Assembly (NCBI GenBank): GCA_015492515.1
Contig: WGEZ01000091.1
Span: 1-39,082, forward strand
Reading direction: 5' to 3'
Origin: Nitrospirota bacterium
GTDB taxonomy: Bacteria > Nitrospirota > Thermodesulfovibrionia > Thermodesulfovibrionales > JdFR-85
DNA: 39,082 nucleotides
In this document: positions 1-39,082 of the stretch, one piece after another
Position numbering within the stretch: the first letter of the stretch is position 1
Layout of the letters: every line of letters begins with the position of its first letter
Made by a program: the position numbers and the translations under genes
Notes under the pieces: model-generated
What the model saw: the letters and a program-made list of their open reading frames with translations, nothing else
Told to the model about the DNA's origin: nothing
Database searches by the model: none

Positions 1-711
1 GGTGTGATCGGCTCCGTCATGGCGTCGGTGCTTGAGGAGATGACCCTGCCGCTGCCGTCGACCCCTGCGGGGGGCATATCGAGAGAGGCGTTGAGGAAGG
101 TGGGGGGCTTTCTCGGTGATTGGGCTGACGTGCTCGCCGTCGGTCCGGGGCTCGGCAGGGAGGAGGAGACGGTGGAGTTCCTCCTCGGCCTCCTTACGGT
201 CTCGCCCGTTCCTGTGGTGATCGATGCCGACGGCCTCTTCGCCCTCTCGACCCTGGGCTGCAGGAGGCTCGTGAGGTTCCTGAGGGGGCTCGACACCCCC
301 GCTGTGCTCACACCCCACACGGGGGAGATGGCGAGGCTCGTGGGGCTGGAGGTCCCGGACATAAGGAAGAGGATGATAGAGGTGGCGACTGAGTTCGCGG
401 TGGAGACGGGGTGCTGCCTCGTCCTCAAGGGCGTCCCCGTGGTCGTGGCCTCCCCTGACGGGAGGTCCTTCGTCAACCCGACGGGCAACCCGGGCATGGC
501 CACCGCCGGAACGGGTGATGTGCTCACCGGCATGATCGCCTCCTTTGTCGGCCAGGGGCTGTCGGTGCTTGAGGCCTCCCTGCTCGGTGTCTACCTCCAC
601 GGGCTGGCCGGGGACCTGGCGGCCGGCTCCCTCACCGAGCACTCCCTGACGGCCGCCGCTGTAATCGATGCGCTCCCTGAGGCGTTCCGTTCCCTCAAGG
701 GCCTTTTGTAA
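1..711 (+). CDS. nnrD: ADP/ATP-dependent NAD(P)H-hydrate dehydratase, C-terminal part (5' end outside window)
   Basis: This is the C-terminal dehydratase domain of the NAD(P)HX repair enzyme, which converts damaged hydrated NAD(P)H back to NAD(P)H. The frame is open from base 1 and ends with TAA at 709-711, so the start lies upstream. Visible hallmarks are VGPGLG, VVIDADGL, the TPHTGEMARL stretch and the nucleotide-binding NPGMATAGTGDVLTGM motif near the C-terminus. Such domains are about 280 residues alone, or follow an epimerase domain in the bifunctional Nnr protein. About 236 residues are visible, so which form this is cannot be told. The next gene begins about 70 bases downstream on the same strand. 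Confidence 0.93.
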   Translation, partial: GVIGSVMASVLEEMTLPLPSTPAGGISREALRKVGGFLGDWADVLAVGPGLGREEETVEFLLGLLTVSPVPVVIDADGLFALSTLGCRRLVRFLRGLDTPAVLTPHTGEMARLVGLEVPDIRKRMIEVATEFAVETGCCLVLKGVPVVVASPDGRSFVNPTGNPGMATAGTGDVLTGMIASFVGQGLSVLEASLLGVYLHGLAGDLAAGSLTEHSLTAAAVIDALPEAFRSLKGLL

Positions 712-725
712 AACCCCTGTTCTGA

Positions 726-733
726 TATAAAAT
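726..733 (+). promoter_or_regulatory. AT-rich possible -10 element before the sensor kinase gene
   Basis: TATAAAAT lies in a short AT-rich stretch in otherwise GC-rich DNA, between the stop of the dehydratase gene and the sensor kinase gene. No convincing -35 hexamer is seen 16-18 bases upstream, so this is only a candidate -10. If it is used, transcription would start near 738, leaving a leader of about 45 bases before the ATG at 784. It would then exclude little of the kinase N-terminus. Confidence 0.3.
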
Positions 734-783
734 ATAGAAAAGTCCGCAGGTTGCGAGAGGGCAGGCTGCAACTGTACACGGAG

Positions 784-2460
784 ATGCAGATCCCAAGGCT
801 CATAAGGTCGAGTCTCAACCTCAAGGTGCTCCTGGTGACCGGCGTCATCCTCGTCTCCACGATAGGGATGACCTTCTACGTGCTCGGTAAGAGGCACGAG
901 AGGTTGCTCCTGGAGCAGATGAAGACACCGGCGAGGATACTCTTCAGACAGGTCGTCCTCACGAGGCGCTGGATAGCTGACCACGGCGGTATATTCGTCG
1001 AGAAACTGCCCTGGGTCAAGAGGAACCCCTATCTCAAGGATGGTGAGATCGTCGATATCGAGGGGCGGCGGTATGTGAAGGAGAACCCGGCGTATGTCAC
1101 GAGGGAGCTCTCGGAGTACTCCAAGCGGGAGGGGATCTACTGGTTCCACATCACCAGCCTCAACCTCGTCAACCCGGCGAACGCCCCTGACGACTTTGAA
1201 CGGGAGGCGCTGAGACGTTTCGAAGCAGAGGGGCTCGAGGAGCTCACCACGATCGAAAGGGTGGAGGGTGTGCAGTACTTCAGATACATCGCACCCCTGT
1301 ACGTGGAGCCTCCCTGCCTCGAATGCCACCGGGGCTACCGGATCGGAGACATCAGGGGTGCGATAAGCGTCACCATACCGGTGAACAACCTCTTCACCCA
1401 TATAGACGAGAACAGGAGGGATATGCTGGTGGCCACCTTCGTGATATCCGCCGTCTTGCTCCTCGCCCTCTTCCTCTCACTCAGGAGGATGGTGATAACA
1501 CCGGTCAGCAGGCTGAGGGAGGCGATCGAGGACTTCTCGAGGGGGAGGGCCGTTCCGGACAGCCGCCTCCAGACGGTCGAGGACGAGATCGGTGCCCTCT
1601 ACAGGGCGTTCACGGAGATGCGCGAGACCATCGACCGGTACCAGGAGGGCCTGCGGGAGCGGATAAAGGAGGCGACGGAGGAGCTCCAGCAGTCGAACAG
1701 GCGGCTCGTCGAGGCGAGCAGGCAGTACAAGGAGCTGAGCAACAGGAAGTCCGAGTTCATCACCAACATATCGCACGAGTTGAGGACCCCGCTGACGGCC
1801 ATCAAGGGTGCGATAGACTACATAAGCACGAAGCTCTCGAGGTTGAAGGACGAGGCGGTGGACTCCGGCGTCGCCGACGTCTTCACCTTCCTCGGTATAA
1901 TCCGATCCAATGCGGAGAGGCTCGTAAGGATGGTGAACGACACCCTCGATATCGAGAAGATCGAGTCAGGGAGGGTGAAGTTCCATTTCGCTGAGCTGGA
2001 GCTGGGCCACGTCATCGATGACGTGATCGCAGAGACCGTACCGCTGCTCGACGACAAGGGCATCGTCGTGAGCAAGGACGTCGAAGAGGGGCTGTACATC
2101 CTCGCCGACGAGGACCGTATAAGGCAGGTCCTCCTCAACCTCATCACAAACGCCGTACAGCACTCACCGGAGGGTTCCGAGATAGGGGTGGAGGGCTACC
2201 TTACGGGCGACTGGGTGGTGGTGAGGATCACCGACAGAGGACCGGGGATAAAGCCGGAGGAGCAGAAGAGGGTCTTCGAGAAGTTCTACAAGGGGAGCCC
2301 CGGCGGTACAGGGCTCGGCCTGGCGATCAGCAAGAGCATAGTCGAGGGGCACAGGGGCGAGATAGGTGTGGTGAGCGACGGGGTCAACGGAAGCATATTC
2401 TACTTCAAGCTGCCGGCCCTGAGGGTGAGGGATGGGGAAGCTGATACTTGTCGTAGATGA
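784..2460 (+). CDS. Membrane histidine kinase with a c-heme (Tll0287-like) periplasmic sensor domain
   Basis: Sensor kinase of a two-component system. From the ATG at 784 it has an N-terminal membrane helix (about residues 14-35), then a periplasmic domain holding CLECH (Cys178, Cys181, His182). That is a CXXCH c-heme site, as in Tll0287-like (DUF3365) sensors. A second membrane helix, a HAMP segment, a coiled coil and the catalytic core follow: phospho-acceptor His331 in SHELRTP, the N box NLITNAVQHS, the DRGPGIK box and GTGLGLAI. The reading frame extends back to a TTG at 751, which would add 11 residues. Neither start has a clear ribosome site, and I prefer the ATG. The gene overlaps the response regulator gene by 29 bases, so the two are surely a pair. 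The signal is probably redox or a ligand binding the heme, which is inference. Confidence 0.92.
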   Translation: MQIPRLIRSSLNLKVLLVTGVILVSTIGMTFYVLGKRHERLLLEQMKTPARILFRQVVLTRRWIADHGGIFVEKLPWVKRNPYLKDGEIVDIEGRRYVKENPAYVTRELSEYSKREGIYWFHITSLNLVNPANAPDDFEREALRRFEAEGLEELTTIERVEGVQYFRYIAPLYVEPPCLECHRGYRIGDIRGAISVTIPVNNLFTHIDENRRDMLVATFVISAVLLLALFLSLRRMVITPVSRLREAIEDFSRGRAVPDSRLQTVEDEIGALYRAFTEMRETIDRYQEGLRERIKEATEELQQSNRRLVEASRQYKELSNRKSEFITNISHELRTPLTAIKGAIDYISTKLSRLKDEAVDSGVADVFTFLGIIRSNAERLVRMVNDTLDIEKIESGRVKFHFAELELGHVIDDVIAETVPLLDDKGIVVSKDVEEGLYILADEDRIRQVLLNLITNAVQHSPEGSEIGVEGYLTGDWVVVRITDRGPGIKPEEQKRVFEKFYKGSPGGTGLGLAISKSIVEGHRGEIGVVSDGVNGSIFYFKLPALRVRDGEADTCRR

Positions 2461-3115
2461 CGATCCGGACATCATCAATGTCCTGAAGGCGAACCTCGAG
2501 CTCCATGACTACGAGGTGGATACCGCCATGAACTGCAGGGAGACCGAGGAGAGGCTCTCCGAGAGGCTCCCGGACCTCGTCATCCTCGATTTGATGCTGC
2601 CCGACGGTGACGGCATCGAGGTCTGCAGGAGGATAAAGGGCGAGTTCAGGGACCTCCCCATAATCATGCTCACCGCGAGGGACAGGATATCCGACAAGGT
2701 GATGGGTCTCGAGAGCGGCGCCGACGACTACGTGGTGAAGCCCTTTGAGACACTGGAGCTCATTGCGAGGATAAAGGCCTGCCTCAGGAGGTACAGGGTG
2801 CAGGAGCCGGACGTCCTCCAGGCGGGTGACGTGAAGATCGATTACCAGAGGAGGCTCGTGGAGGTGAGGGGACGGCGGATCGAGCTGACCCCGAAGGAGT
2901 TCGAGCTCCTCTGCCTCCTGATGGAGAACAGGGGGAAGGTCCTGAGCAGGGACTTCATAAGGAGGTCCCTCTGGAGGGGATCACAGCTCTACTCCTGGTC
3001 GAGGGTGATCGACGTCCATATACAGCACCTGCGGCAGAAGATAGAGGAGGACCCTTCGGCACCGGAGTACATACTCACCATCGCGGGCGTCGGGTACAGG
3101 TTCGCCGAGAGATGA
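2432..3115 (+). CDS. OmpR/PhoB-family response regulator
   Basis: The 227-residue partner of the heme-sensing kinase. The receiver domain (about 1-120) has acidic residues in VVDDDPD, phospho-acceptor Asp53 in VILDLMLPDGDG and the conserved Lys in DDYVVKPFE. The C-terminal winged-helix DNA-binding domain (about 130-227) carries LTPKEFELLCLLMENRGKVL and VDVHIQHLRQKIE and ends VGYRFAE, typical of PhoB/OmpR. The ATG at 2432 follows a strong GAGGGTGAGG ribosome site inside the kinase gene, which suggests translational coupling. Its stop overlaps the ATG of the next gene (ATGA). Target genes cannot be read from the sequence. Confidence 0.95.
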   Translation: MGKLILVVDDDPDIINVLKANLELHDYEVDTAMNCRETEERLSERLPDLVILDLMLPDGDGIEVCRRIKGEFRDLPIIMLTARDRISDKVMGLESGADDYVVKPFETLELIARIKACLRRYRVQEPDVLQAGDVKIDYQRRLVEVRGRRIELTPKEFELLCLLMENRGKVLSRDFIRRSLWRGSQLYSWSRVIDVHIQHLRQKIEEDPSAPEYILTIAGVGYRFAER

Positions 3116-3783
3116 TCATCACGCCGGAGCCCCCCTGGACCGGAGGCCTAATGGTCTTCTTCACGGACCGTGAAATAGGTGTGCGGAGGACCGCGGTGGC
3201 CAGGGTCTCCTCAGTGCCGGAAGAGAGGATATTCATGCCCCTTCAGCGGCACACCGACCGGGTCTTCGTGCTCGATGGACCCTGCAGGCCGCCTGAGGCG
3301 GACGCCGTGGTGACCGGAAGGCGGGGGCTGCTCCTCGGTGTCCAGGTGGCTGACTGCGTTCCCATCCTCCTTGCCGACCCGGTCAGAGGCGTGGTGGGTG
3401 CGGTGCACGCAGGCTGGAGGGGGACGGCGGGAGGTATCCTGAGAAAGACGCTCCAGGTGATGGCGGATGGATTTTCAGCCGGGTTTGATGATATACTGAT
3501 CGCCCTGGGGCCCTCCATCAGGGGATGCTGCTACAGTGTGGGAGAGGATACCCTCAGGGCTGTTGCGGCGGCGACGGGAGAGGGTGACTACGTCAGCTTC
3601 CGGGACGGAAGGGCCTGGATTGACCTCGCAGAGGCGAACAGGGCCCAGGCGGTCTCGATGGGGGTGCCCGAGGAGAACCTCTGGATCTCCGGGATCTGCA
3701 CCTGCTGCAACCCCGGGAGGTTCCACTCCTACAGGTGCTCGCAGACGAAGGAGCGGCAGGGCGGGTTCATCGGGTTGAAGTGA
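3112..3783 (+). CDS. pgeF: Peptidoglycan editing factor / laccase-domain protein (YfiH family)
   Basis: A cytoplasmic YfiH/DUF152 enzyme. Members were first called polyphenol oxidases and are now linked to purine nucleoside phosphorolysis and removal of mis-incorporated residues from peptidoglycan precursors. Family marks are LQRHTDRV, ADAVVT, VADCVPILLADP, the metal-site segment VHAGWRGTAGGI, GPSIRGCCYSVG, and the closing CTCCNPGRFHSYR with metal-binding Cys and His. At 223 residues it is slightly shorter than the usual 240-260. The ATG at 3112 overlaps the stop of the response regulator gene by four bases. The pairing with a two-component system looks incidental, a feature of this tightly packed run of housekeeping genes. 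Confidence 0.92.
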   Translation: MIITPEPPWTGGLMVFFTDREIGVRRTAVARVSSVPEERIFMPLQRHTDRVFVLDGPCRPPEADAVVTGRRGLLLGVQVADCVPILLADPVRGVVGAVHAGWRGTAGGILRKTLQVMADGFSAGFDDILIALGPSIRGCCYSVGEDTLRAVAAATGEGDYVSFRDGRAWIDLAEANRAQAVSMGVPEENLWISGICTCCNPGRFHSYRCSQTKERQGGFIGLK

Positions 3784-3921
3784 TGCCTCGGTCTACAGGC
3801 ATGGATGCCTGACACGCAGGGCGGGGAGGGGTAACGTCGGGAGAAGACGAACGGCACAGCCGTCCAAACGGGCCTCGTCACCCCATGACGCCGGCCTCGG
3901 CGGGGTCCGTCAGGCGGTAAG

Positions 3922-3939
3922 GCCTGATCTTTATCAGGC
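3922..3939 (+). other. Perfect 7-bp inverted repeat (small hairpin) before the CBS gene
   Basis: GCCTGAT and ATCAGGC form a perfect 7-bp stem around a 4-base loop (CTTT). It sits 30 bases before the ATG of the CBS-domain gene in a 185-base gap that otherwise shows nothing. There is no T-run after it, so it is not a standard intrinsic terminator. It would lie in the 5' leader if transcription starts upstream, and could affect mRNA stability or be an operator. Confidence 0.4.
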
Positions 3940-3968
3940 TGATCACCGGAGTTGTAAAGGGGGATACG

Positions 3969-4445
3969 ATGGAAGGAGGAGAGCTGAAGGCAAGGGACAT
4001 CATGAACAGGGACGTCGTGACCGTAAGGCCCGACACCTCGGTGGAGGAGCTGGGAAGGCTCTTCATCGAGAAGGACATCCCCGGTGCTCCGGTAGTGGAT
4101 GAAGACGGTACCCTCTACGGCATCGTGACCGAGAACGACCTGATCAGCAAGGAGAAGCGCCTCCATATACCCACGATAATCAGGGTCGCCGACGCCTTCA
4201 TACCGATCGAGAGCGACGCCAGGGTCGAGCAGGAGATCAGGCGGATGGCGGCGACATCGGTCGGTGAGATCTGCACCAGGGATGTGATCACCGTGGATGA
4301 GGATACACCCGTTGCGGATATAGCCACCATAATGACCGAGAAGAAGATCCACCTCCTTCCGGTGCTGAGCGACGGCAGACTCGTGGGGATCATCGGAAAG
4401 AAGGACGTCATAAGGGCCATATCCGGCGGCTCGACGGGATCCTGA
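3969..4445 (+). CDS. CBS-domain pair protein
   Basis: A small cytoplasmic protein of 158 residues made of little more than two CBS motifs. The first covers about residues 5-75 (MNRDVVTVRPDTSVEEL through GIVTENDLI) and the second about 90-150 (CTRDVITVDEDTPVADI through GIIGKKDVI). Such pairs bind adenine nucleotides and act as energy-state sensors, usually on a partner protein. No other domain is present, so the partner is unknown. The ATG at 3969 follows an AAAGGGGG ribosome site. It lies 185 bases after pgeF and 29 bases before tsaE and may belong to the tsaE-nadK transcription unit. It resembles the CBS region of the protein at 32141-32761, but shares no long identical stretch with it. Confidence 0.9.
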   Translation: MEGGELKARDIMNRDVVTVRPDTSVEELGRLFIEKDIPGAPVVDEDGTLYGIVTENDLISKEKRLHIPTIIRVADAFIPIESDARVEQEIRRMAATSVGEICTRDVITVDEDTPVADIATIMTEKKIHLLPVLSDGRLVGIIGKKDVIRAISGGSTGS

Positions 4446-4474
4446 CCGGCCGTCTGAAGGACGCTGATCCGCCC

Positions 4475-4927
4475 ATGACTCTAACTCATGTGGTAGAGAC
4501 CTCGGACGAGAGGGAGACCATCGAGGTCGGAGAGAGCCTCGGCAGGGTCCTCCGGGAGGGCGACGTGGTCTGTCTGTACGGAGACCTCGGTACGGGAAAG
4601 ACCACCCTGGTGAAGGGGATCGCCAGGGCCCTGGGCATCGAGGAGAGGGAGATAACGAGTGCAAGCTTCCTGATAATCTCTGAACATCACGGAGAGAGGA
4701 GCCTCTACCACATAGACCTCTACAGGGTCGGGGAGGAGGAGTTGATGGACCTCGGGCTCGAGGACTACCTTGACGGCGGCGGCATCGCTGTGGTTGAATG
4801 GGCGGAGAGGCTCCGGGGATGGGACTGCACCTTCACCGTCCGCCTCAGGTTCCTGGATGGTACAAAGAGGGAGATAACGATCCTCGGCGGCGAGAGGGTG
4901 GGGCTGATCAAGGAGGCAGGCAGATGA
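4475..4927 (+). CDS. tsaE: tRNA threonylcarbamoyladenosine biosynthesis ATPase TsaE
   Basis: TsaE (YjeE) is the ATPase that assists the TsaB-TsaD complex in making the t6A modification of ANN-decoding tRNAs. The 150-residue protein has the Walker A motif GDLGTGKTT at residues 36-44, the loop ITSASFLI where most homologues read VTSPTF, the YHIDLYR segment, and the conserved VVEWAERL near the C-terminus. Length is normal for the family. The Pro-Thr to Ala-Ser change in the loop is unusual but the fold signature is clear. Its stop overlaps the nadK ATG (ATGA). The partner gene tsaD is in this window at 26482-27525; tsaB is not seen. Confidence 0.95.
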   Translation: MTLTHVVETSDERETIEVGESLGRVLREGDVVCLYGDLGTGKTTLVKGIARALGIEEREITSASFLIISEHHGERSLYHIDLYRVGEEELMDLGLEDYLDGGGIAVVEWAERLRGWDCTFTVRLRFLDGTKREITILGGERVGLIKEAGR

Positions 4928-5775
4928 AGAGGATAGGGATAATATCGAAGCCGGGCAAGCCCGAACCGCCGGAGGTCCTGAGGAAGCTCATCCCCTGGAT
5001 CACGGAGAGGGGGTACGCCGTCTTCGTCGATCAGGAGACGGCCTCTGTGCTGGGGATCGAGGGTCACCCCAGAGCCGAGCTCCCCGGGTTGGTGGATGCC
5101 GTGATCGTCCTCGGAGGCGACGGAACGATGCTTGGTGCTGCCAGGCTTGTGGCCGAGGAGGGGCTGCCCATACTCGGGGTGAACCTGGGAGGCCTCGGAT
5201 TCATCACAGAGGTGAACCTCTCGGAGCTCTATCCGGCGGTGGAGAAGATGCTGAAGGGTGAGTGTTCGATCGAGGAGAGGGTGATGCTCCAGGCCGAGAT
5301 CATCCGCAGCGGAGAGACGGTAACGACCTACACGGTGCTGAACGATGCGGTCATAACCAAGGGAGCCCTGGCGAGGATAATAGACCTGGAGACCTATGTC
5401 GACCACTCCTACGTCACCACCTTCAAGTCCGACGGACTGATCATATCCACACCGACAGGGTCGACGGCGTACAACCTCTCCGCCGGTGGACCGATCGTCC
5501 ATCCCGCCCTTGACTGCATGCTCCTGACGCCGATCTGTCCCCATACGCTGACGAACAGGCCGATCGTCCTCTCCGGAGAGTCGTTGATCGAGGTGACGCT
5601 CAAGTCGGAGAGCGAGGACGTCTTCCTCACCCTGGACGGACAGCTCGGTTTCTCGCTCGTGAAGGGCGACGTGGTCGCTGTCAGGAAGTCCGCCCACAAG
5701 ACCCGCCTCCTCATGCCCTGCGAGAGGGACTATTTCCAGGTATTGAGGGAGAAGCTGAAATGGGGGGAGAGGTGA
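4924..5775 (+). CDS. nadK: NAD kinase
   Basis: Phosphorylates NAD to NADP in the cytoplasm. The 283-residue protein has the GGDGT motif at residues 64-68, the glycine-rich GVNLGGLGFITE segment, and the conserved SDGLIISTPTGSTAYNLSAG region with the substrate-binding loop. A longer in-frame opening exists from 4798, but the ATG at 4924 gives the normal length, follows an AGGCAG-type site and overlaps the tsaE stop, so it is preferred. The stop overlaps the start of the uracil-DNA glycosylase gene in a TGATG arrangement. Together with nnrD at the window start, the region holds two NAD(P)-metabolism genes. Confidence 0.96.
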   Translation: MKRIGIISKPGKPEPPEVLRKLIPWITERGYAVFVDQETASVLGIEGHPRAELPGLVDAVIVLGGDGTMLGAARLVAEEGLPILGVNLGGLGFITEVNLSELYPAVEKMLKGECSIEERVMLQAEIIRSGETVTTYTVLNDAVITKGALARIIDLETYVDHSYVTTFKSDGLIISTPTGSTAYNLSAGGPIVHPALDCMLLTPICPHTLTNRPIVLSGESLIEVTLKSESEDVFLTLDGQLGFSLVKGDVVAVRKSAHKTRLLMPCERDYFQVLREKLKWGER

Positions 5776-6446
5776 TGGAGCCCTCCCGGCTGGAGACGCT
5801 CTTCAGGTACTACGCTGCCCTCGGTTTCGAGAGGCTGGCGGTGAGGCTGCCGGAGAGAAAAGGCAGGGGCCGGCGCAGAGGGAAGGAGCTCTCCCTCGAT
5901 GAGCTGAGGCGCCGGATCGGAGACTGCAGGCGGTGCAGGCTCTCGGAGAAGAGGAAGAGGCTCGTCTTCGGCGAGGGTGATCCCGATGCAAGGCTCCTCT
6001 TCGTCGGCGAGGCACCGGGTGAGGAGGAGGACAGGCAGGGGAGGCCCTTCGTGGGGAAGGCCGGGGAGCTGCTGAACCGGCTCATTGAGAAGATGGGCTT
6101 CAAGAGGGAGGAGGTCTACATCGCCAATACTGTTAAGTGCAGACCCCCTGGCAACCGCAAGCCCCTGGAGGACGAGATCAGGACCTGCATGCCCTTCCTG
6201 GAGAGGCAGATCGAGATCATCGCTCCCGCGGTCATCATGACCCTCGGTGATGTGGCGACGAGGGCCCTCCTTGGCGATGTGGGCAGCATCTCAAGGGTGA
6301 GGGGGAAGACCTTCAGCTACCGGGGGATCCCCCTGGTGCCCACCTTCCATCCCTCCTATCTGCTGAGAAACCCGAAGAGCAAGTGGCTCACCTGGAGCGA
6401 TGCCCAGGTCGTGCTGGGCCTGCTCAGCGGGAAGAGAGGTGGTTGA
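5775..6446 (+). CDS. Family 4 uracil-DNA glycosylase (Fe-S)
   Basis: Removes uracil from deaminated DNA. The enzyme belongs to the thermostable, iron-sulfur family 4 UDGs. Four cysteines fit the 4Fe-4S ligands: Cys51 and Cys54 (CRRC), Cys122 (KCRPPGNR) and Cys138. Active-site motifs are GEAPGEEED (from residue 79) and HPSYLLR near the C-terminus. I chose ATG 5775 because it follows GGGGAGAGG and overlaps the nadK stop (TGATG); an ATG at 5760 would add five residues. An N-terminal stretch of about 40 residues rich in Arg and Glu precedes the domain. The last 23 bases overlap the convergent NUDIX gene. Confidence 0.93.
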   Translation: MEPSRLETLFRYYAALGFERLAVRLPERKGRGRRRGKELSLDELRRRIGDCRRCRLSEKRKRLVFGEGDPDARLLFVGEAPGEEEDRQGRPFVGKAGELLNRLIEKMGFKREEVYIANTVKCRPPGNRKPLEDEIRTCMPFLERQIEIIAPAVIMTLGDVATRALLGDVGSISRVRGKTFSYRGIPLVPTFHPSYLLRNPKSKWLTWSDAQVVLGLLSGKRGG

Positions 6447-6930
6447 GGTACCTCTCGAACTCCTCCTCGAAGTTGTCGCTGAAAACGCCCGAGCCGATCC
6501 TCTCCCTTATCTCCTCCAGAGGCCAGAACCTGACCGCCTCAATCTCCTCCCTGTTGAAATCGAAGGGTCCCTCATGGAGGCACTCGTGGGTGTAGACGAG
6601 TTCGGACTCGTAGGGGTTTGAATGGATGTAGGTGTAGAGGAACCTCACGTCTCCGCCGGTGATACCCAGTTCTTCGGCCATCTCCCTCAGCACCGCATCC
6701 TCGATGCGCTCTCCGGCATCCACATGACCACCCACGGAGGTGTCCCACCTGCCGGGAGCGACGTCCTTATCCATGGACCTCTTCTGGAGCAGGATCTCCC
6801 CTGAGGAGTTTACCACGATCACATGTACCACGCGGTGCAGGAGGCTCGAGTTGCCGTGTATAACAGCCCTCGGAGCGGTCCCGATCACCTCGCCCTCTTC
6901 GTTCACTATCTCCAGTATCTCCTCAGCCAT
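6424..6930 (-). CDS. NUDIX hydrolase (YfcD/Idi-like)
   Basis: A cytoplasmic pyrophosphohydrolase of 168 residues. The Nudix box runs from Gly68 to Ile90 and matches GX5EX7REUXEEXGU fully (Glu74, Arg82, Glu83, Glu86, Glu87). The N-terminal LHRVVHVIVVNSSGEILLQKR and the WDTSVGGHVDAGE segment resemble the YfcD/isopentenyl-diphosphate isomerase-like branch, often annotated as 'NUDIX domain-containing protein'. The substrate is not predictable. It is transcribed away from the MFS gene and runs 23 bases into the 3' end of the convergent glycosylase gene. Confidence 0.92.
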   Translation of the reverse strand: MAEEILEIVNEEGEVIGTAPRAVIHGNSSLLHRVVHVIVVNSSGEILLQKRSMDKDVAPGRWDTSVGGHVDAGERIEDAVLREMAEELGITGGDVRFLYTYIHSNPYESELVYTHECLHEGPFDFNREEIEAVRFWPLEEIRERIGSGVFSDNFEEEFERYLNHLSSR

Positions 6931-7104
6931 GCCCTAAGATAACAGACCCCATCCCGGTCTTTCAACCCGTCGCCGAAGGGCGGCCCACCCCGGGGTGATG
7001 AGGGCACAGGCTGTCGCTTGAGAGGGTGTCCGTCGCCGGTCCCGAACCCGTTCCGCTTCAGCCGGCGGCCCTTCGTGGTCGGGACCGGGCCGTTTCCTGC
7101 CTCT

Positions 7105-7134
7105 TTGACGCCCCGGTGCTGATTCTGTTATCGT
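7105..7134 (+). promoter_or_regulatory. Candidate sigma-70 promoter for the MFS gene
   Basis: TTGACG (7105-7110) and TATCGT (7129-7134) are separated by 18 bases. The -35 matches five of six consensus bases and the -10 four of six. Transcription would start near 7141. That would place the GTG at 7144 almost at the transcript end, so the GTG at 7162 may be the real start of the transporter gene. The rest of the 213-base divergent gap (6931-7143) shows nothing else clear. Confidence 0.4.
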
Positions 7135-7143
7135 TAACCCAGG

Positions 7144-8361
7144 GTGTCCGGGAACGGTTCAGTGTGGAAGGGGGTCTCGGAGTTCCTCGGCCTCCGGAGG
7201 AGCACGGTCGCGGTCCTTGCGATGGTGATACTCGTGGGCATGGGGGAGCGGATGGCCGAGCGTTTCCTGCCCATCTACCTGATCGCCCTCGGCGGCGGTG
7301 CCGTCTCGATAGGCCTCCTCAACGGCCTCGACAACCTCCTCTCGGCGCTCTATTCCTTTCCCGGCGGCTACCTCTCCGACCGATTGGGGTACAAACGGGC
7401 GCTGCTGCTGTTCAACCTCATCGCCATGTCCGGCTTCCTCCTCGTGGTCCTCATACCGAGGTGGCAGGCCGTCCTTCTGGGGGCGGTCTTCTTCCTCTCC
7501 TGGACGGCGATCTCCCTGCCTGCAACGATGAGCCTCATCTCCAGGGTGCTGCCTCCCCACAAGAGGACCATGGGGGTGAGCATGCACTCCCTCGTCCGCA
7601 GGATCCCCATGGCCCTCGGACCTGTCCTCGGCGGACTCTGCATCAGCCTCTGGGGGGAGCGTGACGGCGTCCGTATCGCCTTCGCCTTCGCCTTCCTGCT
7701 GGCCATCGTGGCCGCCCTCCTTCAGCAGAGGCTGATCGAAGAGAGGCCGCCGGAGGGAGAGGTCCTGCCGGAGAAGAACCCGCTGAGGCTCCTCCGGTAC
7801 CTGAACCCCTCCCTCCGGAGGCTGCTGTTGTCCGATATCATGGTCCGGTTCTGTGAACAGATCCCCTATGCCTTTGTCGTTGTCTGGAGCATGAAGAGGA
7901 TCGCCGAGCCTGTGAGTGCCGTGCAGTTCGGCGTGCTGACGAGCATCGAGATGGTCACGGCGGTGCTGATCTATATCCCCGTGGCCTACCTGGCCGACAG
8001 GAGCGCGAAGAAGCCCTTTGTGGTCATGACCTTCCTCTTCTTCACCCTCTTCCCCCTGGTGCTCATCTTCTGCCAGTCCTTCAAGGCCCTGGTGTTCGCC
8101 TTCATCCTGAGGGGGCTGAAGGAGTTCGGCGAGCCGACGAGGAAGGCGCTGATCATGGACCTTGCGCCGGAGCACCGGAAGGCGGGTATCTTCGGCCTCT
8201 ACTACCTACTGCGTGACACCGTCGTCTCCGTGGCGGCCTTCGGAGGGGCCTTCCTCTGGATGATCAGCCCTGTGGTCAACTTCCTGGTCGCCTTCTCCTT
8301 CGGGCTGGCCGGCACGGCGGTCTTCGCCCTCTGGGGGAGGGATCATACAGAGACCCGTTGA
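7144..8361 (+). CDS. Major facilitator superfamily transporter
   Basis: A 405-residue inner-membrane carrier with about 12 hydrophobic segments in two halves and a central loop rich in charged residues (about residues 195-220). The loop after helix 2 carries the MFS signature in the form GGYLSDRLGYKRALL, and the equivalent loop in the second half reads YLADRSAKKP. No NarK-type nitrate/nitrite signature was recognised, so the substrate is unknown. The frame opens with GTG at 7144; GTG at 7162 is an equally good start with a better leader. The gene ends nine bases before the convergent chaperone gene of the molybdoenzyme operon, but its opposite strand argues against a shared operon. Confidence 0.88.
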   Translation: MSGNGSVWKGVSEFLGLRRSTVAVLAMVILVGMGERMAERFLPIYLIALGGGAVSIGLLNGLDNLLSALYSFPGGYLSDRLGYKRALLLFNLIAMSGFLLVVLIPRWQAVLLGAVFFLSWTAISLPATMSLISRVLPPHKRTMGVSMHSLVRRIPMALGPVLGGLCISLWGERDGVRIAFAFAFLLAIVAALLQQRLIEERPPEGEVLPEKNPLRLLRYLNPSLRRLLLSDIMVRFCEQIPYAFVVVWSMKRIAEPVSAVQFGVLTSIEMVTAVLIYIPVAYLADRSAKKPFVVMTFLFFTLFPLVLIFCQSFKALVFAFILRGLKEFGEPTRKALIMDLAPEHRKAGIFGLYYLLRDTVVSVAAFGGAFLWMISPVVNFLVAFSFGLAGTAVFALWGRDHTETR

Positions 8362-8370
8362 TGCCCCGCC

Positions 8371-9057
8371 TCACTGAAGATACACCCTCTCCGCCTCCAC
8401 CCACCGGTCCAGGAGATCGGTGAGGGTGCTGTAGAACCCGCCGTCCAGAGATTCGGCGACCCTGCGTCTGAACCTCCCGGTCCACCTTCCCAGGTGATCG
8501 TTCAGGAACCTGCGTTCCGCGTACCTGAGTATCCTGATGTGTTCCCTGTTGTTCTCCTTGAAGGCGATTGATTCCTTGTAGGTGAGGAAGTACATGAACT
8601 CGAGCTCGGCGGCGATATGGTCCACCCGTTCAGGCGTGCTCTCAGAGACCACGAGGCCGAAGGCCCTGTAGAAGCCGGCGATATCAGCCATCTGTGCAGG
8701 CTCGGTGAGCGAGTGGTGGGGGGTCTCCTTTGTGTACTCCGTCTCGTAGGGCGGCGAGAGGAGCCTCCCCTGGGGTTCGAAGAGCTCCGTATACTCATCG
8801 AGCAGCCCTTCATGCCCCATCGAGGAGAGGGCCCCCTCGAGCCTGCCCAGGAGGAGCTGAAACCCTCCGCCCTCTTCCATGAGGCCGGTGATATTCCTCC
8901 AGGCGTGCATATACCCCGAGGTGAAGTAGGCGAAGAGGCCCTCGTCGGGCCGCCTGAAGCCGTCGGCAAGGAGGCTGTAGATCCTGCTCCTCACCTCGGC
9001 CTCTATCGCCTCGTAACCCGTCGAGTCCGGGTTTCCGTCCCTGCAGTGGGCGTCCAT
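8371..9057 (-). CDS. TorD/NarJ-type chaperone for the molybdoenzyme alpha subunit
   Basis: A cytoplasmic assembly chaperone of 228 residues. Family signatures are the all-helical composition, DEYTELFEP followed by PPYETEY, and ERVDHIAAELEFMYFLTYKE, the TorD/DmsD/NarJ 'E-x-x-D-H-x-x-x-E-L' motif. These proteins bind the Tat signal and apo-alpha subunit, helping molybdenum cofactor insertion before export. It is the last gene of the minus-strand operon, 27 bases after the gamma-subunit gene, with an AAGGAGC ribosome site before the ATG at 9057. This matches gene orders of type II DMSO-reductase-family enzymes such as ethylbenzene, dimethylsulfide, chlorate and nitrite oxidoreductases. Confidence 0.92.
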   Translation of the reverse strand: MDAHCRDGNPDSTGYEAIEAEVRSRIYSLLADGFRRPDEGLFAYFTSGYMHAWRNITGLMEEGGGFQLLLGRLEGALSSMGHEGLLDEYTELFEPQGRLLSPPYETEYTKETPHHSLTEPAQMADIAGFYRAFGLVVSESTPERVDHIAAELEFMYFLTYKESIAFKENNREHIRILRYAERRFLNDHLGRWTGRFRRRVAESLDGGFYSTLTDLLDRWVEAERVYLQ

Positions 9058-9084
9058 CTCCGAAGCTCCTTTCAGATCTTCCGT

Positions 9085-10062
9085 TCACTCCCCCCTGCGG
9101 GGGATCGGATCGATCGTCACGGGGATCCAGGTGAGGGAGATCGATTTCCTGCCGTCGACGTTCCCCCTGCCGCCGTCCCAGACGGCTATATTGAGATAGG
9201 TCTTTCCGCCCGGCCTGAACCTGGCGTCGGAGGGGTCGTCACTCGCCATCTCTCTCAGGAACACCACGCTCCACCGGCCGTCTCCGTACCTGCCCCATGC
9301 CCGGACGTCTTGACCGGTCTGCCTGGTGAGGGTGCCGAAGCCCTCTGCTACGTACTCCACGGCCGTTGCATCGGAAGAGGGTCTGCCCGGGTATCGGGCC
9401 TTCAGAACCATGTCCACCGGTGAGAGCCCCACACCTTCGGTCAAGGGCTGCCGCACATCAAGGCCCCTCAGTCCCTGGACCTCGGCCTGCCAGTCGGCCC
9501 TCCACTGCCAGATGTTCACCGGCTCACCCTTCGCACCCATGAGGGGCGAGGAGGCGTGGGGCGAGAGGCTCAGGGGAAAGAGGAGGGCCAGGGAGTCCCT
9601 GAAGCTGTCCGGTGAGTTCTCCGTATCCACCGTCCCGTCCTCATAGGTGACCATGATGGCCATCATCCTGCCGTTGTGGAGGGCCTTCACCCTCGGCTCA
9701 GGGGTCCCCTCAAAGAGGTTGAAGATGAACTCCGTCTCCTCGGGCAGGTGTATCATCGACTCCCGGGGAACGGACGTCCCCCGTACGGGCCCGGCGGCCT
9801 CAAGGACGGTCAGTCTCACTGGATAGGCCCTCACCCCGTCCCATACAGGATCATCGGGGTCCAGTGTCAGGGCACCTGAGGTATACCTGACCCTGATCCC
9901 CTCCTCACCGTGGGAGGGGGCTGTTCCTGCAAAGATGGCCAGGGTGAGGATCACCGTCACGAGCCCCGGCCAGAGGCGGCGGCCGGAGGAGGGGGTGAGG
10001 ACCCGGTTCACCCTCTCCTTCATCCCCGGACCGTCGGCAAGGTGTGTCGTATCCCTGTTCAT
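9085..10062 (-). CDS. Heme b-binding gamma subunit of the type II DMSO-reductase-family enzyme (NxrC/EbdC-like)
   Basis: A periplasmic heme b subunit that passes electrons between the Fe-S subunit and a cytochrome c. The 325-residue protein has a basic N-region and a Sec-type signal helix (about residues 30-52, LVTVILTLAIFAGTAPSHG). The ethylbenzene dehydrogenase-type heme-binding domain follows, with PVNIWQWRADWQ as its best marker. The family ligates heme b with Met and Lys; likely candidates are Met175 (SSPLMG) and Lys306 (GRKSISLTW), by analogy only. ATG 10062 follows GGAGGAGGGA; an in-frame GTG at 10077 lies in that site and is rejected. At 325 residues it is longer than EbdC/DdhC-type subunits and closer to NxrC-like ones. 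Confidence 0.9.
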   Translation of the reverse strand: MNRDTTHLADGPGMKERVNRVLTPSSGRRLWPGLVTVILTLAIFAGTAPSHGEEGIRVRYTSGALTLDPDDPVWDGVRAYPVRLTVLEAAGPVRGTSVPRESMIHLPEETEFIFNLFEGTPEPRVKALHNGRMMAIMVTYEDGTVDTENSPDSFRDSLALLFPLSLSPHASSPLMGAKGEPVNIWQWRADWQAEVQGLRGLDVRQPLTEGVGLSPVDMVLKARYPGRPSSDATAVEYVAEGFGTLTRQTGQDVRAWGRYGDGRWSVVFLREMASDDPSDARFRPGGKTYLNIAVWDGGRGNVDGRKSISLTWIPVTIDPIPRRGE

Positions 10063-10080
10063 GGCTCCCTCCTCCACTGC

Positions 10081-11220
10081 TTATGTTATGTCTATCCTGT
10101 AGACATCGAGCCTGCTGTCGTAGTGCTTTCTGACCACGGCGGGTTCCGTGGTCGGGACCCTCGCCACGAGTTTGCCCTTCCCGTTGTAGCCGTATGCGAC
10201 ATCGGCCTTGACGCGGAACCTGCTTATGATCTCCGGTGAGCTCCCGAACATGACGAGGAGCCCTTTCAGGACAGGATCGTCCGGGACCGACTCCCTGTAG
10301 GTCCTGACCGCCTCCTCCACCCCGGGGCCGAACATCTGTCTCAGGAACGGTGCAGGGACATGGATCGGGGGGATGTAGTAGACGTTCGGCTCCGTGCCGA
10401 ACTGCGGGTAGAGGGGCAGGGCGAGCTTCCTTATGTGGACCAGGTAGTCTATGGGGTTGTCCTCCTCTGCCTTCTCAGGCGGGCTGATCCATCCCTGGAT
10501 CCGGATCTTCCCGATACACTGCTCGATGCACTGCGTCTGTATCCCCTGTTCCATCTTCGGGTAGCAGGCCACGCACTTCTCCGACCTTCCCGTCGTGGCA
10601 TTGAACATCGGTTTCTTGTATGGACAACCGGCGATACACTCCTTGTACCCGTTGCACCTCGCCTGGTCTATCAGGACGACGCCGTCTTCAGGCCGTTTGT
10701 AGATGGCCTGCCTGGGACAGCTTGCCAGACACCCGGGATAGGTGCAGTGGTTGCAGATCCTCGCCAGGTAGAAGAACCAGACGGGATGGGGAAGGCCCTC
10801 TATATGCATCCCCTGCTCCACGGTACCGTAGATCTCGTCTTCGCCGATGTTCGGGTAGGACCATTCCTCGAGGGCCGGCAGATAGCCCTCGGCCTTCTTC
10901 TTCTGCTCCTCTGCCTTCTCGAAGATGGTCTTGCCCGTATAGACGCCGTCCTTCCAGCCTCCTGCAGGCAGCATCTCGAGGACCCTGAAGTCCCATGCCT
11001 GGGGGTACCCTCCATAGGGTTTGGTCTCCACGTTGTTCCAGTACATATACTCCTGGCCGCGGCCGGAGGTCCAGGTCGTCTTGCACGCCACGGAACAGGT
11101 CTGGCAGGCGATGCACTTGTTGGTGTCGAAGACGGCTGCAAACTGCCTCTTCGGCCTCTTTCCCTCGTAGGGGTATTTCATCCTCCGGCCTATCTGCCAG
11201 TTATACACCTCTTTCATCAT
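10081..11220 (-). CDS. Iron-sulfur beta subunit (NxrB/NarH-like) of the molybdoenzyme
   Basis: Electron-transfer subunit with four Fe-S clusters, 379 residues. Cysteines group as Cys36/39/42/46, Cys156/159/164/168, Cys189/195/199 and Cys216/219/231/235, fifteen in all. In the third group the second position is Tyr192 (CNGYKEC), where NarH has Trp. By family knowledge this gives one 3Fe-4S and three 4Fe-4S clusters. There is no signal peptide, so it should be carried through Tat with the alpha subunit. NarH is over 500 residues; this length is nearer to NxrB and the other type II beta subunits. The ATG follows AAGGAGGAG, and the gene lies 30 bases after the alpha gene and 18 before the gamma gene. 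Confidence 0.95.
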   Translation of the reverse strand: MMKEVYNWQIGRRMKYPYEGKRPKRQFAAVFDTNKCIACQTCSVACKTTWTSGRGQEYMYWNNVETKPYGGYPQAWDFRVLEMLPAGGWKDGVYTGKTIFEKAEEQKKKAEGYLPALEEWSYPNIGEDEIYGTVEQGMHIEGLPHPVWFFYLARICNHCTYPGCLASCPRQAIYKRPEDGVVLIDQARCNGYKECIAGCPYKKPMFNATTGRSEKCVACYPKMEQGIQTQCIEQCIGKIRIQGWISPPEKAEEDNPIDYLVHIRKLALPLYPQFGTEPNVYYIPPIHVPAPFLRQMFGPGVEEAVRTYRESVPDDPVLKGLLVMFGSSPEIISRFRVKADVAYGYNGKGKLVARVPTTEPAVVRKHYDSRLDVYRIDIT

Positions 11221-11250
11221 GGCTCCTCCTTGTCCGGATGGCTCGGTTGT

Positions 11251-14200
11251 TCATCGGGTATATCTTCCCTTCAGATAATCCCTGAACGGTCCGGTCTCGT
11301 AGCCGACCCTTATCCCTCTCTTCGCAGGGCCCCACAACCCCCTGCCGCTCTCGCCTCCGTCTTCGGCCTTCAGGAACCTGACCAGCGACTCACGGGGTGC
11401 TCCGTTGGCGCAGTGCACATCCGGTGCAAACCCCTTCCCTATGGCCTGACCCATCAGGTTCTTCCTGACGAGAGAGTCCGTGAGGAGCGTCGGCCTCAGC
11501 CATGAGCGGGTGCCGCTCTGGTGGCTGCCGTAACGGTACATCGCCTGGTACTTCGTCTCGGAGTTCTTGGCGAGCCCGTCAGTGCGGGTCTCGTGTCCCT
11601 TCACGGAACCGAAGGTGGCCACGGAGAAGTGGAACCACGTCCGCGCCACGCCCCGGGGGGTGCCGGGATAGTACCTGGCCCTGAGCATGCACCTTGCGAC
11701 CTTGTACTCCCTGGGCCGGTACTGCCAGCCTGTGAAGGGCTGATCCTCAGGGTCTGCGTCCACCCAGATGTAGTCGCCGTCCTCGATCCCGAGCTCCCTG
11801 GCGTCCTCGGGGTTTATATCCACGTAGCCCTCGCCCACCCAGGGCTTCCGTCTGTCATGCCTGTACATGTCACCGAAGTTGCCCCACCAGACGGACAGCA
11901 CATCGAGGTCCACAAAGGCGGTATGAACGCTGTGACGGTACTTGGGCGTGATCCAGATGTATCGGTAGTTCTCCCTCGTGAGGGGATGGGATGTCTTCAG
12001 GAGTTGATCCGGTGAGAGGACCACGTTCCTCACCTGCCGCGTCTCCCTGGTGAGGTCCTTCGATGAGAAACCGTAGTCCTCGGGCCTCTTCGGCCTTATC
12101 AGGGGGTGTGGTGAGGCGACGATCACGTTCGGCTCATAGAAGGTGGAGTCAACCGGCTCGCGGTGGAGGGGGATACACTCCCCGTAGTCCTTGAACTCCT
12201 GCTCATCCCTGTAGAACTCGAGCCTTCCCGTCCTGTTGTACCACGGTGAGGACTCGTTGCTCTGCTCATAGCCGATGAACTTCGGATAGGTCCTGCCCAT
12301 CATCATCGCCGGGATCCCCTTCCTCGCCAGCCTGATCAGCTCCTCCACGTCGTATCCCTTCATCATGTTGGAGTGGTCGAGGATCCGCTGTATGTAGGGC
12401 TTGGCCCTGTGGTCGTCGTCTATGAAACGCCAGTAGTCGATGAAGCGGTTCTCACCGGTCAGTCTGGCCAGCTCCGCTGCGACCCCCTTGTAGACCTCCG
12501 TATCGCTTCTGGTGTTGTGTATCCTCTTTATCTCGCTCAGGGGCATCACCTGCATGAAGGGGTTGGTGCAGGACTGTGTCACGTCGTGTATATTGTACTC
12601 CGCCCAGCTGTCCACGCCGAAGACTATGTCTGCATACTCGCAGGAGGCCGTCCACCACCAGTCGTTCACTATCACCACGTCGATCATGCGCTTGTGCATC
12701 CCCGGCGCCCGATATGCCGGGTGCCTCACGAGGTTCATCACCACCTCGTAGTGGCCCTTGGCGTTCCCGAGGATGGAGTTCGAACCGGCGAACCAGAAGG
12801 ACTTCGTCGGTGTGGGCATGTGGGTCTGGCCGTTGAAGTAACGACCCGCCACCTTGAGGGGCTGGTCGGTGTGGGAGTAGAAGTGGGCGGACTGGAAGCC
12901 GAGATACTTCTTCACCCTGGCAGGCCTCCTCGGATCGAGGGTGATGTTGAAGGGATCCTCGGCCATGTACTGGGGCATCCCGTTGAAGTAAGCGGCCCTG
13001 TAGTTGCCCGCATAGCTGCCGACGTTGCCGCCGAAGAAGCCGACGTTCCTCGTCAGGGCAGCGACGAGGAAGACCGCCCTGTCCTTCTGGTCGGCGTTGA
13101 AGAACTGGTTCGGTCCCATCCCTGTGGTTAGGAGGACCCCTTCGGGGTTCTTCGCGAACTGCCGCGCAAGGCTGTAGATCGCGGAGACCGGCGCCCATGT
13201 CACCCGTGAGGTCTTCTCAGGTGTCCAGGTGTCGTTCAGGTGCTGCCTTATCACGTCGAAGACAGGCCTCACCTTCACCGTCCCGCCCCCTATCTTCACC
13301 GTGAACTCGCCCTCGAGGACCGGATCCAGGTTCAGCCTCTTGAAGTGCTCTCCTATGTCGTCGCGGCTGACCACCGCCGGGCCCCCTCTCTTGCGGTCCC
13401 AGATGACGAAGTCGCCCCACTCGTTACGCATCTGTTCCGTAACCCCCTGTCTCGCCACGTTCACATCGAAGGGCCTGGGGAGGTCCTTCCGGTCCTTCAC
13501 CACCCTGGTCAGCCTGAGGGGCTTCGGCTTGTAGTCCCTCCCGTAGAGGTCCGAGGCCCTGAGGAGGTCGCCCGTGTCCATCCTCACCAGGAGGGGCAGA
13601 TCGGTGTATCCCTTCACGAACTCCCCGTCGTAGAGGTTCTCGTTGATGATCACCTGGGCTATTCCCAGGGCGAGGGCAGGGTCGGTACCGGGTCTGATGA
13701 TCACGATCTCGTCGGCCTTCGAGGCCGTTGAGTTGTACTCCGTGGCGATCACCACCACCTTTGCACCCTTCAGCCTCGCCTCGGTCAGCCAGTGCGCGTC
13801 GGGCATCTTCGTGGATATCCAGTTCATCCCCCAGCAGACGATGATCTTTGCGTACTCGGCGTTGCAGAGGTCGAAGTCCACCGTCTGCTGCCCTGTCACC
13901 ATCGGATGACCCGGCGGGAGGTCGGTGTGCCAGGAGTAGTTGTCGAAACCTATCCCTCCCTTCGCCTCCGACGGCTCGACCCCCCTTATGTATGAGTCAA
14001 GGAGGGCCATGGAGTTGCCGAACCTGTAGAGCCCGAAGAGCTTTATCGAGCCGAGCACGGGCATACCGCCCCTGAACTTCATGGCCCGTGTACCCGCCCC
14101 CTCCATCTTCCTTATCATCGCCTCGTCGTAGCCCTGGCGTTGCAGGAGCGCCGCGCCTCTCTCTCCGGAGTAAACCCTTGCGGTTTCATACAGGGCCTTC

Positions 14201-14748
14201 GCCGCGACCTCGAAGGCCCTCTCCCAGGAGAGGGGGATGTAGGTGTCCTCCCCCCTTCGGAAGAGCTCCGCCGGCGGGAGCCCGTCCTCATCCCTCGGGA
14301 ATCCGGACTCCACCCACTCCAGAAAGCCCCTCCTCACCATGGGGCCCTTCACCCTGCGGTCGCCGTAGAACTTCCTCACAAGGGCTATGCCCTTGTTGCA
14401 GTGACGGGGGTCCCACCTCTGGCTCGCCCTGTTGCCGTAGACGTCGGTGGCCTTGTGGTAGTTCTGCGTGGGTCCGAGCCTCACCACCACGTCGTTCTTC
14501 ACATAGGCGGTGAGGTAGCAGTTGTGGGTGCAGTTCGGGGTGCACATGAAGGTGTAGCTCCGGTCGGGCCTGAAGATGTCCCTGTAGACCTTCTCCCAGT
14601 CCCGTTCAGGATAGTACTTCAGGGGGTTTCCGACTCCGACCGCTGGTTGCAGCAGCCTCATCGCCAGTGCATTCGACCCGCCGAGCAGTGACAACGCCGC
14701 ACCGCTCAGCGTGGTCTTCAAGAACCTCCTTCGGGTCATCCCGGCCAT
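11251..14748 (-). CDS. Molybdopterin alpha subunit of a Tat-exported nitrite oxidoreductase / nitrate reductase-like enzyme
   Basis: Catalytic subunit, 1165 residues, of the type II DMSO reductase family. The N-terminus has a twin-arginine signal (TRRRFLK at residues 5-11, then a hydrophobic stretch to about 29), so it acts in the periplasm. An FS0 cluster site follows: Cys69, Cys73, Cys77 and Cys117. Asp276 in [10 protein letters not shown] fits the aspartate Mo ligand of this family. The molybdopterin-binding and C-terminal dinucleotide-binding regions ([24 protein letters not shown]) are intact. Length, Tat signal and the partner genes (cytochrome c, beta, gamma, TorD, no NarI) look most like periplasmic NXR or periplasmic-facing nitrate reductase. 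Chlorate, selenate or similar substrates remain possible. The start follows GAGGAGGGACGGAAG. Confidence 0.93.
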
Positions 14749-14776
14749 CTTCCGTCCCTCCTCTTGATCTTCTTGT

Positions 14777-15562
14777 TTATTTGACCTTTCCCATAAGCTT
14801 CAGGGTGTATGAGACGAGGTGCCACCTCTCTTCCTCGTTCAACGAATCCTCGTAGGAGGGCATCCCTGTTCCGTCGAGCCCTGTGGTGAAGGTGAGATAG
14901 ACGTTCTCGGGAGAGGTACCCCTCTTCAGCCTCGCGGTGGTGAAGTCGAAGGGCCATATCGGTTTGCCCCAGTCGTCCTTCAGCCTGTCGGACTTGGGGC
15001 CGTCTCCTCTACCCTCGTAGCCGTGGCACTCCCAGCACTTCATCTCCTTGTATATCTCCTTGCCCCGTGTTATCGATTCAGGGCTGCCCACCCAGTCGGG
15101 CCTCTTCGCCCTTATCACAGCTCCGCAGGGCTCCTCCTCCTGCCACCTCGGCGATAGCCCCTTTATGTACTCCACCAGATCGGTGACCTCTCCCTCCGAG
15201 AGGTCCCTGTGGGAGGGCATGCCCGACCTGAGCACACCGTCCCTGATTATCCTCTTGAGATCACCGTCCGTGGGCAGACACCCGGTGGGCGTAGTCCTGA
15301 ACTTGAAGACCCCCACCGTGAAGTCCCTCGGAAAGATCATCCATATCCGACCGCTGCCGCTGTCCCTGTCAACGATGCCTATCTTGCCCTTGCCGTCCCC
15401 TCTGGGCCCGTGGCAGAGTACACAGCGGCTCTCATAGAGCCTCTTCGCCGACCCGGCGGCCTCTCCAGATCCGCCGTATGCAGTGGCGACGGTAAGGGTG
15501 AGGACCGTCAGAGAGGAGACGAGCAGGAGAGGGATCCCGTGTTTGCCGTACCGGTATCTCAT
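14777..15562 (-). CDS. Periplasmic diheme cytochrome c, first gene of the molybdoenzyme operon
   Basis: A 261-residue exported cytochrome with a signal peptide (hydrophobic at about 9-30) and two class I c-heme domains: CVLCH at Cys47-His51 and CWECH at Cys176-His180. Likely axial methionines are Met115 (SGMPSHRD) and Met234 (GTGMPSYEDS). Two extra cysteines (TGCLPT, EEEPCG) may form a disulfide. ATG 15562 follows GGGAGG; the longer frame from 15661 lacks support. It ends 28 bases before the alpha-subunit gene, so it is probably the direct electron partner of that enzyme. It is a close paralogue of the cytochromes at 33662-34453 and, more distantly, 34544-35311, next to the oxidase genes. Confidence 0.93.
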   Translation of the reverse strand: MRYRYGKHGIPLLLVSSLTVLTLTVATAYGGSGEAAGSAKRLYESRCVLCHGPRGDGKGKIGIVDRDSGSGRIWMIFPRDFTVGVFKFRTTPTGCLPTDGDLKRIIRDGVLRSGMPSHRDLSEGEVTDLVEYIKGLSPRWQEEEPCGAVIRAKRPDWVGSPESITRGKEIYKEMKCWECHGYEGRGDGPKSDRLKDDWGKPIWPFDFTTARLKRGTSPENVYLTFTTGLDGTGMPSYEDSLNEEERWHLVSYTLKLMGKVK

Positions 15563-15624
15563 AGCCGTGACCTCCCGTTCTATGTTTTGCAGCCATGCAG
15601 AGAAGCTCCTTCCCGATCGATACA

Positions 15625-15653
15625 ACTCTATCAGAAAAGGCGTGGTTTGTCCA
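15625..15653 (-). promoter_or_regulatory. Candidate promoter of the cytochrome-molybdoenzyme operon
   Basis: Read on the minus strand, TGGACA (15653-15648) and TAGAGT (15630-15625) are spaced by exactly 17 bases. The -35 matches five and the -10 four of six sigma-70 consensus bases. The predicted start near 15618 leaves a leader of about 55 bases to the ATG at 15562. It lies in the 210-base gap between the NarL-like regulator gene and the operon, the natural place for control by that regulator. No well-formed NarL palindrome was seen. Confidence 0.45.
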
Positions 15654-15772
15654 TCCTGCAAGGGTATGAATTTACGGAATATTTTGAACTATGAAGGGAT
15701 ATGCAATAGGGCTACGGGAAGGGCTCCCGGTAATACGGAAGGGGTAGTCCGAAGGGTTAGGGGGGCGGCCGT

Positions 15773-16423
15773 TCACCGGAAGAGCCCGTGCCTCGTGGCA
15801 TAGACGGCTGCCTCGACCCTGCTTGCGAGGTTGAGCTTCCTCAGGAGGTTCTGGACATGGATCTTCACGGTGCTCTCGGCGATGTCGAGACAGCTTGCGA
15901 TTTCCTTGTTGCTCTTCCCCAGGGTTATGTGGTAGAGGATCTCCTTCTCGCGGTTGCTCAGCGGTTCCCTGCCCGAGTCGAGCTCTCTCCTGGAGGAGAT
16001 CTCCCTGAACTCCCTGAATATCTTGCCCGCAAGGTTTCCCGACAGGGCTGCCCCGCCCCTCACCACCTCGTAGATGGATGAGACGAGCCTTCCCGTCTCG
16101 ACGTTCTTGAGGAGGTAGCCGGAAGCACCGGTCCTCACGGCGGTGAAGAGGTCCTCGTCGTCGTCCGATACGGTGAGGACGATGACCTTCATCTCAGGGT
16201 CGAGCTCCATTATCCTGGACAGGGCCTCGATCCCGGTCATATCGGGCATCTTGATGTCCATCAGCACCACGTCCGGTCTCAGCTCGGCGGCCCTCTTCAC
16301 GCCATCGGCCCCTCCTCCCGCCTCGCCCACGACCTCGATGAAGTCCTGCCGGTTGAGGAGTGCCTTCAGGCCCTCCCTGAAGAGGGTGTGGTCATCGATT
16401 ATCAGGACCCTTATCTTCTCCAT
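15773..16423 (-). CDS. NarL/FixJ-family response regulator
   Basis: A 216-residue regulator. The receiver domain has acidic Asp10 and Asp11, phospho-acceptor Asp56 in VLMDIKMPDMTG and the conserved Lys in GYLLKNVE. The C-terminal LuxR-type helix-turn-helix (about 150-216) has LSNREKEIL, SNKEIASCLDIAESTVKIHV and NLLRKLNLASRVEAAVYA, the last strikingly like NarL/NarP. It overlaps the NarX-like kinase gene by 32 bases, so they are a coupled pair. It sits directly upstream of the cytochrome-molybdoenzyme operon on the same strand and is the obvious candidate to regulate it in response to nitrate or nitrite. Confidence 0.94.
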   Translation of the reverse strand: MEKIRVLIIDDHTLFREGLKALLNRQDFIEVVGEAGGGADGVKRAAELRPDVVLMDIKMPDMTGIEALSRIMELDPEMKVIVLTVSDDDEDLFTAVRTGASGYLLKNVETGRLVSSIYEVVRGGAALSGNLAGKIFREFREISSRRELDSGREPLSNREKEILYHITLGKSNKEIASCLDIAESTVKIHVQNLLRKLNLASRVEAAVYATRHGLFR

Positions 16424-18431
16424 TGGATACCCTCAATTCCACCCTCGTCCCCCTGCCGGGTGCACTCTCGATGGAGAGCTCCCCCCTGAGCCGATTCGCG
16501 CGCTCATGCATTATCTCGATCCCTATGTGGGAGGAGCCGTTGTTCTCGATGCGGGAAGGGTCGAACCCCCGTCCGTTGTCCTCGACGACGGCCTTGAAAC
16601 AGCCGTTGCCCTCGATGCTCACCCTGACCATCGATGCACCGGCGTATTTCCTCACGTTGGAGAGGGCCTCCTGAATGATGTGCAGCACGTGGACCTCGGA
16701 CTCCGAAGAGAGGGGAGGGTGGGTCGGCCCGACCTCGAAGACCGTCTCGATGCCTGTTTCCTCCCTGAACCGTTCGAGGTACTTCTCGAGGGTCCTGACG
16801 AGGCCTTCAGGCTCTATCCTCGTCCTGAAGTGAACGAGGAGGTCCCGGACGTTCCTGTTCGACTCCTCGATCCCGCGCTGCATCTGCATCAGGTCCGCCT
16901 CCGCCTGACGGAGCTTCCCCGTCCGGAGGGACTCCTCAAGGAGCCTCCCCTGTATCTTGAGGAAGGCCAGCGACTGGGCGATGCTGTCGTGGAGTTCGTT
17001 GGCGATCAGCACCCGCTCCTCTATGGCCGCCAGCTTCAGGGCCTGATTCTGGAGCTTCATATTCTCGATCACCATGCCGAGGTGGTTGCCGATGGATTCA
17101 AGGAGGTAGAACTCCTCACCGTTGAACGTCCGGTGGGAGTCAAAATAGAGGTTGAAGGCACCAAGGATCTGGTTCTGGTACTTGAGGGGCACCACGGTCA
17201 TCGAGGCGAACCCCTCCAGGCCGCACCTCTTGACGCAGTCCCCGGTTGACGGTTCGTGGTTGAGGGTTATGGTGCGCCGCTCCTCCACCGATACGCCGCA
17301 GGTGCAGTCCCTGAGGGAGATCGCACCCTCTCTGCGGATGAACTCGCCGGAGAGCCCCTTCCGGGCGATGAGCCTCAACTCCCCCCTCTGCCTGTCGAGT
17401 ATCCTTACAGCGCCTGCCCTTGCGTCGAAGAAGCCCGTGAGTTTCGACAGGAGCCTGTCGAGCTGCTCTGTCAGGGGCAGTGAGGTGCTCGTGGATGAGG
17501 CGATCTCGTACAGCATCGAGAGGGCCCTGTTCTTCTCCCTCAGGGCCCTGGTCTTCAGGGCCACCCTCTCCTCAAGGTTCTTGTAGAGGTCCTCCAGCCT
17601 CTCAACCATGTAGTTGAATCCGTAGGCTATATCGCCTATCTCGTCGTTTGAACGGATATCGATCCTCACCTTGAAGTCTCCCGAGGTCACCTTCGATATG
17701 GCGTCGTGGACCACCCTGAGGGGCCTTCTGATGAAGCGGACGAGGAGACACGTCGCCAGGAGGGTGAAGAGGATCGTGAGGGAGAGGAAGAGATACTGAA
17801 AGAGGTCGAAGAGCCTCACCTTCCAGTTGGAGTACTCCTCGTACAGTGAGACGGCGGCGTCTATCTCATGGACGAACCCGTACACCCTCCGTTTGTACTG
17901 TTTCAACAGCGCTTCGGCCTCCTCACGGGACGGGGCGTTCATTATCCTCATGAGGAGGGGCTTCATCTCTCTGTTCCAGGTCTCTATGGCGGTGTCGAGC
18001 CGCTCCAGGACCCCCTCGTCCCTCACCCCCCTCAGCCCGTATGCCGGGGCTCCGTCCCTCAGCCCGTAGAGCACCTCCTCGAACCTCTCCACCTCCTCTC
18101 TCGCCGTCTCGAGGGTGGCGTCAGCCTCTGCCGCCGGGCGGGGGTTCAGGTCGTCGAGCCAGTTCTCCAGGAGGAGACCGATCTTGAAGGCCCTCATCCT
18201 CTCGCTGCCGGCGAAGTTTATGGCCCGGGCGTCACCCATGAGGTGCCGTGCGGCGTAGAAGCCCGTGCCGATCATGAAGAGCTTGAGCAGAAGAAGTATG
18301 AGGAGGATGCTCGAGAGCTTGATGATTATAAGGCCTGTATAGCGGTTTATCTCCCCCCTGTACCTCCCGAAGAAGGACTTGATACTTCGCGACAGCATTC
18401 CCTTCTTTGAAGAGGCCTTCTCCCCCACCAT
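16392..18431 (-). CDS. NarX-like nitrate/nitrite sensor histidine kinase
   Basis: A 679-residue membrane kinase. After a first membrane helix (about 33-57) comes a periplasmic helical sensor with a P-box-like segment, DARAINFAGSERMRA (residues 67-81), as used by NarX/NarQ to bind nitrate or nitrite. A second helix (about 210-232), HAMP, coiled coil and a GAF-like module (about 305-460) with Cys376, Cys378, Cys399 and Cys403 follow. The kinase core is HisKA_3 type, with phospho-acceptor His481 in ANELHDSIAQS and an HATPase domain with VVEDNGRGFD. The four GAF cysteines could hold a metal or Fe-S centre, which is inference. The start at 18431 has a modest GAGGGT site. It pairs with the NarL-like regulator downstream. 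Confidence 0.93.
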   Translation of the reverse strand: MVGEKASSKKGMLSRSIKSFFGRYRGEINRYTGLIIIKLSSILLILLLLKLFMIGTGFYAARHLMGDARAINFAGSERMRAFKIGLLLENWLDDLNPRPAAEADATLETAREEVERFEEVLYGLRDGAPAYGLRGVRDEGVLERLDTAIETWNREMKPLLMRIMNAPSREEAEALLKQYKRRVYGFVHEIDAAVSLYEEYSNWKVRLFDLFQYLFLSLTILFTLLATCLLVRFIRRPLRVVHDAISKVTSGDFKVRIDIRSNDEIGDIAYGFNYMVERLEDLYKNLEERVALKTRALREKNRALSMLYEIASSTSTSLPLTEQLDRLLSKLTGFFDARAGAVRILDRQRGELRLIARKGLSGEFIRREGAISLRDCTCGVSVEERRTITLNHEPSTGDCVKRCGLEGFASMTVVPLKYQNQILGAFNLYFDSHRTFNGEEFYLLESIGNHLGMVIENMKLQNQALKLAAIEERVLIANELHDSIAQSLAFLKIQGRLLEESLRTGKLRQAEADLMQMQRGIEESNRNVRDLLVHFRTRIEPEGLVRTLEKYLERFREETGIETVFEVGPTHPPLSSESEVHVLHIIQEALSNVRKYAGASMVRVSIEGNGCFKAVVEDNGRGFDPSRIENNGSSHIGIEIMHERANRLRGELSIESAPGRGTRVELRVSNGEDKGPDNR

Positions 18432-18490
18432 TACCCTCTATGCGTTAACACAGCGGTGTACGTCCTTGAAAGGGTATGGTCCTGCCCTCT

Positions 18491-18508
18491 CTGGATGCGC
18501 GGATCCAG
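18491..18508. other. Hairpin in the predicted leader of the NarX-like kinase gene
   Basis: CTGGAT and ATCCAG form a perfect 6-bp stem around GCGCGG. It lies inside the expected 5' leader of the kinase mRNA, about 60 bases before its start codon. No T-run follows on either strand, so it is not a standard terminator. The role is unknown. Confidence 0.3.
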
Positions 18509-18526
18509 CGACGGCTCCCTGCTGTT

Positions 18527-18555
18527 AGTATAGAGGGTCGGGCCCTGTATTTCAG
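18527..18555 (-). promoter_or_regulatory. Candidate promoter of the NarX/NarL-like genes
   Basis: On the minus strand CTGAAA (18555-18550) and TATACT (18532-18527) are spaced by 17 bases. The -10 matches five and the -35 four of six consensus bases. The predicted start is near 18520, giving a leader of about 90 bases. A CRP/FNR-type dyad lies immediately upstream, at the position expected for class II activation. Confidence 0.5.
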
Positions 18556-18568
18556 TAACTTAAGTCAC
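18555..18568 (-). promoter_or_regulatory. CRP/FNR-like dyad at about -41.5 of the kinase promoter
   Basis: The minus strand reads GTGACTTAAGTTAC, a dyad with one mismatched pair, close to the CRP-type pattern GTGA-N6-TCAC. Its centre, 18561.5, is 41.5 bases before the predicted transcription start, the classic place for class II activators of the CRP/FNR superfamily. The regulator is not in this window. Confidence 0.4.
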
Positions 18569-18623
18569 CGAAGCGCCTCCATGTCGGGACGGAGCGGAGA
18601 GGCGGGAAAGACGACGGCGAGGC

Positions 18624-20297
18624 TCAGGGCATGGAACGGGAAGGCCTCGGCTCGGTGGCCAGCACCACGCCCCCGGCGGTCTCTCTCCCGGGGCGGCGCC
18701 CTCGCTTCACCCGCCGCGGCGGCCGGTCACCGGTGTCCTTCCTCACGGGTCCTCTCTTCACCGACGCCTCCCTCCAGGCCCTCCCCCCGGATCTCATGGC
18801 GGGAGAGCGCCCCCTTCCTTTACGGAGCGTCCTGTAACCTCCGTCGCGCCTTTCCGTCTTCTTTCCCCTGTAGCCATCCGCGGTGCTTGGAGGCTGCGTC
18901 AGGGCTCTCCCCTCCATCCTCTTCGTTCTCTTCCACCGACGGCCGGGTCTCCGGTCGTCTCCAGGGGCTGACACCCCTTTTGCACGCTCCGAGCGTTTCG
19001 GGGGCTTACCGATCACCCTCCTGACCCCCTGCTGATGAGGCGGCCTCACCGCTGTCGGGAGGTCCTCACCGCGGGGTCTGTACCGGACGCTTCGCTTCAC
19101 TGCAGCCCTCTCCCTGACGTGGCGGAGCGGCCGGTTCAGGTAGCGCTTGACAGCGGGCACTTCGTCCCCTCCCCTGATGAGCCTCTGGCGGCGTTCGGGC
19201 CTCTTTTCCCTCGCCACGGTGACCGCCTTCTCCACCCCGGCGTTCATGTATATGTGCGTTACATTGACGGTGGTTATGTTCGTGATCCGGCTGTATCCGT
19301 AGTAGCTCTCACCGGGGGCGAGGGGGACCCAGGCGATGGAGTCCGCCGTGAAGAACCAGGCCACAAGCCCGGGCGACCATGCGGTCACACCGGAGGGAGG
19401 CACCCAGCACCAGCCGATCCCGGCCAGATATACCCATCTTCCGTAGTGGTAAGGGAGCCATCCCCAGGGCTCATCCGACACCCATACATAGTCATCACCG
19501 TACCAGAGCCACCTGCCGAACCTGTAAGGTGCCCAGCCGGCGGCGACCGTCCGGGGCCGCCAGACATAACCGTACTCCACCGTATACTCCCAGTAGCCGT
19601 ACCTGTCGAGGTCGTAACCGAACCCCCACAGCTCTGCTGGCAGATACCTCCTGCTCGGCCCTCCCCCTGCGAGGACGGCATCCCTTGAGAGGTTCCACCT
19701 GTACCAGCCGTCCTGAAGGAGGACGACCATCACGGGTGTGACCCTCCAGTCCCGGGAGGAGAACCTTCTTCCCGCCGCGAGCCTCAGAGGGTCGAGGGGG
19801 CCGTCGATGCCGACGGCGCCCTCGATCACCGTGACCACCGTGTATCCTCCGTCAAGGACGTCTACCATAAACCGTACCCTCCGGACCGCGGTGACCGTGA
19901 CGTCCGGGGTGTGTACCCGTATCGTCGATCCGCCGGGCGAGGGGATGGTGTTTATGTACAGCCTTCCGCGGTGCTGGACGATCGTGAAGAGGTCCCCTTC
20001 CGGACCTGCAGAGACCTCCTCCATCTCCAGCACCGTATCTTCATCGATGCGGAGATACACGCCGCGGGGGAGCTGGATCTCCGCCCTTGCAGCCCCGGGC
20101 GTCCATAACCTGCCGCCCGGCATCAGCGGTGTGTTGGCGGCTGCCTCCAGCCACTCCGTGTCGATCCTCCTGTCCAGTATGAGCACCGTGCCGTCGGTGT
20201 AATTCAGTCTTGCAACACCTGGATACCCGGCATCGGCGCGCACCGAGAAGGCAAACAGGGCACCGATCATGACACCTATCACTGTTGCTCTCTTCAT
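18624..20297 (-). CDS. Exported FecR-domain / DUF6600-type protein with a basic C-terminal tail
   Basis: A 557-residue secreted or envelope protein of unknown function. It has a signal peptide (residues 1 to about 23, MKRATVIGVMIGALFAFSVRA), then a FecR-like beta region (about 25-175: LNYTDGTVLILD, RLYINTIPSPGGSTIRVHTP, VIEGAVGIDG). Next comes a Trp/Tyr/Gly-rich domain (about 220-335) with repeats such as GYVWRPRTVAAGWAPYRFGRW and WGWLPYHYGRWVY, typical of DUF6600. The last ~190 residues are low-complexity and hold about 59 Lys/Arg by hand count. ATG 20297 follows a GAGG site; the in-frame GTG at 20309 is less likely. It stands alone between the kinase operon and the rml region. Confidence 0.85.
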   Translation of the reverse strand: MKRATVIGVMIGALFAFSVRADAGYPGVARLNYTDGTVLILDRRIDTEWLEAAANTPLMPGGRLWTPGAARAEIQLPRGVYLRIDEDTVLEMEEVSAGPEGDLFTIVQHRGRLYINTIPSPGGSTIRVHTPDVTVTAVRRVRFMVDVLDGGYTVVTVIEGAVGIDGPLDPLRLAAGRRFSSRDWRVTPVMVVLLQDGWYRWNLSRDAVLAGGGPSRRYLPAELWGFGYDLDRYGYWEYTVEYGYVWRPRTVAAGWAPYRFGRWLWYGDDYVWVSDEPWGWLPYHYGRWVYLAGIGWCWVPPSGVTAWSPGLVAWFFTADSIAWVPLAPGESYYGYSRITNITTVNVTHIYMNAGVEKAVTVAREKRPERRQRLIRGGDEVPAVKRYLNRPLRHVRERAAVKRSVRYRPRGEDLPTAVRPPHQQGVRRVIGKPPKRSERAKGVSAPGDDRRPGRRWKRTKRMEGRALTQPPSTADGYRGKKTERRDGGYRTLRKGRGRSPAMRSGGRAWREASVKRGPVRKDTGDRPPRRVKRGRRPGRETAGGVVLATEPRPSRSMP

Positions 20298-20652
20298 CTG
20301 ACACCTCACAGAAGGTTTCTTTTACGTCTCTCTGCAGCCGGGGTTGCATCTTTTGTGCCCGCCGGCGGGGCAGGATACACGCGGGTTAACCGGGCACTCC
20401 ACCGGAGGTGATCCCTGTTTAGGGATCACCGTTCCCTTTTCGAGAAATATCTCGTGCGGTCCGTCGCCGTCCGGAGTTCAGGGAAGTTTCCGGGGACAGG
20501 AGACGCTTTCCCTCAGGGATGGACTCCCGTCATCGTCCCGAGGGGCCTGCCCCTTGACAACCCGAGGGGTAATGTTCCAGAGTGAGAGGAGGAGACGACG
20601 GGGCTGATCCCGGCAGGACGCGGGAAGGCCCCCTCGCTTGGGGGATAAAGGG
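20298..20652. other. 355-base intergenic region between divergent genes
   Basis: No credible gene is seen here. It separates the minus-strand DUF6600 gene from the plus-strand small-protein gene. The only clear structure is the long perfect hairpin at 20407-20430. No strong promoter pair was found on either strand by eye. Confidence 0.6.
20407..20430 (+). terminator. Perfect 10-bp inverted repeat; terminator-like hairpin or operator
   Basis: GGTGATCCCT and AGGGATCACC form a perfect 10-bp stem around the loop GTTT, followed on the plus strand by GTTCCCTTTT, a broken T-run. It sits between divergently transcribed genes, where a terminator has no evident upstream transcript to end. An attenuator for the plus-strand gene or an operator is therefore as likely as a terminator. 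Confidence 0.45.
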
Positions 20653-20883
20653 ATGCACAGAAGGATCAGGGTGACCGCCTACTCGGGCGGCAGGGCCGAG
20701 GAGCGGCCCGGCAGGCTCCATCTCGATGAGGTGGTCGTCGACGTGGAGGTGGTGGAGAGGTGGGTCGAGGAGGACTTCGGAACGGGCAGGAGGCGGCGGC
20801 ACTTCAGGCTGAGGGACCGGGAGGGTTACGAGTACAGGGTCTATCAGGAGGAGGACTCTTCGGAGTGGTTCCTGAGGGTCTGA
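20653..20883 (+). CDS. Small conserved-looking protein of unknown function
   Basis: A 76-residue soluble protein without a membrane segment or signal peptide. It runs RIRVTAYSGGRAEERPGRL, then a VVVDVEVVERWVEEDF strand-rich segment, and ends YEYRVYQEEDSSEWFLRV. The pattern (a short basic start, 'ERP', a long acidic strand with Trp, a closing 'YRV' strand) recalls small single-domain proteins annotated only as conserved hypothetical. ATG 20653 follows AAAGGG; an upstream in-frame start at 20638 is less likely. Its last 40 bases overlap the convergent rfbD gene. Codon use matches the neighbours, which supports it being real. Confidence 0.7.
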   Translation: MHRRIRVTAYSGGRAEERPGRLHLDEVVVDVEVVERWVEEDFGTGRRRRHFRLRDREGYEYRVYQEEDSSEWFLRV

Positions 20884-21713
20884 ATGAACCTCTCGAGGGA
20901 CTCCCTCCAGTCAGGGGGGTGGAACCCCGTCGATACCTCGGTGTAGAAGGTGTCGAGCACCGAGTAGGAGGGCCTCCTTGCAGGTGTGGGATACTCCTCC
21001 GAGGATACGGGGATGACCCTGCCGGGGTTGCCGGAGAGCCTCACTATCTCTGCGGCGAAGTCATACCAGCTTATGCCGCCGGAGGTCCTGTCGGTCACGT
21101 GGTGTATCCCGTACACGCCTGATTCGATTATCCTCACGATGCCCTCCGAGAGGGTCGCGGTCCAGGTGGGGGAGCCCATCTGATCCGAGACGACCTTTAT
21201 CTCCTCCTCCTTCTCGGAGCGGTTCAGGATGGTCTTGACGAAGCTGTTGCCGTGCCGGCCGTAGAGCCAGCTCGTCCTGATGATGTAGAACCTCTCCATC
21301 AGCCACTGGATGTACCTCTCGCCGGCGAGCTTCGTCTCGCCGTAGACGTTTACGGCCGATGTCCTGTCGAAGGGGGTGTAGGGTCTGGAGCCGGTGCCGT
21401 CGAATACATAGTCGGTGCTGATGTGGCAGAGGGTGACGCCGAACTCGTTGCAGGCGAGGGCGAGGTTCTGTGCACCCAGGCCGTTGACCCTGAAGGCCGC
21501 CTCCCGCTCCTCCTCTGCAGAGTCGACCTTCGAGTAGGCGGCACAGTTTATCACCACCTCTGGCCTGACCGAGGAGAGGGTCTTGGAGACGGCGACCCTG
21601 TCCGTTATATCGAGCCAGTTGTGGTCCAGGGGGACCACGTCGTGCGCCTCTTCGAGCAGGGCCGTCAGGTCCCTCCCGAGCATTCCACCTGCACCTGTGA
21701 CGAGTATCTTCAT
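20844..21713 (-). CDS. rfbD: dTDP-4-dehydrorhamnose reductase
   Basis: Last step of dTDP-L-rhamnose synthesis. This 289-residue short-chain dehydrogenase has the N-terminal NAD(P)-binding motif ILVTGAGGMLGRDL, VVINCAAYSKVDSAE, ISTDYVFDGT, and the catalytic YGETKLAGE (Tyr-x-x-x-Lys), all diagnostic of RmlD. Its ATG overlaps the rfbB stop by four bases (ATGA). The 3' end overlaps the convergent small-protein gene by 40 bases, inside the coding region of both. It is the distal gene of the minus-strand rml cassette that supplies rhamnose for a cell-surface polysaccharide. Confidence 0.96.
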   Translation of the reverse strand: MKILVTGAGGMLGRDLTALLEEAHDVVPLDHNWLDITDRVAVSKTLSSVRPEVVINCAAYSKVDSAEEEREAAFRVNGLGAQNLALACNEFGVTLCHISTDYVFDGTGSRPYTPFDRTSAVNVYGETKLAGERYIQWLMERFYIIRTSWLYGRHGNSFVKTILNRSEKEEEIKVVSDQMGSPTWTATLSEGIVRIIESGVYGIHHVTDRTSGGISWYDFAAEIVRLSGNPGRVIPVSSEEYPTPARRPSYSVLDTFYTEVSTGFHPPDWRESLERFIQTLRNHSEESSS

Positions 21714-22714
21714 CTCCTTGCCTCCCAGAACCCCTGACTCTCGTGTCCGAGCCTCGCCTTAAGCGGCCGCCACCACCACTCGTTCTCCCTGTACCAGTGG
21801 ACGGTCTTCCGGAGGCCTGTATCAAGGTCGACCTTCGGAGCCCAGCCGAGGTCCCTGCGGATCTTCGAGCAGTCGAGGGCGTAGCGGTAGTCGTGGCCCG
21901 GCCTGTCGGCGACGAACCTGACGTATTCTTCACCCATACCCATCAGTGAGAGCACCTTCCTTGCCACCTCCGTGTTCCTCCTCTCGTTCCCCCCGCCTAC
22001 ATTGTAGACCTCCCCGGGTCTGCCCCTCTGGATGATGGCATCGATGGCCGCGCAGGTGTCCTCCACGTAGAGCCAGTCCCTGATATTCAGCCCCCTTCCG
22101 TAGAGGGGCACGGCTCTGTCGTCTATGAGATTGGTGATCATCAGGGGTATCAGTTTTTCAGGGTACTGATAGGGGCCGTAGTTGTTCGATGGCCTGACGA
22201 TCACCGCCGGAAACCCGTAGGTTATCACGTATGAACGGATCAGGAGGTCTCCGGCCGCCTTCGAGGCCGCGTAGGGTGAGTTAGGTGCAAGGGGGGTCTG
22301 CTCGGTGAACCTGCCCTCGTCGGTCTCGAGGCTCCCGTACACCTCGTCGGTGGAGAGATGGACGAACCTCCGGACCCCCGCCCTCCTTGCGGCGTCTACG
22401 AGCACCTGGAGACCGATCACGTTCGTGGTGAGGAAGGGCTGGGCGTCGAGGATGGAGCGGTCGACATGGCTCTCTGCAGCGAAGTTCACCACCACATCGA
22501 CGCCGTCCAGGATGCGCGGGATGATCTCGGGGTCTTCTATCCTCCCATGGATGAAGTGGTAGCGCTCCCGGTCGATCCCCCTGAGGTTGTCCGGGTTTCC
22601 CGCATAGGTGAGGGCGTCGAGGTTCAGGACCCGGCACTCCTGATACTTACCGAGCATGTACCTTATGAAGTTGGAGCCTATGAATCCGCATCCACCCGTC
22701 ACGAGTATCTTCAC
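21710..22714 (-). CDS. rfbB: dTDP-glucose 4,6-dehydratase
   Basis: Second step of dTDP-L-rhamnose synthesis. The 334-residue extended short-chain dehydrogenase shows the NAD-binding TGGCGFIGSNFIRYML, FAAESHVDRSI, STDEVYGS, the catalytic YAASKAAGD (Tyr and Lys) and RPSNNYGPYQ. Length is normal for RmlB. The start codon is GTG at 22714 with an AGAGGG site seven bases upstream. A gap of 64 bases separates it from the epimerase-like gene; the stop overlaps the rfbD start. Confidence 0.96.
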   Translation of the reverse strand: MKILVTGGCGFIGSNFIRYMLGKYQECRVLNLDALTYAGNPDNLRGIDRERYHFIHGRIEDPEIIPRILDGVDVVVNFAAESHVDRSILDAQPFLTTNVIGLQVLVDAARRAGVRRFVHLSTDEVYGSLETDEGRFTEQTPLAPNSPYAASKAAGDLLIRSYVITYGFPAVIVRPSNNYGPYQYPEKLIPLMITNLIDDRAVPLYGRGLNIRDWLYVEDTCAAIDAIIQRGRPGEVYNVGGGNERRNTEVARKVLSLMGMGEEYVRFVADRPGHDYRYALDCSKIRRDLGWAPKVDLDTGLRKTVHWYRENEWWWRPLKARLGHESQGFWEARR

Positions 22715-22778
22715 GATCCGATCCCTCTTATATCAGGTTCGGTGAGCAGAAAAGGATGCAACATCTGCCCCACCGCCG

Positions 22779-23243
22779 TTATTCCACCCTGAAGGGGTTC
22801 TCCCGGACATCCTCATACCTTATCTCGTCAACCTTTTCCTTCTTTCCCCAGCCCCCGTACAGCCGGTCGGGGAAGTTCAGGACAAGGCCGTCGGCGTCTC
22901 CCGTGTTTTTATAGGCATGTACCACACCCGGCGGAACGATGATGACCCTCTTCTCCACCTCTCTGATCACCATCCTCCTCAGGTAGGTGGGCGAGTCCTC
23001 CCTGTTGTCCCAGAGGTAGAGGATGAAGCTGCCGATGAAGCAGAAGTAATCGGTCTGTTCGTTGTGCTCGTGGGGACCCCTGACCACCCCCGGCCGCGTG
23101 ACCGAGAGGTAGGCCATTACAGGCCGGAACCCGGCGGGCAGCTGGTCCTCCCTGAAGAGCTCGGTGAGCCAGCCCCTCTGGTCTGAAAACACCTCCATAT
23201 CCTGCACGATGATCCCCTCTATCTCTCCGTCCTCGAAGGACAC
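22779..23243 (-). CDS. rfbC: dTDP-4-dehydrorhamnose 3,5-epimerase-family cupin
   Basis: A 154-residue RmlC-like cupin, presumed to do the 3,5-epimerisation in this rml cassette. It contains FSDQRGWLTELFRED, VTRPGVVRGPHEHNEQTDYF (the RGxH segment holds the expected catalytic His) and VPPGVVHAYKN. Classical RmlC is about 180-190 residues and has conserved motifs only partly matched here, so a related ketoisomerase or other dTDP-sugar cupin is possible. The GTG start at 23243 follows GGAGG, three bases after the rfbA stop. Position between rfbA and rfbB favours the RmlC role. Confidence 0.8.
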   Translation of the reverse strand: MSFEDGEIEGIIVQDMEVFSDQRGWLTELFREDQLPAGFRPVMAYLSVTRPGVVRGPHEHNEQTDYFCFIGSFILYLWDNREDSPTYLRRMVIREVEKRVIIVPPGVVHAYKNTGDADGLVLNFPDRLYGGWGKKEKVDEIRYEDVRENPFRVE

Positions 23244-23246
23244 GGT

Positions 23247-24314
23247 TTACACCTCCACGGTCGAGTCATCCCCCACCATCAGCCTGAGGGCCTTGTGCCT
23301 CTGGTCGTTCCTGGAGACCCTGGCACCCCTGCCGATGAGGCTGTCCTCGAGCCTCTCTATCCCCTCGATGCTTGCACCGTTGAGAATCACGGAGTGCTCT
23401 ATAACAGAGTCGCGTATCGTCACACCGTCGCCTATGCTGGTGTAGGGGCCGATGAAGGAATCCTCGATCAGGCTCTTCCTCCCGATCCGTACAGGCCCCC
23501 TGATGATGGACCTCCTCACAACGGCGCCGCTGGTTACGTCGACCCTGCCGACGACCTGGGTCTTTCCGTCGATCCTGCCCGCTACAGACCTCTTTATGTA
23601 CTCGTCGAGGACTATCGTGTTCGCCTGGAGCAGGTCGTCCTTCTTGCCCGTATCGAGCCACCAGCCCTCCAGGATCTCGCTCTTCACCGTACAGCCCATC
23701 TCTATCAGCTCCTGTATGGCGTCCGTGATCTCGAGCTCGCCCCTCCGAGAGGGCTTGATCCTCGATATAGCCTCGTGTATCCTTTCCGAGAGGATATAGA
23801 CACCGACGAGGGCGAGGTTGGAGGGCGGGGAGGAGGGTTTCTCTATCAGCCTCCTGATGTCTCCGCCGGGTCCGAGCTCGGCCACACCGAAGCGTTGCGG
23901 TTCATCCACCTCCTTCAGGAAGATGAGCGCCTCTGCCCGCTCCTTCCTGAACCTCCTCACAGCCTGCTTCACGCCGTAGCTGAGGAGGTTGTCGCCGAGG
24001 TACATGACGAAGTCGTCCGCTCCGAGGAAGTCCTGTGCGGTCTTTACGGCGTGGGCGAGACCGAGGGGCTCCTCCTGGAGGATGTAGGTGATCCTCACAC
24101 CCCAGCGCCTGCCTGTACCGAGGTAGTCCTTTATCTCCTGTCCCGTCTCGGGGGATATGATCACCCCCACGTTTCTTATGCCTGCATCGGCTATATGGTC
24201 GAGGACGTAGCCGAGGATCGGCTTTCCGGCGACGGGAACGAGCTGCTTCGCCATCGTATGCGTGAGGGGCCGGAGCCTCGTCCCCCTGCCGCCGCTCAGG
24301 ATGAGCGCCTTCAT
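23247..24314 (-). CDS. rfbA: Glucose-1-phosphate thymidylyltransferase, long (RmlA-long/StrD-like) form
   Basis: First step of dTDP-rhamnose synthesis, 355 residues. The nucleotidyltransferase domain has LSGGRGTRLRPLTHTMAKQL, YLGDNLL and EGWWLDTGKKDDLL. A C-terminal left-handed beta-helix (about 245-340) shows hexapeptide-type turns such as IIRGPVRIGRKSLIEDSFIG. The long form occurs in archaea, actinomycetes and many thermophiles, while enterobacterial RmlA lacks the helix. I chose ATG 24314 after GGAGAAGAG; an in-frame start at 24329 adds five residues. It is the first gene of the minus-strand cassette and divergent from the sugar transferase gene. Confidence 0.95.
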   Translation of the reverse strand: MKALILSGGRGTRLRPLTHTMAKQLVPVAGKPILGYVLDHIADAGIRNVGVIISPETGQEIKDYLGTGRRWGVRITYILQEEPLGLAHAVKTAQDFLGADDFVMYLGDNLLSYGVKQAVRRFRKERAEALIFLKEVDEPQRFGVAELGPGGDIRRLIEKPSSPPSNLALVGVYILSERIHEAISRIKPSRRGELEITDAIQELIEMGCTVKSEILEGWWLDTGKKDDLLQANTIVLDEYIKRSVAGRIDGKTQVVGRVDVTSGAVVRRSIIRGPVRIGRKSLIEDSFIGPYTSIGDGVTIRDSVIEHSVILNGASIEGIERLEDSLIGRGARVSRNDQRHKALRLMVGDDSTVEV

Positions 24315-24339
24315 CTCTTCTCCGACCAACGGATGAGTG

Positions 24340-24408
24340 CGGGACCCATTGTATAACCTCTTTTTATTTTTAGTAATTTTGAGATATTATACCAGACGGG
24401 TATCGGTT
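24340..24408. promoter_or_regulatory. AT-rich divergent promoter region
   Basis: This roughly 70-base stretch is strongly AT-rich in GC-rich surroundings and lies between the divergent rfbA and sugar transferase genes. The plus strand has TATTAT (24385-24390) as a possible -10, and the minus strand has TATACAAT near 24349. Neither has a strong -35 at the right distance. It probably drives both polysaccharide transcription units. Confidence 0.45.
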
Positions 24409-25830
24409 ATGAAAACATCTCTGCAGGTGCTGTCGATAATCTGCCTGGACATCATCGGATACCTCTCCTCCCTCTATATAAGCTGGCTGTTGAGGGCGGA
24501 GGTCTTGCCCCTCTTTTATTCGGGGCTTCCGGAGCCCGTCTTCCCCTTCTCCCACTTCGGGAGGCTCCTCTGGATACCCGCCATCTTCATCTTCTTCATC
24601 GCCTACGAGCACCTCTACACCCTGAAGGTCCCCTTCTGGGACGAGAACAAGAGGCTCTTCAAGGCCATAACCATATCGGTGCTCGTGGTGATGACGATCG
24701 TCACCCTGGGGAAGATGTCGGAGAGGGTCTCCAGGGTCGTGCTCCTGTCCCTCTGGGCGACGTCGCTGATCGTCTTCCCCATCGTCAGGTTCTGGGGCAA
24801 GAAGCTCCTCTACAGGATCGGTGTCTGCAAGGAGAAGGTCCTGATAGTGGGTGCGGGGAAGGCGGGGAGGCTCGTCCTGAAGTGGCTCGACAGGGAGAGA
24901 CACATTGGTTATGACGTCGTGGGCTTCCTGGACGACGACCCGGAGAAGATAGGCACCTTCATCGACGGCAGAAAGGTCTTCGGCAGGATCAGACACTTCC
25001 CGAAGTTCGTGAGGGAGCTCGGCATCCAGACCATAATCATCTCCATGCCTTCCCTGGGAGCGGCTCGACTTTCCGAGATGGTCGCCGAGGTGCAGAAGCA
25101 CGTGAGGCATACCCTCCTGGTGCCGGAGCTCCACGGCATAGCCCTGCTGAACACCGAGCTGCTTCACCTCTTTTACGAGGAGATATTCCTGCTGAACATC
25201 CAGAACAACCTCAAGTCCTTCACAAACAGGGCCCTGAAGAGGGCCTTCGACTTCTCCGTGAGCCTCCTGCTGCTGCCCTTTCTGCTGGCCCTGACCGCGC
25301 TGATAGGGGTGTTGATCAAGCTCGAGACACCGGGGCCCGTCATATACTCCCATTACAGGATCGGAAAGAAGGGCAGGCCCTTCAGGTGTTACAAGTTCAG
25401 GACGATGCACAGGGACGCAGAGGAGCGGTTGCATGAACTCCTTGAAACCGACAGCGACGCGCGCGAGGAGTGGACCACCTACTGGAAGCTCACCAACGAT
25501 CCGAGGGTGACCAGGGTGGGCAGGTTCCTGAGGAGGACCTCCCTCGATGAGCTGCCCCAGGTGTTCAACGTCCTGAAGGGGGAGATGAGCCTGATAGGGC
25601 CGAGGCCGTATCTGCTCAGGGAGAGGGAATCGATGGGGGAGAAGGAGGAGTTGATAACCTCGGTGACACCGGGTATTACGGGGTTGTGGCAGGTGAGCGG
25701 GCGGAGCAACACCACCTATCATTACAGGATAAGGCTTGATTCCTGGTATATCATGAACTGGTCCCTCTGGCTGGATATATTCATCCTTGTGAAGACCTTC
25801 AAAGAGGTCCTGAGGATGAGAGGGGAGTAG
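24409..25830 (+). CDS. Undecaprenyl-phosphate sugar phosphotransferase (WbaP/exopolysaccharide type)
   Basis: A 473-residue membrane enzyme that loads the first sugar phosphate onto the lipid carrier for polysaccharide synthesis. It has several N-terminal membrane helices (within about residues 5-130), then a Rossmann-like CoA-binding_3 segment with VLIVGAGKAGRLVLKWL. The C-terminal bacterial sugar transferase domain has KRAFDFSVSLLLLP, a membrane re-entrant hairpin, YKFRTMHRDAEE, RVGRFLRRTSLDELPQ, NVLKGEMSLIGPRP and PGITGLWQVSGRS. ATG 24409 is preferred to the frame opening at 24337. It is divergent from the rml cassette, which could supply rhamnose to the same glycan. Confidence 0.94.
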   Translation: MKTSLQVLSIICLDIIGYLSSLYISWLLRAEVLPLFYSGLPEPVFPFSHFGRLLWIPAIFIFFIAYEHLYTLKVPFWDENKRLFKAITISVLVVMTIVTLGKMSERVSRVVLLSLWATSLIVFPIVRFWGKKLLYRIGVCKEKVLIVGAGKAGRLVLKWLDRERHIGYDVVGFLDDDPEKIGTFIDGRKVFGRIRHFPKFVRELGIQTIIISMPSLGAARLSEMVAEVQKHVRHTLLVPELHGIALLNTELLHLFYEEIFLLNIQNNLKSFTNRALKRAFDFSVSLLLLPFLLALTALIGVLIKLETPGPVIYSHYRIGKKGRPFRCYKFRTMHRDAEERLHELLETDSDAREEWTTYWKLTNDPRVTRVGRFLRRTSLDELPQVFNVLKGEMSLIGPRPYLLRERESMGEKEELITSVTPGITGLWQVSGRSNTTYHYRIRLDSWYIMNWSLWLDIFILVKTFKEVLRMRGE

Positions 25831-25833
25831 GAT

Positions 25834-26457
25834 ATGGCCGGGAACCGTTGCTGGATCTGGCCGCTCCTCTTCCTCCTGCTGCTTCAGCAGCACGCCTCTG
25901 CCGGAGGGGGGATCGAGAGGCTGAGGTCCCTGCAGGGCGTGCTGAAGACAGCGGAAGGGAGGTTCACGCAGGTCACCTACATCAGGGACCTCGAGCGGAG
26001 CGAGAGGTTCGGAGGCCTCTTCTATATGAAGGCCCCGGACATGATGAAGTGGAGGTACACGGCGGGCAGCTCGGACGTGGTATACATCAGGGAAGGGGAG
26101 CTGATCATCCACCAGCCCGCCGAAGGCCAGGCCTTCGTCGCACCCGTGGAGCGGTACGGCCTCGGCAGGATGCCCCTCCGCATACTCCTGGACGTCGAGG
26201 GGCTGGAGCAGGACTTCGACATCGAGGAGAAGGGTAGGGGACGCCTCATCCTCAGGCCGAAAGGCGGGGTTCCGGCTGTTGAGTCCATCGAACTGGCACT
26301 CTCGGAAGAGGGGTTTCCCCTGGAGAGGATACTCGTCGTCGACCGCTACGGCAACAGCACGGAGATCACACTCAGGGACGTGAAGCTCGACGCCGACCTC
26401 CCCGACTCGCTCTTCCTCTTCACACCACCTGAGGGTACGGTGCTCATAAGACAGTGA
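25834..26457 (+). CDS. LolA-like outer-membrane lipoprotein carrier protein
   Basis: A 207-residue exported protein with a signal peptide (about residues 1-23). It has the LolA fold pattern: an early FTQVTYIRDL segment, GGLFYMKAPDMMKWRYT (the family's G-x-x-x-x-K-P-x-x-x-R-W motif), EGELIIHQP, and a closing DLPDSLFLFTPPEG. LolA ferries lipoproteins across the periplasm. No LolB or LolCDE gene is nearby, so it could also be a specialised LolA-like protein. It starts four bases after the sugar transferase stop and ends 24 bases before tsaD, so it is probably co-transcribed with both. Confidence 0.88.
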   Translation: MAGNRCWIWPLLFLLLLQQHASAGGGIERLRSLQGVLKTAEGRFTQVTYIRDLERSERFGGLFYMKAPDMMKWRYTAGSSDVVYIREGELIIHQPAEGQAFVAPVERYGLGRMPLRILLDVEGLEQDFDIEEKGRGRLILRPKGGVPAVESIELALSEEGFPLERILVVDRYGNSTEITLRDVKLDADLPDSLFLFTPPEGTVLIRQ

Positions 26458-26481
26458 GAACCATTTGTCCGCCATGCTTAC

Positions 26482-27525
26482 ATGGGGTGGTCATTGGCAA
26501 GGTCGTTGATCCTCGGCATAGACACCTCCTGTGACGACACCTCTGCCTCGGTCGTGGAGGGCGGGGTGCGGATCGTCTCGAACGTCGTCTCCTCCCAGGC
26601 AGAGATCCACCGGAGATACGGGGGGATAGTGCCCGAGCTCGCCTCAAGGAGGCATATAGAGATGATCTGGCCCGTGGTGGAGGAGGCCCTCGGTGCGGCG
26701 GGGGTCAGGCTCGAAGACCTCGAGGGCATAGCCGTCTGCAGGGGGCCCGGGCTGATAGGTTCACTCCTTGTGGGATGCTCCTTTGCAAAGGCGGCGGCCT
26801 ATACGAAGGGCCTTCCCCTGGTCGGCGTCAACCACCTCGAGGGGCATATATTCTCTGTATTCCTGCTCGAGGAGAGGCCTTCCTACCCGTTCCTCACACT
26901 CATCGTCTCGGGAGGGCACACCTCGCTTGTGAGGGTGGACGGCTTCGGGAGCTACCGTGAGCTCGGCAGGACGAGGGATGACGCAGCCGGCGAGGCCTAT
27001 GACAAGGTTGCAAAACTGCTCGGCCTCGGCTATCCAGGCGGCCCGGTAATCGACGCCCTTTCCGGCAAGGGTGATCCTGAGTCGATACGATTCCCCAGGG
27101 CATTCATACCCGGGACCTATGACTTCAGCTTCAGCGGCCTGAAGACAGCGGTGCGGAACCACATCGCATCGGCCCTTGGTGCGGACAGCGGAGGGCCTGG
27201 TGCCCCGTCGGAGAACCCGGCTGTATGGGATATCTGCGCCTCCTTCCAGAGGGCCGTCGTGGATGTGCTGGTGGGCAAGGTGGAAGGGGCGATCAGGAGA
27301 GAGGGTGTAAGGGCACTGACGCTTTCAGGCGGCGTGGCCGCGAATCGGGAGCTGAGGGCTGCGATGAAAGAGATGACGGACAGGTTGGGGGTTGCACTCT
27401 ATATCCCGCCTGCCGAGCTCTGCACCGACAACGCCGCGATGATCGCCGCCGCAGGACACCTCCACCTCCTCAACGGGGATACATCAGGGCTGGACCTCTC
27501 CCCTGCGGCCTACCTGCCCCTGTAG
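26482..27525 (+). CDS. tsaD: tRNA N6-adenosine threonylcarbamoyltransferase TsaD
   Basis: Catalytic ASKHA-fold subunit that transfers threonylcarbamoyl to tRNA A37 (t6A). The 347-residue protein shows LGIDTSCDDTSASVV, PELASRRHIEMI and NHLEGHIFS with the metal-binding histidines, VSGGHTSLV, YDKVAKLLGLGYPGGP, FSFSGLKTAVR and GGVAANRELR. Length is normal. The start is uncertain: ATG 26482 has no clear ribosome site, and TTG codons at 26494 and 26506 would trim a few poorly conserved residues. It is the only t6A gene here besides tsaE. Confidence 0.96.
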   Translation: MGWSLARSLILGIDTSCDDTSASVVEGGVRIVSNVVSSQAEIHRRYGGIVPELASRRHIEMIWPVVEEALGAAGVRLEDLEGIAVCRGPGLIGSLLVGCSFAKAAAYTKGLPLVGVNHLEGHIFSVFLLEERPSYPFLTLIVSGGHTSLVRVDGFGSYRELGRTRDDAAGEAYDKVAKLLGLGYPGGPVIDALSGKGDPESIRFPRAFIPGTYDFSFSGLKTAVRNHIASALGADSGGPGAPSENPAVWDICASFQRAVVDVLVGKVEGAIRREGVRALTLSGGVAANRELRAAMKEMTDRLGVALYIPPAELCTDNAAMIAAAGHLHLLNGDTSGLDLSPAAYLPL

Positions 27526-27568
27526 TCGGAGCTCGCGGCAGCAGGCCCCGGGATGGCGCAAGGCATCT

Positions 27569-28486
27569 TCAGATCTCGTGACTGAGGTACCTGTCGCCGC
27601 CGTCGGGGAAGACGACCACCACCGTCCCCTCGTCCAGTCTCTCAGCCACGCGGAGTGCCGCGACCATGGCGGCCCCGGAGGAGTGACCCACCGTCAGCCC
27701 CTCTATGGTGGTCAACCTCCTGACCATTTCGTAGGCCTCTTCCGTGCTCACGAAGACGGTCTCATCGGGGAACGAAGGGTCGAATATCCCCGGCACGATC
27801 GAGCTCTCCATATGCTTCAGGCCTTCGATCCCGTGCATGGCGTCGTCGGGCTGTACCGCTATCACCCTCACCGCCGGGTTGAACTCCTTCAGCGCCCTCC
27901 CTGTTCCCATGATCGTTCCTCCCGTGCCCACGGAGGCCACGAAGTGCGTGACCCTTCCCGATGTCTGCCTCAGTATCTCCGGGCCTGTGGTGAGGTAATG
28001 GGCCTTCCAGTTCGACGGGTTGTTGTACTGGTCGGGCATGAAGTACTCCCCGGGAGAGAGGCTGTAGAGCTCCTTCGCCAGACGGATGGCGCCGTCGGAG
28101 CCCTCGAACCGGCTGGAATAGACGAGCTCCGCACCGAACCCTGCGATGATCTTCTTCCTCTCGATACTGGCGTTTCCAGGGATGACGATCTTCACCCTGT
28201 AGCCCTTCACCGCTGCGATCATCGCATAGGCGATGCCCGTGTTCCCTGACGTCGAATCGAGGATCACCTTCCCTTTCGTCAGCAGCCCCGCCTCCTCCGC
28301 GTCGTTGATCATCTGGAGGGCTGCACGGTCCTTGACAGAGCCACCGGGATTGTACCGCTCGAGCTTTGCATAGACGGCGACATCCCTCTTCAGGTGGCCG
28401 GTGAGGCCCTTTATACGCAGCAGCGGCGTGCCGCCGATCGTCTCAAGGATGTTGTTGTTGACCGTGGTTATGACCCTGTTGTTCAT
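27569..28486 (-). CDS. cysM: Cysteine synthase (CysM-like PLP enzyme)
   Basis: A 305-residue PLP-dependent synthase making cysteine from an activated serine and sulfide or another sulfur donor. It shows ETIGGTPLLRI, the PLP lysine in GGSVKDRAA, substrate loop STSGNTG, GTGGTIMGTGRALKEF and a GHSSGAA phosphate loop. Residues DQYNNPSNWKAHYLTTGPEI and the overall pattern look like CysM or O-phosphoserine-type synthases. The substrate cannot be fixed by eye. The ATG at 28486 lies 44 bases inside the preceding cysK-like gene, so the pair is translationally coupled. Confidence 0.92.
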   Translation of the reverse strand: MNNRVITTVNNNILETIGGTPLLRIKGLTGHLKRDVAVYAKLERYNPGGSVKDRAALQMINDAEEAGLLTKGKVILDSTSGNTGIAYAMIAAVKGYRVKIVIPGNASIERKKIIAGFGAELVYSSRFEGSDGAIRLAKELYSLSPGEYFMPDQYNNPSNWKAHYLTTGPEILRQTSGRVTHFVASVGTGGTIMGTGRALKEFNPAVRVIAVQPDDAMHGIEGLKHMESSIVPGIFDPSFPDETVFVSTEEAYEMVRRLTTIEGLTVGHSSGAAMVAALRVAERLDEGTVVVVFPDGGDRYLSHEI

Positions 28487-29489
28487 CGAAGAGCCTCGTG
28501 CTGAGATACCTCTCCGCGGTGTCCGGGAAGATGACGACGACCCTCTTTCCCGGGCCGAGCTCCTCCGCCACCTTGAGGGCGGCGAAGAGGTTCGCTCCCG
28601 AGGATATGCCGCAGAGTATCCCCTCCTCCCTGATCAGCCTCCTTGCCGTCTCGTATGCCTCTTCGTCAGAGACACGCACTATCCCGTCGATCACGTCCAT
28701 GTCGAGCACCTCGGGGATGAACCCGGCGCCGATCCCCTGTATCTCGTGTATCCCCGGGCTGCCTCCGGAGAGGACGGGGCTCCTGGAGGGCTCGACCGCC
28801 ACGACCCGTATCTCCCTCCCCTGCAGGCCCTTGAGGACCCTTCCCACACCGGTGATCGTTCCACCCGTGCCCACTCCGGCAACGAAGGCGTCGAGATCGC
28901 CGAGCTGACTCAGGATCTCACGGGCAGTGGTGGTGCTGTGGGCCTCCGGGTTCGCCGGGTTACGGAACTGCTGGGGCTGGAAGTATCCCTCCCTGTCGGC
29001 TATATCCTGGGCGGCTTCAACAGCACCGATCATGTCCCTGGCACCCTCGGTCAGTATCAGTTCGGCCCCGAAGGACCTCAGGATGTTCCTCCGCTCGACG
29101 CTCATCGTCTCCGGCATGGTGAGGACGAGCCTGTAGCCCTTCGCGGCACAGACAAAGGCAAGCCCGATCCCCGTGTTGCCCGATGTGGGCTCTATGACCG
29201 TGTCGCCGGGCCGGATCCTCCCTTCTCTCTCCGCAGCCTCTATCATGGAGGAGCAGATCCTGTCCTTCACCGAGCCGCAGGGGTTGAAGGACTCCACCTT
29301 GGCGAAGACCTCGGCCGACCCCTCGGTGACGAGCTTGTTGATCCTCACCATCGGGGTGTTGCCGATCAGCTCCAGGACGGAGTCGACCGCTTCGGTGTAA
29401 AACAGGCCTGCCGGAGGCGTTCCTTCCCCGCGATCCGGCCCTCCTCCGGTAGGCCTTCTTTCCCCGCTTCTCAGCGGTTCACAGCTCAT
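28443..29489 (-). CDS. cysK: Cysteine synthase A (CysK-like), N-terminally extended
   Basis: A second PLP-dependent cysteine synthase, 348 residues from ATG 29489. The core has LELIGNTPMVRI, PLP lysine in CGSVKDRICSSM, EPTSGNTGIGLAF, QQFRNPANPEAH, GTGGTITGVGRVL and CGISSGANL, the CysK pattern. CysK is usually about 310 residues. Here about 33 residues rich in Gly, Pro and Arg precede the core, with no ATG, GTG or TTG in between. Either the extension is real or a rare start is used. ATG 29489 overlaps the end of the TreT-like gene by 11 bases. The C-terminal tail (LFDEQQGHNHGQQQHP) is coded in the overlap with cysM. Confidence 0.92.
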   Translation of the reverse strand: MSCEPLRSGERRPTGGGPDRGEGTPPAGLFYTEAVDSVLELIGNTPMVRINKLVTEGSAEVFAKVESFNPCGSVKDRICSSMIEAAEREGRIRPGDTVIEPTSGNTGIGLAFVCAAKGYRLVLTMPETMSVERRNILRSFGAELILTEGARDMIGAVEAAQDIADREGYFQPQQFRNPANPEAHSTTTAREILSQLGDLDAFVAGVGTGGTITGVGRVLKGLQGREIRVVAVEPSRSPVLSGGSPGIHEIQGIGAGFIPEVLDMDVIDGIVRVSDEEAYETARRLIREEGILCGISSGANLFAALKVAEELGPGKRVVVIFPDTAERYLSTRLFDEQQGHNHGQQQHP

Positions 29490-30693
29490 AGACGGTCTTC
29501 CCCTTGTTCTCCAGTATGTACCAGACGGAGAGATAGTCCCTCACCTGTTTCGTGATCAGGAAGTTGGCCCTCACGTGTTCTCTGCCCCGTTCGCCCATCC
29601 TCTTCACCATCGCGGCGTTGTTCAGAAACTGCCTAATCCTGAACGCAGCCCCTTCGGGTGTATGGACGAGGAACCCTGTGTAGCCATGGACGATCTGCAG
29701 CGGTATCCCGCCCGTCGCTCCTCCGATCACCGGTTTCCCCTTCCACATCGCCTCGGAGACGGTGAGGCCGAAGCCCTCCTTCAGGGACTTCTGCAGCACC
29801 ACCGTCGCGCTCCGCTGGAGGGCGTTTATCTCCCTGTCGCTGAATGCGGGGAGGAGGAGGATGAAGATGTCCGGGTCGCCGGCTGCATACTCCCTCACCT
29901 CGTTCAGTACCACCTCACCCTCAGGGTCGTCCGTCGCCGGGCTGCCTGCGAGGATCAGGATACAGTCGTTGTACTTCTTCACCATCCTGTAGGCCTTGAT
30001 CACCCCGATGGGGTCCTTGAACCTGTCAAACCTGGAGACCTGCAGCAGTATCGGCCTCTCCCCCGGTATCCCGAACCTCTCCAGCACCTCGTTGATCTCC
30101 CCGTCGGAGAGCTCCCTGTTCTTTTCGCTCAGCGGGTCTATGGATGGTGGTATGATGTACTCATCGACGGAGATGGCCCTTGTGAACTTCGCGACGGAGA
30201 AGATCGTGGCGTCGTACTTCTCGCAGTACCGCATCAGATGGTCGCAGACCTCCTTCACCGGGTTCGATACGTCTATGTGGCACCTCCAAACCCATGTGCC
30301 CCTCCTCTTCCGGAACTCTATCAGGGAGGCCGGCTGGGGGTCGTGTATGAAGACCGCATCCGCCCCGAGGTCGATCCTGCCGGCGTTGCTCCTGTTGACC
30401 TCGTAGTAGTAGCGCCACATCTCCTCTGTGATCTTCTCCCCGTAGCCCTGGATGGCGTTGTGGATCTTCTTCGTGATGTCGAAGAACCTGTCGTCCGCCT
30501 CTATGACCTCCCACCTGGCGTCGATGCCGAGTTCCTCCAGTATGGGCATCATACGCTGCAGTATCTCGGCCACGCCGCCGCCGGCCCTGGTGGAGTTGAC
30601 ATGGAGGAACGACCTCCCGCGGAATATCTCTCCGAGCCTCTGCAGGAGCATGAGATCGCCCTTCGGCGCTATCCCTGCATACCTGTCGATCAC
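29479..30693 (-). CDS. treT: Trehalose synthase TreT-like GT4 glycosyltransferase
   Basis: A 404-residue cytoplasmic glycosyltransferase of the GT4 fold. It resembles TreT, which joins NDP-glucose and glucose into trehalose. Signatures are LHVNSTRAGGGVAEILQRMM at the N-terminal glycine loop, FIHDPQPASLI, WRCHIDVSNP, the second-domain LLQVSRFDRFKDP, the EGFGLTVSEAMWKGKPVIGG donor-binding motif and GFLV. I chose GTG 30693, which overlaps the stop of the DUF5752 gene as GTGA and gives the usual length. The frame further upstream reads antisense-like sequence. It heads the cysK-cysM run and may be co-transcribed with it. Confidence 0.9.
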   Translation of the reverse strand: MIDRYAGIAPKGDLMLLQRLGEIFRGRSFLHVNSTRAGGGVAEILQRMMPILEELGIDARWEVIEADDRFFDITKKIHNAIQGYGEKITEEMWRYYYEVNRSNAGRIDLGADAVFIHDPQPASLIEFRKRRGTWVWRCHIDVSNPVKEVCDHLMRYCEKYDATIFSVAKFTRAISVDEYIIPPSIDPLSEKNRELSDGEINEVLERFGIPGERPILLQVSRFDRFKDPIGVIKAYRMVKKYNDCILILAGSPATDDPEGEVVLNEVREYAAGDPDIFILLLPAFSDREINALQRSATVVLQKSLKEGFGLTVSEAMWKGKPVIGGATGGIPLQIVHGYTGFLVHTPEGAAFRIRQFLNNAAMVKRMGERGREHVRANFLITKQVRDYLSVWYILENKGKTVYEL

Positions 30694-31397
30694 TTCCCGG
30701 TCCCTGTGACCGTCATGTCCCTCTTCACCTTCTCCTCCACCACCTCCACGATGTGGGTCCGTATCCCCTCGATACTGTGCATGAAGGGGTCTATGCACCT
30801 GATCTTCTCTGCGAGCTCCCTCTCCCGGAGCACGTCCTCGAACCATCTCGAGAAGTCGTCAACCTTCCCTCCGAGCCTCGTCCTCGCCTCGTAGAAGTGG
30901 TAGTAGATCGAGGCGCTGTCGACGTACTTGATCGCGACCAGGAACTCTGCAAGGTTCTTCGCCTTGATGCCGGCGGAGAACACGACGGAGATGGTTTCAT
31001 TGAAACAGAAATCCTCTCCGGGCATCGCCGCCTTCGGTTCGGGGAAGTTCTCAAGATAGTCGTCGATCACGGAAAGGAGGGCCTTCCTCAGTTCCGAGAG
31101 GTTTCTGAATACATAGGGGTCTATATTGGAGAGCTGTTCTGCGAGGGCGCTCTCCTCGAGGGTCTCGCCCGTCCACTGGGCGAAGTCGTTCGTGTACTCC
31201 CTCACCCTGCCCTTGAGGAAGTACTGGCATGTGTGATGAAAGATCGAGTCCTCGCTTACCGTGGAGATCTGCTCCCTCAGCTCACGTAGGTCCCTCGCCC
31301 TCTTGGCCGTGGACTTGAGGATGCTCACGCACTGCTTGAACTCGAAGGAACTGTTCCTGTTCTTTTCGACCTTGCTCTCTGCCTCTGTGCCTTTCAT
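30690..31397 (-). CDS. DUF5752-family protein
   Basis: A 235-residue soluble, mostly helical protein of unknown function. It is built from two similar halves: DSIFHHTCQYFLKGRVREYTNDFAQW near residue 50 and DSASIYYHFYEARTRLGGKVDDFSRW near residue 160. Each is followed by a 'LAE-x-I-x-x-IDP' segment. That internal duplication and the link to a trehalose synthase gene fit the DUF5752 family. ATG 31397 is preferred to the TTG at 31403. It overlaps the treT-like gene by four bases. A role in trehalose metabolism or its regulation is inference from context. Confidence 0.82.
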   Translation of the reverse strand: MKGTEAESKVEKNRNSSFEFKQCVSILKSTAKRARDLRELREQISTVSEDSIFHHTCQYFLKGRVREYTNDFAQWTGETLEESALAEQLSNIDPYVFRNLSELRKALLSVIDDYLENFPEPKAAMPGEDFCFNETISVVFSAGIKAKNLAEFLVAIKYVDSASIYYHFYEARTRLGGKVDDFSRWFEDVLRERELAEKIRCIDPFMHSIEGIRTHIVEVVEEKVKRDMTVTGTGK

Positions 31398-31507
31398 CTT
31401 CAACCTGAGGGCCTGTCACGCCGAAGGGGATAGAGTACTATTGTACTACAATGAATCCTTCCAGACCAAGTGGGTTCGGCCAGGGGCTGTGGTGTACGGC
31501 GGGCCCG

Positions 31508-32044
31508 TCAGAACCAGAACTCGGGGTACCTGCGGCTTCTGGGTATGTTGTTGACCAGGAGGGCGACGACGAGCATGATGGTTGCACCGACACCGGCAGG
31601 TATGATCGCATAGAGGTAGCCGAGGTCATGGATCTTCTGGCTTCCGATGACGGCGATCAAGGACGTGGCCCCGCCGGGAGGATGGAGGGTCTTGGTGGCG
31701 TGCATCACCGCGATGGCGGTGGCCACGGCCACCGCTGCTGCGAGCCACATGTTCGCATGGAGCAGCTGGTAGGAAGCGACGCCTATGACGGCCGAGATGA
31801 CGTGTCCACCGATCAGGTTCCTTGGCTGCGCAAGGGGGCTCTTTATGGCACCGTAGATGAGGACCGCCGAGGCCCCGAAGGAACCGATGATCATGACGAG
31901 GTCCGTCCCCTCCAGGAGGTTGTAGTTGATGTATGCCACCGCGGCTATCCCGAAGAAGGCCCCTATCCAGGACCAGATGATCTCGGACAGGCTGACCCTG
32001 GGCGGGCTCTTCGTCGTTCCCTTCATCTTTTCAAAGTAGTCCAT
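31508..32044 (-). CDS. HPP-family integral membrane protein
   Basis: A 178-residue inner-membrane protein with about four to five hydrophobic helices. The family name-giving motif is present as HATKTLHPPGGATSLIAV (about residues 114-131), along with GSFGASAVLIYG and PLAQPRNLIGGHVISA. HPP proteins of cyanobacteria and chloroplasts have been reported to transport nitrite, while other members are uncharacterised or fused to CBS domains. Here the CBS part is a separate gene just upstream on the same strand (32141-32761, gap 96 bases). With a nitrite/nitrate-type enzyme in the window, nitrite handling is an attractive but unproven role. Confidence 0.9.
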   Translation of the reverse strand: MDYFEKMKGTTKSPPRVSLSEIIWSWIGAFFGIAAVAYINYNLLEGTDLVMIIGSFGASAVLIYGAIKSPLAQPRNLIGGHVISAVIGVASYQLLHANMWLAAAVAVATAIAVMHATKTLHPPGGATSLIAVIGSQKIHDLGYLYAIIPAGVGATIMLVVALLVNNIPRSRRYPEFWF

Positions 32045-32140
32045 CTCTCTGTACAGGGCAAAGGAGGTCTTTCATGAACCGCTGATCAAAGGATCACGGA
32101 CTTCACGGGGTCCGCGGAGCCTGCACGAAGCAGGTCCGGC

Positions 32141-32761
32141 TCAGGTCTGCGCTCCGAAGAAGGAGGACCGTACGATATCGGCCCTCGAGACGATGCCTAC
32201 TATACGACCCTCTGCATCCACCACCGGGACCCTGTTTATCTTCCTCTCCGTAAAGATCCTGGCTATCTCCCTGACCGCCGTATCCTCCCTCACGGTGACG
32301 GCGGGAGAGGTCATGATCTCCTCCGCCCGCTGGGCACGGATGGTCAAGGCGATACAGCCGTCACCCTTCATGCATTCCGCAACGACACCCATGAAGGTCT
32401 CCGTCTCACCGGCCCCCATGCGGCGGAGGAAGTCCTTCTCTGAGATGACACCCACCACCGTGCCGTCCTCCTCGGTGACAGGGACCCCGGAGACCCTCCT
32501 CTCCGCCATTGTCTCGGCGACCTCCTTCAGCGGTGTCTCCCTCCTCACGGTGTACACCTCTCTGGTCATCACATCGGCCGCCTTGACGGTGCGGGCGATC
32601 CTTTCCATGGCATGACGGTAGGCGTGACGGTAGATCTCCTTCAGGTCCTCCGGCGTGATGTCCAGATATCCGGAGATATCCTTCATCGCCTCGTAGATAT
32701 CCTCGTCCGAGATCTCCATCCGGAGCGGGGCGTCGTCTCTCTCTTCAGGGGTTCCGGCCAC
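32141..32761 (-). CDS. CBS-domain pair protein with N-terminal helical domain
   Basis: A 206-residue cytoplasmic protein. An N-terminal helical part (about 15-55, DEDIYEAMKDISGYLDITPE and EIYRHAYRHAMERIA) precedes two CBS motifs: MTREVYTVRRETPLKEV to GVISEKDFLRR, then MTSPAVTVREDTAVREI to GIVSRADIV. An insert with CMKGDGCIAL lies between them. GTG 32761 follows GGAGG at seven bases and is chosen over the frame opening at 32821. It probably senses adenine nucleotides and gates or regulates the HPP membrane protein encoded next, since HPP-CBS fusions exist elsewhere. That link is inference. Confidence 0.9.
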   Translation of the reverse strand: MAGTPEERDDAPLRMEISDEDIYEAMKDISGYLDITPEDLKEIYRHAYRHAMERIARTVKAADVMTREVYTVRRETPLKEVAETMAERRVSGVPVTEEDGTVVGVISEKDFLRRMGAGETETFMGVVAECMKGDGCIALTIRAQRAEEIMTSPAVTVREDTAVREIARIFTERKINRVPVVDAEGRIVGIVSRADIVRSSFFGAQT

Positions 32762-32804
32762 AGTCCTTCCTCCTCCTCTCGATGGAGAGGCCTGATGATA
32801 CACA

Positions 32805-32810
32805 AGGATA
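32805..32810 (-). promoter_or_regulatory. Candidate -10 element of the CBS-HPP operon
   Basis: TATCCT on the minus strand (32810-32805) matches four of six -10 bases. Its predicted start at about 32798 leaves a 37-base leader to the GTG at 32761 and puts the FNR-like palindrome centre at exactly -41.5. No -35 hexamer is seen, as expected for an activator-dependent promoter. Confidence 0.4.
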
Positions 32811-32831
32811 CCCCGGATCACGAAAAAAGAT

Positions 32832-32847
32832 TATGATTTAGATCATA
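32832..32847. promoter_or_regulatory. FNR/DNR-like palindrome between divergent operons
   Basis: TATGATTTAGATCATA has perfect 6-base arms around a 4-base spacer and contains TGAT-N4-ATCA, the core of FNR/DNR boxes (TTGAT-N4-ATCAA). It lies in the gap between the CBS-HPP operon (minus) and the Rrf2-cytochrome-oxidase genes (plus). A redox- or NO-responsive CRP/FNR-family regulator is the likely binder; none is encoded in the window. Confidence 0.55.
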
Positions 32848-32895
32848 CTCGATGCCGGACCTCCACCGGTGAGGAGCCCCCCTTTGATCTGCTCC

Positions 32896-32925
32896 TTGAC
32901 AGGATACCCCCGGAGAGGATAAAAT
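32896..32925 (+). promoter_or_regulatory. Strong sigma-70-type promoter upstream of the Rrf2 gene
   Basis: TTGACA (32896-32901, perfect) and TAAAAT (32920-32925, five of six) are spaced by 18 bases. Transcription would begin near 32932, giving a leader of about 150 bases before the Rrf2 ATG at 33082. This is the best promoter match in the window and may drive the regulator and perhaps the genes after it. Confidence 0.6.
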
Positions 32926-33081
32926 TACAACTTAACAGGATGTATATGGGCCGATTTTTCAGGGTGTATGTGAGGATGCCCCGGTAACAGAACCCCGTGA
33001 TGCCCCTTCCTGGCTGATAAGACCGAAGAAAGACCGTCAGGGAGCGGAGAACCACGTCTACCAGGGCACACTAAGGCCGGC

Positions 33082-33501
33082 ATGCAGATAACCAGAGAGG
33101 CAGACTACGCGATCAGGTGCGTCCTCTATCTGGCCGCCCACAGGCACGAGACGGTGGCCGTCGGAGAGATCGCAGAGGCCCAGTACATCCCGAAGACCTT
33201 CACCGCCAAGATACTGCAGAAGCTCGTGAGGGCGGGCATCGTCGCCTCGGCGCGCGGCAAGAAGGGCGGCTTCACCCTCGCCAGGGCCCCATCCATGATA
33301 AGCCTCCTTGACGTGATCGAGACCATCCAGGGGCCGATCCCGCTGAACATGTGCGTGATCGACAGGAAGAGCTGCGAACGGACCGATTACTGCACCGTCC
33401 ATCCCGTCTGGGTCGAGCTCCGGGCCGACTTTGTGAGAAAGCTGAGGTCGATCAGGTTCAGCAGGCTCGTGAAAGAGGGGAAGGGCTCGGGGAGGCGGTG
33501 A
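33082..33501 (+). CDS. Rrf2-family transcription regulator with Fe-S-type cysteines
   Basis: A 139-residue winged-helix regulator. The N-terminal MQITREADYAIRCVLYLA, PKTFTAKILQKLVRAGIVAS and RGKKGGFTLAR are classic Rrf2/IscR/NsrR motifs. Cys91, Cys98 and Cys104 (C-x6-C-x5-C) lie where IscR and NsrR bind their iron-sulfur cluster. The protein therefore probably senses NO, oxygen or Fe-S status. The spacing differs slightly from IscR (x5, x5) and NsrR (x4, x5), so which it resembles in function is open. It precedes the cytochrome c and cbb3-type oxidase genes on the same strand, with a 160-base gap, and is their likely regulator. Confidence 0.93.
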   Translation: MQITREADYAIRCVLYLAAHRHETVAVGEIAEAQYIPKTFTAKILQKLVRAGIVASARGKKGGFTLARAPSMISLLDVIETIQGPIPLNMCVIDRKSCERTDYCTVHPVWVELRADFVRKLRSIRFSRLVKEGKGSGRR

Positions 33502-33587
33502 AGATCTATTCACAACTCCGGCCGGTTATGTGAAGAAGAATTCAATTGCATTTTCGGGACATTTTTGTAAGAATATAGAGGATGAAA

Positions 33588-33610
33588 ATGGTCCTGTTAT
33601 GTGGGACCAT
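33588..33610. promoter_or_regulatory. 23-base dyad in front of the cytochrome c gene
   Basis: ATGGTCC and GGACCAT are perfect 7-base inverted repeats with a 9-base spacer. The element lies 51 bases before the cytochrome ATG in an AT-rich gap. Its size suits an Rrf2-type operator, and the Rrf2 gene ends about 90 bases upstream. It does not match the known IscR or NsrR consensus. Confidence 0.35.
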
Positions 33611-33661
33611 GACTCTGACCGTAATCAGGATGAATTTACTCTTATTCGGAGGAGGGTAGAG

Positions 33662-34453
33662 ATGCCGATACGCGGAAGGAAAGCAACGAAGTACGGGTTC
33701 GGACTGCTCATCCTCTCTCTGGCGCTTCTCCTCGGCGCCGTCGCCGGGGTCCGCGCCGCCGATGACGGGATCGCCGCCGGCAGAGAGGCCTTCAGGCGGA
33801 ACTGTGCGGTCTGTCACGGCACTGAGGGTGATGCAAAGGGTCAGGTCTGCTTCGTCAGGAGCGTGGAGAGGAGCGGACGTGTCATGGATACCTATCCCAG
33901 GGACTTGACGGTGGGCGTCTTCAAGTTCAGGACGACGCCCACGGGGTGTCTGCCCACGGACGAGGACATCCTCAAGATAGTGACCGACGGGATTCCCAAG
34001 TCCTCCATGCCCACCTTCAGGGACATGCCCCTCGAGCAGAGGAAGGCCATCGTCAGTTACGTAAAGACCCTCTCGGAGAGGTGGGAAGAGGAGGAGCCCT
34101 GTGAGGGCATAACGGTGAAGAGGCCCGAGTGGGTGGGCAGCCCGGCCTCCGTGCAGAGGGGCAGGGAGGTCTACAAGGACATGAAGTGCTGGGAGTGTCA
34201 CGGCTACGAGGGCAAGGGCGACGGTCCCAAGTCGGCCAAGCTGAAGGACGACTGGCAGCGGCCGATTGTGCCCTTCGATTTCACGACGGGCGAGCTGAAA
34301 CGCGAGACCTCGCCGGAGTCCATATACATCACCTTCACCACCGGTCTCGACGGAACGGGGATGCCTTCCTACGCCGAGTCCCTGAACGAAGAGGACAGAT
34401 GGCATCTCGTCTCCTACACGCTTGAACTGATGGGCTACAAGGCCGGTAGGTGA
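33662..34453 (+). CDS. Periplasmic diheme cytochrome c (close paralogue of the molybdoenzyme cytochrome)
   Basis: A 263-residue exported diheme cytochrome. A signal peptide (about residues 1-32) precedes CAVCH (Cys48-His52) and CWECH (Cys176-His180). It matches the cytochrome at 14777-15562 along its whole length. Shared blocks include VGVFKFRTTPTGCLPTD, MKCWECHGYEGKGDGPKS and FTTGLDGTGMPSY, and both extra cysteines are kept. ATG 33662 follows GGAGGGTAGAG; the frame opens at 33530 but the extra part is AT-rich leader. It probably carries electrons to the oxidase encoded downstream. Confidence 0.93.
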   Translation: MPIRGRKATKYGFGLLILSLALLLGAVAGVRAADDGIAAGREAFRRNCAVCHGTEGDAKGQVCFVRSVERSGRVMDTYPRDLTVGVFKFRTTPTGCLPTDEDILKIVTDGIPKSSMPTFRDMPLEQRKAIVSYVKTLSERWEEEEPCEGITVKRPEWVGSPASVQRGREVYKDMKCWECHGYEGKGDGPKSAKLKDDWQRPIVPFDFTTGELKRETSPESIYITFTTGLDGTGMPSYAESLNEEDRWHLVSYTLELMGYKAGR

Positions 34454-34543
34454 CGACGGACTCCGCAGGGGCGGAAAGGGTGAGGCCCGAAGGCGGCTCC
34501 CTCACCGCCCCTTCGACAATAACAACTTCAGGGAGGTGTGGCC

Positions 34544-35311
34544 ATGGGTAAAAGGCGATGGCAATCCGTGTACTTCAGGTCCCTTGTTCTCTCTCTGCCG
34601 GTCCTCCTCGCCCTCCTCGCCCTGCCGGGCCCTTCTCGTTCAGAGGAAGGCGGAGCGAGGGGGAGGGACGTCTATGAGAAATACTGCATAGGCTGCCACG
34701 GTGAAAAGGGTGACGGAAGGGGGGAGGCTGCAGCAGACCTGATCATCAAGCCGAGGGACTTCACCCTCGGTCTTTTCAAGTTCAAGTCCACCCCGCCGGG
34801 GTCCCTTCCGACGGATGAAGACCTCAAGAGGGTCATCACAAACGGTCTTCCCACGTCGGCCATGCCCAGGTTCAGGCTCGTGTCTGACGACGAGAAGGAG
34901 GACCTCATTGCATACATAAAGAGCCTTTCCGGGAGGTGGAAGAAGGGGACGCCTGAGAGGAGGTTCACAGAGGTGGTCGTCCCTGACTTCGTCGGCACCC
35001 CTGAGTCTGTCAGGAAGGGGGAGAGGCTTTTCGCCGAGAGGTGCAGGAGGTGCCACGGCACGAAGGACTCCGGTCCTCCAGCGACGTTCTTCCTGAGGTG
35101 GGGGGGTGAGGACTGCACCGATCTGGTCAGGCCTGCGAACTTCAACTACGGAGTGATAAAGAGGGGGCCGAGGGTGGAGGACATCTATCTCTCCATAAGC
35201 GCCGGGGTGGATGGAACACCGATGCTCTCCTATGCAGACCTGCTGAGCGAGGAGCAGAGGTGGCATCTCACGTCGTATATCCTGGAAATCATGGGTAAGG
35301 TGAGGAGGTAA
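34544..35311 (+). CDS. Second periplasmic diheme cytochrome c of the oxidase cluster
   Basis: A 255-residue diheme cytochrome with a signal peptide (about 1-34), CIGCH (Cys48-His52) and CRRCH (Cys167-His171). It shares the plan and several blocks of the two close paralogues (FTLGLFKFKSTPPGSLPTDEDL, GVDGTPMLSYADLLSEEQRWHLTSY) but is more diverged and lacks the extra cysteine of TGCLPT. It sits seven bases before ccoN. As no ccoP is present, it is a candidate replacement for the diheme subunit of the oxidase, but as a soluble rather than membrane-anchored protein. ATG 34544 follows GGGAGG. Confidence 0.92.
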   Translation: MGKRRWQSVYFRSLVLSLPVLLALLALPGPSRSEEGGARGRDVYEKYCIGCHGEKGDGRGEAAADLIIKPRDFTLGLFKFKSTPPGSLPTDEDLKRVITNGLPTSAMPRFRLVSDDEKEDLIAYIKSLSGRWKKGTPERRFTEVVVPDFVGTPESVRKGERLFAERCRRCHGTKDSGPPATFFLRWGGEDCTDLVRPANFNYGVIKRGPRVEDIYLSISAGVDGTPMLSYADLLSEEQRWHLTSYILEIMGKVRR

Positions 35312-35314
35312 GTC

Positions 35315-36706
35315 ATGACTGAAGAGAGAGGCGGAATAGTCAGTTATCCGTTGGTGAGGTTCCATATAGTCTTTTCCATGCTGTACCTCGGGATAGTGCT
35401 GCTCGGAGGGCTCCTCTATTCCCTCCAGTTCATAGGGCTCTATCCCTTCCCGGGCATAGAGATATTCTCTCCGGGGAGGATAAGGATGCTCCACACCAAC
35501 GGAGCTGTTTACGGTTTCATTATCAACGGCTTCATGGCAGGCCTGTACTGGGCTGTACCCAGGCTGACGGGCCACAGGGTCTGGAACGAGAGGTTCATCG
35601 GATGGTTTCTCGCCATCGCCCTCCAGGCAGCGGTCCTGGCCACGGCAGGCGGTCTCCTCCTCGGTCTTGCCCAGGCCATCGAGTGGGGAGAGACGCCTGT
35701 ATTCATAGACCCTGCTGTAGTTGCCTGGCTCTTTGTTGCATTGGCTCAATTTGCGGTTCCCATTTACAGATACGCCAGGGAGAAGGCGCTCTATGCCTCC
35801 AACTGGTACATCCTCGCCGGCCTCATCTGGGTGATCATGGTCTACATCATGGGCAACTACGTCCCCCAGTTCTTCGTGCCCGGTGTCGCCGGAGCCGCGG
35901 TCACAGGGACGTGGATCCACGACGCCGTCGGTCTCTACGTGACCCCCATCGGGTGGGGCCTGATGTACTACTTCGTGCCCGTGCTGCTGAGGAAGCCCAT
36001 ATGGAGCCATGCCCTCTCCCTCCTCGGCTTCTGGGGGCTCGCCTTCTTCTATCCCCTCCAGGGAGTTCATCACTACCTCTGGAGCCCGATACCGATGTAC
36101 GCCCAGTACGCAGCGGTCCTTTCGACGGTCATCCTTGAGCTCGCGGTGGTGACGGTCATCGTCAACTTCCTCATGACCCTGAGAGGCAACGCCGAGGCCT
36201 TGAAACACAATATCCCGGTGAGGTGGTTGTTTGTGGGCATCATAAACTATGCCGTGACGTGTCTGCAGTGCGCCCTCCAGGTGCTCCTCACCACGCAGAA
36301 GGTGATCCACTTCACCGACTGGGTCGTCGGACATGCACACCTGATCATGTACGGCACCTTCGGGTTCTGGATCATGGGTTTCTTCGCCTATCTCTGGCCC
36401 AAGGTGAGAAGGTCTGAGGTCTACTCGAGGACACTCGATGAATGGGCCTTCTGGCTCATCACGATCGGCATGTCGGTGATGTGGGTGGATCTTGTATCCG
36501 CCGGTCTTGTACAGGGGTTCACATGGTGGGGCCTCTCGCCGTTCATAGACTCTGTGAACTTCTCCGTACCGTTCTGGGTGACGAGGACGATCTCGGGGCT
36601 GATGATCACGGCGGGCTTCGTCGCCTTCGCCTACAACATGTACATGACCGGCAGAAGGGCGCCCGTGCCGGCGGCACAGCCCCAGACATCAGGAGGTGCA
36701 GTATGA
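35315..36706 (+). CDS. ccoN: Divergent cbb3-type cytochrome oxidase catalytic subunit
   Basis: A 463-residue heme-copper oxidase subunit with about 12 membrane helices that reduces O2 at heme b3-CuB. Expected ligands are present: His60 (RMLHTNGAVYG, heme b), CuB ligands His202 (TWIHDAVGLY), His252 and His253 (QGVHHYLW), and His340/His342 (VVGHAHLIMYG). Tyr246 aligns with the His-linked tyrosine of CcoN. The glutamate of the classical STFEGP segment is replaced by Gln318 (TCLQCAL), and GHNAV reads IHDAV. It is therefore a divergent member, and a related NO reductase-like activity is a weak alternative. It is four bases from the upstream cytochrome gene and overlaps ccoO. Confidence 0.88.
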   Translation: MTEERGGIVSYPLVRFHIVFSMLYLGIVLLGGLLYSLQFIGLYPFPGIEIFSPGRIRMLHTNGAVYGFIINGFMAGLYWAVPRLTGHRVWNERFIGWFLAIALQAAVLATAGGLLLGLAQAIEWGETPVFIDPAVVAWLFVALAQFAVPIYRYAREKALYASNWYILAGLIWVIMVYIMGNYVPQFFVPGVAGAAVTGTWIHDAVGLYVTPIGWGLMYYFVPVLLRKPIWSHALSLLGFWGLAFFYPLQGVHHYLWSPIPMYAQYAAVLSTVILELAVVTVIVNFLMTLRGNAEALKHNIPVRWLFVGIINYAVTCLQCALQVLLTTQKVIHFTDWVVGHAHLIMYGTFGFWIMGFFAYLWPKVRRSEVYSRTLDEWAFWLITIGMSVMWVDLVSAGLVQGFTWWGLSPFIDSVNFSVPFWVTRTISGLMITAGFVAFAYNMYMTGRRAPVPAAQPQTSGGAV

Positions 36707-37350
36707 AGAGGACCCCTGTAGCGGAAAGGTTCTCCACCATAGCGCTCTTTGTGGGCATAGGCCTCTTCGCCTTCGGGACCTTCTGGCAGGCCGTGGCCCC
36801 CTGGCTCTCCCTGAAGGAGATACCCGTGGAGACGATGGAGGATATAGCGGAGACCATACCGCCCGAGTTCTACATGCTCGCCAGGGACTATCCCGAGGAG
36901 TTCGGAAGGTATTTCGGAAAACCCGACAAGGCCTCCTTCATCGAGGCCCTCAAGACCGCCAAGGAGATCTACATCGCCGAGGCGTGCTGGCACTGCCATT
37001 CCCAGTTCGTGAGGCCCGTCTCGAAGGAGGAGATCAGGTACGGTAAGGTCTCCTACCCCTCGGAGTATGCGAACGTGATGCAGCTTCCGCAGCTCCTGGG
37101 GACGCGGAGGGTAGGGCCGGACCTTATCAGGGAGTCGGGCCGTCACAGCAACGACTGGCACGTGGCGCACTTCAAGAACCCGCCCGCTGTTGTTCCAGGC
37201 TCGGTGATGCCCAAATTCACGTGGTTCTTCGATGAGAAGGGGAGGCCCAACAAGAAGGGCCTCTCCATGGTCACCTACATGCAGTGGCTCGGAAGCTGGG
37301 CGAGGGAGCCGATGTACGAGCTGCCCAGCAGGGAGGGAGAACGGTCATGA
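36703..37350 (+). CDS. ccoO: cbb3-type oxidase monoheme cytochrome c subunit
   Basis: A 215-residue membrane-anchored cytochrome c, subunit II of cbb3 oxidases. An N-terminal anchor (about residues 10-34, STIALFVGIGLFAFGTFWQAV) leads to the heme site CWHCHSQFVRPV (Cys98-His102). TRRVGPDLIRESGRHSNDWH and PGSVMPKF with the probable axial Met follow. These match CcoO well. ATG 36703 overlaps the ccoN stop as ATGA. An upstream frame from 36442 is a shadow of ccoN. The gene overlaps the next small membrane-protein gene by four bases, so the cluster is translationally coupled. Confidence 0.93.
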   Translation: MKRTPVAERFSTIALFVGIGLFAFGTFWQAVAPWLSLKEIPVETMEDIAETIPPEFYMLARDYPEEFGRYFGKPDKASFIEALKTAKEIYIAEACWHCHSQFVRPVSKEEIRYGKVSYPSEYANVMQLPQLLGTRRVGPDLIRESGRHSNDWHVAHFKNPPAVVPGSVMPKFTWFFDEKGRPNKKGLSMVTYMQWLGSWAREPMYELPSREGERS

Positions 37351-37703
37351 GCAGGAGAGACAAGGTGATAACCTATATCATGATCTTCCTCGTGATACTG
37401 CCCGGCGGGATCAGCTTCTTCATAAAGGTGGGGAGCTATTTCATGGTCGAGGTGGAAGAGGGGATGTCGGGCTTCGCCCTCCCCTTCTTCAACTACCTCT
37501 TCGTGGCCCTCGGCTTCGTCTCCCTCTTCGTGTGGGCCTTCCTGAGGGGACACTTCAGGGATATCAACAGGCCCTCTCAGGAGATGCTCGAGATGGAGAG
37601 GAGCTTCGAGGACAGTGACCTGAGGGAGGATGAGGGACGCGGTCAGACGGGGCCCGTTACCGAGGGTTGCACCCTGAAACAGACACAACAAAGGGAGGTA
37701 TGA
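37347..37703 (+). CDS. Small two-helix membrane protein with a CcoS-like segment
   Basis: A 118-residue inner-membrane protein with two hydrophobic helices (about 8-28 and 46-66) and a charged C-terminal tail. The segment after the second helix, FVWAFLRGHFRDINRPSQ, resembles the W-A-x-x-x-G-x-F-x-D-x-x-x-P pattern of CcoS, the copper-insertion protein of cbb3 oxidases. CcoS itself is only about 50 residues and has one helix, so this would be an extended relative. Start at ATG 37347, overlapping the ccoO stop. Context (between ccoO and a CcoI-type ATPase) supports a maturation or small-subunit role. Confidence 0.75.
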   Translation: MSRRDKVITYIMIFLVILPGGISFFIKVGSYFMVEVEEGMSGFALPFFNYLFVALGFVSLFVWAFLRGHFRDINRPSQEMLEMERSFEDSDLREDEGRGQTGPVTEGCTLKQTQQREV

Positions 37704-37706
37704 GTT

Positions 37707-37892
37707 ATGGAGAGAGACGAACTCGGCTATGCCGGAGGTGTGGGCAGATGGTTCATAGTCTTCATCATCATTGGCATGGCGGTGATCCTGATCGGCTACT
37801 CATCGAGATACTTTTTCCCTGACCTGGCCAACTGGTTGAGAGAAGGAGCTGATCCTGACAAGGTCATATGGCAGACAGAGAAGGGGAGATAA
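37707..37892 (+). CDS. Small single-helix membrane protein of the oxidase cluster
   Basis: A 61-residue protein with one membrane helix (about residues 14-33, WFIVFIIIGMAVILIGY) and a short polar tail. ATG 37707 follows GGGAGG at eight bases, three bases after the preceding stop, and the next gene begins 25 bases before its own stop. It has no heme motif and no recognised family. Its place in the operon suggests a CcoQ/CcoH-like accessory or subunit role, but sequence similarity to those was not seen. Confidence 0.7.
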   Translation: MERDELGYAGGVGRWFIVFIIIGMAVILIGYSSRYFFPDLANWLREGADPDKVIWQTEKGR

Positions 37893-39082
37893 GGTGTTAT
37901 CAGTGCGCTCTGCCCATCACCGGTTCACGCAGAGAGAGGATAAGGGACGCCGGTGAGGCGTTCTGCTGCACAGGATGCCTCCTCGTACATAAGATAACCG
38001 GTGCCAGAGGAGAGGAGGGGTTGAGCCAGACCCTCCTGGGGAAGTTCGGACTCGGTCTCCTCCTGTCGATGAATGTCATGTTGCTGAGCGCCCCCCTTTA
38101 CGCCGGCGCTTATGCATCCATAGCGGTCCCTGAGAGGTTCTCCTCGGCCATCAAATACGTCCTCCTCTGCCTCTCCCTCCCTGTCATGGTCCTCCTGGGT
38201 TATCCCATACTCAGGTCCTCCTGGGTCTCGATCAGGAAGGGCGACATAGGGACCGAGGCGCTGATCCTGATCGGTGCAGCATCGGCCTTCCTCATCTCCG
38301 TCAAATCCACCATGACCGGAGAGGGTGAGGTCTACTACGAGACGGCCACGATGATACTCACCCTCTACACCCTGGGCAGGTATATCGATGCAAAGGCGAG
38401 GTGGAGGGCCTCTGAATCGATAAAGGGGCTGTCGTCGATCATGCCCTCAGAGGTCCTGTTGATGAAGGAAGGGGGCACCACGGAACCGATCCCCGTGGAC
38501 GAGGTCTCCATAGGCGACAGGGTGCTCCTGAGACCCGGCGAGAGGATACCCCTCGACGGTGTAGTGGTGAGGGGTTCGGGTTCTGTGGATGAGTCGTTCC
38601 TGACCGGAGAGAGCAGACCGGTCATCAAGAGGGAGGGGACGGAGGTCTTCAGCGGAACCCTCAACATCGACGGAAGCCTCGTGATAGAGGTGAGGAAGCC
38701 GGCCCGGGAGTTCGTGGTCAGGAGGATCGAGAGGCTGATGGAGAGGATAAGGGAGAGACCCTCCCGGATAAGAAGGATAAGCGACGCGGTCGCCGCCTGT
38801 TTCATACCCCTCGTCGTGGCCCTCTCCCTGGGCAGCCTCATCTACTGGCTGATAAGGGGAGAGCCCTCCACAGCGGTGATGAGGATGCTCTCCGTCCTCC
38901 TCATATCCTGCCCCTGTGCATTCGGTATGGCCGCGCCCCTTGCGCTGTGGAGGGGCCTCGGGAGGGCCGCCGAGAGGGGGGCGATCGTCATGGGAGCGGA
39001 CGTGCTCGAGGGCCTCGCCGGGGCGGGGACGATCTTCTTCGATAAGACGGGCACTGTAACGACCGACACCCCCGCCCTCTTC
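37868..39082 (+). CDS. ccoI: CcoI-type copper-transporting P-type ATPase (3' end outside window)
   Basis: The first 405 residues of a P1B ATPase that delivers copper for oxidase assembly. The N-terminus carries CYQCALPI and CCTGC (Cys10/13 and Cys33/34/37), the metal-binding segment typical of CcoI/FixI. It lacks a classical ferredoxin-like HMA domain. Membrane helices, the actuator motif TGES (FLTGES), the copper-type CPC motif (ISCPCAF) and the phosphorylation site DKTGT follow. The frame is open to the last base. ATG 37868 lies 25 bases inside the preceding gene. The cysteine motif at residue 10 means the start cannot be further downstream. Confidence 0.95.
   Translation, partial: MADREGEIRCYQCALPITGSRRERIRDAGEAFCCTGCLLVHKITGARGEEGLSQTLLGKFGLGLLLSMNVMLLSAPLYAGAYASIAVPERFSSAIKYVLLCLSLPVMVLLGYPILRSSWVSIRKGDIGTEALILIGAASAFLISVKSTMTGEGEVYYETATMILTLYTLGRYIDAKARWRASESIKGLSSIMPSEVLLMKEGGTTEPIPVDEVSIGDRVLLRPGERIPLDGVVVRGSGSVDESFLTGESRPVIKREGTEVFSGTLNIDGSLVIEVRKPAREFVVRRIERLMERIRERPSRIRRISDAVAACFIPLVVALSLGSLIYWLIRGEPSTAVMRMLSVLLISCPCAFGMAAPLALWRGLGRAAERGAIVMGADVLEGLAGAGTIFFDKTGTVTTDTPALF

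Follow-up and report, generated by a model that had tools for sequence, protein, structure and literature searches.

A cbb3-type oxygen reductase of a Nitrospirota bacterium in which CcoP appears to be divided between two genes

An operon at the end of a 39,082-nucleotide stretch of Nitrospirota DNA (the window) encodes two diheme cytochromes c, ccoN, ccoO, two membrane proteins of 118 and 61 aa, and ccoI, and it contains no gene for a diheme CcoP. We consider it probable that the product is a cbb3-type (C-family) oxygen reductase whose CcoP is made of two proteins, the 61-aa anchor helix and a periplasmic diheme cytochrome, here called cyc2. The cbb3 oxidases have a high affinity and support respiration at nanomolar oxygen. 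Their annotation presumes a one-chain CcoP, which is the usual electron-entry subunit. Our analysis is based on sequence and covers which genes are present and in what order, the catalytic residues, the assignment of proteins to families, conservation across phyla, and fusions in other lineages. The genes are as follows.

33082..33501, + strand: Rrf2-family regulator, a possible regulator of the operon (TIGR00738 118 bits, above the cut-off; Pfam Rrf2 124 bits)
33662..34453, + strand: cyc1, secreted diheme cytochrome c, probable carrier from a bc-type complex to the oxidase (two CxxCH, signal peptide)
34544..35311, + strand: cyc2, secreted diheme cytochrome c adjoining ccoN and proposed as the heme-bearing part of subunit III (two CxxCH)
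35315..36706, + strand: ccoN-like catalytic subunit (COX1 209 bits, TIGR00780 205 bits)
36703..37350, + strand: ccoO-like monoheme subunit (FixO 112 bits, one CxxCH)
37347..37703, + strand: 118-aa two-helix protein with a CcoS (FixS) domain (FixS in 14 of 16 family members)
37707..37892, + strand: 61-aa single-helix protein of a family related to the N-terminal anchor of CcoP (FixP_N in 14 of 31 family members)
37868..39082, + strand: first 405 aa of a ccoI-like copper P-type ATPase, truncated by the contig end at 39082 (TIGR01511 247 bits)

All seven genes from the first cytochrome to ccoI lie where the initial annotation had placed them. Neighbouring genes are at most 4 nt apart or overlap, with the exception of about 90 nt between cyc1 and cyc2. 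The Rrf2 gene is directly upstream, and such a gene likewise precedes the operon in loci L047, L053 and L054. When gene order was compared beyond the window, the order cytochrome, ccoN, ccoO, 118-aa protein, 61-aa protein was found in 80 further loci, which are spread over at least 15 phyla, so it is neither a chance arrangement nor an assembly artefact. Culturable bacteria with the split type include Persephonella and Sulfurihydrogenibium.

The catalytic core is clearly of the cbb3 kind. Both subunits give clear matches to their profiles (COX1 for CcoN, FixO for CcoO), CcoN aligns with its Pseudomonas stutzeri counterpart at an E-value of 4e-38, and CcoO matches cbb3 subunit II structures (8smr_F, E 8e-23). 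The histidine ligands of heme b, heme b3 and CuB, as well as the active-site tyrosine of helix VII, are kept in the window CcoN and in 33 of 33 aligned rows of the split type. This tyrosine is a hallmark of oxygen reductases, and its retention together with the heme and copper ligands makes it likely that the enzyme reduces oxygen. A nitric oxide reductase, or some other function on a cbb3 frame, is a very improbable alternative. It could draw on the low CcoN score (205 bits against the TIGR00780 equivalog cut-off of 583), on the replacement of the conserved Glu323 of P. stutzeri by Gln, and on a distant match to NorB. However, the NorB of the same genome lacks the tyrosine in the alignment, and the partner genes, matching FixO, FixS and CcoI, are those of cbb3 oxidases. 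As judged by profile score, the window CcoN is a diverged branch and not a ccoN equivalog.

Further, no bd oxidase was found in this genome, and the active-site tyrosine is missing from both of the remaining full-length heme-copper enzymes (by alignment for the one on contig C9, read from the sequence for the one on C123). The split-type cbb3 may therefore be the sole standard oxygen reductase of this organism.

That no membrane-anchored diheme CcoP is encoded between ccoO and ccoI, as the initial annotation stated, is confirmed, and the same holds as far as the draft assembly allows for the region just past the window and for the rest of the genome, where a ccoP gene would have spoken against the proposal. 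No sequence in the genome reaches the ccoP cut-off (TIGR00782, best 54.7 bits against 180), and no chain combines a FixP_N anchor with c-type heme domains. It is very doubtful that a conventional CcoP was overlooked, either in an assembly gap or by having diverged elsewhere in the genome. Room for one exists, as the draft consists of 148 contigs and the window contig (C91) breaks inside ccoI. The probable rest of ccoI is found on contig C41, where genes for a 141-aa protein and then a CcoG-like protein follow, but no ccoP. Compared with the CcoI of locus L046, the window covers residues 1-405 and C41 residues 419-691, with about 13 codons missing between them; C41 is probably the continuation of C91, the join being deduced and not sequenced. 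Against a missed gene, FixP_N, the membrane domain of CcoP, is undetected in this genome and in three relatives. In 24 further split-type genomes it matches short frames of 60-81 aa only, or none; one of these matches is above the cut-off, and no matching frame adjoins a frame of CcoP length. Finally, in complete loci such as L046, L047 and L051 ccoP is found neither in the interval from ccoO through ccoI nor behind it, and a heme motif behind the anchor is present in 0 of 81 split loci.

CcoP is nevertheless not simply missing: a one-chain form is absent, but the 61-aa protein is related to its anchor helix. The window member itself has no Pfam match, and FixP_N does not find it in the genome scan; at the family level the FixP_N domain is recognised in 14 of 31 members. 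A profile comparison between the family and CcoP N-termini gave 59.7%, while controls gave 1.8% and 0.3%; an HMM control was also run. The stretch that resembles FixP_N is short, and in absolute terms the similarity is weak. Taken at the level of the family, these matches indicate that the 61-aa proteins are homologous to the N-terminal helix of CcoP, and we infer that the window protein would occupy the site of that helix. An assignment as CcoQ was rejected (1.8% in the profile comparison, no FixQ match).

The heme part is most likely supplied by the soluble diheme cytochrome encoded before ccoN, given the conserved adjacency, the CcoN-like phylogeny and the fusion of such a module to CcoO or CcoN-CcoO elsewhere. 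In 76 of the 81 loci a diheme gene lies upstream of ccoN at a distance of no more than 1.5 kb, and the nearest relatives of cyc2 track CcoN, while those of cyc1 do not. Nitrospirota and Sinorhizobium/Phyllobacterium plasmids encode fusions of the diheme module with CcoO or with CcoN-CcoO, giving three c hemes, and the anchor remains a separate protein there, which supports a subunit role for the diheme. These three observations count against an enzyme that consists of the CcoN-CcoO core and has no subunit III at all. In that case both dihemes would be donors that diffuse freely, and the 61-aa protein would be a helix for assembly or stability. Such an arrangement is unlikely, though less so than the alternatives above. 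In its favour, cyc1 and cyc2 have cleavable-looking signal peptides and no later hydrophobic helix, and the same genome has diheme paralogues alongside a bc-type complex and alongside a molybdoenzyme; as these related cytochromes serve other enzymes, cyc2 may instead act as a shuttle. In several other phyla the cytochrome next to ccoN has a lipobox-like N-terminus and thus likely carries a lipid tether.

The proposal that a soluble diheme stands in for CcoP is thus supported for the heme part and needs amending for the membrane part, since an anchor appears to be kept separately and CcoP to be divided. The unusual subunit make-up that the initial annotation expected is supported in this form, with anchor helix and diheme cytochrome as separate genes.

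The cytochrome cyc2 (two CxxCH and two invariant Met) is not closely related to the CcoP heme domains. The idea that it is the detached heme domain of CcoP is weakened, as CcoP is only a weak fold match and the nearest solved relative is chain B of 6h5l (E 1e-43). Its predicted fold agrees with that chain as well (Foldseek E 9.6e-18, TM 0.76/0.87, model pLDDT 81). By sequence and predicted fold cyc2 is a member of the Kuenenia Kustc0457/0458 diheme family. The other cytochrome, cyc1, matches the same chain (E 6e-55) and groups with full support (100/100) with the diheme c of the bc operon of this genome, to which it is 65% identical. The two are unlikely to be equivalent in role, because cyc1 groups with the cytochrome associated with the bc complex, and cyc1 is probably an electron carrier.

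We picture cyc2 as a bound subunit and cyc1 as its donor. Electrons would pass from quinol through a bc-type complex to the soluble diheme cyc1, then to the second diheme, cyc2, which would be docked there by CcoN-CcoO together with the anchor, and on to the heme c of CcoO; from there they would reach heme b and the heme b3-CuB site in CcoN, where oxygen is reduced. The CcoS-like 118-aa protein and CcoI would supply or insert cofactors during assembly.

The 118-aa protein is probably a CcoS-like maturation factor. Within its family the best FixS match has an E-value of 4e-8, and in each of four genomes scanned the 118-aa frame is the sole match above the cut-off. In this genome it scores 22.8 bits, or 23.7 with the frame neighbours, against a cut-off of 23.1. 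Hydropathy predicts two helices, the extra one N-terminal, which sets it apart from a short single-helix CcoS. The initial annotation had suggested looking for CcoG and CcoH: a CcoG-like protein is present on C41, but canonical CcoG (TIGR02745) is represented in the genome by sub-threshold relatives only, and the CcoH candidate, the 141-aa protein after ccoI, has no Pfam match.

In the CcoN tree the split type forms one clade with a support of 100/100. The fused forms, including that of Sinorhizobium pSymA, sit in another clade, and the clade uniting split and fused forms has weak support (84/52). A clade spread over at least 15 phyla seems to divide the electron-entry subunit of a key low-oxygen enzyme.

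Compared with the canonical CcoNOQP (P. stutzeri, 3mk7/5djq; Rhizobium FixNOQP), the window operon shares the ligands of CcoN and CcoO, the active-site tyrosine and the maturation genes of CcoS type and CcoI. It differs in having no one-chain CcoP and no CcoQ that could be found, in encoding anchor and diheme separately, in drawing its diheme from another family, and in a CcoN that is about 30% identical. The Kuenenia Kustc0457/0458 protein resembles cyc1 and cyc2 in sequence and fold, but it has been termed the redox partner of an octaheme enzyme (PMC6423088), a hydroxylamine-oxidoreductase-like protein, whereas the proposed partner in the window is an oxidase.

Candidatus Magnetocorallium paracelense XS-1 has an operon of the same type (locus L049). 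In the accessible text on this organism (PMC10278575), ccoN, ccoO and two copies of ccoP are described on a single contig, with ccoQ lacking. Most likely these copies are the two diheme cytochromes of the operon; in that portion of the text the dihemes are called ccoP, and neither a split nor an anchor is mentioned. As far as this text goes, published annotation appears to name soluble dihemes "ccoP" and to leave the anchor unnamed. A search of the open-access literature returned no description of a cbb3 oxidase without CcoP or with separate anchors, so the novelty is provisional; the split-CcoP cbb3 is apparently a widespread, undescribed variant.

A broader reading, which we put forward tentatively and regard as rather unlikely, is that the electron-entry side of the C-family oxidase is built from modules, with a constant small anchor helix and an exchangeable cytochrome module. 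The diheme of the split form would then be detachable and might travel between the bc complex and the oxidase. If so, electrons would be delivered by a subunit that docks and not by one that is fixed in place, and the one-chain CcoP would be one of several solutions.

Close to the split form in composition are the operons of Sinorhizobium meliloti pSymA (L151) and Phyllobacterium (L170), which have the same kind of diheme module and separate anchor-like and CcoS-like small proteins by ccoO. There the cytochrome is fused to the C-terminus of CcoO, and CcoN is about 38% identical to that of the window. A natural series runs from the separate cytochrome through its fusions with CcoO and with CcoN-CcoO to the one-chain CcoP. 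With it, the part played by the CcoP anchor and the exchange of electron-entry modules can be put to the test, also in S. meliloti.

The seven genes of the cbb3 oxidase operon stand in the order proposed by the initial annotation and at the same coordinates: two cytochromes c, ccoN, ccoO, a 118-aa protein, a 61-aa protein and ccoI. They are closely spaced on the plus strand, with an Rrf2 regulator upstream. The nearest named relatives at the locus belong to Thermodesulfovibrionales/Nitrospirota, with 85% identity in CcoN.

Genes of the cbb3 oxidase operon
33662-34453, plus strand, cyc1, diheme cytochrome c
34544-35311, plus strand, cyc2, diheme cytochrome c
35315-36706, plus strand, ccoN
36703-37350, plus strand, ccoO
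37347-37703, plus strand, 118-aa protein
37707-37892, plus strand, 61-aa protein
37868-39082, plus strand, ccoI, incomplete, the contig ending inside the gene

The window is the entire contig C91 of a genome of 2.19 Mb in 148 contigs, with a completeness rating of 100%. No ccoP was detected in the operon, in the rest of this genome or on the probable continuation of the contig. In a profile search of the genome nothing matches TIGR00782 (CcoP) over threshold, the top sub-threshold match being the hexaheme cytochrome encoded in a bc-type operon of contig C113. FixP_N, the N-terminal membrane helix of CcoP, has no match in this genome nor in three others (G264, G152 and G310). The window's ccoI corresponds to residues 1-405 of the homologue at locus L046 and a ccoI C-terminus on contig C41 to residues 419-691; as the two are complementary, C41 is likely the continuation. 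There, the genes after ccoI encode a 141-aa protein and a CcoG-like protein, and ccoP is absent. Among 24 further genomes with this type of oxidase seven have FixP_N matches, all in frames of 60-81 aa; at L055 and L073, the only two loci where coordinates were compared, the match is the stand-alone anchor itself.

When gene order is compared across relatives, as had been suggested, the arrangement cyc-N-O-118-61 recurs in at least 80 further loci of the genome collection, with CcoN identities of 51-85%. In the survey set of 81 loci (80 listed and the window), a diheme cytochrome c lies at most 1.5 kb upstream of ccoN in 76 and the 118-aa family is present in 76, while CcoO carries a single heme in 75 of 78; most absences coincide with a contig end. 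At least 15 phyla are represented, with Planctomycetota, Aquificota, Myxococcota and Acidobacteriota supplying most of the loci; many are metagenome bins, so individual phylum labels may be wrong. Within Nitrospirota the occurrence is patchy (CcoN above 50% identity in 5 of 396 genomes). In many lineages ccoI adjoins the operon, but no such neighbour was observed at the Aquificota loci, and the core unit is therefore cyc-N-O-118-61. A multi-helix membrane protein of about 215 aa, with no Pfam match, adjoins ccoN in some loci, Bacteroidota and Kuenenia-like ones among them (for instance L081, 7443-8087, and L099, 5235-5900).

The window's own 61-aa protein has no Pfam match, so its assignment as an anchor rests on its family, whose consensus is Y...PWW....W..F....I.Y...Y..PD...W. 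Homologues were found in 75 loci by the first iterated search and in 73 of the 81 in the final survey, never with a heme; at the other eight the sequence stops within, or soon past, the relevant genes. FixP_N is the commonest Pfam family in the set (14 of 31 members, best 1.1e-5), and among PDB entries the family profile matches CcoP best (E 0.009). Compared with canonical proteobacterial CcoP N-termini the profile reaches 59.7% probability (E 9e-5), against 1.8% for CcoQ and 0.3% for the 118-aa family as controls. Conversely, when 532 small frames are ranked by an HMM of those N-termini, members of this family come out on top, with up to 15.2 bits; no other frame exceeds 4.3 bits and none of 1500 shuffles exceeds 6.5 bits. 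The anchor would form part of the oxidase as a putative subunit.

Of the two helices of the 118-aa protein, the N-terminal one is extra and the second holds a FixS (CcoS) domain, which 14 of 16 family members have. In four of four genomes this domain is over the cut-off, and it is the only such FixS in each.

Both cyc1 and cyc2 are predicted to be secreted diheme proteins. Among solved structures, 6h5l chain B is closest to both (E 6e-55 for cyc1, 1e-43 for cyc2), and a predicted model of cyc2 shares its fold (TM 0.76/0.87); according to PMC6423088, this diheme member of the Kuenenia Kustc0457/0458 complex serves an octaheme enzyme as redox partner. CcoP is a much weaker match, so the heme module seems to have come from another family as a substitute, and not merely to be a freed CcoP C-terminus. 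Two Met are invariant in the cyc2 family and are candidate axial ligands. In the tree, cyc1 clusters (100/100) with the diheme cytochromes of the C113 bc-type operon (65% identity) and of a molybdoenzyme operon in the window (63%). In contrast, cyc2 falls among the ccoN-adjacent cytochromes of related loci, its nearest relatives matching those of CcoN. We therefore read cyc1 as a probable electron carrier and cyc2 as a putative oxidase subunit.

The molybdoenzyme, of the type II DMSO reductase family, is encoded at 8371-15661 on the minus strand.

Genes of the molybdoenzyme operon
9085-10077, minus strand, heme b subunit
10081-11220, minus strand, Fe-S subunit
11251-14748, minus strand, alpha subunit
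14777-15661, minus strand, third diheme cytochrome, the one 63% identical to cyc1

The bc-type complex on C113 (L153, 5135-8946, minus strand) consists of cytochrome b, a hexaheme and a diheme cytochrome c. In XS-1 (L049), the cbb3 operon is immediately preceded by similar hexaheme and diheme genes.

Other ways of carrying the diheme module occur. It is fused to CcoO at L138-L140, on S. meliloti pSymA (L151) and in Phyllobacterium (L170), and to CcoN-CcoO at L141, L142 and L150. This fused clade has three c hemes, and an anchor-like protein 51-74 aa long remains separate (a weak match in L142, E 0.013). Elsewhere in Nitrospirota, cbb3 operons (L131-L137, L147-L149) combine a CcoO containing two CxxCH motifs with a one-heme CcoP or a heme-free separate anchor, which is a further way of distributing the c hemes. 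The CcoN tree has one clade per architecture. Since the split clade sits on a long branch and its grouping with the fused clade has weak support (84/52), we claim no direction of change.

According to PMC10278575, the XS-1 genome, which has an operon of this type, contains two copies of ccoP; these are most likely the two diheme cytochromes. In the open-access literature searched, neither a separate anchor nor the split clade was found described. The split arrangement, with cyc2 and the anchor as presumed subunits, appears to be new as a form of cbb3 oxidase.

With residues named as in P. stutzeri CcoN, the window's CcoN retains every His ligand and the active-site Tyr. The position of Glu323 is Gln in the window and in other Nitrospirota forms, and Met in one. 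Although CcoN scores under the curated ccoN cut-off, the conserved ligands and Tyr make oxygen reduction likely. A bd oxidase was not found in this genome. Elsewhere in it, at L006 (contig C123, 21-2224), a heme-copper oxidase-like protein has Ser at the active-site Tyr position and adjoins a CoxB-like subunit, which lacks any Cys and so has no CuA site; together they are an unusual enzyme. At L005 (contig C9, 3731-7880), a NorB-like protein has Thr at the Tyr position and is accompanied by diheme NorC-like, membrane and CcoG-like proteins.
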